Notes under the pieces: model-generated
Database searches by the model: none
What the model was told of the DNA's origin: nothing
Seen by the model: only the letters and a program-made list of their open reading frames with translations
Shown: in pieces, positions 1 through 64,000 of the stretch
Position numbering within the stretch: the first letter of the stretch is position 1
Layout of the letters: each line of letters opens with the position of its first letter
Origin: Clonostachys chloroleuca
Taxonomy: Eukaryota; Ascomycota; Sordariomycetes; Hypocreales; Bionectriaceae
Length of the DNA stretch: 64,000 nt
Assembly: GCA_037952775.1 (NCBI GenBank)
Contig: JBANAY010000003.1
Coordinates: forward strand, 32,612,001 to 32,676,000
Direction of reading: 5' to 3'
Program-made: the position numbers and the translations under genes

Positions 1-2
1 AT

Positions 3-560
3 CGGGTGGTCCTTCGTCCTGGGACAGTCGATGATGTGCCGGCGGTGGCGCGGCTTATGGATCTTGCCGTAGAATGGCTTATGAGGCTGGGAAGAACCGG
101 GCAATGGGGGTCACAGCAGCCTTCGGAAATCCCAGACCGCATAAAGCAGTTCACCAGCTTTGCTGAGTCGGGCGGCTTATGGGTCGCAGTAGATAGTCAA
201 TTCTCCGGCGCCGAGAACAGCAATGCAGCAAAGGATGTGTCTGGGGTCAATGGCTCCAGCTCCAGGCCAGGAGGCGTGGTCGGGGCCATTGCGGTTGGAG
301 ATGCGACTCCGTATGTCAAACCGGCTGAGGAGCCCGAGCTATACATCAAGGGCTTCCTAACCGACCGGTCCTGGGCGGGACGCGGCATCGGAGCAATGTT
401 ACTAGCCAAGGCACGCCAACTTGCACGCGATGCTGGTATTTCGGTGCTTCGTGTGGATTGTTACAGGGGAGACGACGGTAAGCTTGTCAAATACTACGAA
501 TCGCAAGGCTTTGTGAAAACGGAAGAGTTTCAAGTTCACGGCTGGCCCGGGCAAGTTTGA
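3..560 (+). CDS. GNAT-family N-acetyltransferase, 5' end outside window
   Basis: Acetyl-CoA-dependent N-acetyltransferase; the substrate cannot be told. The frame is open to the left edge and the first in-frame codon that could be read as a start is GTG, so the true ATG (or an upstream exon) lies outside the window. The C-terminal half carries the acetyl-CoA binding signature GRGIGAMLLAKA (about 368-403), followed by the usual GNAT strand/helix pattern with RVDCYRGDDGKLVKYYESQG and the closing GF motif. The middle (about 200-290) is a Ser/Gly/Pro-rich insert typical of fungal members. It ends at a TGA at 558-560. No intron is needed in the visible part. Fold assignment is firm; the biological role is unknown. 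Confidence 0.85.
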   Translation, partial: RVVLRPGTVDDVPAVARLMDLAVEWLMRLGRTGQWGSQQPSEIPDRIKQFTSFAESGGLWVAVDSQFSGAENSNAAKDVSGVNGSSSRPGGVVGAIAVGDATPYVKPAEEPELYIKGFLTDRSWAGRGIGAMLLAKARQLARDAGISVLRVDCYRGDDGKLVKYYESQGFVKTEEFQVHGWPGQV

Positions 561-1155
561 TGCAACGGCTGGGTTGAGACGCAAGGCTAGTAGCCAGCTT
601 CTGAATAGGTACCTCTCATAGAATGACAGATCAACTTTGGGGTCTCTCATTTACCTGCTATTTGCTTTTGTGGCTTTCGTCCTACGAAGTACCACAGCTA
701 CTGGTAGTATCCATGAATGAAGATGGCCGGTGATGCATCATGTGCCAACGCTCATGTCTCATATCATATCGAGGCTTGGAGAAGTCCACCTCGCTAAGAA
801 TAACCACAAAGACCCCACCTGGGCTTCTAGAGCGTTGCCCCATAGGCAGGTGGCCCCTGTAGAAAGCGTGTACCAAGACGCGATAGGCTCCTTAGTCCAG
901 GGAAATCCGCGAATCAATTGGCTGGTGCCTCAGCGTTTCTTTTCTACCTATGTAATCTTACCGATCAGTCCCAACAGCTTGACAACACCGGTTGCCAACG
1001 CCTCAGATTCTGCCTCACGTCGCCGACCTACTGTCAGCTTCACTTGCGAGGTGCACGATTACGCGAATCGGGTCGCCTGCTCATTTATATCGATACGTCG
1101 CCGACCGGATCGTCTCGAGAAAACTCAGCGTTGTCTTGGTGATTCATCGCCCATC
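561..1155. other. Intergenic, probable leader of the Yra1 gene
   Basis: 595 bases without a supportable gene. A chance open frame on the plus strand (from 730) runs into the first Yra1 exon but its upstream part resembles nothing. The stretch presumably holds the 3' end of the acetyltransferase transcript and the promoter and leader of the Yra1 gene. Confidence 0.5.
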
Positions 1156-2656
1156 ATGGCATCCAGCAGTAAGATGGACCGTGGTCTTGACGAAATCATT
1201 GCCGATAACGTAAGGATCATCCACTACAGCCCGGTTCAAATTATCCATGCATTAGGACTGACGATTCATTCTTCCTTCAGCGCAGCAATGCCCCTCGCAA
1301 TAGGCGCAATGGCGGTGGTCCATCTGGTCGCCGTCGCGGTGGCGATCGTCAAGAAACTCCCCGAGATGGAGTAAGAAAGGTCAGAGAGGAAACAACACCG
1401 GGCGCACCATCTGCTTCCTCTATATCCGTCATGTTCGCTTCTAACATGCAGCATTTAGGTTGCACATTCCTCCCTCTAGCCTCACTCCTTGTTGGCGCCG
1501 GCACTTCGTCCTTCACGACCTCTCGATCCGTACTCGGAGCGGTGAAGCGACTCGACATGTGCCTCGCTCTATATCGATATCCTGGCTGACTCGACTCTCC
1601 TACCATCCTACAGTCTTACCGAAACGAACCCAGGAATCTCGATGGGTAAGTAAATCTCCATTCCTGGAACACTCTTTTTGTTCAGCAAGCTAATAGCGAC
1701 TAGAGAATGGGTTCATGACCGATACGAAGAGAACAGTAATCAGCCATCCCAGCATCCGACTCCTCACATTGCACCGACTTATCCTTCTACTAGGTTATCG
1801 CAAAGCTCCTGCCCCTCGTCGCCGCCAAGCATCTCCCGAAGCTGAAGCTCCAGGGAGCAAGCTTCGAGTAGAAAACATCCACTATGATCTTACCCAGGAC
1901 GACCTCGAAGTATGATCGCAGATCTCGAACTCTCCAGGGGAAATTGTGGCATTTTGACTGACTAGCGATTAATCAGGAACTGTTCAAGCGTATTGGACCT
2001 GTCACAAAGCTACAACTTCGGTATGACCGGGCCGGACGGTCAGATGGAGTCGCGTTTGTGACCTACGAGACCAAGGCAGACGCTGAGCAGGCAATTCGCG
2101 AGTTCGATGGAGCAAACGCGAATGGTAACTTGTCCATCGATGCATCCCCCACTCTTCTTGTCTAACCTTCTCTAGGACAACCGATTCGCTTGACATTGCT
2201 TTCCGAGCGCCGGGGTCGCAACCCATTCGACTCCGCCTACATGCCTGGCCGACCTCTATCGGAGAGAATCACGGCGCCAGACGGTCGAGCTCGGTCCCAA
2301 TCTCCCCAAGGGAGGTACTCGAGAGAAGACGCGGCTCGAAGGGGGATTGATAGGTACATCCCCGGCGAGGGATCTGGAAACAGGTCAAGAAGCCCAGCTC
2401 CTAGACGTGGCGGGCGCCGCCCGGTGCTCGCCGCGAGCCCGGTCAGGGTCGCGGGAGAGAAGGTGGCCGTGAGGCTCGTGGCAACCCACGCTCCAAGAAA
2501 ACCCAAGAAGAGCTCGACGCAGAAATGGCGGACTACTTCGGCGGAAACGGCGACGCTGCGCCAGAGGCTACCCAGAGCAACGGCAACGCCGATACTACTC
2601 AGAATGCTGCTCAGGCTGCCCAGGTGCCAGCAGAGGACATCGACATGATTGAGTAA
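1156..2656 (+). CDS. YRA1: Yra1/ALYREF-type mRNA export adaptor (apparent one-base deletion in last exon)
   Basis: RNA-binding adaptor that joins TREX (Sub2/THO) and hands mRNP to Mex67 in the nucleus. Proposed exons: 1156-1209, 1281-1370, 1614-1645, 1704-1735, 1794-1909, 1977-2124, 2176-2656. The N-terminus has the conserved REF motif (KMDRGLDEIIADN), then an Arg/Gly-rich linker, one RRM starting KLRVENIHYDLTQDDLE with RNP1-like DGVAFVTYE, an RS/RGG tail, and a C-terminal motif DAEMADYFGG. All introns are GT-AG. The end of exon 2 is uncertain: GTAAGA after 1370 is used, but GTCAGA 9 bases later would also keep frame. The last exon reads in one frame to about 2420 and the family C-terminus continues in another; one extra base near 2421-2424 gives a 317-residue protein ending at the TAA at 2654-2656. 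Without it the frame runs to an unrelated stop at 2648. Confidence 0.85.
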
Positions 2657-5600
2657 CTGGCTTGCAGCAAGATGCCGTGTTTGGGCAACGTGCCCGGGTA
2701 ATAAAGAAGCGGTATAAGACGTTGCCAGGTAACCATTCCGGGAACAATGCGCACCCAGGCTTTGGCAGTTTCACACGCGAATGTAGTTTGGGCTCGTCTG
2801 TTCTCTTTGTTTGCATTTTTTTCTTCTCATCCGTCTTGTTTGGTTGGGCTGTGGCCGGCTAATAAAACACATCAATAAGAGGTCGGCATTTTCTTCGCAT
2901 CTGGTTCTTGTCATCTGTATCTCCTTAGGGTCTTCTGTACAATTTCAATCATACTCTCTCATCTATGCTCAGGCAACGAAGGCGGGACCTTGAAACCACT
3001 CGGTCGCGACTCCAAAATACGCGTTGAATATGTGACATGCAAAGAAGTTGGATCGTTTTAAAAACGGGATCCAAACCTTGGCCATTGACAGGCCATGCGT
3101 GCGGTTTGGCATTCACCGGATCATATCGGGTTAATTGGACAACTGTGTCGTTCTCATACGGATAAGCTGTCCGAAGCAGCAGCTGATCAGCAGGCCAGGT
3201 TCGACAGCTAAGTCGGCTTCCAATGAAACAGCTGTCGCTGCGGCTGACTTGCAAGCTGGGACAAAGAAGCTGTCGCAATAGATGATAGCTAGGTTAGGTC
3301 TACAGATATTGCCTGTTACAACAAAGGACGTAAATATATATCGTGACCGTATGTAAATTCGAAAAATGGCCGCGAAGCGGGCTACACCAGGCTCGTGTCA
3401 AGATAAGGATGTCGCTGGGCGAAAGATGAGGAGGGTGCGGGTCTCATAACGTTCCAGTTACCGTAGGTATTCCGAATAACAACAGAATGTGAGACAACAT
3501 TTGAGCTGTCTGACTCCCAGTTTCGAATTCAGCTCGGAGACTTTGTAGTAAAGCGTCATTGGGAAATTGTGGGATAGTGAATTACTCCTTGGCCATCACA
3601 AATGTTAGCTATCGTAATATTTTCCCTGTGTTTAAGTGGTGTGTAATAACATCAATATCACGAAGGATCCTATAGCATCTTAAGATGGTTTGTCCATTGT
3701 ATTCTTTTCTGGCACCTGACTCAAGGCTCCGCTTACTAAGGTACGTTATGACTAAAAATAGACCAAGCAGCGGTAAATCTTTAACAAGTCCCGAATGTAG
3801 GCTGATCGCCAGCATTTTTATTGTCTCTTCATTTGTATCTAGAAGCCTCTTTTACTCGCCATGGTAAACCGAACGCTGAACCAGATAGTTGCAACAGACC
3901 TGACCAGAGCCTACAATTCTACCTTATCCTAGAGCACACCCCTGCATTTGCCAGTGCATCATGTATGTAAGCGAGATCCACTACTCCGAGAGACAGGCGT
4001 ACAACCCAAGCTGTGCCCCACACCCCTGCCCCAACTGCCAGCGCCAGAGCAACCGGGACAGAAGCTTGCAAAAGTTCGGAACCGAGCCCGGCCAGAACAG
4101 GAAATATGGCACTTGATCAGTACGGCAGTTGGGATGACGAATGTACCTGCATTTGGCAACGCGACCCATCGCGATCCACGAGAAGGTTAAATATGCAGAC
4201 TTCCAAAAGCGGCATTGGAAGCATAAATCCATCAACAAACCAAAAGACGGTTTAGCTCTTCCGAGAAGGAGGCCGTGCTGCCATCGAAAGCCCTGCTCAG
4301 TCTATCATAGGGTTGTACGGAGTTTTGGCAGTCTCCGCCCAGTCCGCGGTGCTCACAGCCAGCAACTTAAATGGGCAATCGCCCATATTTAAATACCTTC
4401 CCGCATTTGGTTCTTGAAATAGGACCACAATGATCCTTATGGGAGGCAAATTGGTCGTTGACTCCCGCGCGGCGCTTTACGTATTTTCACAGACGAGTCA
4501 ACGAAATGGGTTGCGGCAGCAGATGCGCGCGGCTGCCCCAAGAGGCTGATGGGAACGGGCTTTACCCTGTGCAGGTTTTACACGCACGTGCCAACAGGCA
4601 TGCAGCCCGCGGACATTGAAAAGACGTTAGCTTACCGAGAGCAATTTGCAGCTTGGAGAAGTCGCCGACCTGAGGTAGCGCCACCCATTGGCTTGGCAAC
4701 TCATCTGTCATGTCACCACTTGCTTGGATCCCATGATTATTTGTTGGCGAGAGGCTCTGGGAAATGAGGATAAGCAAAAGGGCAGCATCCTGTGTGAAGC
4801 ATATAGTTCATGCACCTCGATAATTATAACAATGTATCAAGCGAGGTGTGGGTGGGGGACTTTTGTGTCACTCATCCTCTCCATCCGCTAGGGCCGCGAA
4901 TGCTAGTTCATGCCAAAACTGCGGACGAAGGAGTCAAGGAAGCGATAGTTGCTGCGGGAGAAATTGGTTGGGCTTGCTTTCATTAATGGGAGTGCTGGGC
5001 GGCTGGGGTCGGCAAGAAGTGTGTGTGTTTGCCCTTCATTTCTTTTCTGGACAAGGAGGGCAGTATTCATCTTGCTGTACATAGTATATCTGAAAACCGA
5101 ACCAAAGGTCGCAATCTTCTTGCTACGCCACAGACATACAGACATGCGATCCTGCAGGTGAAGTCATGGCCCAAGGCACATGGGGGGGTCGATCCCGCGA
5201 CACGGATGCGCGCGCTATCGCAGAGCGTCCCAGGCTTTTTCCTATTATGTCGACATCCTGCGCCGGATAGGGATCTTAGGTGAGACGGATGAGATTGAAT
5301 TAGGTCCTCACGGTTGTGCGCACACGGAGACCTGGACTCCGTCTATCCCTGACGAGGTGTTGATGTGAATGAAGTTGGGGAGCCAAGTCCAAGAAATGTA
5401 GATTATCAAAATACATTCTGTCAATCCAGAAATAACAAGCTTGCTTGAATGGTTGATTCTCTTTCAAGAAGGGGCCTGAATATTCATACGTCTTGCTTGG
5501 ACACTCTTATCGCGTGCTGCCTGTGAGGACTCGTGTAGGGGGGCTCCATGTATCAGGCCAAGTGCCGCTAGCAACATCTGAGACGCTCACCAAGTGCCGG

Positions 5601-6128
5601 CTATTCCTGTCCGGAGGATCCATTGCCTGCGTGATGATTGGTGTGCACTGTCTAGAACAATTTCCCCAATCGGGTATTTCTTGTTTGGGGGAGAATCCGC
5701 GATCCCTGCCGTCCACATCCCAGCCGTCTGTGCTATTTGGCTATCTGCCTCCTTCCCCAGGTAACAAGACTCACCGGGATCGATGAGCGTGCGCATGAGT
5801 CTCTGAGTGCCGGTAAGAATTTAGTGTACAGCGACCCTGGCGCATTCTTATTCAACACGTTATAAGGTTGCATGTAATTTCAGACGGCCTTCAGCAATGC
5901 CGGGGTATCGCATGCCTTGGACTCGGTCCAACATACATGTACCAAGATGATCAGTCTAAAATTAGAGAGCTTACTTGTAGCTTAACCAAGGTGAAAAGAA
6001 GACAGCTCGAGTAGAATAGTATATAACGGTCCTGCTTCTCGTTCATCCAGAAGGCATAAATCAACTGCAGAACAATCACCTCTCCAATCTTCCCCAGTCT
6101 TCCAACAAGCTCCTTTCAAGTCATCAAC
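2657..6128. other. Long gene-poor stretch
   Basis: About 3.5 kb between Yra1 and the secreted peptide gene. Short open frames exist on both strands but none shows a domain, a signal peptide or plausible splice structure. Composition alternates between AT-rich (about 3300-3900 and 5390-5480) and mixed sequence. The last 110 bases are the promoter and leader of the secreted peptide gene. I see no tRNA or repeat. Confidence 0.5.
6020..6026 (+). promoter_or_regulatory. TATA box of the secreted peptide gene
   Basis: TATATAA lies 103-109 bases before the ATG at 6129 and is followed by a pyrimidine-rich leader with CAATC/CCAATC motifs. A clear TATA box suits a highly or conditionally expressed small secreted protein gene. 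Assigned from position and consensus only. Confidence 0.55.
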
Positions 6129-6509
6129 ATGCATTTCACCAAGACCCTCGTCTCCATCTTTGCCCTGGCCTCCTTCGCCTCGGCCTTCTCTGACATCGAG
6201 GAGCGAGACGATGATATCCTCGAGGTCCGCCGCGAAGAGTTCCTCGAGGCCCGCTCCGCTTACATTGAGGCCCGAGACCTCTACCTCGAGGAGCGTGGCA
6301 ACATCATTTCCAAGTCATCTGTTAGTCTGCCCATTTGTCTGTCTAACTCTTGTATTGCCTCCCTAGCTAACCGGGGTTGTTCTTTCTAGGATGGTACATG
6401 CAAGCAAGGCGCCACTCCTCTCCCTTGCGTCAGCAAGTCGAAGAACAAGCGCTGCGGAACTTGCAAGGCCGGCAAGAAGGTCGGTGATGGATGCTCTTGC
6501 CAGTACTAA
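6129..6509 (+). CDS. Small cysteine-rich secreted peptide with heptad-repeat propeptide
   Basis: 103-residue secreted precursor in two exons: 6129-6320 and 6390-6509 (donor GTTAGT, acceptor TTCTAG, phase 0). Residues 1-19 are a clean signal peptide (MHFTKTLVSIFALASFASA). Residues about 20-60 are a highly charged helix with four [LI]-E-x-R units spaced 8, 7 and 7 residues, which looks like an acidic, coiled-coil-prone propeptide. Exon 2 encodes exactly the cysteine domain: 39 residues, six Cys in the pattern C-x8-C-x8-C-x2-C-x8-C-x-C, seven Lys and one Arg against two Asp. The intron therefore separates propeptide from mature domain. Size, charge and three potential disulfides fit a defensin/knottin-like antimicrobial peptide or an effector; I do not recognise a named family. 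No Kex2 KR site lies at the junction, though an RR is present in the propeptide. Confidence 0.85.
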
Positions 6510-7260
6510 GTGTAGTGGGTCGATGGCCTCACGCTGCCCTACTGAGGAAGGGGGAGAGCGGGATTTTTTGTGCAAATTATATACCTTTCTGTTTTTTAGC
6601 CAGTGGGATTTCGCCCCTTCTACAGTGACAGGCTGTTCTGTTATAGAGGGGATTGCGATAATGTAACAAACATAAATCATTCACAGACTCAATCACACGA
6701 TGATTGGAATCAAATTTTCTGTCGGGTACCGTGAATTAACGGCCAGTGTCCCAATGATACACTTCCTCTTGTAAATACCCTTTATCACTAAAAATACCAA
6801 GGAAAAAGTACTCTGTCGCAATAGTTCTGGCTTTATTAAATACGGCTGTAATGGGTGAGACTTCGCAGCTCAATCGAGGGCTATGGCGATTTGTCACAGC
6901 TTGAGACGACCTAACTTGAAGCATAATTCATAGAAGGTTTAGTTTCCGCATTTTTGGACCTAGGGGCACTTGTGAGGCGAGGGGGAACAAATTGACAAGT
7001 CGACCCGAAAAGATGAGATGAGCCCCTTTATTATGAGTATGAATACATGCATAGTAACTTTTTTCAATATTTCTCCCCCAGGGGTACTATCATCAATGAT
7101 GGACGATGAAGGGCATCACGTGAGAGCTCCTCTTTAGAACCCCTCTGCAGACTACCCTGTAGTTTGACCCAGAACCGAATATCATCAATGGATTTTAGCC
7201 ATTGATGATATTTAAGAAGCATATACGTGCGATCTAGCTCATCATACCGAAAGGCTCACA
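6510..7260. other. Intergenic with promoter of the oxidoreductase gene
   Basis: 751 bases. The first part is the AT-rich 3' flank of the secreted peptide gene. From about 7080 two copies of an ATCATCAATG motif and a perfect inverted repeat (7178-7212) lie within 180 bases of the next start codon, so this is probably that gene's control region. Confidence 0.45.
7178..7212. repeat. Perfect 14-bp inverted repeat, 7-base loop
   Basis: Arms AATATCATCAATGG (7178-7191) and its exact reverse complement (7199-7212) flank the loop ATTTTAG. It lies 49 bases before the ATG at 7261. A third, partial copy (ATCATCAATGATGG) occurs at about 7089-7102. The element could be a dimeric transcription-factor site or form a hairpin in the leader of the mRNA. 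Confidence 0.8.
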
Positions 7261-8345
7261 ATGGTAGCTGTTCAGAAGATCGGCGTCTTGTCGCTGGGTG
7301 AGATGGGAGCAGGCATCGCTAGGTTGCTGGTTGCTCATGACTACACGGTGGCTACGAATTGTCAAGGCAGAAGGTGAGTGAGCCTTTTATTTATGTAACA
7401 TATCGCCATCCCCAGATGTCACAAAAAACAGCGGAACTGACCAAAGTATGACCGGGCAGTGAAGATACCCTTAGCCGAGCACGCAATGCTGGTGTCGAGC
7501 TCCTCACCTCAGACCAAGAGCTGGTCCAGAAATGCTCAGTTGTCCTCTCAGTCGTCCCCCCTCGTGATGCCGAAGCGACTGCCCAGAGGGTCATCGACGC
7601 TCTATCGGGCGGCTCCTCGAGGGCAGACAGGCTGTTCTACGCCGACCTAAACGCCGTCTCCCCCGCCACGACCAAGCGCATCGCCGCCATGTTCGAGAAG
7701 GCCAGGGCGCCCATCCGTTTCATCGACGGCTGCATCCTCGGTGCGCCGCCGAGACTCAAATCGGACGCTGACCCTGGCACGAATGTAAGTATGAGCGATA
7801 CCACCAGCAAGGAGTTCAACTGGGCTCGCCCCCGTATCCCCATCTCCGGCCCCCACTCGCTCGCGGAGGAGCTCGAGGGCGGGGAGCGGCTCGCGTCCGT
7901 CCTCAATCTCAGGTCCATCTCGTCCGAGATCGGGGCCGCCAGCGGGCTCAAGATGTGCTTCGCGGCCATGACCAAGGGGTTTACCGCGATAGCCACCCAG
8001 AGCTTCTCCACGGCGCACCGCCTCGGAGTCGCCGGGGAGCTGAGGAAGGAGATGACCGCGCTGATCCCGACTCACCTTGGGGAGGCGGAGAAGGGCGTTC
8101 CGTCCATGGTGCCCAAGGCGTACCGTTGGGTGCGGGAGATGGAGGAGATTGCTGCGACGATGAATGAGGAGGGTGGCTGGGGGAGGGACATATTTACTGG
8201 CGCTGCCGGCGTGTATAAAGCCGTGGCCGAGGATGAGGTTCTTAGTAAGGAGAAGACGGGGAAGAGGAACAGGGGAACATCCATAGAGGACGTGGCAGCT
8301 GCCATAGGAGAAGGCTTCGAGAGAAAGAGAAAGAAGACAGAGTGA
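7261..8345 (+). CDS. 6-phosphogluconate dehydrogenase-like NAD(P)-binding oxidoreductase
   Basis: 332 residues in two exons, 7261-7373 and 7460-8345 (donor GTGAGT; the codon for Ser of NCQGRSEDT is split). The N-terminus IGVLSLGEMGAGIARLL is the dinucleotide-binding GxGxMG loop of the 6PGDH / beta-hydroxyacid dehydrogenase superfamily, followed by ELLTSDQELVQKCSVVLSVV and YADLNAVSP. The C-terminal all-helical part (about residue 195 on, SGLKMCFAAMTKGFTAI) matches the small phosphogluconate dehydrogenase C-terminal domain (DUF1932-type) found next to this fold in fungal proteins. The substrate is unknown; the name 6PGDH reflects the fold rather than the pentose-phosphate enzyme. A GTAAGT at 7786 sits inside the coding frame, but no acceptor at a usable distance follows, so it is read through as codons. 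Confidence 0.8.
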
Positions 8346-8469
8346 TGTAGACAGATCTGGGCTCGTAGTGATTTTACATATATATTGGTACAGGATGACC
8401 GAGCGGGATAAAACCAGGCCAAGTAGCTAATACACAGCGATAGGTATACATGTCACCCCAAAGAGACAT

Positions 8470-10167
8470 TTAAAATATATCCAGGTCCGGGAGCATCATA
8501 GCATCGGGCATCAGTAGCCCTGCTGTACCAAGATCTGATGTGCCTTCTTCATTTGGCCGTCCCGTTGCAAGAAAGACCCTGGAGTCCGGGACAGACAGTT
8601 TCATAGAAGAGCCCACTTCGCCTAGGATTGAGCCTTTAATCTTTGTGCTGTGAAGGAACACGGCTTTGTTGGATAATGCCACGAAGTGATGACCAACCGA
8701 AACGGACATGGTATCCTCGATTTCCGGTAGGTCATCGCCAGGCCCTACAACGCCAAATGTGAAGGGGCCTGGCAGAGGCTTTCTGGCCAAGGGATGGGGC
8801 GCAAAGAATTGGATACTGGAACCAACTGGCGCAAAGCCAGAGTCAGTACCCGCTTGGAAGAAGCTGGCTAGCTGATCCTCCTCGGACAGCGAGAAATGGG
8901 ATGTCTGAGGATCCAGGGACAGCAGGCCCTTCTTCTTACCCCATCCTCCGCCGCCGCTCACTGTGTGCGATGTTAGTTGTCCTTGTAATTATTACGTGTC
9001 TATTCGTCACATAGGGAGAGCTTCATATAGTCATGCTTGCTAGGAGTCCACTTACATAGCTGGTATAGGCGACCCCCGTTTCTGATTGCTTCATCAAAGT
9101 ATTTGTTATTTTGTAAGATCTCTTTACGAAGAGTCTTTGGGTCCAGAGTCGGATCACCGAACCGACCCACGTCAGGTGGTAAGAGGGATAGAGCCCCTCC
9201 AGGAGTTATAAATGCATACATGGGAAAAGGACTTTGGTCGGACTCTTCCCTGATCTTCCAGACTTTTTCAACGGCAGCTTCCAGCTCTGTGGATGCTGGG
9301 ATATCTTCTCCGTAGCATTCAACTGCCCTGACAATGTTTCCAAAACTTTGGGTTACCTCACGGGAGGGGGTGAGTGCGGTAAGTGGCAGCATGGCTCCAG
9401 CGCGGGAGTCTGCTGGTAATATTATGTCCTGGGTGTAGGTCTCCCTCGTCTTAATAAGCTTCGGGGATGACCCTGAAATATCATATTGAGCAGCGATCAA
9501 GGTCGACTGCTTGTTGTTGTTGAATATGGTATTGGATAGGGGAAGCGTGACGCTCGACCCAGAAAAGTCAAGAAATTGAAGAGCCGACGTCGCATCAGAA
9601 TCCTCTTTCTGCTTAGGTGGTAGGTCTTTCCACAGGTTGGGTATTAGTTGAAGATTACCGCGACAAACCGCAATGCCTTCCTCGTATCGTTTGCCGTTCT
9701 TGTTAGGATGTCCGGCAATACGGTCAGCTACTCCCACCAGGAGATTGAAAACTCCATCGCTACGGGGTGAGCCTGATATTGTCTTAACCAGGCCGGTGAG
9801 AAACCCATTTTCACAGACAAGCCTCGCCAAGCCAGGAGATGTTAAGACAAGGGCGGTATCGTGAATATCAGAATTGCGCCTGATAGCTTCATCATTCTCA
9901 AGACACTGTCTCAAAGCACCAAGGGTCACATCACGGCTTTGCTGAGAACTGTTAGTTGAGCCTCTATGTGATTCAAGGAGAAGAGAAGAAGGCCGGTACC
10001 GTGGCTTTTGTGGGCATATGAACGTTGAACACTACAGGGGACGGAATTTCCGTGCTATTGTTGATCTTCCTACTTTGCGCTCGCGCTATTGATAGACGAG
10101 GGAATGTTGCTAGAGACCGAGGAATGGATCTGTATAGACCTTGCCGGGATATTAAAGAGATAGCCAT
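8470..10167 (-). CDS. Conserved fungal protein of unknown function, probable mitochondrial presequence
   Basis: Three exons on the minus strand: 10000-10167, 9056-9941, 8470-8960; 514 residues, all introns GT-AG with the last having an ACTAAC branch point. I start at the ATG at 10167 because the next 30 residues (MAISLISRQGLYRSIPRS...) are Arg/Ser/Leu-rich without acidic residues, as expected for mitochondrial import; an in-frame ATG 75 bases upstream (10242) would add charged residues and spoil this. The body has no catalytic motif I know. A Gly-rich segment, LSGGGGWGKKKGLLSLDPQ, created exactly by joining exons 2 and 3, is the most distinctive feature and confirms that junction. The gene is divergent from valyl-tRNA synthetase, which also has a mitochondrial connection. 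Confidence 0.75.
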
Positions 10168-10659
10168 GGTTTCGGTCCGGGCGTGTTTGTCGCCTGGCCT
10201 TCCGTGTGCTCTGTTTAATCGATTGGTGGAGATCGAGATCAAGGAATTGAATTATTGCTAGTAACTCATGGTAAAAAATCTTGGACTACATTGACGACTC
10301 AATACGAGAGACAATTCGGTCAATACAAAGTCGCCTTGCGGTCACTTGGCGAACTGAATCTGACCTTTGCCTTATCGCCTTATCGGCGTTGAACAACGGC
10401 TGTGGCCGAAGCTTGCGCCACAGGTGGGTGAGGGGTCAAGCCACACCTAGGACCCCTCATCGCACTAAGATAATGCAGCGGAGGGGCTAGTTTTGTCCCG
10501 CTTCAATTGATTCTTCTATCAGCGACTCTGATCATTCATGTGGTGGTTGAGTCATCTGGCCCGCTTCTCCTAGGAATTTTGCTCCCACGCGAGGTACAGG
10601 TCAGGTCCAGTCAGTGTTCCGAAGCCCTCTCTAGCGGGCTTCTCTTTTGACATTTCACC
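10168..10659. promoter_or_regulatory. Divergent promoter region, unknown mitochondrial protein / ValRS
   Basis: 492 bases between the start codons (or, for ValRS, the proposed ACG start) of two divergent genes. It must hold both promoters. No motif was strong enough to name. The stop codon TGA at 10648-10650 closes the ValRS frame upstream. Confidence 0.5.
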
Positions 10660-10749
10660 ACGACGTTCAGGCTTGCCGTACGTGCACTTCGAGTGCGATC
10701 TGCTTCCCCACGACGACCTTTGACTACGACTGTTCGCGCCGCCTCCGCC
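10660..10749 (+). other. Putative non-AUG-initiated mitochondrial targeting extension of ValRS
   Basis: Thirty codons in frame with the valyl-tRNA synthetase ATG (10750) are open back to a TGA at 10648-10650. They begin with tandem ACG ACG codons, both with A at -3 (CACCACGACG), and encode a segment with seven Arg, many Ser/Thr/Ala and no Asp or Glu (for example TTFRLAVRALRVRSASP). There is no ATG in this stretch. Yeast VAS1 makes both cytosolic and mitochondrial enzyme from one gene, and yeast ALA1 uses tandem ACG starts for its mitochondrial form, so this is probably the start of the mitochondrial isoform. The alternative is an upstream exon carrying an ATG spliced into this frame. Confidence 0.6.
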
Positions 10750-13700
10750 ATGGCTACAAACAGCGGACCAGGCAATCCTGGTAGGTAACATCTTGAAGAA
10801 GCCTTGAGAAATATCCACAAGATGCAATCCATCGATGATCAACCTATTCTATCCTTTTGTTCTAACAGTTAGTGTTTCTGAAGGAAATGACCAGAGCGCC
10901 AGCGCAACCCCCGCAGCCCCCGTCGCAGATGGTGCCGTTCCCAAGGTGAAGACCGAGAAGGAATGTAAGTAGTGGAGTCTATGGCCCTAAAGAATTCTCA
11001 AGAATCAAATCGCTGAAGAACCCTTCGTTTAGTGGAAAAGGAACGCAAGCGAGCCGAGAAGGTCGCCAAGTTCGAGGCCAAGAAGGCCAAGGCTGCCCAG
11101 TCCGCCGCCGCCCCTGTGAAGGAAAAGAAGGTCAAGGAAAAGAAGCCCCAGGAGGTTGTCCCTGAGTACGTGGAGGACACTCCCGCCGGCGACAAGAAGC
11201 GAATCCGATCATTCGAGGACCCAAATTTCAAGGCCTACGACCCTGTCGCCGTCGAATCTGCTTGGTATAGTTGGTGGGAGAAGGAAGGTTTCTTTCAGCC
11301 CAAGTTCAAGGATGATGGCAAGGTTCAGGATGAGGGTAGCTTCGTCATTGTGCACCCTCCACCAAACGTTACTGGAGCTCTCCACATGGGCCACGCATTG
11401 GGCGACTCTCTCCAGGATATCATGATCAGATGGAACCGTATGCAGGGCAAGACCACCCTGTGGCTCCCCGGATGCGACCACGCTGGCATTTCAACCCAGA
11501 GCGTTGTCGAGAACATGCTGTGGAGACGGCAGCAAAAGACTCGCCACGACCTTGGTCGAGAGAAGTTTATCGATACCGTTTGGGAGTGGAAGGGCGAGTA
11601 TCACAAGAAGATCAACAAGGCCCTTTCAAGCATGGGTGGCTCATTCGACTGGAGCCGAGAAGGTATGTCTTTTTTCTTTCTTCATGTCCGGAAATTAATA
11701 ATTTGAGCCTTGATTCTTACCATCACCCTTTCTTTAGCTTTCACCATGGACGAGAACCTGTCCGCAGCCGTCACGGAGACCTTTGTTAAGCTCCACGAAG
11801 AAGGCGTTATCTACAGAGCCAACCGTCTTGTTAACTGGTGTACAAAATTGAATACCGCCCTGTCGAACCTCGAAGTTGTCAACAAGGAACTCACCGGCCG
11901 CACCCTCCTTGATGTGCCAGGATATGAGAAGAAGGTTGAGTTCGGTGTTATTGTTCACTTCCAGTACCCCATTGAGGGTTCCGATGAGAAGATCGAGGTC
12001 GCTACTACCCGTATCGAGACGATGCTTGGTGACACGGGTATTGCCGTAAACCCTAAGGATTCGAGGTACACCCACCTTGTTGGAAAGACAGCTCTCCACC
12101 CCTTTATCGAGGGTCGCAAGCTCCCGATTATCGCCGATGACTACGTCGATATGGAATTCGGAACTGGTGCTGTGAAGCTCACCCCGGCACACGACCCCAA
12201 CGATTTCACTCTTGGACAAAAGCATAACCTCCAATTCATCAACATCCTGACTGATGATGGTCTGCTGAATGAGAATGCCGGTCCTTACAAGGGTCAGAAG
12301 CGATTCGATGTGCGCTACACTATTCAAGATGCTCTGAAGGAGAAGGGTTTATATGTGGACAAGAAGGACAACGCGATGAAGGTTCCACTTTGCGATAAGT
12401 CGAAGGACATCATTGAACCGCTTATGAAGCCTCAGTGGTGGATGAGAATGAAGGAGCTGGCTGAGCCAGCCTTGGAGGTCGTCCGAAATGGCGACATCAA
12501 GATCAGACCCGATACTGCTGAGAGGAGCTATTTCCGCTGGCTCGAGGACATCAACGACTGGTGCATCAGCAGACAGCTCTGGTGGGGACACCGATGCCCT
12601 GTCTACTTCGCCAAGATTGAGGGCGAGGCCGGAGATACCTCTGAGGAAAGTCTTTGGTTCTCTGGAAGGACACGAGAGGAAGCCGAGCAAAAGGCCAAGG
12701 CTGCTCTTCCCGGAAAGACATTTACCTTGGAGCAGGACGAGGATGTCCTTGACAGTAAGCACTTTCAAACGCAAGATATTTGACATATCTCGTGGCTAAC
12801 GTAACAATAGCTTGGTTCTCATCTGGCCTTTGGCCATTCAGCACTCTGGGCTGGCCTAAGAAGACTCACGATCTCGAGACCCTGTATCCCACCGCCGTCC
12901 TGGAGACTGGATGGGATATTCTCTTCTTCTGGATTGCCCGCATGATTATGCTGGGACTGAAAATGACTGGAAAGATTCCCTTCAAGGAGGTGTACTGCCA
13001 CAGTCTGGTCCGTGATTCGGACGGCCGGAAAATGAGCAAGAGTCTCGGAAATGTCATTGACCCCCTCGATGTCATCTCCGGAATCAAGCTCGAGGACCTC
13101 CATGCCAAGCTCCTTCTCGGTAACCTTCACCCCAGTGAGGTGGCCAAGGCTACGAAGTACCAGAAGACTGCTTTCCCAGATGGAATCCCACAATGCGGTG
13201 CTGATGCTTTGCGATTCACCATGGCAAACGCTACCACTGGTGGAGGTGATATCAACCTCGACGTCAGAATGTAAGTTTACCACCTTCCAACCTTTTCTTC
13301 ATTATGTCTTTCTAACCCATATTAGTATTCACGCCTACCGAAAGTTCTGTAACAAGATCGTGAGTTGACAACATGAGGAATTGTTTTTAGGATATCCATA
13401 TACTAATGATCGACACAGTTCCAAGCTACTAAATACGTCCTCGGTAGCTTGCCTGAAGACTTCGTCCCTGCCAAGGATGCGTCCGCTACTGGGAAGACCC
13501 TTGCAGAGCGCTGGATTCTGCACAAGATGAACGTTGCCGCACGAGACGTCAACGCCGCTCTAGCCGACCGAGAATTTTCCAAGGCTACGATCATTGTCTA
13601 TCGCTACTGGTACACCGAGCTTTGCGATGTGTACATTGAGAACTCCAAGGCCATCATCCGCGATGGCACTGAGGAAGAACGCCAATCTGCCATCCAGACT

Positions 13701-14433
13701 TTGTACACTACTTTGGACGCAGCTCTCACCCTGATCCACCCCTTCATGCCATATATTAGTGAAGAGATGTGGCAGCGACTGAAGCGTAGACCAGGAGACG
13801 AGACCAAATCCGTCATGCTCGCCAAGTACCCTACTTTCAACCCGGCCCTCGATGATCCAGCATCAGAAACAGCTTACGAGCTTGTTTTGGAATGCACCAA
13901 GGCCGGCCGTTCCCTGATGGCTGAGTATGCCCTCAAGGAGAATGTTGACTGTAAGTTTACTCACATACCCAGCTAAATCATGAGCCTTTTTTCTTTATCA
14001 AACAATTTTGTTAACATTTCGTTCAGTCACTATTCAAGCGTATGACGAGACAACACTGAAGACCGTGACCGAGCAGGTTGCATCTATCAAGTCTCTCGCA
14101 GGCAAGGGTGTAGGGAACATTCAGATCCTTGGCCCTGATGCTGCCCGACCTGCCGGTAGCGTCTCGTACCCCGTGTCTACCGTTGCCTCCGTATTCCTAT
14201 ACGTCAAGGGCCGCGTTGACATGGACGCCGAAATTTCCAAGGCACAGAAGAAGCTTGACAAGGCTCTGTCTAACCTGAAGAAGCAGGAGAAGATTTTCAC
14301 CGACCCAGGGTACAAGGAGAAGGTATCCGCCGCTGTTCAGGAGACCGACCAGGCCAAGCTGGCCGAGCTCAGACAGGAGGCCAAGACCTTCACGGAGACA
14401 ATCCAGCAGTTCGAGCAGCTCAAGTTAGAGTAG
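10750..14433 (+). CDS. VAS1: Valyl-tRNA synthetase (cytosolic, probably also mitochondrial)
   Basis: Class I synthetase that charges tRNA-Val. Eight exons: 10750-10780, 10869-10964, 11033-11662, 11738-12754, 12811-13270, 13326-13359, 13419-13950, 14027-14433; 1068 residues, sum exactly divisible by three. Landmarks: a Lys/Ala-rich eukaryotic N-terminal appendix; the HIGH motif as HMGH near residue 160 ([14 protein letters not shown]); a CP1 editing domain ([31 protein letters not shown]); KMSKS near residue 665 ([12 protein letters not shown]); an anticodon-binding domain; and a C-terminal coiled coil of about 65 residues. Exon 6 is only 34 bases. No second ValRS is visible here, so the AUG-less extension upstream may supply the mitochondrial form. 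It converges on Prp28 with 226 bases between the stop codons. Confidence 0.97.
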
Positions 14434-14659
14434 ACAAGATTTAGACGTATCTCTGGCAATAACAATACCCGACAAGCATCTCCGCTGTTGGGTCGCAACC
14501 AAAATAGTTAAAAGTTAAAATAAGCATAAACAAGACATTGGGAATTGAGACCGATATTTACCCTTGTTTCGCACATTGCATGAGATTATATGTTCTTGTA
14601 ATTACTTTGTTTAGTTCGCTTGCTTTTTAAATTCAATACAAAAGAGTTGCATTCTATCC

Positions 14660-16813
14660 TCATCTTCCACCCTTTCCACCTCCATCATCCTTCTTGGCGC
14701 CTCCACGCACCGGTCTAGACTGTGCCGCCTCATGGCGTTTGAGCTCATCTGGTACCTTGGAGATTGAGCTCTTGCTGAGCATCTGCCTGAGATCGTACAT
14801 GACGTCGGTGTCTTCATTGCCCAGGAAGGTGATGGCAACACCACTCTTTCCAGCACGACCTGTACGACCGACACGATGGGTGTAGCTCTCGATGGATGTG
14901 GCCATGTTGAAGTTGACAACGAGGGAGACGTCCGGGACATCGATACCACGACCAGCCAGATCTGTGGCGACGAGAACCTGCGTCTGACCTGACCGGACCG
15001 ACCCCAGCGCTGCCTCACGCTGCTCCTGTGTCTTCGAGCCGTGGAGCGTGACGGCCGACCAGCCCATGTGCTTGATGTCCCTTGCCACGGCATCGCAGTT
15101 GCGCTTGATGTTGACGAACACGATGATCGGCGCAGGAAACTGATCGGAAGAAAGAATCTCTTGGAGACGTTTCTTGCGACGGTCCTCTCCGGGGATGAAC
15201 TCGACACGTTGCTCAACGGTATCGACAGCCTCGCCAGCGTTACCAATGGTGACGGTGGCCGGGCGGCGGAGATACCTCCTCGCAATCTTCTCGACGACGG
15301 GTGGCATAGTCGCCGTGTACATCATAGTCTGACGGTATCGGTCTTTGCCGCCGAGGTATTGTTTCATCAGTTGGGCGTTTTCTGCGTCGTCGGTGTCCGG
15401 CTTCTCGTTGGTGACTGGCAGGGCGTCGAGGATCTTGTTGACTGATTCTTCGAATCCAAGGTCGATCATACGGTCTGCTTCATCCATGATGATGTAGCAG
15501 CACTGTGACAGAACGAGCAGCCGCCTCTCGATACAATCAACTAGACGTCCAGGAGTGGCCACGATGATTTCTGCACCGTTCCGCATGGCATAGACTTGTT
15601 CCTCAACAGAGTGACCACCCACAATGCTGACTGTGCGGAAGCCAAGGGGTTGAGCGAACTTGCGAGCCTCGGTCTCGATCTGCTGGACCAGTTCACGTGT
15701 TGGCGCAAGAATGAGGGCATATGGGCCGTCATTCTTGTTCACCTCGGTGAGAGGAGGGAGATCTGAGATGTATACCAAGAGAGGGAGGAGGAAGGCGGCC
15801 GTTTTACCGGAACCGGTCACGGCGACACCGATGAGATCTCTGGCTTGCAGTGCAATGGGTATAGCTGCTCGCTGAATCGGGGTCGGCTCCTTATAACCCA
15901 CATGGTCGACAATGTCGAGTAAACGCTTGGGTAGATTGGACTCTCTCCAGTTGCGCATAGGGTTTGGAATGGCGCCTCCCTTTGTGGCGATGCCGAAGTC
16001 TTCTTTGAAGATACGCCAGTCTCGCTCTCTCATTTCTGAGAGAGACTTCTCCGACCAGTGCCTGCCCAGGCCCGTCCTTTCGGCACGCTCTCGTGCCTTC
16101 TCTCGAGCCCTGTAGAAATCCTCCATGATGCCCTTTGCCCGTTCCTTTCCGTTCTCCATGTCTCGCTGCTCGATCATCCGTGCCCTCTTGCGAGCCCGCT
16201 CCTCAGCCTCATTATCAAATTCGCCTCCGACACCGGCAAGCGATGACCCTCGATTGACAGCCTGGTTTGCGTAGAGGGGGTCGTGGTCCCTCCAAGTATC
16301 CTCGTCTGCGTCCCACTCAAAGTTGAATTTCTTTTCCGTAGTCCTCATCCGTTTCTTCTTGGCTGAGAAATTTGACTGCTGATTTACCTCGGGCCCGAGG
16401 TAGCGCGAGCGCAGTAGTGAGGCTTCAATGTCCTCAGCTGAACGCTTCTCGACGCCGTTTTTCTCAGAGTTCTTCGGCTTTCGCCCGTCGCGCCCGTCGC
16501 GCCCGCTATCCTGACGGTCACGCCCGTTTGTCTGCTTCATGGCCTTGGGCCCGGTGGGGACATGTGTGCTTCCATTAGAGTTCCCGCCCATCGGTGTATC
16601 TGCATCTCGTCGCGAGGCCGAATTCCATTTGCGCTCGTCTTCTTTTCGCTTCTCTTCGTCTTCGGTGGCCTTTCGCTTCTTCTCCTCTTCCTCCTGCTTT
16701 GCTTTCTCTGCGGCCAGGCGCTCGCGCTGGGCTTTGGGGATGAACTTTGGTTTCGCGGCAGCGGCGTCTGCTGCTTTCTTCTTGCGAAGAATCTCCTCGA
16801 TGTCCAGAGGCAT
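14660..16813 (-). CDS. PRP28: DEAD-box spliceosomal helicase Prp28
   Basis: RNA helicase that exchanges U1 for U6 at the 5' splice site during B-complex formation. A single exon of 717 residues. The frame is open 74 codons further upstream, but MPLDIEEILRKKKAADAA at 16813 is the conserved Prp28/DDX23 start, and the upstream translation looks like leader. About 230 residues of Lys/Glu/Arg-rich low-complexity sequence precede the helicase core: Q-motif (PTPIQRAAIP), motif I GSGKTAA near residue 333, PTRELVQQ, TPGRLVD, DEAD near 442, TATMPP (the DDX23-type variant of SAT), ATDLAGRGIDVPD, and HRVGRTGRAG near 642. The protein ends in a Gly/Lys-rich tail. It shares a 403-base divergent promoter with the mL59 gene. 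Confidence 0.96.
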   Translation of the reverse strand: MPLDIEEILRKKKAADAAAAKPKFIPKAQRERLAAEKAKQEEEEKKRKATEDEEKRKEDERKWNSASRRDADTPMGGNSNGSTHVPTGPKAMKQTNGRDRQDSGRDGRDGRKPKNSEKNGVEKRSAEDIEASLLRSRYLGPEVNQQSNFSAKKKRMRTTEKKFNFEWDADEDTWRDHDPLYANQAVNRGSSLAGVGGEFDNEAEERARKRARMIEQRDMENGKERAKGIMEDFYRAREKARERAERTGLGRHWSEKSLSEMRERDWRIFKEDFGIATKGGAIPNPMRNWRESNLPKRLLDIVDHVGYKEPTPIQRAAIPIALQARDLIGVAVTGSGKTAAFLLPLLVYISDLPPLTEVNKNDGPYALILAPTRELVQQIETEARKFAQPLGFRTVSIVGGHSVEEQVYAMRNGAEIIVATPGRLVDCIERRLLVLSQCCYIIMDEADRMIDLGFEESVNKILDALPVTNEKPDTDDAENAQLMKQYLGGKDRYRQTMMYTATMPPVVEKIARRYLRRPATVTIGNAGEAVDTVEQRVEFIPGEDRRKKRLQEILSSDQFPAPIIVFVNIKRNCDAVARDIKHMGWSAVTLHGSKTQEQREAALGSVRSGQTQVLVATDLAGRGIDVPDVSLVVNFNMATSIESYTHRVGRTGRAGKSGVAITFLGNEDTDVMYDLRQMLSKSSISKVPDELKRHEAAQSRPVRGGAKKDDGGGKGGR

Positions 16814-17216
16814 CCTGGAAACGGCTGGAAAAAGACAACCGGACCAAATATCCTGTACGCGATGTTTCGTATGCCTATCTGTGTATTTGGGCGATAAATC
16901 GAGGGATACACGTATCGGAAACGTGAACTGTGACTTGAAGAGTTGGTGATGCAGGTGTAGAAGGTGCTGGACGGAAAATAAGGGCCTAGTCGACAAGGCT
17001 GAGAAACAGGGAGCCTGCCAGCAAGCTTGGGCCAATCAGCTCGCCGAGGGGCTGGTGGGGCTTGATGACAGGGGGCCCGAAATCTTAGCAGCCGGCAGCC
17101 TTACATGTAGATAGATTCTCGAATTGAAAACCCACCTCCCGCAATCCCCGTCAACGCACCACGAAACCCAACACCTCCCGGCCGACCCAAGCTCCAGCGG
17201 AGCTCAATCCGTGACA
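16814..17216. promoter_or_regulatory. Divergent promoter region, PRP28 / mL59
   Basis: 403 bases between the two start codons. It includes a CCAATC (17032-17037, plus strand) and a GGGGCTGGTGGGGC-type G-rich patch at about 17049-17062. No TATA box is evident, as expected for two housekeeping genes. Confidence 0.5.
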
Positions 17217-17822
17217 ATGGCGTCGTCCGCCAAGAACTACATCCAGCTGGCCAAATCGTTGCCCGAGCCCCTCCAGCGCTTTTTCGCCCGCTGGCCCCCG
17301 GCTGCAATCGTCCCCGAGGGGACTCCCAAAACCCTTTACCAAGAGCGACGAGCGAATCCCTTCGAGTTCTTCAAGAACCCTGCCACTGGGAAGATGCAGG
17401 ATCCTGTCTATTCGAACCGCCGGCAGGCCCAGCTTGTCAAGATGGCTCGCGAGCATGGCGTTGAGCACCTGCTACCCGAGTCCAAGAAGGGAACTGCGTA
17501 CCGCCTGGCTTACCGTGTGGAACACGGATTGAGAGTCAAGGGTACTGGTGTTGGCCAATCCGTCAAGGGACACATCCACGAAAGACACATGATCGCCAAG
17601 TACGTATCAACATTGTTCAGCGAATCGTTGTGGAAGATTATCGGACTAACAGCAAGGACAGGATGGAAGCCAGGAGAAAGGCCATGTTGGAGATGCCCAA
17701 GCTCATCAAGACCTGGAAGAGGGTAAGTTGCTTTCAGGCAGTCTGATGTTTCTCGTTTTGAGTTATCATACTGACAATTCATACAGGTTGGAAAGTACGC
17801 CTGGACCAAGTGGCCGAAATGA
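17217..17822 (+). CDS. MRPL25: Mitochondrial large-subunit ribosomal protein mL59 (yeast Mrpl25)
   Basis: Fungus-specific protein of the mitochondrial 54S subunit. Three exons: 17217-17599, 17662-17722, 17787-17822; 159 residues. It opens MASSAKNYIQLAKSLPEPLQ and continues with RFFARWPP, the conserved Mrpl25 N-terminal signature, followed by NPFEFFKNPATGKMQDPVYS and a basic C-terminal helix region (MEARRKAMLEMPKLIKTWKR) that appears only when the intron at 17600-17661 is removed. The last exon encodes 11 residues. There is no classical cleaved presequence, as is usual for this protein. Family assignment rests on the N-terminal signature and length. Confidence 0.85.
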
Positions 17823-18286
17823 ACGATATACGACGGAATTCTTTTTGGCGCTATGTAGATATCCCATGTATTTCTATGTACCAACATGCATTATATTTAC
17901 ATTCAACTCGGAAATTATTTGGCCCATCTTATATGACTGAATTCGTGATTGCTTACCGTACTCTTCGGCTTCATGTAGGCTGAGGAAGAGAGGTTCTAGG
18001 ACTCAAGCCTCTAGTGAAATTGATTTCGAAAAGCAAAACATCATACGGATTAGTGTCAAGCAAAGAGCAATACACACAGCTCTAATATGTGGTGAAGAGA
18101 AAAGAACTCGTTGAGAATAGCTTGCATTTCCAGCTGCTATCACCATATTCAAGATCACGTGACCACCACTCACACACACTTTTCACCTTGAGCTTGCGAA
18201 GACATCTCTCATGAGACCTCACCAACCCTCTCAGAATACTTTTCAACATCTAAAAAAGCGGCTGAGGCCTCGCGGCTCGGGAAGAA
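17823..18286. other. Intergenic between mL59 and DPH4
   Basis: 464 bases holding the AT-rich 3' flank of mL59 and the promoter of DPH4. A GATCACGTGACC palindromic core (CACGTG, an E-box/bHLH site) lies at about 18154-18165, some 125 bases before the DPH4 ATG. Nothing else is recognisable. Confidence 0.5.
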
Positions 18287-19399
18287 ATGGAGGAAATTAA
18301 GGCACCCGCCGCGGTGTCCCACTACCAGGTCCTCAACCTCACCCAGTCCCTCGTCGACTCACACCACAACCCATCAACGCTCATCAAGCGAGCCTACCAC
18401 CGCGCGCTCCTCCAGAACCACCCGGACAAGGCAGCCCGGTCCCCGGCATCATCATCCACCTTCTATTCCGTCGACCAGATCACGGCCGCCTACACAGTGC
18501 TCTCCTCCCCAAGGGATCGCGCCGCCTACGACGCCTCCGCCCGGCTGTCGCAGCAGCACGAGCACGGCGGCCAGGGCCCGACGTCGGTTCAGTTTCGCAC
18601 CGGGGTGGAGAACGTCGACCTCGACGACGACCTGCCCTTCGACGAGGGCAAGGATGTGTGGTACCGGAGCTGCAGGTGCGGCAACGACCGGGGCTACGTC
18701 TTCGGCGAGGACGACCTGGAAGAGGTAGGGGGCGAGGGGGAGCTCATGGTTGGCTGTCTGGACTGTAGTCTCTGGTTAAACGTTCATTTCGCGCAGGTCG
18801 ACAACGATGATACCGCTGGAACCTATAGGTCATGGCCCCTCGAACTTCTCAAACGTGCTAGCACCGTCGCAGGAGACTCACCCTCCTCTGTAAATAAGTT
18901 CCTTGATTGTAAATCAAGGCGTTTGGAATCCGTCCAAATCCACCTCCCGTGTAGGTCTTACGTACAAGCTTTGAAAGATGAAGGCATTGCCATCAATGTT
19001 CTGCTCCCTGTTCATACACGCACACACCATCTGATACAGAGACCCCCAGCTGTCACATGCTTGGAAGCGGCAGGTCATTTGGCCTTCTCGTTTCATCTTA
19101 TCGCAATCTGGGCGCTTGGCCAAGCTTTCAAATCCATCAATGTCGTCACTCCTGCGATAGCGAGCAACCGTATTATGTGTAGTATTGAAATCAATTTTTG
19201 TATTTTTACTTGTCCATACGGCCACAATAAAAGAGTCGTCAGAGCCAAAGCACAATGGTACTCTTCCCAAGATCTCTATGCGAGTTTCCGATGGAGAAAG
19301 ATAAGCCCCTCTCCTGTTCTTGGTTTACGCAATCACCTAAACGATGCCGAAGCTCTTGATCACAAAAAGAAACCGAAGTCTTTCCATTCCACTCCGTAG
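18287..19399 (+). CDS. DPH4: Dph4-type J-domain CSL zinc-finger protein (C-terminal end uncertain)
   Basis: J-protein that delivers iron/electrons for the first step of diphthamide synthesis on elongation factor 2. Residues about 10-85 form a J domain with HPDK (NHPDKAARSP); residues about 100-170 form the DPH/CSL zinc finger with RCG...GCLDCSLWL (Cys pairs C-x-C and C-x2-C). Proteins of this family end about 10-20 residues after the last Cys pair, that is near 18800-18830. Here the frame stays open for about 190 further codons to 19399, and that part looks like translated 3' flank (Trp-, Cys- and His-rich with no homology). A TAG at 18826-18828, one frame away, would give the usual length if one base were missing just upstream, as seems true of four other genes here. 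The start at 18287 is the first ATG of the J domain. Confidence 0.75.
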   Translation: MEEIKAPAAVSHYQVLNLTQSLVDSHHNPSTLIKRAYHRALLQNHPDKAARSPASSSTFYSVDQITAAYTVLSSPRDRAAYDASARLSQQHEHGGQGPTSVQFRTGVENVDLDDDLPFDEGKDVWYRSCRCGNDRGYVFGEDDLEEVGGEGELMVGCLDCSLWLNVHFAQVDNDDTAGTYRSWPLELLKRASTVAGDSPSSVNKFLDCKSRRLESVQIHLPCRSYVQALKDEGIAINVLLPVHTRTHHLIQRPPAVTCLEAAGHLAFSFHLIAIWALGQAFKSINVVTPAIASNRIMCSIEINFCIFTCPYGHNKRVVRAKAQWYSSQDLYASFRWRKISPSPVLGLRNHLNDAEALDHKKKPKSFHSTP

Positions 19400-19459
19400 A
19401 CACCAGCCCAATACCCACATTTGCCAAAAACATGGACACTCCCAATGGTATCCTTAACT

Positions 19460-20451
19460 TTACTCAGCAGGCTTGGGAGCCTCCTCAGTAGCAGGAGCGG
19501 CCTCAGTAGAGGGAGCGGCCTCTTCCTTGGCAGGGGCATCGGCGGAAGCAGTGTTGTCGGCCTCAGAAGAAGTCCAGAGGGTAAGGTTGTCACGGAGCAG
19601 CTGCATGATAAGGGTAGAGTCCTTGTAGCTCTCCTCGCTGAGGGTGTCAAGCTCTATTTGAACACATAAAAGTTAGAAATGCCATAGACAAGATAAGCAG
19701 TAAGGAAAACCTACCGGCAATAGCATCATCGAAAGCCTGCTTGGCCAGATGGCATGCCTGGTCAGGAGCATTGAGGATTTCGTAGTAGAAAACGGAGAAG
19801 TTCAGGGCGAGACCCAGGCGGATGGGGTGGGTAGGAGGGAGATCGGTCTGGGCAACCTCGGTGGCAGCCTTGTAGGCCTCGAGGGACTTGTCGGCGGAGT
19901 CCTTGCGGCGGTCGCCGATGGCGAACTCGGCAAGGTAACGGTGGTAGTCACCCTTCCTAGAATCAGGGAATTAGTTTTATCCCAGCGAGCATTCATATGA
20001 GGTCAGGTCAATGCATACATCTTGTGGTAGAAAACCTTGGACTCGCCCGATTTGGCAGAGGGGATCAAGTGCTTGTCAAGAACCTCGAGGATATCCTCGC
20101 AGATCTTAGCCAGCTCGTTCTCGATCTTCTGGCGGTACTCCTTGATCAGGGTAACCTGGGATGAGTTGCCCTTGGTCTCCTCCTTCTGCTCAATAGATGT
20201 AACTATTCTCCAGGAGGCACGGCGAGCGCCAATAACATTCTTATAAGCAACGGACAGGAGGTTGCGCTCCTCAACTGTCAGGTCACGGTCCTCGGAGGCG
20301 ACAATCTTCATGTTCTCAACCATCTCTGTGGAGCCGAGTTAGTGGCTGCTGGAGGGAGAGAGGAGGGGGACTGAAGGGTGTTGGTCATACCCTCGTAGCG
20401 CTCAGCCTGCTCAGCGAGCTTAGCCAGATAGACGGCATCTTCTTGACCCAT
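19460..20451 (-). CDS. 14-3-3 protein
   Basis: Phosphoserine-binding adaptor that regulates many kinases and transcription factors; it acts as a dimer in cytosol and nucleus. Four exons on the minus strand: 20391-20451, 20019-20325, 19715-19956, 19460-19653; 267 residues. It opens [22 protein letters not shown] and has the family signature [20 protein letters not shown], the phosphopeptide pocket [11 protein letters not shown], and the C-terminal signature [21 protein letters not shown], followed by a variable Ala/Glu/Pro tail. All three junctions fall within conserved motifs and restore them exactly. This corresponds to Bmh1/Bmh2 of yeast. Confidence 0.97.
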
Positions 20452-23277
20452 TTTGAATGATTTTGGTTGTCGTGAACTAGATCGGACAATGCGAATTAGC
20501 AACAGGACAAGTCATAGATAACACCATTTGGCGCTAGCAACTTGGGAAAGTAGGTTGGACAAGTGACGGTCAAGTCAGGGAATGTGAGCCCGAAAATGGC
20601 TTCGCGATCAAAATTGAGTATACAATCGTGATAGGAGTTCGTATGAATATGTATAGCGAACGCGCGGGACGGTGTTGTTGAAGAAGCGATCCTCGCAGTT
20701 AAAGACGGTCAAGCGAACCTCCCCTCCCCCGCTCTCGCTCAGTCAGAGGGGGTGGTGGGGTTGGGTGTACAAGGCGATGTTGATGGTATCAAACGGTCTT
20801 TGAGGGTTGGAGGAGGATCAATCGAGTGCGGATGAGTGTCTGTCCAGTCAAGGAGTGTCTACCCATCGCGAGTATCGTCATGTCGCAGGTATCCAGGTCG
20901 AGATTCACAGTTCAGGGTTGGAGGGGGCGGACAAGGAGGGCATGACGACAGGAATGGCAAGAGGCCAGCAGTTGCGCGACATTTCTATACATACCGTAAT
21001 GTGTATCGAAAGGTGAACGGTCAAGTGAATGACTTTCTTTGTCCCGGACTGGACTTGGTGCAGTAGAGAAGGCGCGGTGAGTAGTTGTTTGTGTCTAGTT
21101 GTGGTTTGGGGGGAGGTGGATTCAGGGAAAGGCGGACGGGATCAGTGGAAATTGAAGAAGGGGTTCGGCGAGCAGCCTCAGGCTGGGCACAGGCGCACCG
21201 CGGCCACGAATGCACAGAGAAACTGGGCTTCTAGCATTAGGAGGAAGCAGGCAGCAGACACTGTACTGCAGGTACTGTATGTAGCCCCGACGCCGCAGAT
21301 CGCTGCAAGATACAGGCGGGTCAGAACTAATAGCGCCTGCTGCCAGGTACCCCAGGGGTCAGTTGACATAAAATACAGCACAACTTGCCGGGGCCTGAGC
21401 ACTCCCTGTATTCAGCCATGCATTGTATCAAGAGTAGAGCAGTGAAGCACAGGACAACAATTGCAATACTGAGTAAACCATAAACGATAACAAGGATTTG
21501 TGTCTTCCTAAAAAATAGCCGCCGCTTTCTTATCAATCAGCAGAATTCATGTCGTATGGTAGGCAAGAGAGTATTGCGGTGCTGTCTCCTATTTTATGTC
21601 ACCCTTGAAGCCTGAGTACAGTACTTACCCGCACAGTGCCAATTGCAGGCTAGATAGGACTAGAGAGCTACTAGTACAGCATCGGGACAGCTGTGCTCTG
21701 CACTTTCAGTGGGCTAGCTGCCCTGTCATCTGCCTAATCAGCAGCTGAATGGGGAGCTGTGGTTGGTGGGCGCGAGCCACAATGCCCAATGGTGGTGGCA
21801 CAAGGCCATTCGTCACTACCAGTCAAAAGAAACCGGCGCCCAATCAAATCACCATTCGCTGCCCATCATGATGGAAGGAGATGGATCCCAATGGTCCTCA
21901 TCGGCTCAGGTCAATGTCTCAGAGAGTCTCTCTATTCCTGCAGCACCGCACCGCCCCCTGCTGTTGCACAGCCTCAGGTACGAGGACAGTACCTCAGCGA
22001 GCGTCCAAGGTACTCCCAACTGTTTTTCCTTTTTTTCACTTCTATCTCCCACTTGTTGGGTCTCGGTAAGCAGGCCTACCGACCAGCATTGCAAACAGAG
22101 GCAGGCGCATCACGTCACCAGCGATGATTTCATGGGGGAACCAGAGCGTTTTCGCCTCCTCCTTGGCTCGCCGTTCCGATGAAACAGACTCTAAAACCCC
22201 AACCCTGATCCAAACAGTTTCTCCCAACAGAACACATCAGTATTGGGCAACCGTCGTGTTTTATTATATGCTCACCCCGGAGCGCCATCGTTGTTTTACG
22301 ACGGTGCCATCATGGCCCAATCTTCTTGCGAGAGTAAACATCCCACCTCACCGGTGGTGCGCATGCAGCTTCAGTCACATAGTAATTGAAGGGCTGTGGT
22401 CATAAGGCGCATCCCGCAATGACGTGTGATGGGGATTCTGCCCACCACTACCCAAGCATGACACGTGCTCACATTCATCCTCGTAGGCTTCTCCTCGCAT
22501 TACTATGGTAGGGTTGCAGCCTTATCGAAATAGACACGGGCGGTTGAAAGTGTGTAAATGCAACCCTCGAGTCCGCAGCTACAGCACATGAATATGCACT
22601 TGCTGATTGCATGATCACGAGAATGTAGAAGGACAGAGTATCCAAACCAGCATAAATTGGTGCCAAAAACTTGTTGACGATGTCCGCCCCCGAGTCCGAT
22701 CCACAACATACCATCATCGCCGGCATGACCAACTACCTCGAGTCCATTCACTAATACGGGCCTACCGTTCCCATCTGGTGGTGGTATCATGGCCAGCGTC
22801 GACTAAAGGGTTCGAATAAGCAGCGCATGGTTTCCCGATTAGATCCTTCAGCTGCAGCCCCCTCCAAGACGATTGGCTGCGCCCAAACTCGTACGAAGAG
22901 CTGGACAGACAGGTTTTCGGCCGGTTGGCTCACGTGGCTGTGCCTTGTGAGGCGGCGGATAGCCAAAGCCCAGCAAAACCGTAGCCTTCGCCTGGCCCCA
23001 GCCAAATCCAGCTAGACGAGCCTTGGAAGTCAGGCCACAGGCACAGCAGAACCGAAGCCCGGGCTTTCCCGCATTGGTCAGTTACCCTGGTACATCGCCG
23101 CGAAGCGATCTTTTGCCCGAGCGGTTAGGTATCTCGCTAGCCACGGGAGCTCCCCCAAACTCTGACCTCATCCGTTGCTCCAATTGCCGCTCACGATTTG
23201 CTCTCCTTCTACTTATACCTGCCAATTGCAACCCCCAATTGTCAATCAATTCCCATCACACACCCAACAAACCAATC
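20452..23277. other. Long intergenic region between 14-3-3 and ATPase inhibitor
   Basis: 2.8 kb between two divergent genes. Only short, overlapping chance frames are present. The part next to the 14-3-3 gene (about 20500-21000) is a likely promoter and long leader. A sequence resembling a tRNA D-arm lies near 23113-23131 but lacks the rest of a tRNA. No repeat or mobile element is recognised. Confidence 0.5.
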
Positions 23278-23736
23278 ATGCTTCGAACAACCTTCACCAA
23301 GACGGCCTCCGTCCGCCCTCTCCGCGCTGCCTTCACCACCACTGTTCGTGCCATGGGTGAAGGCGACACTGGTGCCCCGCCCAAGCTTGGTGGTACTGGG
23401 TGAGTAACTTTCACCAAAACCGGTGAACTTCTCATCGGCCCCTCAATTCATATGCTGTGGATTTCCAGTGACTAACCAACGTCTTTTTATCTTCCTCTAG
23501 TGACGCCTTCCAGCGCCGCGAGAAGGCCAGCGAAGACTACGCCATCCGCCAGCGTGAGAAGGAGAAGCTTCTCGAGCTCAAGAAGAAGCTCCAGGAGCAG
23601 AAGGAGCACCTCGAGCGTCTGTCCCAGCACATGTACGTCTTGCCGCGTAGTTCCCCGGGATATACATCGTTTACGGGAAGCTAATCCATTTATTTCCAGT
23701 GACGAGATCACCAAGGACCAGGACGAGAAGAACTAA
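23278..23736 (+). CDS. INH1: Mitochondrial F1F0-ATPase inhibitor (IF1/INH1)
   Basis: Small matrix protein that blocks ATP hydrolysis by F1 when the proton gradient collapses. Three exons: 23278-23399, 23501-23632, 23700-23736; 96 residues. Residues 1-25 form an Arg/Thr-rich presequence (MLRTTFTKTASVRPLRAAFT). The inhibitory segment GDAFQRREKASEDYAIRQRE is created by the first splice and is followed by a long Lys/Glu/Leu coiled coil (EKLLELKKKLQEQKEHLERL) that mediates dimerisation, with His residues that may serve as the pH sensor. Length matches the family. Confidence 0.93.
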
Positions 23737-24103
23737 ATACTTTGAGCGCAAACAAAACACACGATATCCGGCTGTTGGAAGGGAGGAACTCGGCCCCATT
23801 GTACGAAATTGACGGCAAGGCGGTGTCTTTCACGTTCTCCGGTTTTTCACCCATGAGCCTGGCAGCTTCCGCAATTTTAGGCTAGTGTACATTACTCTGC
23901 GCATCCCAACACCTTTCAAAAACAGCGATCCGGCTTGGAATATGTGTGCCACGATGTATCCATTATATGAGCTTGTGGCCGAGTCCCACTTCCACTACTT
24001 GTAAATTTACCACCCAGAACTCCCAGAATATCAGCCCCTAAACATGTAAAATCTAAGAAAAACAGCTCGCATATCCTTTTGCCCGAGAATCCCATCACTG
24101 TAT
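23737..24103. other. Convergent 3' flanks of INH1 and NSP1
   Basis: 367 bases between two stop codons. Nothing but 3' untranslated sequence is expected and nothing else is seen. Confidence 0.5.
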
Positions 24104-26178
24104 TCATCGTCCCATGTATGAACGGTAAAAGCTCTCAGCCGCGTCGTTGTCGGCCACGCCATAATGACTGCCTAGGTTGTGACTGGCCTTTTGCGCCGCA
24201 GCAACCTTAGTTTGCAATTGCGAGGCGTTGGCATCGATCCATTGCAGCTGCGTGAGGTGCCCGTTGAGAACCCGCACAATCTGGCTCAGCTGGAGTTGAA
24301 TAATTAGTAAATAAGGTCAAGGGAAACGGGGGGTGTGGGATGTGGAAAAACATACAGGATCCTCTGGCTTAGCACCTTTGCTAAGTGTGCCTGAAATATC
24401 GTTGATCTCCTTGACCATTTTAGATAGATCCCGAGACTTTTCATCGAGTTGCTGGGTCAGCTTCTCAGCCAGCTTGTAGGTTCGCTCGCGCTCCTGGTCA
24501 GGGCCAGCGAGCTGTTCACCAGTGCCGATCTGCTTAGCAAACATGTCCTGCAACTCGGACTCGTAACGGTCAAGCCAGGCCTCTAGCTCGTCCTGCTGAC
24601 CTTCAACGGAGGAGAGCTGACGCTCAATCTCATGGCTGGCTCGCTCTGCCTCGAATGTGTCCAGATACAGCTTCTGAATCTTCTCGCCATTATCCACAAG
24701 CTGTCGGTCCCAGTTAGAGACGACGGTTGCTTGGTCTTTGAACTCCTTTTGGTATTTCGACAAGTCTGAGGCCCAGCGGGTGACAATATCCTCCATTGTC
24801 TTGTTCTTGAGCCTTGCAATTTGAGATGTAGGTCCAGTAGTAGATGCACCCAGTGCGCTTGAGCCTGGGGCTGGAGTGCTTGGCTTGGCCGCGTCCGTAG
24901 GTTTATCCTTCCCAGCAGCAGCAGCGGCGGGAGTAGAAGCAGGCTTGGCGCCAAACAAGCTTGAGGTAGCGGCGGCAGGCGCTGCAGATCCAGCAGGTGC
25001 CATACTTGCAGCTCCAAGCGCTGCTGGGGCGGCCGTTGTGGTGGCGGTTGTTGCGGCAGGCTGGGAGGACGCTGCCGGGGTCCCGAAGAGAGATGCGGTA
25101 GGCTTCGAGCTCGAGGCCTCGCCGGCTGGCTTCGTACCGAACAAGGACGTTGAGGTAGCCGCTGGAGCCGCCGGGGCTGCTGTCGAAGCAGCAGGAGGCT
25201 TGGCTGCGAAGAGATTCGTCGAGGTAGGTGCAGCAGGAGTAGCAGAGGGCGCTTGTGCGCTGGCACCTCCAAACAAACCACCAGCGGGTGCGGCAGCTGG
25301 GGTAGACGTGGCAGCTGTGGCAGGTTTGGTCCCAAATAAACCACCGGCAGCTGGGGCGGCTGGCTTAGTATCAGTAGCACTCGCTGTAGTTGTGGAAATG
25401 GTTGGGAAGAGGCCACCTGAAGTAGCAGCAGGAGCTGCTGGCTTATTGGCACCGAATAAGCCTCCAGGGGCTGCGGCTGTAGTTGGCGTGGCAGGCTTGT
25501 TCATGCCACCGAATAGCGATGACCCCGTTGTTGCGGGCTGGGCGGATGGGTTTCCGAATAGGCTGGGTCCAGTCGTTTTTGAGCTGTCAGCTGGAGGTGC
25601 ACCGGCGGGTGTGGTAGAGGGCAGAGAGAACAAAGGCTTTGCCGGAGTGGCCGCGGCAGCAGCTGTAGTCGCAGGAGCTAAGCTTTGAGCTCCAGTGGCC
25701 GCGCCAAACGGTGAAGGGGCGGCTGTAGTAGTCGGTGCCGATGACTGAGCCTGGCTCGTGGTCGTTTGCCCAAGGGAAAACCCTCCTGTTGATGGAGTTG
25801 TTGTGCTACCGGCTCCAAAAAGCCCTCCCGCAGGTTTCGGTGCAGATGTGGTGGCTCCGAACAAGCCACCAGTGGCTGGCGTTGTTGATGCTGGAGTTGC
25901 CGTAGCCGTATTGCCAAACAAAGAGCCGCCAGAAGAGGCCGGCGTTGCGCTGGATCCTCCGCCAAAAAGGCTACCTGCAGGCTTCGGGGCGGTGGTGCTG
26001 CTTTGTTGTCCGAAGAGCCCTCCTCCAGCGGCTGGCGTTGAGGGTTTGTTGTTGGTACCAAACGAAAACGAGTTACCTCCTGAAGCCCCCCAAACAGTCC
26101 TCCCGTAGCAGGTGCAGTCGACGTCGTATTGTTCGATGCGGCGCCCGAAGAGCTCGCGCCTCCAAAGTTGAAAGACAT
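24104..26178 (-). CDS. NSP1: FG-nucleoporin Nsp1/Nup62 (apparent one-base deletion near N-terminus)
   Basis: Central-channel nucleoporin that forms the permeability barrier and, with Nup49 and Nup57, the channel complex. Exons on the minus strand: 24356-26178 and 24104-24289 (62 codons ending SYMGR). The N-terminal two thirds is low-complexity Ala/Thr/Pro with many GLFG/SLFG repeats, mixed with a short FxFG-type start (MSFNFGG). The C-terminal Nsp1_C coiled coil (about residue 450 on) begins SQIARLKNKTMEDIVTRW and continues through SNWDRQLVDNGEKIQKLYLD. The ATG frame and the FG-repeat frame differ by one base: they meet at a run of six C (plus strand 26086-26091), and a seventh would restore one 669-residue frame. 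The 3' intron is a normal GT-AG with CTAAT branch-like sequence. Confidence 0.9.
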
Positions 26179-27003
26179 GGCTATTGTTCTGTTTTCGCTA
26201 ACGCCAACCTGGGCAGAGTCGTGATGGGAACGTGATCGAGATTGCGAGAGGCTGAGGAAGACGATTGGACCCGATTCGTTTAGATCCTCACCATGACAAA
26301 GGGGAACTTGGTCACAAAGGGATGCCAATGGCGTCGAGGAGACAAGCAGATTGCCACCTGTTTGATGGATAGAGAGGCACGTGCAAAGGCGCCAACAACA
26401 AAGGATTATGGATGACCGTCGCCCCGAGAACTAGGCTGGGAGCTTTTTTTTTGGATGTAGCAGCCTCAGCTCCACGCGAACTGTGGTTGGGCGCGACAAG
26501 CTTAGAGCCACACCAGGTACTTCCGTACCACACGCACGAGCCACACCCACTCCACCACTGGAGCCAGTGCACCATCCACCACTAATTACTCCAAGTAGGA
26601 CTGTCCGTCAGCACGTCGATCATCAACCTCGAGTGGCTCATGTGCCCTTTGCCCAACGATATCCCCGAAGTGCAGTGCAGACCCTTCTCGCAGATTCAAA
26701 GTCGAGCATCTGTGCTCCTTTTCCTGCCTTCCTCCCCTCGACCCCGACAAAGAGGAACAGTCTGCCGGTAGGTGATTGCTCCTGAGAGCAGAGCGCCGCC
26801 CGCACCATTCGATCAGTCGCTATGCGTCCCCGGCCTTGAGCTGCCTCTCCATCCCCAAGGCCTCTACTCGACTAAATTAAACCACGATTTCCTGGGCCAA
26901 TCTGCATCCAGACCTCACAATATAAGAGCTCGTCAATCGATTTGCACAACTACATATACAATCACGGGTTATTGGGAGAGTCCTTAGACCTCCTTCCACC
27001 ACA
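26179..27003. promoter_or_regulatory. Divergent promoter region, NSP1 / aftiphilin-like gene
   Basis: 825 bases between two start codons. It contains a CACGTGC element at about 26379-26385, a poly-T run (26444-26452), and CCACAC/CCACCACT direct repeats near 26529-26583. No gene is supportable here. Confidence 0.45.
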
Positions 27004-28590
27004 ATGCCAGCTGTTGAGGGGCTTGAGCCTCCAGGAGACTCCCGCAAAGCAAACCCCGGGGCTCTGACGCTGGGTATGAGCTCCCCCTTTCCATTCTGTT
27101 CCTCTCCAATTGACACTTTTACCAGCAGATCAATCGGACTCTGAAGACCAATTTGTGGATGCGCAATCCAGCCCACATCCCATATCACCCATCCCAAAAT
27201 CCCAGGTCGAGCAAGACAACAAGGAAACAGCACCCAGCGAGATACCAGCAACGGACGCTGATCAGCCAAAAGAGAATGACGATATTGACGAGAAAGCTGT
27301 GCTGCACGAAACTTCATCCGACTCAACGCCGCAGGCTATTGAAGAAGCTCCCAAACCGGCTGCCGAGGAGACTCCAGAACCAATTGGTTCACACTCAGAG
27401 GATGTGAACGAGAAATTACCGGCGACTGCTAAACCTGACGTCAAAGTTACCGGCACTGACGGGGTGGTAGAGGAGATCTCTACAAATGACTCTACAGGTA
27501 CGATGAAATGCCCACAGCATGGAGGACAGACGCTGACTACAAAGCAATAGTTTCTACACCCCAGGCTGAAGTCCCGCCGGAGCCTCAGACCACTCAGGAT
27601 TCCGATAGCAAAGAAGTACAAGAAATCAGTATCAATGGCAATGGCGAAGATTCTCATGATGATGATATGTCTGAGGGCTTTGACCAGTCTGAAGGCTTCG
27701 AAGAGGCTGGTGATGATTTCGACGACTTTGAGGAGGGCGGCCAGGAAGATGACGACTTTGATGATTTCGATGACGGGTTTCAACAGGCTGAGCCTGTACC
27801 GACACCAACGCAGACTACTCTGCCAGTTCTGCCAGTGCTTCCATTTGTGAGTCCAATAACGTCACATACAATGTTTTGCAGTTTCTCACAGCCAGTCTAG
27901 CCGATACCAGATTTCGAGGACCTCGATTCAGATGAGATCATCTCTTCGCTCGACCAATATCTCACGACCCTATTCCCCCCGGAAGAGCTGGATCTCCCTC
28001 CTCTACCCCAACTACCTCGGGAAGCCTCGGCCTTTATCACATCACGGTCTGCCTCCCTCTGGTCACAACTCGTTGCCCCTCCACCCTTGGCGCCGCCGGA
28101 TTGGATCAGATCTCGCACCCGCCGCCTATTCCTCGTCTCCCTTGGCGTACCTGTCGATCTAGATGAGATCCTTCCAGCATCAAAGCAAAAGAAGCTCGTA
28201 CTCCCCTCACTGAATATTCCCTCCTCATCGTCTCCCCGGACGTCACACGAAGCTCGCTCAGCTACACGATTACGGCAGGATGATGCCAACGCCTCAACCA
28301 CCTCTGTCGATACACAAGGGAAGCCGAGGCACAGACGAGGCCCATCCCCGCAACCAGAACTAGATATTGTTGCAGCGCGGCATCTCTGCACAACCACTGA
28401 TGAAGCCCTAAACGGCATGACGGACGAAGAGTTAAGCAGCCACATAGAGAAGTTGAAAGTTCTCGAAGTAACCGCCAAGGAGGTGTTGGAATACTGGACG
28501 AAGAGGACAGATGAGAAAATTGCTGAGCGGGAGACCTTTGAGGGAGTAATAGAGAACTTAGTAAAACACGCGAGAAAAGTTCGCAAATAG
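27004..28590 (+). CDS. Acidic disordered protein with DDFxDF motifs, aftiphilin/Laa2-like
   Basis: 474 residues in four exons: 27004-27073, 27129-27497, 27551-27846, 27901-28590. The N-terminal half is Glu/Asp/Ser/Pro-rich and disordered, then comes a cluster of acidic-phenylalanine motifs (EGFDQSEGFEE, DDFDDFEEG, DDFDDFDDGF at about residues 200-230). Such DF-x-DF/DFxxF motifs bind the ear of AP-1 gamma and GGA adaptors in aftiphilin, gamma-synergin and yeast Laa2. The C-terminal half contains a Pro-rich segment, PDWIRSRTRRLFLVSLGVPV (a conserved patch in the fungal family) and a terminal coiled coil of about 60 residues. A role as clathrin/AP-1 accessory factor in vesicle traffic is inference from these motifs. 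It converges on eIF2-gamma. Confidence 0.7.
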
Positions 28591-29098
28591 CCAAAAGATC
28601 TAATGCCACACAAAATAATCAAACAGACAGAAGAAGCACATTGATAGGGGACCTTGATGGTTTACTTTTCGAGATGCGAGTCATGAAATGAATATAACAG
28701 CTGCAACTCCTTTTTGGATGCGTTTTGGGCCTCTCTCTCTTTTCTGTTCAGGTACCGTACATGCGCCATCAACTCTTTGCTATCCCACAGGGATCCCCCA
28801 AACATATAGCTCCCCTCGCGAAGATTCTTCACTTTTCGTTGTTTCGCTTCCCTTCTCTCCCCGAGCCAACACACCGAGAGAGAATTCCAGTGACCCCTTG
28901 GAACGAGGGTTTCGTCCAAGCAAGCGTAACTATGGAGCCCGGAAATTTCACCAATCTAAAACCCATCCGGACATAACATCCGTTTTGTGTCCAAGTGTCC
29001 CTGGTCCCTGCAGGTTTCGGGTTGCAAGAAGCATTACGTGTTTTTTCATTCTTGTTTCCTATTTTTTTTTTAATTGATTTAAGATCAACAAGTTAAGA
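28591..29098. other. Convergent 3' flanks
   Basis: 508 bases between the stop codons of the aftiphilin-like gene and eIF2-gamma. It holds an 11-base T run near 29061-29071 and no coding signal. Confidence 0.5.
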
Positions 29099-30779
29099 TT
29101 AGGAGGTGCTAGGTTCCAAGGTGACACCACTGCAAAAAAAGGGGGGAGAATGGTTAGTTTTTATATTCTCAATACGCAAGCAAGGGGGCATATAGAAGAA
29201 ACTTACGCCGCAATTGTGGCCCAACCAATGAGACGCCAATGCTTCTCGATACGACGGCTCAGAGCAACCTTCTCGCCAATGTTGGTGCAAGCAGGGCTGG
29301 TTAGCACGAGCTTGGCGGCATCCTGCTTGATGGCGGCAATCTTGGCACCAGTGGATGTGGAACCGATGTTGACCATGATGACTTCGTTCTTGGCCAACTT
29401 GGCAACCTTGGCCTGCTTGCCGTCGGCGGTCCTTACACCCAGCAGACGACGGAGGAGGTAGAAGTTGACTTCGATTTCGCTGTAGATTTCGGGGAGGCGG
29501 CCCTTGAGACCCAGCACGAAACCGACCAGACGATCAGCTCGGCAGAGGGTGGGGTCGATACGGGTACCAACACCGATCAGACCTCCGGGGACGGCGTACT
29601 TCAGGTCGTTGGCTTCTGAGTTCAGAGATACGACTCTGCTGAAGATGGGTGTGCACTTGAGGGCACCGCTGTCATCGCGAGACACGATACCAGGACGGAT
29701 TTCGATCTCGTCACCCAACTTGACAACACCGTGCAGGATACTACCACCGGCAACACCACCCTTCAGGTCATCAATCTCAGCACCAGGCTTGTTGACGTCA
29801 AAGGATCGAATGACAATCATGTGAGGGTCAATGGAGAAATCTCTAGGGGGAACAGGGATGGTGTTGACAATGGCCTCGTTGACGGCATCAATGTTGAACT
29901 TGAGCTGGGCAGAAATGGGAATGACAGGGGACTTTCCGGCAACGGTACCACGGATGAACTTGAGAATCGACTCGTAGTGTTGCTGGGCGGCCTCTTCCCT
30001 CATCAGATCGACCTTGTTCTGCAGAATGATGATCTTGTCCAGCTTCATGATCTCAATAGCTGCCAAGTGTTCAGAGGTCTGGGGCTGAGGGCAAGATTCG
30101 TTGCCAGCGATAAGAAGGAGGGCGGCGTCCATGACGGCGGCACCTGACAACATGGTGCTCATCAGAATATCGTGGCCGGGGCAGTCGACGAATCTATGTT
30201 CCCGGTTAGCTAGCAGTTCCCAGGGCGGCCAATATCATTGGGGGGGAGGGGTTGGACATACGAGACGTGTCGCAACAATCGGTAGGTTCCGGTGCACCCA
30301 TCTCGCTCACATGGAGGATCAACCTCCTTCTCACTCTTGTAGCTTCGATAGCACGTTGGTCGGGGGCAGGCCTGGTTGTCGCACTTGTAGATCTTGGCGT
30401 TGGCATAACCAAGCTTGATAGTAATATTGCGGATCAACTCGTTCTTGAAGCGGACAGTCTGGACACCGGAAATAGCCTTGACCACGGTGGACTTTCCGTG
30501 AGCGACATGGCCAATCGTTCCAATGTTGATGGTCGCTTGGCGGGCGATAATTTCGGGAGTTAGGGGTGTTAAGCTGGCGACATCAAGATCCTTGGGGTCG
30601 GTTTGCGGGGGCAGAGGAGGCTTTGTGGCGGGCTGCTCTGCGATTGCGGGGTTGACGGTCTTCTTCAGTGCTGACTTGATGGGCTTCTCGTCACCAATAT
30701 CGTTGGGGTTGTTGATAGACTCGCCAGAGTCGGACTCTGACTCGATGTCGTCGTATTTGGGGTCGCCGTTGGCAGACAT
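29099..30779 (-). CDS. GCD11: Translation initiation factor eIF2 subunit gamma
   Basis: GTPase core of eIF2, which carries initiator Met-tRNA to the 40S subunit. Exons on the minus strand: 30262-30779, 29207-30193, 29099-29129; 511 residues. A disordered acidic N-terminal extension of about 80 residues precedes the G domain: GHVAHGKST (G1), the eIF2-gamma zinc knuckle with CDNQAC...C...CERDGC, DCPGHD (G3, restored by the first splice: [11 protein letters not shown]), NKVD (G4) and SAQLKFN (G5). Domains II and III follow ([18 protein letters not shown], and [18 protein letters not shown]). The last coding exon is only 31 bases, giving GVTLEPSTS. Start chosen as the first [14 protein letters not shown]. 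Confidence 0.97.
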
Positions 30780-33600
30780 GGTGGAGGCGGGGCACGGGAG
30801 ATAAATTCGCTGCTACCCAGAATTCAAAATATGTCGAAAAATTAGTACGGGAGAGGTGTTTTCGTCGGAATCCTGGTATCTAAATGTCGACAACAATTTT
30901 GTATTGTTCGTCTTCAGGTGGGATATCGCCGGGACAAGTTGCGCGATTCTGAAGATGTTTGTATCGTGTGCTTTCCCTGAGTTGGCAAAATTCCTCGTGT
31001 GGCCTTGTGGTAAATGATCGAAGAGTGTTGCATAGTATGACTCTTACACTAGACCTGTTTGGGGCCGATAAGCTGATAAGGCGTTGTGTGCCCCTCACTG
31101 GCTCTTCCTCTGGAAGAACTCCGGAGAAGACGCCATCGTTCTCTACTGCGTGTGCTGTCCGGCTTCCAGCTAATGAGAGAGCTCCATCTAGTAGCTGACA
31201 TATCATGTCAAGTCTGGAGGAGTGGATAGGAATAGAGTGGCCGTCCAGAGCGATATCGCAAGAGCGAAGTGCAAACAGGAGCTGGAAACATCTCGGTTCT
31301 GCTACCAACTCCGATAAACTAGCTGTACAGAGTGACGACATAACTATTGTTGATTCGTGCTGACAAAATACTTCCTTCGACGTGAATTATGAACGCATAC
31401 CTAGGAGCTCGGTCTCCTCCTGATGACCTGCATTTCCGTCATCTGACTACGACTCGATGGGATGGTAAAATGAAAATGCAGCCGAGGAAGGAAACAGGAT
31501 TGCTGGGACGTGAATTGGAACTTTGACTGCCACCGCAATCTGTTGTTGTGTGGTGATGTCCGAAGATGTTCTTTTTTTAGAGGTGGTTGTGTAGCACTTG
31601 CGACACAACAACCAAGAGTATAAACCTCCCCCACGACTCCTACCCAGCACGACCAATCTGGTGTCCTCCGTATGGTGCGCCAGCTGCTGGCTGCAGCTAC
31701 ATGCAATAGTCTTGCCACCGCGGTCCACGGGCGGACTTGGTTGTGCATGAATGCTACCTGCTATGCCTCAAACTCGGGGTGTAGGGTGGGCGGATGGTAA
31801 GTGAGGCTTATGAGAGGGTTACACGCAAGACAACGTAAACGTTCAGCCGGAGGATAGGGGGCAGTGTTCGAATGCGGCATATCTGCATGTTCAGAATAAC
31901 GATCACCAACGTGCGGAAACGGCATCACCAGTTTCCTTCCCTGGTCAATCCTTGGATATGCCGCAAAGCGCCATTCTGTTGCCCATGAAGAAAGGGTTGA
32001 TTGGCGCTTGCTGGGGGCACAAAGGGCAACTAGGATCGGGATCAGACCACACCTTATCCTAGAGTATCGGTGTTGGTTCAGCGACGGATGGATCAATAGA
32101 AACCCGTCCCGAAAGCACTTGCCCCCCGGCTGGGATAAGCAGCCACATGCGAGTGTGCGTCTGGCACGGCCCGGCTCAGTCGCCCACGCTCACCTGCTCA
32201 CTCAGCCAACATAGCGGCCACGCACACCACCAGCAAGACAGAAGGGACGGTTGGGCGGCGGGGGACCCCAATGAGGAAGGGAAAATCTGATCCTTGGAGG
32301 ACGAGGTCCCGCCTCATGCGGCCTGGGGAGGGGCGCGGGCCAGCGAGGACGAATCTAATCTCGACTCTTGCCGCCCAGATGTGCCAGGGCGGTGGGAGGA
32401 GGTGACGGTAGTGCAGCTCTGCGACCTCTTTAGGTGCAGTGTGGCTGGGGCCCACCCCCATGGCGAGGCTTCTGGAGCTCCCGATTGGCTGCTGGCCGGT
32501 CGGACGCCTGGCTCCCGTGCAAGCTGCAGAGCCAATCACAGCGCTATCGCATGCTTCTTGGCGGCAATGGAGACGGCAGCTGGGGCTCCTGCTTGACTCG
32601 CCGATGGGGCCCTGGGCTTCTAACCAACCACAGGCCGCCCTCCGCCGCTGGCCCACAGCCAAGCACATCTATCACATCTCACTCCTGCCGAGTTTCGATA
32701 CCCTCCAAGCACAGAAGCAAAGTGCACAGTCGGACGCAATGGGACCCCTCCAACAAGAGGCGGTAATGTAATGTGCTCGGTGACTGCCATTGATGCAACC
32801 AGGATCGCTAAATATGGATCTGGTTACCTGTTACCACCTCGTATGTACGTACCGCTGACCAGCCCTCTGGCCGGGGCCAAGCCAAGCTGGCCAGCTTCCC
32901 TCTCCTCCTGTAGGGTTGGATATGTCGCTCGGTCGGCGTTTGTGTGGGTGCTTCCATGCGCAAGATGTTCGCTATATTGTCCTAGCCCGCCACTCCTGGG
33001 TGACCTGCCTCTCTCCCCCTATTGACGAAGGGTTTTGGACTCATCCAGGAACGAATCTCAGTCGACTTCTGGCGCCGCCCCTCGACGTGGCCTGGGTTTG
33101 GAACTTGGCAATCTCTTAAACATTACCGCTCGGCCACTCTCGTTGTCGTATTGCCGTTGGTGACCGCTGGCTTGGTATAGGCGCCCGGATCGACAAGCTG
33201 TCGGCGTCTAAGTGCAGCTTCTGTCACTAGGAAACCCACCCCTGCTACCTATCAGAGACCGACTTTGCCCATCTCCATACCTCTAGGTAAGGATCCACGA
33301 TCCCGTGTTATGCTTTGTCTGGTCCCACCATTACCACGTTTGGCCCTGCTCCCCAGTTTCTCTCCTCTCGCGTGCTAGACGCTCAAAAGTCTAGGCCTCC
33401 CTCTTATTGCTAGCTGGTCCTGCTCTTCCTTCTTCCCTCGATAGCTGGTCTCAACAATCTCATTTCATCTTTCATTGTTCTTCCAGACTTCGCTGTGCGG
33501 GTGTCCTGGATTGTTCAACTTGTCTTACAGACCCGACTTACACTGCCTCGGATCTGACCGTTTTGTCTGCTTAGTTCTTTTTCACCACATATAGCCCATC
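30780..33600. other. Intergenic between eIF2-gamma and the membrane-protein gene
   Basis: 2.8 kb between two divergent genes. Apart from the doubtful 153-codon frame at 30880-31341 no gene is supportable. The last 450 bases (33150-33600) are strongly pyrimidine-rich with no long frame, typical of a fungal leader and core promoter. Confidence 0.5.
30880..31341 (-). CDS. Doubtful open frame, 153 codons
   Basis: An ATG-to-stop frame just upstream of eIF2-gamma on the same strand, with 100 bases between its stop and the eIF2-gamma ATG. The translation (MSSLCTASLSELVAEPRC...) has ordinary composition, is Leu/Ser/Arg-rich and lacks low-complexity sequence, but I see no domain, signal peptide or membrane segment. 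It occupies the place where the eIF2-gamma promoter should be. It could be an uncharacterised small gene, an upstream exon region or chance. Confidence 0.2.
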   Translation of the reverse strand: MSSLCTASLSELVAEPRCFQLLFALRSCDIALDGHSIPIHSSRLDMICQLLDGALSLAGSRTAHAVENDGVFSGVLPEEEPVRGTQRLISLSAPNRSSVRVILCNTLRSFTTRPHEEFCQLRESTRYKHLQNRATCPGDIPPEDEQYKIVVDI

Positions 33601-35234
33601 ATGACTGGGTCAGGTTAGTTCAACGCTCTTGTCTTGTACATTGGGAGACGGTCTGGATACTAACAGCATGTGAAGACGACAAGAAGCGGCCTACCGCTCT
33701 AAACCTCACACCTGCCCGCTCTCCATCAACAGGCTCGAACTCGTCCTCGGACAGCTCCCTTAAGCACCCTCGCACACCTCGATTTGCAGAGGCTACATCA
33801 GTTCATTCTCCTGTAGAGCCAACCCGTTCCCCCTTTGCCGACCCTGAGAAGGCCCAGGTCGTTGTTCAGGCGCAGCCCGCCGATATTGGTTTCGGCTACA
33901 TCAACAATGGAGAATCGCAAGTTCCCAAGACGCCACTGAGGAGCGCCATGAAGATTCCCGGCACCCCAGGAAGAAAGTTTGGCAACCCCATGAGCCCAAC
34001 TTTCAACGAGGCGGAGATCTTGGAGAAGCGTGAACTTGCCACCGACAAGGAACAAGCTCGTGACCTGGTAAGTCGAGCACTTGGTGAACCGCTCATGACT
34101 GTAACTGACACCTCTCGCAGAAAATCAAGACTCGAGTCCGCATGGCCAAGTTTGCGCTTCGCGGCGTGAACTTTAGCTGCTCGCTCATTATCCTGTGCAT
34201 GCTTTCTTCAACCTTTGCTATTTTCAATGCCAGCAAGGGACTTGCTTCCCAGAGCAGTCTCCCGCCCTGGGCTGAAGGTACCAATACCTGGCCTCAGAAG
34301 TTGGTCCTTGCAATGGCGTGTGTGTCTCTGACGGCTTGCATTATTGTCTTCATCACTTTCTTCCGACGTGGACACAAGCGCGCTGAGAAGGTCAACACTT
34401 ACTACCATATGTTTGCTATTGGCTGGGTATGTCGAATATCCTACCCTCAGGTCATCCGGCCTTGACAAAGTAGCTAACACTTTACGATAGTTCATTGCAA
34501 GCTTGGTTCTCTGGGGAGTCACTGCCGCCCTCTATCAGAATTCCAGGAACAACAGCAACAACAAGGACATGTGGGGATGGTCTTGCGTCAACAACAAGCG
34601 AGAATCCATCTTCGAGGACCAGGTCAACTACCAGCTCATCTGCCGCCTTCAGAACTGGGCCATGATCTGCATCATTATCGAGGTCGTCATCGAGGTCCTC
34701 TGCATCATCCTCTACAGCGTCGTCTTCTACCGTTACTACACCAAGCGACGCCTCGCTAAGACCATGGACAACAGAGACCGAGCCCGCTCTGATCTCTACC
34801 TTGCCCAGCTTCGCGCACAATCCGCCCCCAACACTCCAGGATTTGGCCCCAAGTCCCCGGCATTGAGCCAGTACGCCATGTCGCCCCGTCATCCTCCGGC
34901 TGCCTATCGCAACTTGGGCGACATTGAGGAGAGCCCCTTTACCCCTGGCGGCAAGCTGCACGAGCCTGCATCCCAGTTCAACTCTCCCAAGCCCGACTTT
35001 AAGCTCCAGGCACCTCCCAAGAAGGCTCCTTCAGCCACCCCCAAGACGGAGCAGTCGCCATTTACCCCGGTCTCGGGACAATCACCATTCAGCCCCACCA
35101 CTGAATCCGGGGTCAGCTCAAACAACCAAAAAAATACCACCACAATCGCTGATGATGAGCCCGTATACGACGCTGTGCCCATCCCAGGTGCATATGCTGG
35201 CCAGGCTTACAAGCCCCATCTGGAGCAGCGTTAA
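33601..35234 (+). CDS. Four-TM fungal membrane protein, possible HAM-8 homologue
   Basis: 487 residues in four exons: 33601-33613 (13 bases), 33667-34067, 34121-34426, 34491-35234. The N-terminal 135 residues are cytosolic-looking, Ser/Pro-rich with TPxR/K sites (PKTPLRSAMKIPGTPGRKFG). Four hydrophobic segments follow: about FALRGVNFSCSLIILCMLSS, LVLAMACVSLTACIIVFITF, FIASLVLWGVTAAL and AMICIIIEVVIEVLCIILYS. The segment between TM3 and TM4 has WGWSCVNNK. The C-terminal 150 residues are disordered with three near-identical SPFTP/SPFSP motifs. The arrangement recalls the Neurospora hyphal-anastomosis protein HAM-8, needed for cell fusion; I am not certain of that match. SP/TP density suggests control by MAP kinase or CDK. 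Confidence 0.85.
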
Positions 35235-37693
35235 AGGACTTGCCTTCCTATAAACGTTGTACATTTGGTTTCAAACTTCATATTCGCTCTGAGCCTGGGC
35301 GTCTGTACATAATTCATCATCAGGCTGGCACTGTTGTGTCCATTTGGTTGTTTGTTTCTCTTCTGGCGATCCAGTAATATATACCCTTGGCGTTTAATGT
35401 GAAATCGGAATTGATGAATGGAGGCTTTTTTTTTTTTTTTTTTGGATAACTTTTGATTTTATACACATCGACATACACATGCACCTGCTGGCGACTCCTC
35501 AATATCGAGTCTTTTTTTTTCTATAATTTCTGGGGGAAAAGCATGCCATTTGGCTCGTCGTGTACGAAGCGAGATTCTATCGATCATGACATTTTTTCAC
35601 GGTCTCTTATGTTTCTCAGCATTTCTTTTATACACCCATTAGTCTCCTTTAGTTGATTCATATCTATCAAAAGTATGGTAGCTCAAAAAATGAAAATACA
35701 AAAAAAGAATAAATTGAATGATAAACAAAAATTCAAAACTTCAGTCGCAGTGTCGATCGATCAATTGTACTTGAATCGAGAACTCGATACCTCCTTGAGG
35801 AGCAATAAGCCTCTTTTTGCCGAGCTCATCCAAAGTAATAGACGAGTAGTTTTCTCATACCTCGTATGGATTTTGGGACTTCTGCACATGGAGGGCTGTC
35901 GTGGCACCTCATAACCGAGGCAAAGTGACCACCACTACTGGTACCACCATCGCTGCTTTTGTAGTTTGATTGCACACAAATTAGTTCATTACCCCGTCTA
36001 TTTTTACTACATGGGAGTGAAAGGGAGCACTCTGTTAATGACGGTTCATATATACGGTCCTGTGGTCCTGTGGATTCAATAGGGGTTGTGCCCCTTTGTC
36101 ACCACACTCCCCTTTATCTTGTACGATCTTAAACAAAAACTAAGTCCCCTCAACTGTCGGTACTATTACCAGCAAGAACATACTACATAGTATTCTTGCT
36201 CGGAGTTATTATACTTATGTCATTGCAGGTGCCGGCGAGAACTTGTACTCCCCTCAGCTTCTTATACAGGGGGCACTGGTGTTCACTATTTTCATAAAAG
36301 GCCTAGAGATAATTTAACAGATCCAGATTTGTTTCCTCTTCTTTCCAAAAATTTATCGACCAGGGCCGCTAACTGCATGGCTCCTGGTTTCGCCTGCTTG
36401 CTTACTATGTCAGCCAGTTGCATACAATCCCGCGACAGCCCGTATTTGCAGTCGGTGTAACATGCCTCATTTCTATTACGATAAATACTGCATATAAACT
36501 CGTTTTACTTTCACTATAGTGACTCAAGGCAGAATAACAAATAATTACTAGAAAAACCAATACTCGTCGAAAGAAAACCTAATACTCGTCCAAAGAAAAC
36601 CCAATACTCATCGAAAGAAAACCCAATACTCATCGAAAGAAAACCCAATACTCGTCGAAGAAAAAATAAAACTCGAATGAACATGGACTAAGATAGAGGA
36701 CTTGGAATCCTGGCAACTATTCGACCCTGGGAAGGTGATCTGTTACCATGCACAAGGAAATACACAAGGTGAATGAAATTTTAGCCAACGATCTACTTTG
36801 TTGAGAGATACCATCCATAAGCATATTATTTATTTCCCTTGAGATTTGAGCACTTTCAATAGCTGGGTGCAACCAACATAACGAACGAAGCAAGACTGAG
36901 ACTAGTCTACCAAGTACACGTATCAAGTCATAACTTTCTTCAACTACTGAGGTTCATAAAGGAAAACGCTTTGCTGCAAAGGCCACAAGCTGACGTTGAT
37001 TCTCTATACCTCCTAGGCCACCAGGGTCATCTACGATACTTTGCCCAGGTTGTGCAGGGTTGGCTCTGCACACAGGGCTAAAAAAATCAATGACTAAAGC
37101 ATACGTCCTGATTGGAAAATCCCTGAACTGCCCGTAGTAGCCATGCCACTATGCAGGGCCGCCTTGAATCATTACTTTTGACAGCATGACATTCGAGTGG
37201 ACTCACTAGAGAGTTGATTGAGACAACACCTCTCCCAGGCTACATCATGCCGTGCCAAAAGGAGAATTAGAACGGGTCTGTTTAAAGGAATAAATAAATA
37301 AGATTCGTGAGAGTAATCCCGTAGATACAGAAACAGCTACAGGACAAAGCAAGTAAAGAACCACTTGCATTACTTTTTTGGTAGCCCGCCACACCTCCAT
37401 GCATTAAAGGTGTAAAGGACTTCCTGAACCATCGTCACGCGGCCAATCCAGTCTCACCCCGATTCCTGAAAAGCCGCCCCAAGAGCAGCGTCGATGCCGT
37501 CCTGGGGGACTCTCTAAAAAACAAATAAGAGAAAAAGGCGAATCTATCGACAACTACCGGAAAAAAAGATTGAATCACCCTAAAACCCCAGAAATGCCCA
37601 ACTTTCGTAGTCGTCTCGTCGTCAAATAAGACACCTTGATGAGAAGCAGTCCCGGGAGAAACAGTCTAGAGATAAAGGTGCTTTCGTTTTTTT
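35235..37693. other. AT-rich gene-free region
   Basis: 2.46 kb between two convergent genes, clearly more AT-rich than its surroundings with many stop codons in all frames. It has long T and A runs (35427-35443, 35512-35520) and contains the 22-bp tandem repeat described separately. The AT bias could reflect repeat-induced point mutation of an old element, but I recognise no transposon protein remnant. The right 300 bases are the eIF4A 3' flank. Confidence 0.55.
36557..36665. repeat. 22-bp tandem repeat, five copies
   Basis: Copies start at 36557, 36579, 36601, 36623 and 36645. The unit is CCAATACTCRTCGAAAGAAA plus AC. Copies 3 and 4 are identical, the others differ at one to three positions, and copy 5 loses a base before decaying into an A-rich tail. 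There are no unique spacers, so it is a minisatellite and not a CRISPR array. Confidence 0.95.
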
Positions 37694-37889
37694 TTAAATG
37701 AGGTCAGCGACGTTCATGGGCATCTCCTCAATCTGGGTGCTGTAAAACTGCTCGATCTCGCGCATCATACGCACGTCCTCGGCGGTGACAAAGTTGATGG
37801 CCACACCCTTTCGGCCGAATCGACCACCACGACCAATACGGTGAATGTAGTTCTCACGGTTGGCGGGGAGATCGTAGTTGATGACCAGC

Positions 37890-37920
<31 letters not shown>

Positions 37921-37943
37921 GAAGGTCAGTGGCAATCAGGACA

Positions 37944-37975
<32 letters not shown>

Positions 37976-39288
37976 CAGGTCACGCTGAGCCTGGTCCATG
38001 TCACCGTGCATGGCAGAGACAGTGAAGTCACGGGCAGTGAGCTTGTCAGTGAGCCAGTCGACCTTTCTGCGGGTGTTGCAGAAGATGACGGCCTGAGTAA
38101 TGGTGACAGTCTCGTACAAGTCGGACAGAGTGTCGAGCTTCCACTCCTCCTTCTCGACGGCAATGTAGAACTGCTTGATACCTTCCAGGGTAAGCTCGTC
38201 CTTCTTGACCAGGATACGGACGGGGTCACGCATGAACTTGGTGGTAACCTCAAGGACGTCCTGGGGCATGGTAGCGGACAGGAGAACGACCTGGGTGGAC
38301 TGGGGGAGGAGCTGGAAGATGTCGTAGATCTGCTCGGTGAAACCACGCTGCCAGGGGTGTTAGAAAATGCGGGGCAAAGTGGCGGGGTGAAGTTTCATGG
38401 GCTTACAGAAAGCATTTCGTCGGCCTCGTCAAGGACGAACATCTTCATGGCGTCGGTGCGGAGGAAGCGACGCTGGATCATGTCGTGAACACGGCCAGGA
38501 GTTCCGACGACGACCTGGGGGCCGTCCTGGAGAGCCTTCATGTCGTCACGGACGCTGGTGCCACCAATGCAAGCGTGGCACTCGACGTTCATGAAATCGC
38601 CAATAGCGACCACGACCTTCTGAATTTGCTGAGCAAGCTCACGGGTGGGGGCGAGGATGAGTGCCTGGCACTGCTTCACCGCGGGGTCGATCTTCTGGAG
38701 AACGGAGATGGAGAAGGTGGCAGTCTTGCCAGTTCCGGACTGGGCCTGGGCAATAACATCGTGACCCTTGATGACGGGCATGATAGCACGCTGCTGGATA
38801 GCGGAGGGACGCTCGAAACCGTAGGCGTAGACTGCGCGGGCTTGTTAACAAGCCTGTCCATCTGAATTTGGGGTTTGTGGGTTTATTGGTTCCAACTTAC
38901 CACCACGGAGCAGCTCGGACTTGAGGTTCATGTCGTCGAAGGAGTCGACGGTCTCATCGTAGTTGGACTCGATCTGTCCTATTGGCGGGGAGGTGAGATG
39001 TTAGCATTTTGAACCACCTCAATTGTTTCGTGTTTGGTCCTCCTTGAGATTGGCATTTTGCATCGCCCTGTCTCAAAGGCGCGCAAGGGTAAGGGCGCAA
39101 GGGCAGTGGCAGCAGTGCAAGCCGTCCAGCTACGCTTGATGGGGGGTGTAAGAGGACCCATATTCGCGCAGCCAGATATGATACCCAAAAGAAAAGCGAG
39201 GCAGGAGAGAAAATATTTTCGCGAGCGAAGGAGAGGCAGGTAGAAACTTACCCTCGGGGACGTCCTCGAGTCCCTTGTCGGTAGCCAT
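37694..39288 (-). CDS. TIF1: Translation initiation factor eIF4A (DEAD-box helicase)
   Basis: ATP-dependent RNA helicase of the eIF4F cap complex. Four exons on the minus strand: 39252-39288, 38901-38978, 38407-38831, 37694-38347; 397 residues, the family length. Motifs in order: Q-motif [21 protein letters not shown], Ia [75 protein letters not shown], and the invariant C-terminal MPMNVADLI. All three introns interrupt the N-terminal domain, and the third splits DEADEMLS from RGFTEQIYD. The gene is divergent from the F-box/JmjC gene. Confidence 0.98.
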
Positions 39289-40263
39289 GATTGCGGTTGT
39301 GGAAGAAAAAAAACTAGATCAAGCACAGCTCGACCTAGTTGGAGGGGAAATCGCGGGGTGAAGGGTAAGCGTGGGAAAAGATCGCAGGCTCCTCAAGCTG
39401 GGGCTGCGAGTGTCGCGGAATTAAATGTAACTTCGTCTAGTTCTTGCGCTCTCGAAATTCTCGAGAACAGACAGAACCAGGAATGGGCGTTTGATATATG
39501 TCGTGGATGGTTCGTTTGTGGAAGTTGAGGAAGAAGAGGAAGAAAAAAGTTTCGACGGAGGGGCGCACCGCTGGGTTGTATTTTTTTTTTCTTCGGGCCC
39601 TTTGGCTGGACCACGCATCGGGCCAACCCCTCCACAGCCAATCATTAGGGCTGTGGCCAGGTCCAGGTGTGGGGCCTGCCAATGGGGGGTGGCAGCAGGG
39701 CACCAACAGTGAGTCCACCAAAAAAAAACCCATCTTTTGCCTGCGTTCGACCGGGTCTGCCACGATCCGCCACCCAGTCATGGGAGTCGTATGATTCTGT
39801 GGTGCTCTTTTTGGTGTTGTGCTAGCGGCAACAGCTTCAAATTTTACCACCAAGCGGCTGTGCCTTTCGTTCGACTGACTCACAACTGTTGGTTCGAACT
39901 CCCTCGACACACTTATTACTCAATCTCAGTCTCAATCTTAATCTCACTCTCACCACTCTGATTCCCCCTTTGCTCACCAGTCCCCTTGCTCGCGCGGACT
40001 TTTGGTGTTCTTTTGTTCTTATTTCCGATACCATCTTAGCTTCTCAGAAGTATTCCGGAGTTTTTTTGCCTATTTTTCTTTTTTTTTTTTTTTTGCCCGG
40101 CGGCGCTACCTGCCTGTTCGACCCAATTCTTAAGCTCTCAAAACCACCGCTTTAGGCTCCTGCTACACTACTACACAGAATTTACGCCGTAATATTGATT
40201 GCCCGCCTACGACGCTAGGGGCTCTTTCAGTGCTATCAATAAGTCCTGTTGGCTGCGCTCAAC
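39289..40263. promoter_or_regulatory. Divergent promoter region, eIF4A / F-box-JmjC gene
   Basis: 975 bases between two start codons. It includes G/A-rich sequence near 39510-39560, TCTCAATCT-type pyrimidine repeats (39920-39955), and a 15-base T run (40080-40094), probably part of the JmjC leader. There is no supportable gene; the overlapping frames on both strands are low complexity. Confidence 0.5.
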
Positions 40264-42137
40264 ATGCCATCTGCTCTCACTGCAACACCCATGCACCATG
40301 AGTCACGTATAATCGTCAGCGATGACTCCCAACCTGGCGCGATCCCCTCGCATCCTCTAGGAGTCAAGCCCCTTGGCAACCAGTACTTTTTCCAGGGACC
40401 CAGCGCGCGCAAATGCATAGGGAAATGGCTGCCCCTGCCAGACGAGATTCTGATGGTCGTTTTGGAATACTTTGACCAGTCATCTTTGACTCAGCTCGGG
40501 GCCACGTGCAAGTTCTTTTTTGCCTTTTGCCACTCTGAAGAATTATGGAAGGCGCTGTTCCTCCAGTAAGTACGAGTCTCGTAAAGAAAGTTTCCAGTGT
40601 CACAGTGAAGCACACGGTTGGGGTGACATATCAAAATCTTCCCCAAACGGGAACTGTCTCCCCGATTGCAGAGGCATGACTGATACATTGAGCATTCTTT
40701 CTTTTCTTTTCTTTTCTTTTCTTTTCTTTTCTTTTCTTTTCTTTTCTTTTCTTTTCTTTTCTTTTCTTTTCTTTTCTTTTCTTTTCTTTTCTTTTCTTTT
40801 CTTTTCTTTTCTTTTCTTTTCTTTTCTATTCTATTCTTTTCTTTTCTATTCTATGCTTTCTTGTTCTCTCTCCTGTATTTGTAATGCTTATGTGTTGGCG
40901 CTGGTTTTGCCTCTGTTATTTGTTTCGTACCGTAAAGACTTACACGCGCTTGCTTCCTTGTAGGATATGCCCAAGTAATGACCAGGATGTCAAGTGGGCG
41001 GGATCTTGGAGATCGACTGTTCTCGGCCTCCCGGGGGATTTCGGCGTAAGGATCGACTGTAGTAATGTCTTTTCAGATGTCTTACACCGGCCGTTCGCCT
41101 GTAGCAACATCGATCTGGCCCAGTTCACATCCAACATCCCCAAGGCGAACCGTATCCGCCGGTTTGCTAACCTCACCCATGAGGAGTTTGCTGAACGATG
41201 GGCTGAAGAGCCGTTTGTTCTGTCGGAGTGCATCCAGTCGTGGCCCGTTGCCTCGCAATGGTCCATCGACAAGCTGCTAAAGGACCACGCTGACGTCAAG
41301 TTCCGCGCAGAGGCTGTGGATTGGACGCTTTCTACATATTGCAAGTATATGGACAAGAATTGGGATGAAAGCCCCCTGTACTTGTTTGATCGTGGGTTCG
41401 CAGAGAAGATGGGCATCAAGGTTGGACATGAGACTGGGGCAGCCTATTGGCGACCAGAGTGCTTCGGCCCTGACTTTTTCGAAGTGCTGGGCGATGAAAG
41501 ACCGGCTCATCGATGGCTCATCATGGGCCCTGCACGAAGCGGTTCGACCTTCCATAAGGATCCAAATGCCACTAGTGCGTGGAATGCAGTTATCCAAGGC
41601 TCCAAGTATTGGATCATGTTCCCGCCAACGGCCCAGGTCCCAGGAGTCTATGTCTCCAAGGACAGCAGCGAGGTAACGAGCCCGCTCAGCATCGCAGAGT
41701 GGCTGCTCACATTCCATGAGGAGGCACGCCGGCTTCCTGAGTGCGTCGAGGGGATCTGTGAAGCTGGAGAAATTCTGCATGTCCCCAGTGGCTGGTGGCA
41801 CCTAGTGGTAAACATCGAAAGTGGGATCGCTCTGACGCAGAATTTTGTGCCACAGTCCCCGGGCTTGCACAACTTGTCCGAGGCGCTGTCGTTCCTGAGA
41901 AACAAGGCAGACCAGGTATCCGGATTCCGACACGATATTGAGAACCCATCAGATCTCTTCATCGAGAGGATGAGAGCGAAGTATCCGGAGCTTCTTGAAA
42001 AGGCGTTGGATATTGCGGATAGGAAGGCGGGGAAGAAGAGACGGTGGGACACTGCCATTGCTGTTGGTGATGAACAGCCGAGTGGCGGGTTCAGTTTCGG
42101 TTTCGCCCTGGGCGAGGACGACGATGAGATCCCTTAA
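40264..42137 (+). CDS. F-box plus JmjC-domain protein
   Basis: Predicted Fe(II)/2-oxoglutarate oxygenase with an F-box. Two exons, 40264-40565 and 40964-42137; 491 residues. Exon 1 carries the F-box (LPLPDEILMVVLEYFDQSSL...) that would link to Skp1. Exon 2 carries a JMJD6/PHF8-like JmjC fold with metal ligands HKD at residues 298-300 (GSTFHKDPN) and a distal His near 380 (GWWHLVVN), plus Lys in QGSKYWIMFPP for 2-oxoglutarate binding. The acidic C-terminus ends GEDDDEIP. The substrate could be a protein Lys/Arg residue; it cannot be told from sequence. The 398-base intron is much longer than others here because of a (CTTTT)n array. Start at the ATG at 40264; the frame is open slightly upstream but without ATG. 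Confidence 0.9.
40701..40855 (+). repeat. (CTTTT)n microsatellite inside the JmjC gene intron
   Basis: Thirty-one pentamer units; the first 25 (40701-40825) are perfect CTTTT, then CTATT and CTATG variants are mixed in. It lies wholly within the intron 40566-40963, on the coding strand, so the pre-mRNA carries an about 155-base C/U tract followed by about 110 bases before the acceptor TTGTAG. Confidence 0.98.
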
Positions 42138-44193
42138 TTAAGTAGAGCCATAGTCTGCAGACATCATGTATGACGATGTTCGACATGCAGAAATCTGCAT
42201 ATAATTCATAGTCTACAGTGTACATGACAATTGCACCACACATGTCTCATTCACTCTACCTAATATTTGATGAAACTTCACTACTACTCAAGATCATGTT
42301 GAAATTTTGTTTCCATATCAATAATAGACACTTCATCTTTATAATCGTAGAAGTTACATGGAGATTGCTACTTGATGCTGCGTTTCCTCGGCGAGTATAT
42401 GAGGGTTGCCATCGACGTCTCAATAAATGCTACATTTATGCTCACTACTCTCGATAGTACGTTCGCCGGTTGCTACATATCGAATATGATGTCGGCAATT
42501 CGAGGTGGGATGCAAAGGAGAAGTCTGTTAACTTGAAACTGGCCACATGCAAGGTCCTTGTGCACATGGCCATGTTATCGCGTTCTGTGCACTTGTGACC
42601 CTGTCTGTCATTTATGATCAAAACGTTGCATTAGGACTACCCGAGTGGCCGGTCTCTAGTGGTACATATGCAGCCTTGTGCGTAAAAGTTGCACTTTAGG
42701 ATGTGATCTACTTGCTTATGGGATGGAAAACAGCCACATGGCACATTGCAGCTAGCGGTAGTCTCCTTTGTTGGCTTATCTGCCTTTTTGTTCTGTCTCT
42801 GTGGGGTCTGCAGTGTAAGCCTGCTCCAAAGTACAAAGCTGTAAAGGACTGCTAATTATCACCTGATCCATGCCACATTATGCCTCCTTGAGCTACATTT
42901 TAAAGCCCATAGCTAACGTATTTAAGTTTACCATGGACTGGGAGCTTAGATGGGAGGAGACAAAAGGAAACGGGGGTGTATATGGCATCAAAATCAGTTT
43001 AAATGGCCACATTTCCCCTCTCTTTGCCTTCTCTTTATGATTTCTTGGATGAGCATTCAACACGGTCTAGGTTAGCTGATGAAGGAACTAAGGGAGGATC
43101 TGTCAAGCTCGATGCTCAGGCAAGTGACGCAGGCCCATCCTTGTTGGTGTAAGCGGGAGGGCAGCGAGAGAGCAGCCAATCAGTCCCGCTAGTGCTCTGT
43201 TAGCGCGCCTTCTAGCACTTCCGGGTGCTACAACCTGGCGCATTAGGGACCGTCCATGGCCGACATCCCCTGCGAGGAGTGAGACACCCACTGGCCGCGC
43301 CACTACGACTGCGACGTACCACCACCTGGCCCATGTTCATCCATGCCCACCACCCATCAGCTCGCGACGGCTCATGTGCGGTTTCGCCGTGGACCATCTT
43401 TGTTTCAACCCCAGGCCAAGGCCACGAACTCGTCCAGGGCGAGGGCCTTCAACGCCGTGCAGGACTTGTTGCCAGGTCTTCACTTCAGCAAGGCACCCTC
43501 TGGCCAGCAAGAGCTCCTTATAGGCAGGCGGCGAGCTACCCCATTAGTAGGTAGCTACAGTAATAGCTGAGCTGGTGGTTCGCTCTGGGCCCGTTATCCA
43601 CTCCCCCTTTCAGCCTGTGTCTGACACTGAGACAGCTGAGAGGCGGCGCGACGTGCGTACTAGAGGTAATGTAAGCCATCATCTACTATCTCGATAGTAC
43701 CTACCGCCTATCCGCTGGCTCCCATCGACCGCGACCGAGCCTCCTTGTCACATATTTTACACGTTTGCGACTTCTCCTATCCCGCCTCGACCTCTTCTTC
43801 GTTTCCCATCTTGCGTTTGCGCTTTCTCGCTTCTCCTTCTGCCCCAGCGGTTGATTTGTCCTTGTAAGCTCCCACCCCCTTGAGACCTCCCATCCCCCCT
43901 TTGAGGCGGACATGCACCTCATCTCACCTCAATGCGACGTCATTCCAGGGCTAAACGACATCTCAGCTCTCGCGACCGTACCTGTTTTTTTTTTTTTTAT
44001 GCTTTTGGCCTTTCCTCTCTGCCGATCGTTTATAGTCTGATGCTATCGATAATACTTTGATTTTATTCTACTTATTCACCGTCGATACCTCCGCTCCTCC
44101 AAAGCTCCGGTCGATCATCAAACAATCCTTCCACCGCCTGGGTCAGCACGTTGAAGTTCCCGAAGTCTTGCTGGGCATCAGCATACCGACAAG
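42138..44193. other. Intergenic between JmjC and CCCH-SMR genes
   Basis: 2.06 kb between two genes on the same strand. The first kilobase is AT-rich 3' flank; from about 43100 the composition turns GC-rich, then pyrimidine-rich (43560-44160), as in a fungal promoter and leader. A 14-base T run lies at about 43986-43999. No gene, tRNA or repeat is supportable. Confidence 0.5.
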
Positions 44194-46514
44194 ATGGTTT
44201 CGGACGAACATTATGATATGTGTTTGCCTGTCCTGCAGGACCTGACACTCGACGACGAAGATAAAACGGATAAACTGGAAGAGCTCTTCAGAGCCAATAC
44301 AAATCTTGCTGGGCCTTCGCTGGACAATGCGGTCCTCGATGCGTTATGGAGATATCGGGATGGCGGAGGGACAGCAGCATCTCCCCCTGCCATTAGGCAT
44401 TCTATCCTGCGCCGCCCTTCTCCTGCTTCATGGCGCGGCTCTGGGACACCGCTTTCTGGCTCCCCGAGGCTCGGGGTAAGCCCCCTGGCCCCTCCTGGCT
44501 TTGTCCCCCCGACATTTGGTCGTACAATGTCATCTACAGCCTCGCCCTTTTCGTCGCCACGAGCATCCCCCCGACCGACTTTTGTAACGCCTTCGATTCC
44601 CCACAGCCCGAACTTGAGTGCATACGAGTTCGCGCAAGCGACCTTACGCCAGCCACCGAGATCCTTGGTGAATACCAGACCGAGAATGTTGAGTGGCTTG
44701 TCAATGACGATGCCATTAGCGTGACGTCCTCTGTCGGAACCTCCAGTGGCCTCAACGCTGCTGCGCCGGAGTTCTCGTCCGCAGTGCCTGCCCATCAAAT
44801 AGACATGTCTCCTTATGACATGCTCCGCTCAATTTTGGGTCACACAAGAACCGACGAAGAGATTGAGGCAGCTCTGGCAGACCATGGATACGATTTGAGC
44901 GCCACCATTGCAACTCTCATGGAGGGCCAGGCCCAGGACGCTGGCTTGGCTCTTGGCTCTGATGAAGTCAAGAGCGTCCTGGTTGGGAAATCTCTTTCTG
45001 CTGAGGGAAGGCCCAGCACTCCTGTCAACCATAAATCCGGCGTCATCTGTAAGTTTTACATGTCCACCGGCCAATGTCTCCGCGCAGACTGTCGGTTCAG
45101 CCATGACTTGAGTAACCACCTTTGCAAGTGAGTTTCTTCTTCTCGTATCCCCTTTAGATTAGCGCTTTTTGCTAAACAAACGGCTTAGGTATTGGATCAT
45201 GGGGAATTGTTTGGCAGGAGAGACTTGCATCTTTTCGCATGACCCTGCAAAGCTCATGAGTAAGCTTGCGATGGATGGAACAAGTACTCCACCAACAAAA
45301 GGCCAAGGAAATCTGCAGTTGCAGGATTTCAGCTCCTTCCCCTCCTTGCAGGGAACACCGGAACAGCTGGCTGCTCTTGCGAACAACCCTAATTTCGCGA
45401 ACTTGGGTATTTCTGCTCCTCCGGGTCTACGGGCTTTCCACGGCTCCGACAGCCCTCGTTCCCGATCAAGACCGGGAAGTCGACATCAGGGCAAGGAAGC
45501 TCCGCCGTCGGCCCCGGCACTGGACGACACAGAGGCTTTTCCATCTCTCGGCTCTGCATCTGCCACGAAGCAGGGCAAGAAGCACCACGGGAAGCGAGGT
45601 GGACATGGCCACAATCACAAGGAAAATTCCACGCCCAACTCCTTGGCCGATGTCGTGCGAATGAGCCCATCCCCAGTCATTGGATCACCACGACTTGAGG
45701 CTAAGCGAATTGGACGTAATGGGAGTGCCACTCCTCTCAAGAATGGAGAGAACAGTGCGGCGGCGCAGGCAATCTCCAGTCCGAAACATATACCTTGGCT
45801 TGAAACTGGTGAAAAAGCGAACAAGGCGTATCTGAAAGCTCGTCAGGAGGCTATCAAGCATGGCGGCCTCCGCAATAAGTTCTTACAAAGGTTTGTCTTC
45901 CCATATTTCCTTGCCACTTGGTTTTCTATGAAACCTCCATATTGATATCAATTAGTGCTGCCCAAGCATGGAATCGCAACGACGCTCGAGCTGCCAAGGC
46001 GCTTAGTCTTCGTGGCCAGAGCGAAAATGATCTCATGCGCAAGGCGCATCGAGAAGCTGCCCGAGAACTGTATGAGGAGCGTAACAAGAACAACTCCAAC
46101 AGCTCCGAGATGTACGTGGATCTCCACGGGCTACATCCCGAAGAAGCTGTGGAGTACTTAGAGAAGATCCTCATGGAAAATGACCAAGAAACCCGACCTA
46201 TCTATGCCATTACTGGCTCAGGACATCACAGCAAGAATGGCAAGGACAAGGTTGGCAAGGCCATTCGCAGTTTCCTCAACGAGTGGAGGTACGCCTACCG
46301 GGAGTTTTCCGTTCCCGGCGATCGCAATAATATGGGCGGGATCTTGGGCATTGATGCTCGAAGCTGGGACAAGACACTAGCCAAGGAAGGGTCCGAGGAG
46401 GGAGGAGTCAAGACGACCGTCGAGGATCTCCTCGACCAAGCCGTGGAGATTGGGGATGGCAAAGTCAGGCTCCTTGTCCGAGACCCTCCCAAGGGCCCAA
46501 GTAGCCGCCGATGA
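44194..46514 (+). CDS. CCCH zinc-finger, DUF1771 and SMR-domain protein (apparent one-base deletion)
   Basis: Putative RNA-binding nuclease-like protein. Exons 44194-45127, 45189-45890, 45956-46514. Order: N-terminal disordered Ser/Pro region; a CUE/UBA-like helical segment (DMLRSILGHTRTDEEIEAAL); two CCCH fingers near residues 286-335, C-x8-C-x4-C-x3-H and C-x7-C-x5-C-x3-H, the second completed by the first splice (CKYWIMGNCLAGETCIFSH); a disordered middle with an LQDFSSFPSL motif; DUF1771 (about 548-590, AAKALSLRGQSENDLMRKAH); and SMR (about 597-680, VDLHGLHPEEA, ITGSGHHSKNGK). The initial frame and the CCCH frame differ by one base and both are open around 44430-44724. One added base near 44641-44647 gives YEFAQATL joined to TPATEILGEYQ and a total of exactly 732 codons. 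Confidence 0.85.
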
Positions 46515-47275
46515 CAACTCGGCCCTGAAAGTAGTAAAACTTGAAAAACCTCTATTGAACCAGACCTTCCGTGCCTTTGAATGTGACTGAAACCGCGGCT
46601 TACTCCTAGGTGCTTGTGCCTATGGTCAAAGTGTATTGATGAAGCCATCCATGCATGCCTATTACCAATTCCCCGATGCGACTGCCATGGAGTGGTCCAT
46701 AAATGAAATTACAAGTTTGCAGACTTATCATGCACATTTAATCTAATAGGCGAGCTGTACTGTTGGCAGTAGGGACTTAGGTGGTCGCTGACTGGTGTTT
46801 TAGAAAGGTGTGATGCTAAAATCCAGGCGTGTCTATTTCGGGTTATAATATGACGGCGAGCCACACGTGGCGCTTGGAGTTCCAGCCCGGTACTTCAGAT
46901 CTAGGTAGCATCCCTCTTACGAGTGCCCAGAGAGGAACCTCCGCCAAAGTCCCCAGATGGCCGGTCCCTGACGCAACTCCCCGGTCCCTCCGCCTGCGCC
47001 AGGATCCTGCAGAACCCCGACACTTCCTGCCATGATGCGAGCTGACTTCCTGGGAAGTCGCCAAACCATTAATCAGAGTCCCTTCTGCAATCTTACTGTC
47101 AGATCGCCTACCTAGCCGGTCTTCAATTTTCCGAACAGGAGAAGCACGAACAAGACAAGCAAAACGGTGTCCCATAGAATCCATTTACAAGAACGCGCCG
47201 TCGACCGAGATCCCGCACCGCAGAGTCCATATAAGCCAACATCACGAAGCAATTCCAATCATACAACCTACTGCG
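46515..47275. other. Intergenic between CCCH-SMR and Tvp38-like genes
   Basis: 761 bases between tandem genes; 3' flank of the first and promoter/leader of the second. A CACGTGGCG element lies at about 46863-46871. No coding signal is seen. Confidence 0.5.
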
Positions 47276-48489
47276 ATGCCCGCAGACTACGAATCCACGG
47301 CCCAAGGCCTGGCGGTCTCGCCGTCGCGATCAAGCGAATCACCGCCACCAGGCTGGTCGCGACTCCAGTCCTCGTCCACCTCCCACCGCCGCATGCGATC
47401 CTTTGACCTCCCCGCCGCGAACAAGCCGTGGTACTCGGAGATCTGGAGGGCCCTGAAGATCTTCAACCAGCAGATCAAGCGGATATACGTCCAGATGACG
47501 GTCTTGCAGCGGGTCCTCGCCATCCTCGCCACCCTCGCCGTCTACGCCCTGCTCGTCGTCGGCTGGATATACTCGCACTCGCTCTTCGACTGGCTGCACG
47601 GCGTGTCGACCTCCTGGAGGGCTCTCCCGGGCGGCTGGCTCATCATGTTCGCGCTCATCTTCGTGTCCTCGTTCCCGCCCATGATTGGCTACTCCACCAT
47701 CAACACCATGTCGGGGTTCGTCTACGGCTTCCCCCACGGCTGGCCCGTTGTCGCCGCGGGCTGCACCCTCGGCAGCCTGTGCGCCTTCATCGCCAGCAGG
47801 ACCATCTTCAGCGGCTACATCGACCGCACCGTCGGCAAGGACGCCAAGTTCATCGCGCTCAGCCAGGTGCTGAAGCGGGACGGCCTCCTCTACCTGACCG
47901 GCATTCGCTTCTGCCCCCTGCCGTTCAGCTTGAGTAACGGCTTCCTCGCTACGATTCCGAGCATCTCGCCCATCGCATTTGCCATATCTACGGCGCTTTC
48001 GACGTAAGTTCAGGTTCCGTACCCCTCCAATTTAGGCAATGGGAAATTGGCAAGCTAACCATGTCCTTGCAGCCCAAAACTTCTTATCCATGTGTTCATT
48101 GGTAGCCGCCTCGCCGCCCTCGCTGAGAGCGGTGACAAGATGTCATTCGGCGACAAGATGGTCAACTATCTCGGCATGGGAGCCGGCGCCATCGTCGGCA
48201 TCGTCGTCGGCTGGGTCGTCTACAGGCGCACAATGGCCCGCGCCGCCGAGGTCGCCAGAGAAGAGGCCGCGGAGCTTGGCCGAGCCGGCCCCCGGCCTTC
48301 CTGGACGTCGACGGCGAGACCATGATGGATCCCGAGGACGCCGCCGCCCTCATGTCTGACGATGACATGTCGCTCTGGGACACGCAGCTCGACGAGCCGG
48401 ACATCTACCACGACGAGCAGGACGAGTCCAAAGGCAAGGCCGGAGAGCCCGGCTTGAAACCTGCCAAGAACCAGGACTCGAGTGAATGA
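47276..48489 (+). CDS. TVP38: Tvp38/TMEM64 (VTT-domain) Golgi membrane protein (apparent one-base deletion)
   Basis: Member of the DedA/VTT family of lipid scramblase-like proteins; yeast Tvp38 sits in late Golgi vesicles. Exons 47276-48003 and 48073-48489. About 75 cytosolic residues precede a first membrane segment (VLAILATLAVYALLVVGWIY), then the VTT domain: GYSTINTMSGFVYGFPHGW, GCTLGSLCAFIASR, and IRFCPLPFSLSNGFLATIP with the re-entrant-loop prolines, and a last segment GAGAIVGIVVGWVVYRR. As sequenced the frame ends early at 48325. The next frame carries a conserved acidic tail (LDVDGETMMDPEDAAALMSD) to a TGA at 48487-48489. One extra C in the run 48289-48293 joins them into exactly 382 codons. 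GC is higher in this gene than in its neighbours. Confidence 0.88.
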
Positions 48490-49017
48490 AATCACCATAC
48501 CTAGACACGCACGATGCAAATTACGAGACTATGTATATAACATGATGTTTTGAAGCATGTTGCTACTCGATGCCCGCTTTCTTCTTTTCTTTTCTTTCTC
48601 CTTCTTTTTCTTGATCCTTCACTTTCGAGATGTTAAGACCTTTTTTTTCCGGGGGCTTGAATGATTTTATGGCTGGGAGCTTCGGTATTTAGTGGCGTTT
48701 ACAAGGGCTGATTGAACGGAGACGTGGACAATTAGAGACATTATTATATGATTAGAGGAGACACTGGATATCTAAAACATTGGGATCAAAAAGGAGCACT
48801 GAAGCATTCTACAGTCCACGCAATCCCTCACACTCGTGCATAATGTGCTTTGAAGAGCAAGAATACAAAGTCAAAAATAGGATGAAATCAAAAATATCAA
48901 TCGCATGATGCTTTCGCCATTTTCCCAACGCCATCGCTCATGTCCACCCAGTCGTAACAATTTCGTAAGAACTGAAGAGCAAAACTAATAAAAGAATAGA
49001 GGTATATGCAACATCTT
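48490..49017. other. Convergent 3' flanks
   Basis: 528 bases between two stop codons. It contains TTCTTTTCTTTTC-type pyrimidine runs (48580-48612) and otherwise AT-rich sequence; no gene. Confidence 0.5.
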
Positions 49018-50882
49018 TCAGGGCTGGCCAGGTCGATACTGGTTCATGATCTGCATGGCCTGCTCTACCGGATATCCGATGAAAACGGGGCCGGTGAAGA
49101 TCATCTGCGGGGCATTTCCAGCCCATTTGGACATGTCAGGGTTGATCAGGGCCGGCTGAGGCTGCACGGTAGATTGCGCGTGCGGAGGTTCCTCCTTGAG
49201 AGGTGAGAACGGTGAGTTCTGCTGGGCTTCGGTGGCAGGCGACTTTTCAGCCTCTGACTTCTGTGAAGATTGCTGCCCCGTTGCAAGAGTCTGGAGCTTG
49301 GTGTGATCGAACGGACATTTCTTCAGAGGCTCCTTGACTGGTGTCCTAGCCGTGTGGGAGGGGCTGGGCATCCGCACAGGAGCAGGAGGTGGGGAGAAAG
49401 GTTGCCGCGGCTCGTCGTTGTTGTCCTCGGGCTCGTACACGGGGACATGGATCCCCCAAGGCCGACTGGGGGATTCACCGACACGGACTTCTTTGAAAGG
49501 GCGATCAAATCGTGTTTCCCTATCATCTTCGCCCGATTCGCTAGCCTCTTCAATAGCGTCAGAGTCGGTGACTGTAACGGCCTTGGCCCAGTCTTTGACT
49601 CGCTCATTGGAAGCCCGCTCGATCTCACTCTGACGACGAGGACGCTCCTGATCCGTTTCAGGCAGCATCGGCTGGTGCAGTTGGCCGAGGCCTTCAATCA
49701 TGCTGACGATGTTGCCGTACTTGGAGTCGATCTTCTTGATCTGTTCCTCGTTGTGCTGATATCGTCGGAGACAAATCTCATGGCTGCGAGGGAGTTGATG
49801 CTTATGCGTTTCGACATAGTGTGCAATCTCCTCGGGCGAGTGCTGATCCATATACCGTATTGGACACTTTCCAGCAGCGGCATTTGGATCTCCGCCCTGA
49901 GACTGAGAGGCTGCCGACATGGCTGCGCAGATTGGGTCTGTGGAGTCATGCGGCGTTAGATGCGGTGGCACAGGTGTCTGATCCTCACCCTCGGCATCGG
50001 AGGCACCGTTGATGGCAGCTTTGGGCTGCGAGAAGGGACATTGCAGGTTGCCCTTCTTGCCCTCCACAGTGAAGTCCTGCTCCAGCGCGGTGGACATGGA
50101 GGATTTTCTTCCGGAGCTCTGGGAAAATGAGTCCTTGGTCGAAGCGGTGGTCTTGCTCGCCTCTCCCAGAGATGCAAGCTGACCGGCCATCCTGCGACCG
50201 TCCCGGATGACCAATGCAACCTCGTGCTGGGACCTGGGGGAGCCGCGACGAGGCAGTGGAACAGGGGAGTCTTTGTCCACAGATGTGTGCGGTGGGAGCT
50301 GCAGCTTGGCAAGCGTCTCGGCTATTTCAGGTGTCGCCGGGGCATACTTGTCAGCCAAGTATTGGAGCTGTGGATGGTTGAGCGACATTAGCATCGATGA
50401 CATCTCAACTGCTGACGTAACGTCAACGTGGGCAAAGGGTGAGGTGATGGTAAATGTGGAAAGTGCGCAGGATTGGATTCAGAGGGTTGAAGAAAAAGTT
50501 TCACTCTTGGCAGACGCTGCTGCTCGTGATCTAGAGCTAAATTGGTATTCATCATGAAAGCGCGCGCTGACACCACCGATGGGCGATCGCTCTCTTTCAA
50601 CTGCAGGCCTGCCGGAGGGGGCGGCGCCGGGGTTTGGGTTGTCCCAAGACCGAACCGATGTCGCCGACAGTGCCAGGCAGAGAGGGAGAGGCGCCAAAGG
50701 GTGTTGTGCGGGAGGGTTGGCAGTAGTGCAGACCAGGTGAAAAAATTGCTTACCTGCTCGTGTGCAAACCGCAGTTTGTGCTCCAGCACAATGCGGCGGT
50801 CATTTAGGCCCTGGGCCTCATCGGCGAGGGCATTGAAGGCATCGGCAAGATTGTGCGAAAGCTCAAGGTGCGACATGCCCAT
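49018..50882 (-). CDS. Conserved fungal protein of unknown function with three Cys-Pro motifs
   Basis: 492 residues in two exons on the minus strand, 50754-50882 and 49018-50367 (donor GTAAGC, acceptor CCACAG, phase 0). Start at MGMSHLELSHNLADAFNALA (50882); an ATG in frame 102 bases upstream is possible but adds leader-like residues. Residues 1-60 are helical and coiled-coil-prone, continuing through the splice as HEQ-LQYLADKYAP. Most of the rest is disordered and charged. The ordered core is CPIRYMDQHSPEEIAHYVET, then HKHQLPRSHEICLRRYQHNE and GNIVSMIEGLGQLHQPMLP. Three CP dipeptides stand out: CPFSQ, CPIRY and CPFDH, each with nearby His, which could bind zinc or heme. I do not recognise the family and assign no function. 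Confidence 0.8.
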
Positions 50883-51430
50883 GCCTAAGGATGCCGCTGG
50901 AGTGCGTGAAGAGAGGTGAGAGCATCTTGGGGAGAATGAACAGGTGATGGTTTTTTTTTTGTAGGCAGAAACGATGGAAGGCACTGGCGCTGTAGCCCCC
51001 GAGATTGGAGCTGGACTAGCGCTGTCTCACAGTGCTAACCCACCCTAGCGCGACACTGTCTGCCGCTCCCAACCGCCTGCATTTCGCCCTCGGAAAGGAG
51101 CCCAAGCCCACATCTGCTCACCTCCTTGATTGCGGGAAGCGAAGCGATTGGGACGGGTCCTGTTCTACCGCCTACCCTGTAGCTGCACGCAGTTATCTGG
51201 TTGAGCACTTATCACCCTGTTGCCGCTCCTGCATGTACTGACAGGTGTTGACCCGTTGCGATGTAGTGTTGGATTGGGTATATATTCTAGTGGGTGGTGT
51301 GGAGTGGGATATCGTACTGATGCTCCTGTGGCACGTCTGCCACTACCCGTCCTCCATGACTGTTGATCTCGACCTTAAAAACGGCCTGTACCACGCAGAC
51401 CAAGCTAACCGTCTGAACATCCACATAACC
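50883..51430. promoter_or_regulatory. Divergent promoter region
   Basis: 548 bases between the start codons of the Cys-Pro protein and the peptidase gene. The peptidase frame is open back to 51245 with earlier in-frame ATGs (51245, 51320, 51358), so the right part may partly be coding. It contains a short A/T run (50949-50959). Confidence 0.4.
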
Positions 51431-52849
51431 ATGTCCGACGCCTCTGAGATCCCCACAGCAAAGCTGCTTAGCAGCAAGGACCACATCGTGCCTGGCCAAT
51501 ATGTCGTGACCGAGCTCATGTTCCAGGTCCCTCTGGACTATTCCGACCCCTCTGGGGCTTCAATCACCCTCTTTGCTCGCCGTGCTACCAAACATGAAGT
51601 CCCAATCTTCCCTCAGGATGATCCTGAGGCCATCCAAACTCAGGCCACCAAGCCCTACATTGTCTACCTCGAGGGTGGACCTGGGTTCGGGAACCGTGAG
51701 CCCCAGGAGCATCCCATCACTCGGTCGTTCATCTCCAGGGGATATCAAGTTCTGCTCCTCGACCATCGTGGTGTTGGGCTGAGCACCCCTGTATCGGCTG
51801 ATATGCTCAAGGCTTTACCCGGCGGGGTAGAGGGACAGTTCGAGTATCTCAAGCTCATGCGGCAGGACAATACCGTCCGTGACTGTGAAGCCGTTCGCAA
51901 GTGCCTCACCGAGGGCTGGCCAGAGCACAAGTCGAAGTGGTCCACGTTCGGCCAGTCCTATGGCGGCTTCGTCAGTCTCAGCTACCTGTCGTTGCACCCC
52001 GAAGGTCTGAGGGAGGTTTTCCTGACTGGCGGACTGGCCCCCGTGGGTAAGACTGCCGACGAGGTGTACAGGGCAACCTTCCCCAGGGTGATCAAGCGGA
52101 ACGAGGCCTACTATAAGAAATTCCCCGAAGATGTCGAGAACGTGCGGCAGATCGCCGCCTACATCGAGAGCAAAGGCGGCGTGCCCCTCCCCTCTGGTGG
52201 ATCACTGACAGTACCACGCCTGTTATCCATCGGAATTTCTTTTGGTGCCCACGGAGGATTCGACAGTGTTCACTCCATCATCCTCCACCTCAAGACCTCG
52301 CTGGACCAGTTCGGCTTCCTCACCCGGGCCAGTCTTACACCCCTCGAGTCTGTCACCCCGTTCGACACCAACATCATTTACGCCATCATTCACGAGGCAA
52401 TCTACTGCGACGGGCCCGGATACGCCTCCAACTGGGCCTCGGAGCGGGTTGGGCGCAACTTTGACGAGTACTCGTGGCTCCAGCCTCTGAGCTCCGCCCT
52501 CGGCTCGGACGGCCCCCTGTACTTCTCCGGGGAGAATGTGTTCCCATTCCACTTTGACACGTACCCCGAGCTCGCGGAGCTGAAGCAGGTCTCGGAGAAG
52601 CTTGCCAAGTTCGACCAGTGGCCGGCGTTATATGACCAAGAGAAGCTCAAGAAGAACACGGTCCCTGTCTATGCTGCCTCCTACATCGACGACATGTACG
52701 TCGATTATGAGTTCGCCAAGGATACCGCGAACCTGGTCCAAGGGACAAAGGTGTTCGAGACAAATGTTATGTATCATTCCGCTCTTCGAGCGAAGACTGA
52801 AACGGTGCTTCAGAATCTCTTCCGATTGAGAGATGATGTGATTGATTAA
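51431..52849 (+). CDS. Proline iminopeptidase-like alpha/beta hydrolase (family S33)
   Basis: Serine peptidase that removes N-terminal proline or a related hydrolase. One exon, 472 residues from the ATG at 51431. I prefer this start because MSDASEIPTAKLLSSKDHIV leads directly into the family's opening strand (HIVPGQYVVTELMFQVPLDY); the longer frame from 51245 adds 62 hydrophobic and irregular residues. Motifs: oxyanion loop YLEGGPGFG, LLDHRGVGLSTP, and the nucleophile elbow GQSYGGF (Ser at about residue 176). The acid is probably in ASYIDDMYVDY and the histidine in MYHSALRA near the C-terminus. No signal peptide, so it is likely cytosolic. It converges on the HELQ-type helicase gene with 214 bases between stops. 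Confidence 0.88.
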   Translation: MSDASEIPTAKLLSSKDHIVPGQYVVTELMFQVPLDYSDPSGASITLFARRATKHEVPIFPQDDPEAIQTQATKPYIVYLEGGPGFGNREPQEHPITRSFISRGYQVLLLDHRGVGLSTPVSADMLKALPGGVEGQFEYLKLMRQDNTVRDCEAVRKCLTEGWPEHKSKWSTFGQSYGGFVSLSYLSLHPEGLREVFLTGGLAPVGKTADEVYRATFPRVIKRNEAYYKKFPEDVENVRQIAAYIESKGGVPLPSGGSLTVPRLLSIGISFGAHGGFDSVHSIILHLKTSLDQFGFLTRASLTPLESVTPFDTNIIYAIIHEAIYCDGPGYASNWASERVGRNFDEYSWLQPLSSALGSDGPLYFSGENVFPFHFDTYPELAELKQVSEKLAKFDQWPALYDQEKLKKNTVPVYAASYIDDMYVDYEFAKDTANLVQGTKVFETNVMYHSALRAKTETVLQNLFRLRDDVID

Positions 52850-53063
52850 CGCCCACAATGTTCTCTCGTGGTCCAGAAAGGGTACATCTGGGTGAAATAT
52901 ATAGAGGTTTACTGCGGCCTATCAATAACCAGTCTAGAAGATAGAAACTGTAAATGATTCATGATTGTGTGTCTGGCTCTATTCATCTATGGTGAATGGT
53001 GAGAGGCTGTTGTTCCCGCTGCTCGTTTTGCCCCATCCCGTCTACGAATCTATAGCAATTACC

Positions 53064-56000
53064 CTACTCCAGCCCAAAGTCTATTTCTGCCTGCGTCTGG
53101 GCTTGCCATAATCTATTGGCTGCATTCGATATCACCTCCGCCTTGGCGAGCAGCTTCTCCTCGTACTTCTTGTTGTCTTTGCCCTTCTGACGAAGCTTGT
53201 GTGGCTGGGCTTGCAGTAGAACCGGCACCAGCTCAGACGGGTCAGCGTTGGCGATTGCGCCGACTGTGCGGAACCCGCTCTCCCAGAAGACACGGGCTGT
53301 CCGGCTCTTGACGAAGGGAATCTTGGCCAATTCCAGCAAGTCTGCTCGGGCGCCGGCCATCAGCCTGTCAGAGAAGTGGTCTAGAGTGGCAGCCAGGATT
53401 CCCCAGCCCATTTGCTCGCAAAACTTGATCATCCCCGCTGCGAAGCCCTGGCAGGTCTGTGAGAGGTTTTGGACGGTCCCTCGAGGCACCTCGTACTTTT
53501 GTGCAACGACGTGGACCGGAACCTCGTTGCACAAGTCGCGTAGCTGCAAGGCAAAGTAGAAGCGGCGGTATATTTTGGCTTGCTTCTTTTCCTCTGGCGT
53601 AGACTCTTTCATTGTCGCACCTTGTGCCCTATTTCCATTGTTAAAAAAAAACTAATAACCCTTAGGTGAGAGAGTGAGCTGGTGAAAAAAGGGAAGTACT
53701 TGCAGTCGAATGATGGTGGCCGGCTGGATCCCCAGAATGCGGAGGACACGAAATCCACTGTCGTCGAGAGACCCCATTTCGTCTCTGAAGACTTGCCAAT
53801 TGACAGCTGCGGCAAAGTCTTGCACAGGGGTGAATGTGTATAAAATATGCATGTCTCCATCCATTACGAAAGCCTTTAGTGCCCTACTGAGCTCCGCATG
53901 GATGAAGACACCATCGTCAGGGTCCAATGCGGAAGCCACAACGGCTTTGCCAAGTTGTGTTGCTGAATAGCTCCCATACCCATCTTCTACGACAAATCCG
54001 AGTTCAGTAACTTCCTTGAGGCCGGTATATAATAGTTGATCAATATGTTCAGTCCCATGAGTATATCGTAAGAGGGACTTTTGAAAGTGTTCCCGAATAG
54101 ATTCGTGACTGGTAGCAAGCCTGACTGAGATGACTTCCAAAAGTGCCCTATTAGTAGTATTAGCAGCCATTCAGCATGTAGAGCTGAGCGGAGGAGATAG
54201 ATACCTGTGAAAACGACGGTTCTCATTGTTGAGGCAGCTGATGACTTCTGGTAAATCGGCATGCATAAGCTCTACAACCTGTTCTAGGTCGCCCTCACGA
54301 CAGCACAGATAAGTCTCTCCAACAGGTGCCTTGCCTTGCCTGCCAGCACGGCCCCTCATCTGTCGCAGAAGGGCCGGACCAACGAAGTCCCGCCCCATAC
54401 GAGCATTATGAAGTATTACTCTGCGAGCTGGTCTATCTCCATGTTAATTAGGGAGCTGCAAAACCATGGTGTTGCGTGGGGGCGAGCTTACAGATTGATA
54501 CCAGCAGCAAGGCTGCATGTAGCAACACAGACGAGGATTGCACCTGAGTCGTATGCAGCGGCTACGAGCTCTCTCTCCTCTGTTGTTAAGCCAGCCTTAA
54601 AAATAAGTGTTAGAAACAACCTGGGTTGTGACATATGTGGAAACTTACGTCTATTGCAGATGGTTAATTTAACGCGTGGTGACCCGATGCAATCTGCATA
54701 GGATATGGCACGTTTTGGAACTTACGGTGGAACGCAACACCTTGCAAAACTGTTTCCCCTAATACCGGATCTAATCCAGTCGAGAGACTGCGTAGATCCT
54801 CCAGCAATTCTGTTCTTTTTTCAAGAAGCTCTGGGCTGATCTCGTATGGCTGTGGCATCACCCGACTAATCCAGCGGGCATCCGATTCGCAGGATCCGCG
54901 ACTGCCAGCAAAGACCAGTACTCCGTGACCTGCCGAGGCAGTCTCATAAGCAAGAGAGACGACTGAGTTCAGGACTGACTCAGTGAGCTCTTTGTGTTCT
55001 GAAGGCTCAATTCTTCTCATCGCTGAAAGTTTATCTTCCATTGAGCGCTGACTTTTCAGACTAGACGCTGTTTTGAGAAGACTTTGCGTGCTTGCGGCGG
55101 GATAGATGTTTCCTTCACACACCAGGTGCTCGTGAATGGGTACTGGCCGGTATTTCGTCTCGTATGAGTACGCATTGAGCCACTTAGCGATGATATCAAG
55201 ATTCTATGATTGTATTAGCCGAGCCGTGCGAAGTTGAGACTGGATAACACACAGGCAGAGTCGCGCTCATGGCTATTATCTGGACACGCTGTTCCAAACT
55301 CAGTAGTTTGGTCGTCATGAGTTCAAGCAAATAGCCTCGATGGCCATCATCGATCATATGGAGCTCATCCAGCACAACCGCTCGAAGTTGTGAAACCGAG
55401 CAATCATCGATGGCCGTATTGATAAGGGAGTTGGCCTAGACTTTGTATTAGAGCAGAGCAAAAAATTGAAAGGCGAATCCGGAAAAGTATCACACCTTCT
55501 CCAACGTGCAGACACCGATATCGAAGTCATTCCAGGCAGCCCTGATTTTGCCTCCACCGAAGAAGCCGACAACTCGGATGGTGTCCTCGTCGGCCCAACG
55601 TTTCCCGTGTAATGGATTTTGACTACTCTCCGGGGAGTTCTCATCAAACGATAACCCCTGGACGACACCGCGAAGCCAGCGAACTTTCTCCTGAACCAGA
55701 GCCACGTATGGAAGCACAAGCAATGCCTTTGCAGTTTTGTTGTTTATGATTCGTTTCAACATCAAGACTACCCCCAATCAGCAACTGCCTAGAACTAGTT
55801 TCGCATATTCTAGCTTGCGGCGAAACTTACGATCAGCTACCAAGGATTTGCCTCCGCCAGTGGGGGCACAATACACAAGATTTTTAGAACCGCTCAGGAG
55901 TTGGGGTCCTTTTAAGCAATTTTTCTGCCATGGATAGATTTGCTTGATTCCAAGGGAAGCAAAATTCTGCACAAGACGAGGCGGCAGCCCATAAAGCGGG

Positions 56001-56326
56001 TGGGCGAGACTGAGCTCGGGATCATAATCAGACGTTGGCGTGGCTGAAATTGCAACACGCTGAGTCCATTCCGATGGGCCCTCCTCGGGTGTCTCTAAGT
56101 TTACTATTGGGCTGGCAGAAAGCCTCCGAGCAACGCTCGAGGCCGTCGAAGCCCTCTTGAACTGTACTGGGCCTCTACTGATACCCTGCTGATTGCTGGG
56201 AGTGTCACTCGCGGACCAGCTTCTCTTTTGCCCGGCATGGGAGGTAACAGTGGTGAACGTTGTTGAACGCTCGTCATTTGCCGCTGTGAGACTCGTTTTG
56301 TGCAAGATGCCTTGCATGCTATTCAT
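53064..56326 (-). CDS. HELQ: HELQ/Hel308-type DNA repair helicase with a 2-base exon and a GC-AG intron
   Basis: Superfamily 2 3'-5' DNA helicase for replication-fork and crosslink repair; fungal copies are often labelled DNA polymerase theta, but there is no polymerase domain. Minus-strand exons: 55831-56326, 55496-55767, 55253-55435, 54726-55203, 54649-54650, 54492-54595, 54205-54432, 53704-54147, 53064-53628; 923 residues. Motifs: Q-like [17 protein letters not shown] (about 160), II DELH (about 279), III MSATLPN (across exons 3/4), [26 protein letters not shown] (across a splice), [12 protein letters not shown] (about 537-542). A winged helix and the HELQ C-terminal domain follow ([36 protein letters not shown]). 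The second His of HHAGL (codon 477) is complete only if the two bases at 54649-54650 form an exon. Intron 53629-53703 starts with GC and restores [11 protein letters not shown]. With both, the total is exactly 924 codons. Confidence 0.9.
54649..54650 (-). other. Two-nucleotide microexon (AC) of the helicase gene
   Basis: On the minus strand the two bases AC sit between an acceptor (TGCAATAG) and a donor (GTAAGTTTCC). The preceding intron (54651-54725, 75 bases) starts GTAAGTTCC and has ATTAAC about 16 bases before its acceptor. The following intron (54596-54648, 53 bases) has TTCTAACAC about 15 bases before its acceptor TTTTAAG. The preceding exon ends on the first base of a codon and the following one starts on a whole codon (GCT), so exactly two bases are needed between them; C+AC gives His and the conserved FHHAGLT. 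Confidence 0.7.
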
Positions 56327-59300
56327 TATGAGGAAACATCAAACCTTCCCAGAGCGGTTGCTATAAGGTTCTGGATACTCTGGCCGTGGGAAAAAGCAAC
56401 AGAACCCTGTCATTGGGAATCAGGAACCGCGCGATGCGATGCAATGCGATGGGACGTGACTTTACGTGAAGCAGTGTAACGCGAGATCACGTGATAGAGA
56501 ACACCGGATTACGCAGCCAGACCCATTACGCTCGGCTCTCAGCGTCATCAGGGTTGGATAAGAGCCGGTGGCACTTCGTATTACAGGCAGCACCTACGGC
56601 ATAACCCAGGCGGCCCCTTGGCTGCCTGGTGGAAAGAACGGCCACGGGCGAATGCCGGTACCTCCTCCCTTGGTGAGACCGAAGTTTCAAATGCCAGCGA
56701 TTTTTACGGAGCCCATTTTAGTGGAAGAGTCCTGAGATGAACCCCTGACCTACAGATTCTGGCAGGTTTATAATTACGCCGGACGCAATGGTTCTTCTGG
56801 GGTCTTTCCAGGTGCCCCCTTCCCTCGTCCCTGACTCGAGCGATTCCGGGTCTGCAAGGAAATGCAGCCTCCACCTCATATCATCATCGTCTCGCCCCGG
56901 CCCGGCACCTGTAATGGTACCCAACAGTGATCGCCCTCTCCAGCTGCGTCGCCGCGATAGAAAAAGCTGGGTCCTTCTCTTCAGGCATTAATGCTAGCCT
57001 CCCTTTAATTCTGTGATATGAATGAAGCGCCTGTCGTCGTATGGCAAAAGGGAGGGCATAAAACCGTCATTTTATGTGCGAGGTGACATGCACAAAACAC
57101 GAGGGTTGTGTAACACAGGTCAAGGGCTTCGTCTCAATCTATGAACACCAAGCCTCAAGGAGATGAGATAATTGGCCAGCATGGTGCGAAATAAAATACG
57201 TGGGCTACTCGCCACATAAATAGTCTCCAGTAGTTGGAATGTGGCGGTATGAACAGGAGAAATATCTTTCTTTGGCTGGCATGATGTAGGTAATGAGGGC
57301 CTGTCTGTGAAGGGTGGGCTTTTTGGATGTGCAACCTGATCGACGGCTGTGAGGATCGTCCCAAGAAACGTGCGGGCGCTGGCTTGAGAATATGCATTGT
57401 GGAGATAGACGTCATGTAGCCTTTCGCCCTGTCTGGAACTGCATCCTGGTTCGAGGTGCTGCGAGAGTTGTTTGCTCCCAGCAAACAATAGCCGATAAGG
57501 AAAACGCTCCCGTGCTGTTGAAAGAATCTCAGGCTGGGCAATCAGCTACCGAGGCAGGGCAAGGCATGGGATGGGATTGGAGTCGATACCGCAGGTAAGG
57601 GGGGGGAAGTTGGTCCACTCAGGACTCATCTTATTCAGCGTGCGCCACATGTCTAGAGCCACTCAAACGCGGGGCGTCCCTGACACCAGCACTACATCAG
57701 GGCACGGCTGCAGACCGATTTGCAGGGCTTCTCAGGGCTACCCCACCGCCCGTCATTGGCTGGCGTTGGAGACCTTGCGTACCAACCAGTTCATCGGTAC
57801 GCTGGTGTCGGTCTTCGGGTGTACCTCCGCCCTCACCTCTGCACCGCCGGTGCACCAAGTACCCTTGGGTAGCACTATGTGCGTGCGACGGAGGTTAATA
57901 GTGGGTGGCTCTAAAGTAATGCCCTTGGGTACTAGGTATGATGCTAGCACGGCTCGATAGCCCTGGGTCAATGTTTGCTCTGATGACGGCCCAGGCAATT
58001 CTATCTTCCCAAATCCCGGGCGGTGGTCTTGTCGGGTCTTTCCAGTAGTTTCCACAGGCAAGCATCTGCACAGCCGCGCCTGGAAACAGGCTCGGTCGCT
58101 GTCGCTGCAAATCATCATGTGGCCAGCCGCCCTGCCAGCTGTCGGCAGTAAGGTATTGGAATTTAATCTCTCCAGGGTGTCTTGTCGAAAACCAGCAGAG
58201 GAGGGCCATGGGTGATTTTTGTTTGGCACGTGGACAGGTGCAGAGAAGGCAGAGTTATGTCCGGTGCGCTCTGGGCAGCCCTGCCTGGCGGCCCTGGGAT
58301 GAGGTCAGGCCGGGTGTCCTCTGCTGCATCCCGCCATGACGACCTGAGGCAGATGGCACACCAAAAGGGACCGGAAGTACCTCCCAAGGTTTCGTCGAGG
58401 CAGACAGGGTAGGGCAGGGGGGTGAGGGGGTGTGTGGGGGCAAACTATGAGCTGCAATCACTTAACCCAAAGCTTCCCCGTCGAGCGGCTTCCACTCGCC
58501 AATCCAACTACAGTCGATTATCTGCAGGCTCCAACACGGCACGTTGCACATTACTCGGGTGGCCGCCACCTCTAGTAAATTCTGGTCAGCAAGAATTCAT
58601 TTGGATACTCGGTTTTCTGGTAAAAGAAGAAGAGATGGGGACAAAACAGAGCCTCCGGCGCTTGTCTCCCCCGCCCAGATGGGCCGCCCTAGTGTGCGAG
58701 TTGATTCAGCAGGTAATTATTAGATTCGGTACTGGAGCCTGTGCTTGCTTTTTGGGTTCCCGCCCGCGTTTGTAGGCAGGAATCAAGGCAAGGTAACGCA
58801 GCCTTCCATCGTACTTCGACAATGGCCCATCCCTGCGCTCTGGAAAGGGACGACGGCACACTACCCACTCACACACCATTGTACATGGCACGCTGCTTTG
58901 TTTGTACGTCCATGTGCACTCAGACCGTAATCATAATTCACCAACATGCCTTGACAAGCGATTGGAGGGCAGCTACGAGAAGGAACGTCGCCAATGGGAG
59001 GGTGGCACACAGTTGGCCAGTGAGTCAAGCGGCGGCAGATAGTGAGTAGTAACGTGATTATCTTATAGAGGCCCAAGAGTGCGCGCCACTCTTGGTTTCT
59101 CTGCTACCAGCGATCTGCATGGGACAGTGCAGCGCTCAGATCCGTATCGTCGCCTACACCCGCATCAATGACGGTTGAGGTGGTGCTGGATCTTGGGGGC
59201 TAATTCCTTGCCGTCTGGAGATCCAGAGCAGCGGGTGGTGGTGGTGGTCCGCTGTTCTAGATTCTCGTGGGCGAGAAACCAGAGCGCGCCCGTTGGTCCT

Positions 59301-62300
59301 AGGCTTGACGGCCTGTGGTGATGGTGGGCGTCGCTGATCTCTCTCGAGCCCACAAAAAGTTGATCCCACCAACCCCAAAACAGAGAGTGGCTGGGGAAGC
59401 ATTGTTCCAGCTTTTTCATCAATGTTAGTTCGGAGTCTGAGGCTAGCTTGTGGGCGTCGCCGTTGGGCAACCACCGACGAAAAATAATAATTCGATTCTC
59501 AGTATAATGATGGGCATCTGAGCAGAATAAGGGGATCGAAATAGCGAGCTGATGGATGACATGTAAGAACCATTTGTGCACCATACCCGCCCTGGCCGTT
59601 GCAGTGACTTCTTGGTGTCGATGGGTGGATGCAACATCGTTGACGATGCCCTATGCTAAACGTCAAACCTGATGCGAACGCCCCTCTTCCTCCCCCCTCT
59701 ACAAGCAAACCGTCTACAGGAAAAGTATCGACCAAATACTCCGAGAGCTGGGCGTAACGGTTGAGTATGGCCAAGTGGAGCGACGAAGGAGCTGTAATTA
59801 TTCTTCTAGGCTCTGTTCATTTTGGGTAGGTGAGAAGAGGATGATCGCGCTGGAGGAAAATGTCACGATTAACGCCAGGGTCAGCCAGTGGACCGACCAG
59901 GGTAAAGAAACAGTGGCGGAAAATGCGGATGAGCTGGCATGACCACTGGTTATCATACCGGCTCGCCTATTTCCCAGGGCTCCCCGAGGCAGCTCCGACA
60001 GATCGCAGGCTGGGTCAAAGGGTCTGCTGAGGGAACAATCCCCAAGCCTCAGAAGCTCACGCTCACACTACCGACTTGGCACCTGCCTAGTGAGCAACCC
60101 ATATGGGCGAAGGTGTATGATGTGGCCATGCAAATGGCAACAGCCGGTAAGCGCAAATGTCTGGCGGAGATCGCCCACGCCAGATACTGGTTTAGTTTCC
60201 GCCATCGCTGGTGCGGTGAGCCTATGGTGTCATCAATCAACCTGCTACCTGTTAGCTGCAGCCTGCTGGGAGCCGAGGGCTATTCTTATTATTATACGCC
60301 TGTTCTTCTTAATTGCCAGAAATATACATTGACCAATGCCGCTCGCTCCAGGTGTCCAACTGGATCACTGCGCAGCGCCGCTTTTAGAGCGAACGTCAGG
60401 CCGTCCACCCTACCCGGCAAGCGGGCAAACCGTGAAGCAGAGACTTGGAATGAGCTTTTCTCAATCTGCCGAATTAAGACTCGGTGTTCAGAATGAGGTT
60501 CCTGGTTAGCTCTGCGAACCTGAGATCAAAGAGACAAGTCAAATTAGCGCCTGGGCTACTCAGCCAAACCCCAATATTGTCCAAGCATTACGTCGCTGGG
60601 CCTCAATGTGTGACTGATCACCTGGGAATTTACACGGGGAAAGTTAAGTCATTCCGAGAAGGCAGCACGGATCAATCGGGCCTGAATATGCAAATGTTAT
60701 TCACCTGGGCGCCTTGGAGCCACAAACCTTCTTCGCTCCCCCTTCTTAGCCGCTCCAGCACAGCCTTGCCAGGGCGGCCGCGATCAACTGAAATCTGCGC
60801 CTATCTGGATCGAACAAACTCGGGTTGGATGTATCTTGTTAAGATGTGTATCTTGGTCGCAGCCTTGCTCTGACCATTTCTCTGCCACTGCCGTAAGCAA
60901 GGTTTGTCGCTGCTGGTAATTTTGATCTCGACATCCCGCTCCCCACCCTTTCCCGTTCGCCACCTCTCAGACTGTCATGAGCACACCGTATGTTTTGGGA
61001 ATCCGGGCAGTGGGATATCAAACGCAATAGCACAGATGGCAGACAATCCAGCGCTCCGATGCCAACGCGCATATCGTCATAGTAGTTTGGCTGCACTAAT
61101 CTCAGAATCGATATAATTCCTCCAAAGGGCCGGGGGGCTCTGATGAGACACCAGCCTACGCCAAGCTGAGCCAAAGCAATAACGGCACCGGCGCTAAGTC
61201 AAGCTTGGGCATGGCACACTGATTTTAACATACCTACCGACGGTAATACTATGGATTTCCTTACCTTCTATGTGTATCCATCGCCGCCCTCACACCTACC
61301 TCCTCACCTATACAGAGCCCATCAACCCACACCCCCCTAAAAGAGGACATGGCTCGTCGCAGCGCTTGGCTGCATGTCTCTTTCAAATAGGAAACAGTAA
61401 ATGCATATACCAAAAGCCGGTGGGAAAGTGCGGGCTGGCAGCTACGAAGGGTGTCGCGGTCATGGGCGATGGATGTCGCAAGCCCTATCTAAGCCGCCGC
61501 CACGGGTATGCTGGCCAAGGCAGGGTTCATTTTAGGGGATTATTACATGCTACATGGAGAGCCCCGAAGAGCCCCCAACTGTGAGTCGTGACCCGGGGCG
61601 AGGCCGCCGAGGGCAGCGCAGGAGACAGTATCGAGTCTGGGAGCATGGAGTGGAAAAGGAAGACGACGTGTCGGCGACGGTCCAGATGATGGAGCGGGCG
61701 ACGGCCTGAATAGGTGGTGGTACCTCTCTGACACCGCGCCTCGTAGAATTTGGGTTGAGATTCATCCGCTCCTCCTCGTGCCGTGCTTGTCCTTGGTGCA
61801 GAGCCAGATGGACCCGTGTGGGGACTGAGGTAGAGGTATTAGAGGTAAGTGGAGGGTGTTGGAGGCACTAAGGCAACGGATGGCAGCAAGGGGGCACCGC
61901 GAGAGGTCAACGCAGGTCGCTGCCTATTGTGCTGCCAGCCGTGCAGCCGCAGAGACCAGTTAGCGAGTACCAGGCTGAACCTGGCGGCTAGCTCCGCCCC
62001 CGTGCGCTGTTAGGAAAGTGGAGCCTGGATGAGCCTGGTCCTGGTCCTGGTCCTGCGCAGGCGGCGCCAGCAGGACGTTTCCATTTCTGCTTTTTGTCCC
62101 GGTACTCTCTCAGAGCGTAGAGCAGAGCAGAGAGAGCAGAGTACCTTGCCTTATTACTTCACTCACACACCTCTGGGAACCTTCATCTTTCTTCTCTCTT
62201 CCTCCTTCGCTCATGCATGCTCAATCCGGTCCCCATGGCATGGGTGAGCTCCTGATCGATTTGACCGTCCCTGTGAATCCTCTCTTTCAAGTCGGCCGTC

Positions 62301-62448
62301 GCGACTGATTCCAACTTTCTTTTCCTTTTTGAGTCCCCTCATCGACTGAGTCTCACACGCGCGCCCCAACTCACCTCTCCCGGGCATGCATCCATACGTG
62401 ATCGCCCTCACTCTCTTAATCACACATACCTAGCAGTTTACTGCCCTG
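56327..62448. other. Large gene-free region upstream of the Snt2-like gene
   Basis: 6.1 kb between two divergent genes, the largest gap in the window. Open frames up to 185 codons occur (for example 59939-60496 plus) but show neither domain nor splicing logic. Small features: GCGAT/GCAAT near-repeats at 56431-56450, two CACGTGA cores (about 56463-56468 as TACGTGA and 56487-56493 as TCACGTGA), T(GGTCC) repeats at 62037-62056 and an AGAGCAG-rich patch at 62118-62142. The final 650 bases are pyrimidine-rich, like a long leader. Such length is common upstream of developmental regulators, or the region may hold non-coding RNA; neither is shown by sequence. Confidence 0.5.
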
Positions 62449-63780
62449 ATGGCACAGCAGAATGTAAGTCCTCACGAATCTCAATCTCAAATAATACCGA
62501 ATATATGCATTCGTATATGACCGTATTCATTTTCACCTCCGTCGCTTTTTCTCTTTTCAATCATTCCCGGGCGTCTATATCAGAATGCTAATTCTCGTCG
62601 CAGGACTCAAAGCTCAATGAGGCGGACGGCAAGTCCGCCAGCGAGCAGATGTCTGGCTCTTCCGGGCAGGATGCATTAGACAAGGACGCCGCTGCGGAAA
62701 TGGCTGCTCCATATGGCACTCGCTCTCGCAACAGACCACGTCCCAATTACGCAGAGGACAACTACGACGTGGAGATGTATGACTATGATGCTGAGAAAAA
62801 TCAGAATGACACCAAACGGCCATCGCGGCAGTCTAATGGCGCGAGCCATGGTGAGAATGGCCGCGCGAATGCGGCTTCACGCAAATCGTTGGGAGATGAT
62901 GCCAAAGCCGGGTCGTCGCAGAATGGTGGTGGTTCCAAGGAACAGACCTCCAGCGGTGGTGGCACAGGAACGCCGCAGGCGACCCATGCATCCTCCTCCA
63001 CCACCACCAACGCGTCGTCGCAGCCATCGAGGAAGCGCAAGGCTGGCAATGCAGCAAACCAGCAAACCAAGGAAACAGCCGTATCGTCAACGAGGAAGAC
63101 GGGCAATTCGGCGCAGACCTCGTCAACCTCATACCCCGAGTCAAATGTGCTGACATTTTCAAATTGCAAGGCCCGCCCGCAGAACGGGCGGCTGGTGGCC
63201 GACGATGGGACGGTGTTGGAGGCAAATGGTACGTACTCGATTGGAGTACCTAGTGGCACCATTCACAGCGTGATCCACCGCTAACTTTGACTCTAGATCA
63301 TGTGTACCTCGTGTGTGAGCCGCCTGGAGAACCGTACTATCTGGGGCGCATCATGGAGTTTCTGCACCCGCAGAATGACACGTCCAAGCCCGTCGATGCG
63401 CTGCGCATCAATTGGTTTTATCGCCCTCGGGACATCGGCCGCAAGGTGCACGACACGCGCATTGTGTTCGCAACGATGCACTCGGACATCAGTCCCCTGA
63501 CAGCACTCCGAGGAAAGTGTCAGATCCGGCACAGGGTGGAGATCAAAAACATGGATGAGTATCGTCGTACGCCGGACAATTTCTGGTTCGAAAAGCTCTA
63601 CGACCGCTACATCCAGAAAAACTACGACTTGATCCCGACGTCGGGCATTGTCAACGTGCCGGAAAAAGTCAAAAAGGTCCTCGACGAGCGCTGGAAGTTT
63701 GTCTTGGTTGAGCAGGGTCGAGGCAAAGAGCTGACTAGCGCCGTCAAGTCCTGCAAGAGATGCACTGGCTACTGTGCAAG
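62449..63780 (+). CDS. BAH-domain chromatin protein, Snt2-like, 3' end outside window
   Basis: First part of a chromatin reader; in yeast Snt2 combines BAH, PHD and SANT domains in the Snt2C/Rpd3 histone deacetylase complex. Exons visible: 62449-62463 (15 bases, MAQQN), 62604-63228, 63297-63780, then a donor GTACGT at 63781. About 165 disordered residues include TRSRNRPRPNYAEDNYDVEM and Ser/Thr/Gly-rich low-complexity sequence. The BAH domain starts near residue 214: DHVYLVCEPPGEPYYLGRIM, WFYRPRDIGRKVHDTRIVFA, and CQIRHRVEI. It is followed by GRGKELTSAVKSCKRCTGYC, the first zinc ligands of a PHD-type finger. I could not place the next acceptor with confidence; AGs exist at 63882-63883 and 63907-63908 but the continuation does not read as a PHD finger, so the next exon may lie beyond 64000. 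Assignment to Snt2 rests on the BAH plus CKRC arrangement. Confidence 0.8.
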
Positions 63781-64000
63781 GTACGTACCTGCTGCCCTAC
63801 TTGCCATCAATCACATCCATCCCAGCCCATCCCATCCCACCTATCCGTCATTTTCCTCTCTTTTGGGGGCTCCCTGCAATTAGTCACCTCAGCCGCCGCT
63901 CCTTTAGGTGTGGTTCGTTCCCTCCCACTACACCGCCGCACCTGCGATACCTGTGAATTGTTTGGTCGTCTGTGTGTGTGGTGTGCGCGTTTCATCAAGC

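Follow-up and report, generated by a model that had tools for sequence, protein, structure and literature searches.

The window, that is, the whole stretch of 64,000 nucleotides of Clonostachys chloroleuca DNA that was analysed, carries on its minus strand a helicase gene whose fourth coding exon ends one base into a codon, the next recognisable coding sequence beginning on a whole codon after an interval of 130 nt (75 + 2 + 53) between CACC and GCT. How these two exons can be joined with the reading frame and the conserved FHHAGL motif both kept is the question that this locus raises. The features concerned are the following:

53064..56326, minus strand: helicase gene, Pol-theta/HELQ-type, 9 coding exons, 923 aa
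54726..55203, minus strand: exon 4, 478 nt, ending ...TTCCACC in phase 1 (CAC C)
54651..54725, minus strand: intron A, 75 nt, donor GTAAGT, acceptor AATAG
54663..54667, minus strand: branch-like TTAAC of intron A, seen in the sequence
54649..54650, minus strand: putative two-base exon AC, completing the second His codon of FHHAGL
54596..54648, minus strand: intron B, 53 nt, donor GTAAGT, acceptor TTTTTAAG
54609..54613, minus strand: branch-like CTAAC of intron B, seen in the sequence
54492..54595, minus strand: next exon, 104 nt, with a whole-codon start in phase 0 (GCT GGC), AGLTTEERE...
53629..53703, minus strand: last intron, GC-AG, donor CT/GCAAGT, required for the 924-codon sum

In the window sequence the nine-exon model sums to 2772 nt, corresponding to 924 codons including the stop and to 923 residues, which is the total given by the initial annotation. 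Its description of the interval is confirmed as well: exon 4 ends one base into a codon at a GTAAGT donor (at 54726, phase 1), the GCT exon starts on a whole codon (GCTGGC... from 54595), AATAG-AC-GTAAGT is present inside the 130-base gap on the minus strand, and the coordinates give introns of 75 and 53 bases. One detail had to be corrected, as an acceptor placed at 54689-54690 is actually the CAG at 54696-54694. The sequence AATAG/AC/GTAAGT, at 54655-54643, has the form of an ultra-short internal exon (1-3 nt) placed between an acceptor and a donor of its own. The donor GTAAGT is found in both introns A and B and, among the six other introns of the gene, which are 49-75 nt long, in intron 1 only. 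TTAAC and CTAAC were taken as putative branch sites for their likeness to the branch-point motif. Intron A also contains CACCACGC at 54681-54674 (minus strand), equal to eight bases of the spliced junction CACC-AC-GC. Read-through from exon 4 into this copy, followed by splicing at a GC donor (GCGTTA), would yield ...SGHHAGLTT; the match may be due to chance. A tandem-duplication origin of introns A and B was rejected, the similarity beyond the donor being matched by 405 of 500 shuffles. At the last intron the junction reads RLAQGA in the model and differs in the C. byssicola and C. rosea proteins (RLQVLPMAQGA, RLQVLPMFHQAQGA).

The product contains, in a Pfam search of its 923 aa, the domains DEAD, Helicase_C, HTH_61, POLQ_helical and DUF7898, and no C-terminal A-family polymerase domain was found in it at E 0.001. 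Fungal members of the POLQ-like helicase family are likewise without the polymerase domain, according to the accessible part of the report (PMC8469720), and the product is therefore regarded as the stand-alone fungal form. The best solved relatives are the helicase domains of human DNA polymerase theta, in which HHAGLT and EER are kept at the same place; with four domains present and POLQ as the best solved relative, the protein belongs with the Pol-theta-type helicases (POLQ helicase domain). The HELQ-type label first given to the gene stands in so far as a fungal orthologue is named HelQ in print (PMC8469720, accessible part), but the name Pol-theta-type suits it equally, because the nearest solved relatives are the helicase domains of DNA polymerase theta. 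Among the matches listed, the nearest sequences are those of Clonostachys byssicola and C. rosea, with 96% and 94% identity to the product, respectively. The gene is single-copy in the genome of the window, other matches listed having at most 34% identity, and when viral_contigs and genome_contigs were scanned for stray fungal copies of the helicase gene, no relative turned up. The assembly comprises 59.4 Mb in 4 contigs, of which contig C3 extends past 33 Mb; this is long by the standard of chromosomes in fungi of this type, and contigs may be joined. The convergent neighbour gene on the plus strand (51242-52849) has a 535-aa open frame whose translation resembles an alpha/beta-hydrolase or proline iminopeptidase.

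The possible ways of splicing the interval were enumerated for sites from 54759 to 54542 and intron lengths of 40-250 nt, on condition that the downstream AAAYDSG... stays in frame. None of the 55 single-intron products, with GT or GC donors, gives the conserved motif, and only one of the 116 two-intron products, with GT donors only, does so, namely that with the AC exon; a shorter part of the motif is kept by 8 of the 116, the whole motif by the AC exon alone. The initial annotation had stated that a single intron would leave the frame two bases short, that removal of both introns gives FHHAGLT and that longer middle exons lose the phase or add residues to the motif, with which these counts agree. 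When AC is skipped the frame stops after 519 aa, and it stops after 496 or 489 aa when intron A or intron B, respectively, is kept; the reading frame and the conserved motif both need inclusion, and the AC exon provides for both. Among the splicings enumerated in the window, the two-base exon is the only canonical one by which the conserved motif is retained. The gap was also shuffled 20,000 times by dinucleotides, with the first donor and the last acceptor held fixed; an AG-NN-GT flanked by 40 nt or more on either side appeared in 10.2% of the shuffles, the strong site YAG-NN-GTRAGT in 0.025%, and a strong site also completing the His codon in none (0/20,000). The weaker AG-NN-GT completing the His codon is not so rare (0.85% of shuffles), and this counts against the two-base exon as the best explanation.

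The homologue set consisted of 194 proteins, these being all those from the best 120 of 1103 and the best 120 of 1551 matches. A third protein search (best 120 of 186 listed) added 58 proteins, which were used for the read-through peptides, for the comparison of the lgn protein P0195 and for the Diaporthales control, and which were kept out of the tally by order because the query of that search was a broken protein. As far as the names show, the relatives covered are all Sordariomycetes; each annotated protein was assigned to an order from its species name by general taxonomy, and the lgn proteins were placed by their nearest relative. In one alignment of these best listed matches, a gap or insertion occurs at the AC junction in 71 of the 194 homologues, and at the six other junctions in 10, 8, 2, 17, 5 and 7. 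Residues 215-230 (192 of 194) and those around 365 (68) vary too, neither being at a junction of the query, and they look like length-variable stretches.

Proteins without [FY]HHAG[LIMV] are here called broken, and among the 194 listed homologues they amount to 88 of the 174 that are not lgn-only, versus 0 of the 20 lgn-only proteins. Among those listed, the broken proteins are distributed over Hypocreales (56/65), Glomerellales (6/10), Chaetomiaceae (13/15), Magnaporthales (4/4), Amphisphaeriales (3/5), other Sordariales (4/21), Xylariales (1/38), Diaporthales (0/10), Coniochaetales (0/3) and others (1/3). Among the annotated Hypocreales proteins, nine of 65 have the motif unbroken. Five of these are from Trichoderma, and another is P0005 of F. 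oxysporum, which shares 99.9% identity with the broken P0060; either the gene callers placed the two-base exon in these nine, or some of them have a simpler structure.

What the broken proteins carry in place of the motif was surveyed in 252 proteins, 111 of them broken, the decodings and lengths being worked out by hand from peptides, not from DNA. In 29 broken proteins FH is followed by R, and the next residue is K, E or M in 18 of the 29; GTAAG, GTGAG and GTATG after CACC would read as R plus K, E or M. FHH followed by a residue pair other than AG occurs in 16, with V in 12 of them, as a GT donor directly after AC would give. On the acceptor side, D stands before AGL in 14 proteins, several of which are from near-identical species, and in all 14 the residue before D can be encoded by a codon with A as its last base, which NAG/AC demands; in 22 proteins the upstream native residue is fused directly to AGL, which fits an acceptor before GCT. 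The simple donor reading is not followed by 11 of the 29 FHR and 4 of the 16 FHH proteins, and some broken peptides decode uncleanly. Single cases can be followed further, such as P0058 of F. verticillioides, which reads as if CACC were joined directly to GCTGG, out of frame, P0033 of F. circinatum and P0038 of F. decemcellulare, in which FHH-VS leads through 49 and 46 bases of intron B into a shifted AGLTTEE frame, and P0201 of C. orbiculare, in which FHH-VG is followed by the shifted AGLTTEE frame. The Fusarium and Colletotrichum peptides fit a donor after CACC, bases completing the His codon, a GT right after them and an acceptor before Ala; for Chaetomiaceae there are hints of both acceptors, from different species. 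Judged in this way from annotation artefacts, other Hypocreales, as well as Glomerellales, very probably share the AC exon and its four splice sites, and Chaetomiaceae and other Sordariomycetes probably do.

The intact proteins include two groups that differ in length. Fifteen proteins of 735-746 residues (lgn, ena or jgi) stop at query residue 736, where the last intron lies; all of them read FHHAG and show no large gap at the other junctions, and 14 are nearest to annotated Diaporthales, P0218 being nearest to Pleurostoma. From this pattern it would seem that no intron interrupts the FHHAGL codons in the genomic DNA of Diaporthales, and that the 15 short proteins were called without splicing. 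The Hypocreales-type lgn proteins P0004, P0040 and P0054, of 917-920 residues, are also intact and align to query residues 1-919; since they span this whole length, and since the Diaporthales-type lgn proteins appear to have been called without splicing, the three probably come from spliced RNA. P0004 is intact and 96.5% identical to the broken P0034 of Ilyonectria robusta. With P0195, which comes from the biased third search and is nearest to P0105 of Fusarium (87.7%), 4 of 4 Hypocreales lgn proteins are intact versus 9 of 65 annotated ones (Fisher p = 0.0008). These unbroken lgn proteins would lend indirect support to an AC exon in the mature mRNA.

Some observations can also be read in other ways. 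The proteins deposited for C. byssicola and C. rosea read GVAFHQERELV at the junction, P0001 and P0002 being deposited as FHQERELV, and the enumeration yields the same letters from the DNA of the window if splicing runs from donor 54725 to acceptor 54579. That the two deposited proteins fail at this junction in a manner foreseeable from the DNA speaks for the AC exon. The true protein could, on the other hand, be the deposited one, made by removal of a single intron of 146 nt (54725-54580) that is canonical and in frame. We consider this very improbable: such an intron deletes AGLTTE and alters the second His of a motif found in human POLQ, in 106 of the 194 listed homologues and in all 20 lgn-only proteins, it leaves the AGLTTE coding stretch intronic, and its length is unusual in comparison with 49-75 nt. 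The two-base phase mismatch is also what an assembly or sequencing indel could cause by putting a normal intron out of phase, but the two missing bases are flanked in the window by a complete acceptor and a complete donor, and the separate annotations of C. byssicola, C. rosea, Fusarium, Colletotrichum and others break at the same codon, which makes such an error exceedingly unlikely.

It is hardly credible, too, that the interval is a stwintron (spliceosomal twin intron), all 130 bases being removed in two steps and no base kept. Stwintrons occur in Sordariomycetes, and this very helicase gene has a [D1,2] stwintron in Hypoxylaceae, as described in the accessible parts of the reports (PMC8469720, PMC9024468), which resembles our case in the POLQ-like helicase family and in the removal of two introns in succession, and differs from it in having a split external donor and leaving no base of an exon behind. 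In the window, however, intron B has an uninterrupted donor, unlike a [D]-type stwintron, whose external donor is split by the internal intron, and the loss of all 130 bases shifts the frame, with a stop after 519 aa. Moreover, the 14 Xylariales proteins examined, mostly of Hypoxylaceae, have no indel at residue 476 (0/14), compared with 7 of 14 at residues 416-419 (P0064, P0098, P0100, P0102, P0115, P0185 and P0193), and have further ones near 207-223, 360, 368-369 and 644. A helicase stwintron being reported in Hypoxylaceae, the 416-419 signal may mark a complex intron there, which suggests that this stwintron sits about 58 codons upstream of the AC junction.

The reading that we hold to be almost certainly right is a constitutive AC exon between two short GT-AG introns that are removed one after the other, with the motif restored and the exon very probably kept in relatives. 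The splice sites, the uniqueness of this solution and the way in which the annotations fail are shown directly; the splicing as such, its sequential order and the conservation at the DNA level are what we infer from these comparisons. Introns A and B would each be recognised separately, and intron definition may suffice for this, as a donor, a branch-like site and an acceptor are present in each of the two short introns. Their excision would be successive, because the acceptor of A and the donor of B are two bases apart and presumably cannot both be bound. If A were removed first, donor B would have C instead of G at position -3, and a C there pairs better with U1 than a G. In the product, CAC C, AC and GCT would be joined, by which the conserved FHHAGL motif would be restored. 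Gene finders often cannot place the AC exon, and for this reason the protein is broken at the junction.

Exons of this size are not without precedent. The initial annotation had called microexons of 1-3 bases very rare, and the kind is indeed rare, but the statement needs an update, since a one-base exon (G) of CYP621A was published in 2026 for Fusarium and confirmed by RNA reads, exons of 2-5 bp being known in Arabidopsis, Drosophila and humans (PMC12940212, accessible part). As far as that part goes, CYP621A is the closest parallel in several respects: it too is from Hypocreales, its exon completes a codon in a conserved motif, its joint was misannotated and its two short introns look like one intron of 139 nt; by contrast, its exon has one base, lies in a P450 gene, is RNA-confirmed and is reported within Fusarium, whereas the AC exon lies in a repair gene, is known from sequence and seems to span several orders (PMC12940212). 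One-base exons are also described for plant APC11 and VPS55 in the accessible parts of the reports (PMC4674806, PMC8831610); like AC they are ultra-short and missed by annotation, they are deeply conserved, as AC may be, and in VPS55 strong conserved GTRAGT donors lie beside the exon (PMC8831610), but they are from plants, have one base and are experimentally confirmed (PMC4674806, PMC8831610). The Xlr2 microexon of Trichoderma is another microexon in a Hypocreales fungus, but, in the accessible part of the report (PMC11121469), its inclusion changes with glucose, which sets it apart from a constitutive exon of two bases. As far as the surveyed part of the open-access literature goes, no fungal exon of two bases has been described. 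In view of the published one-base exons of plants and Fusarium, the AC exon joins a rare known kind, within which its probable age and breadth are unusual; the likely age and breadth, together with the systematic misannotation, are what make it notable.

A more tentative proposal, which we regard as possible though somewhat short of probable, is that the AC exon was present in the ancestor of Sordariomycetes and was kept thereafter, most annotations of the genomes carrying it having missed it, as a frozen intermediate of intron sliding from which some lineages lost one or both introns. If so, lineages keeping only A or only B would mimic a two-base intron slide. The reality of intron sliding is disputed (PMC7730772, accessible part), and the relatives examined here offer a natural test of how it happens. 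If the AC exon is real, the Pol-theta-type helicase of Hypocreales would be misannotated at a conserved motif in 56 of the 65 annotated proteins that were examined, a repair gene would contain a two-base exon that looks conserved across orders, and intron-definition splicing in fungi would be able to keep an exon of near-zero length for a very long time.
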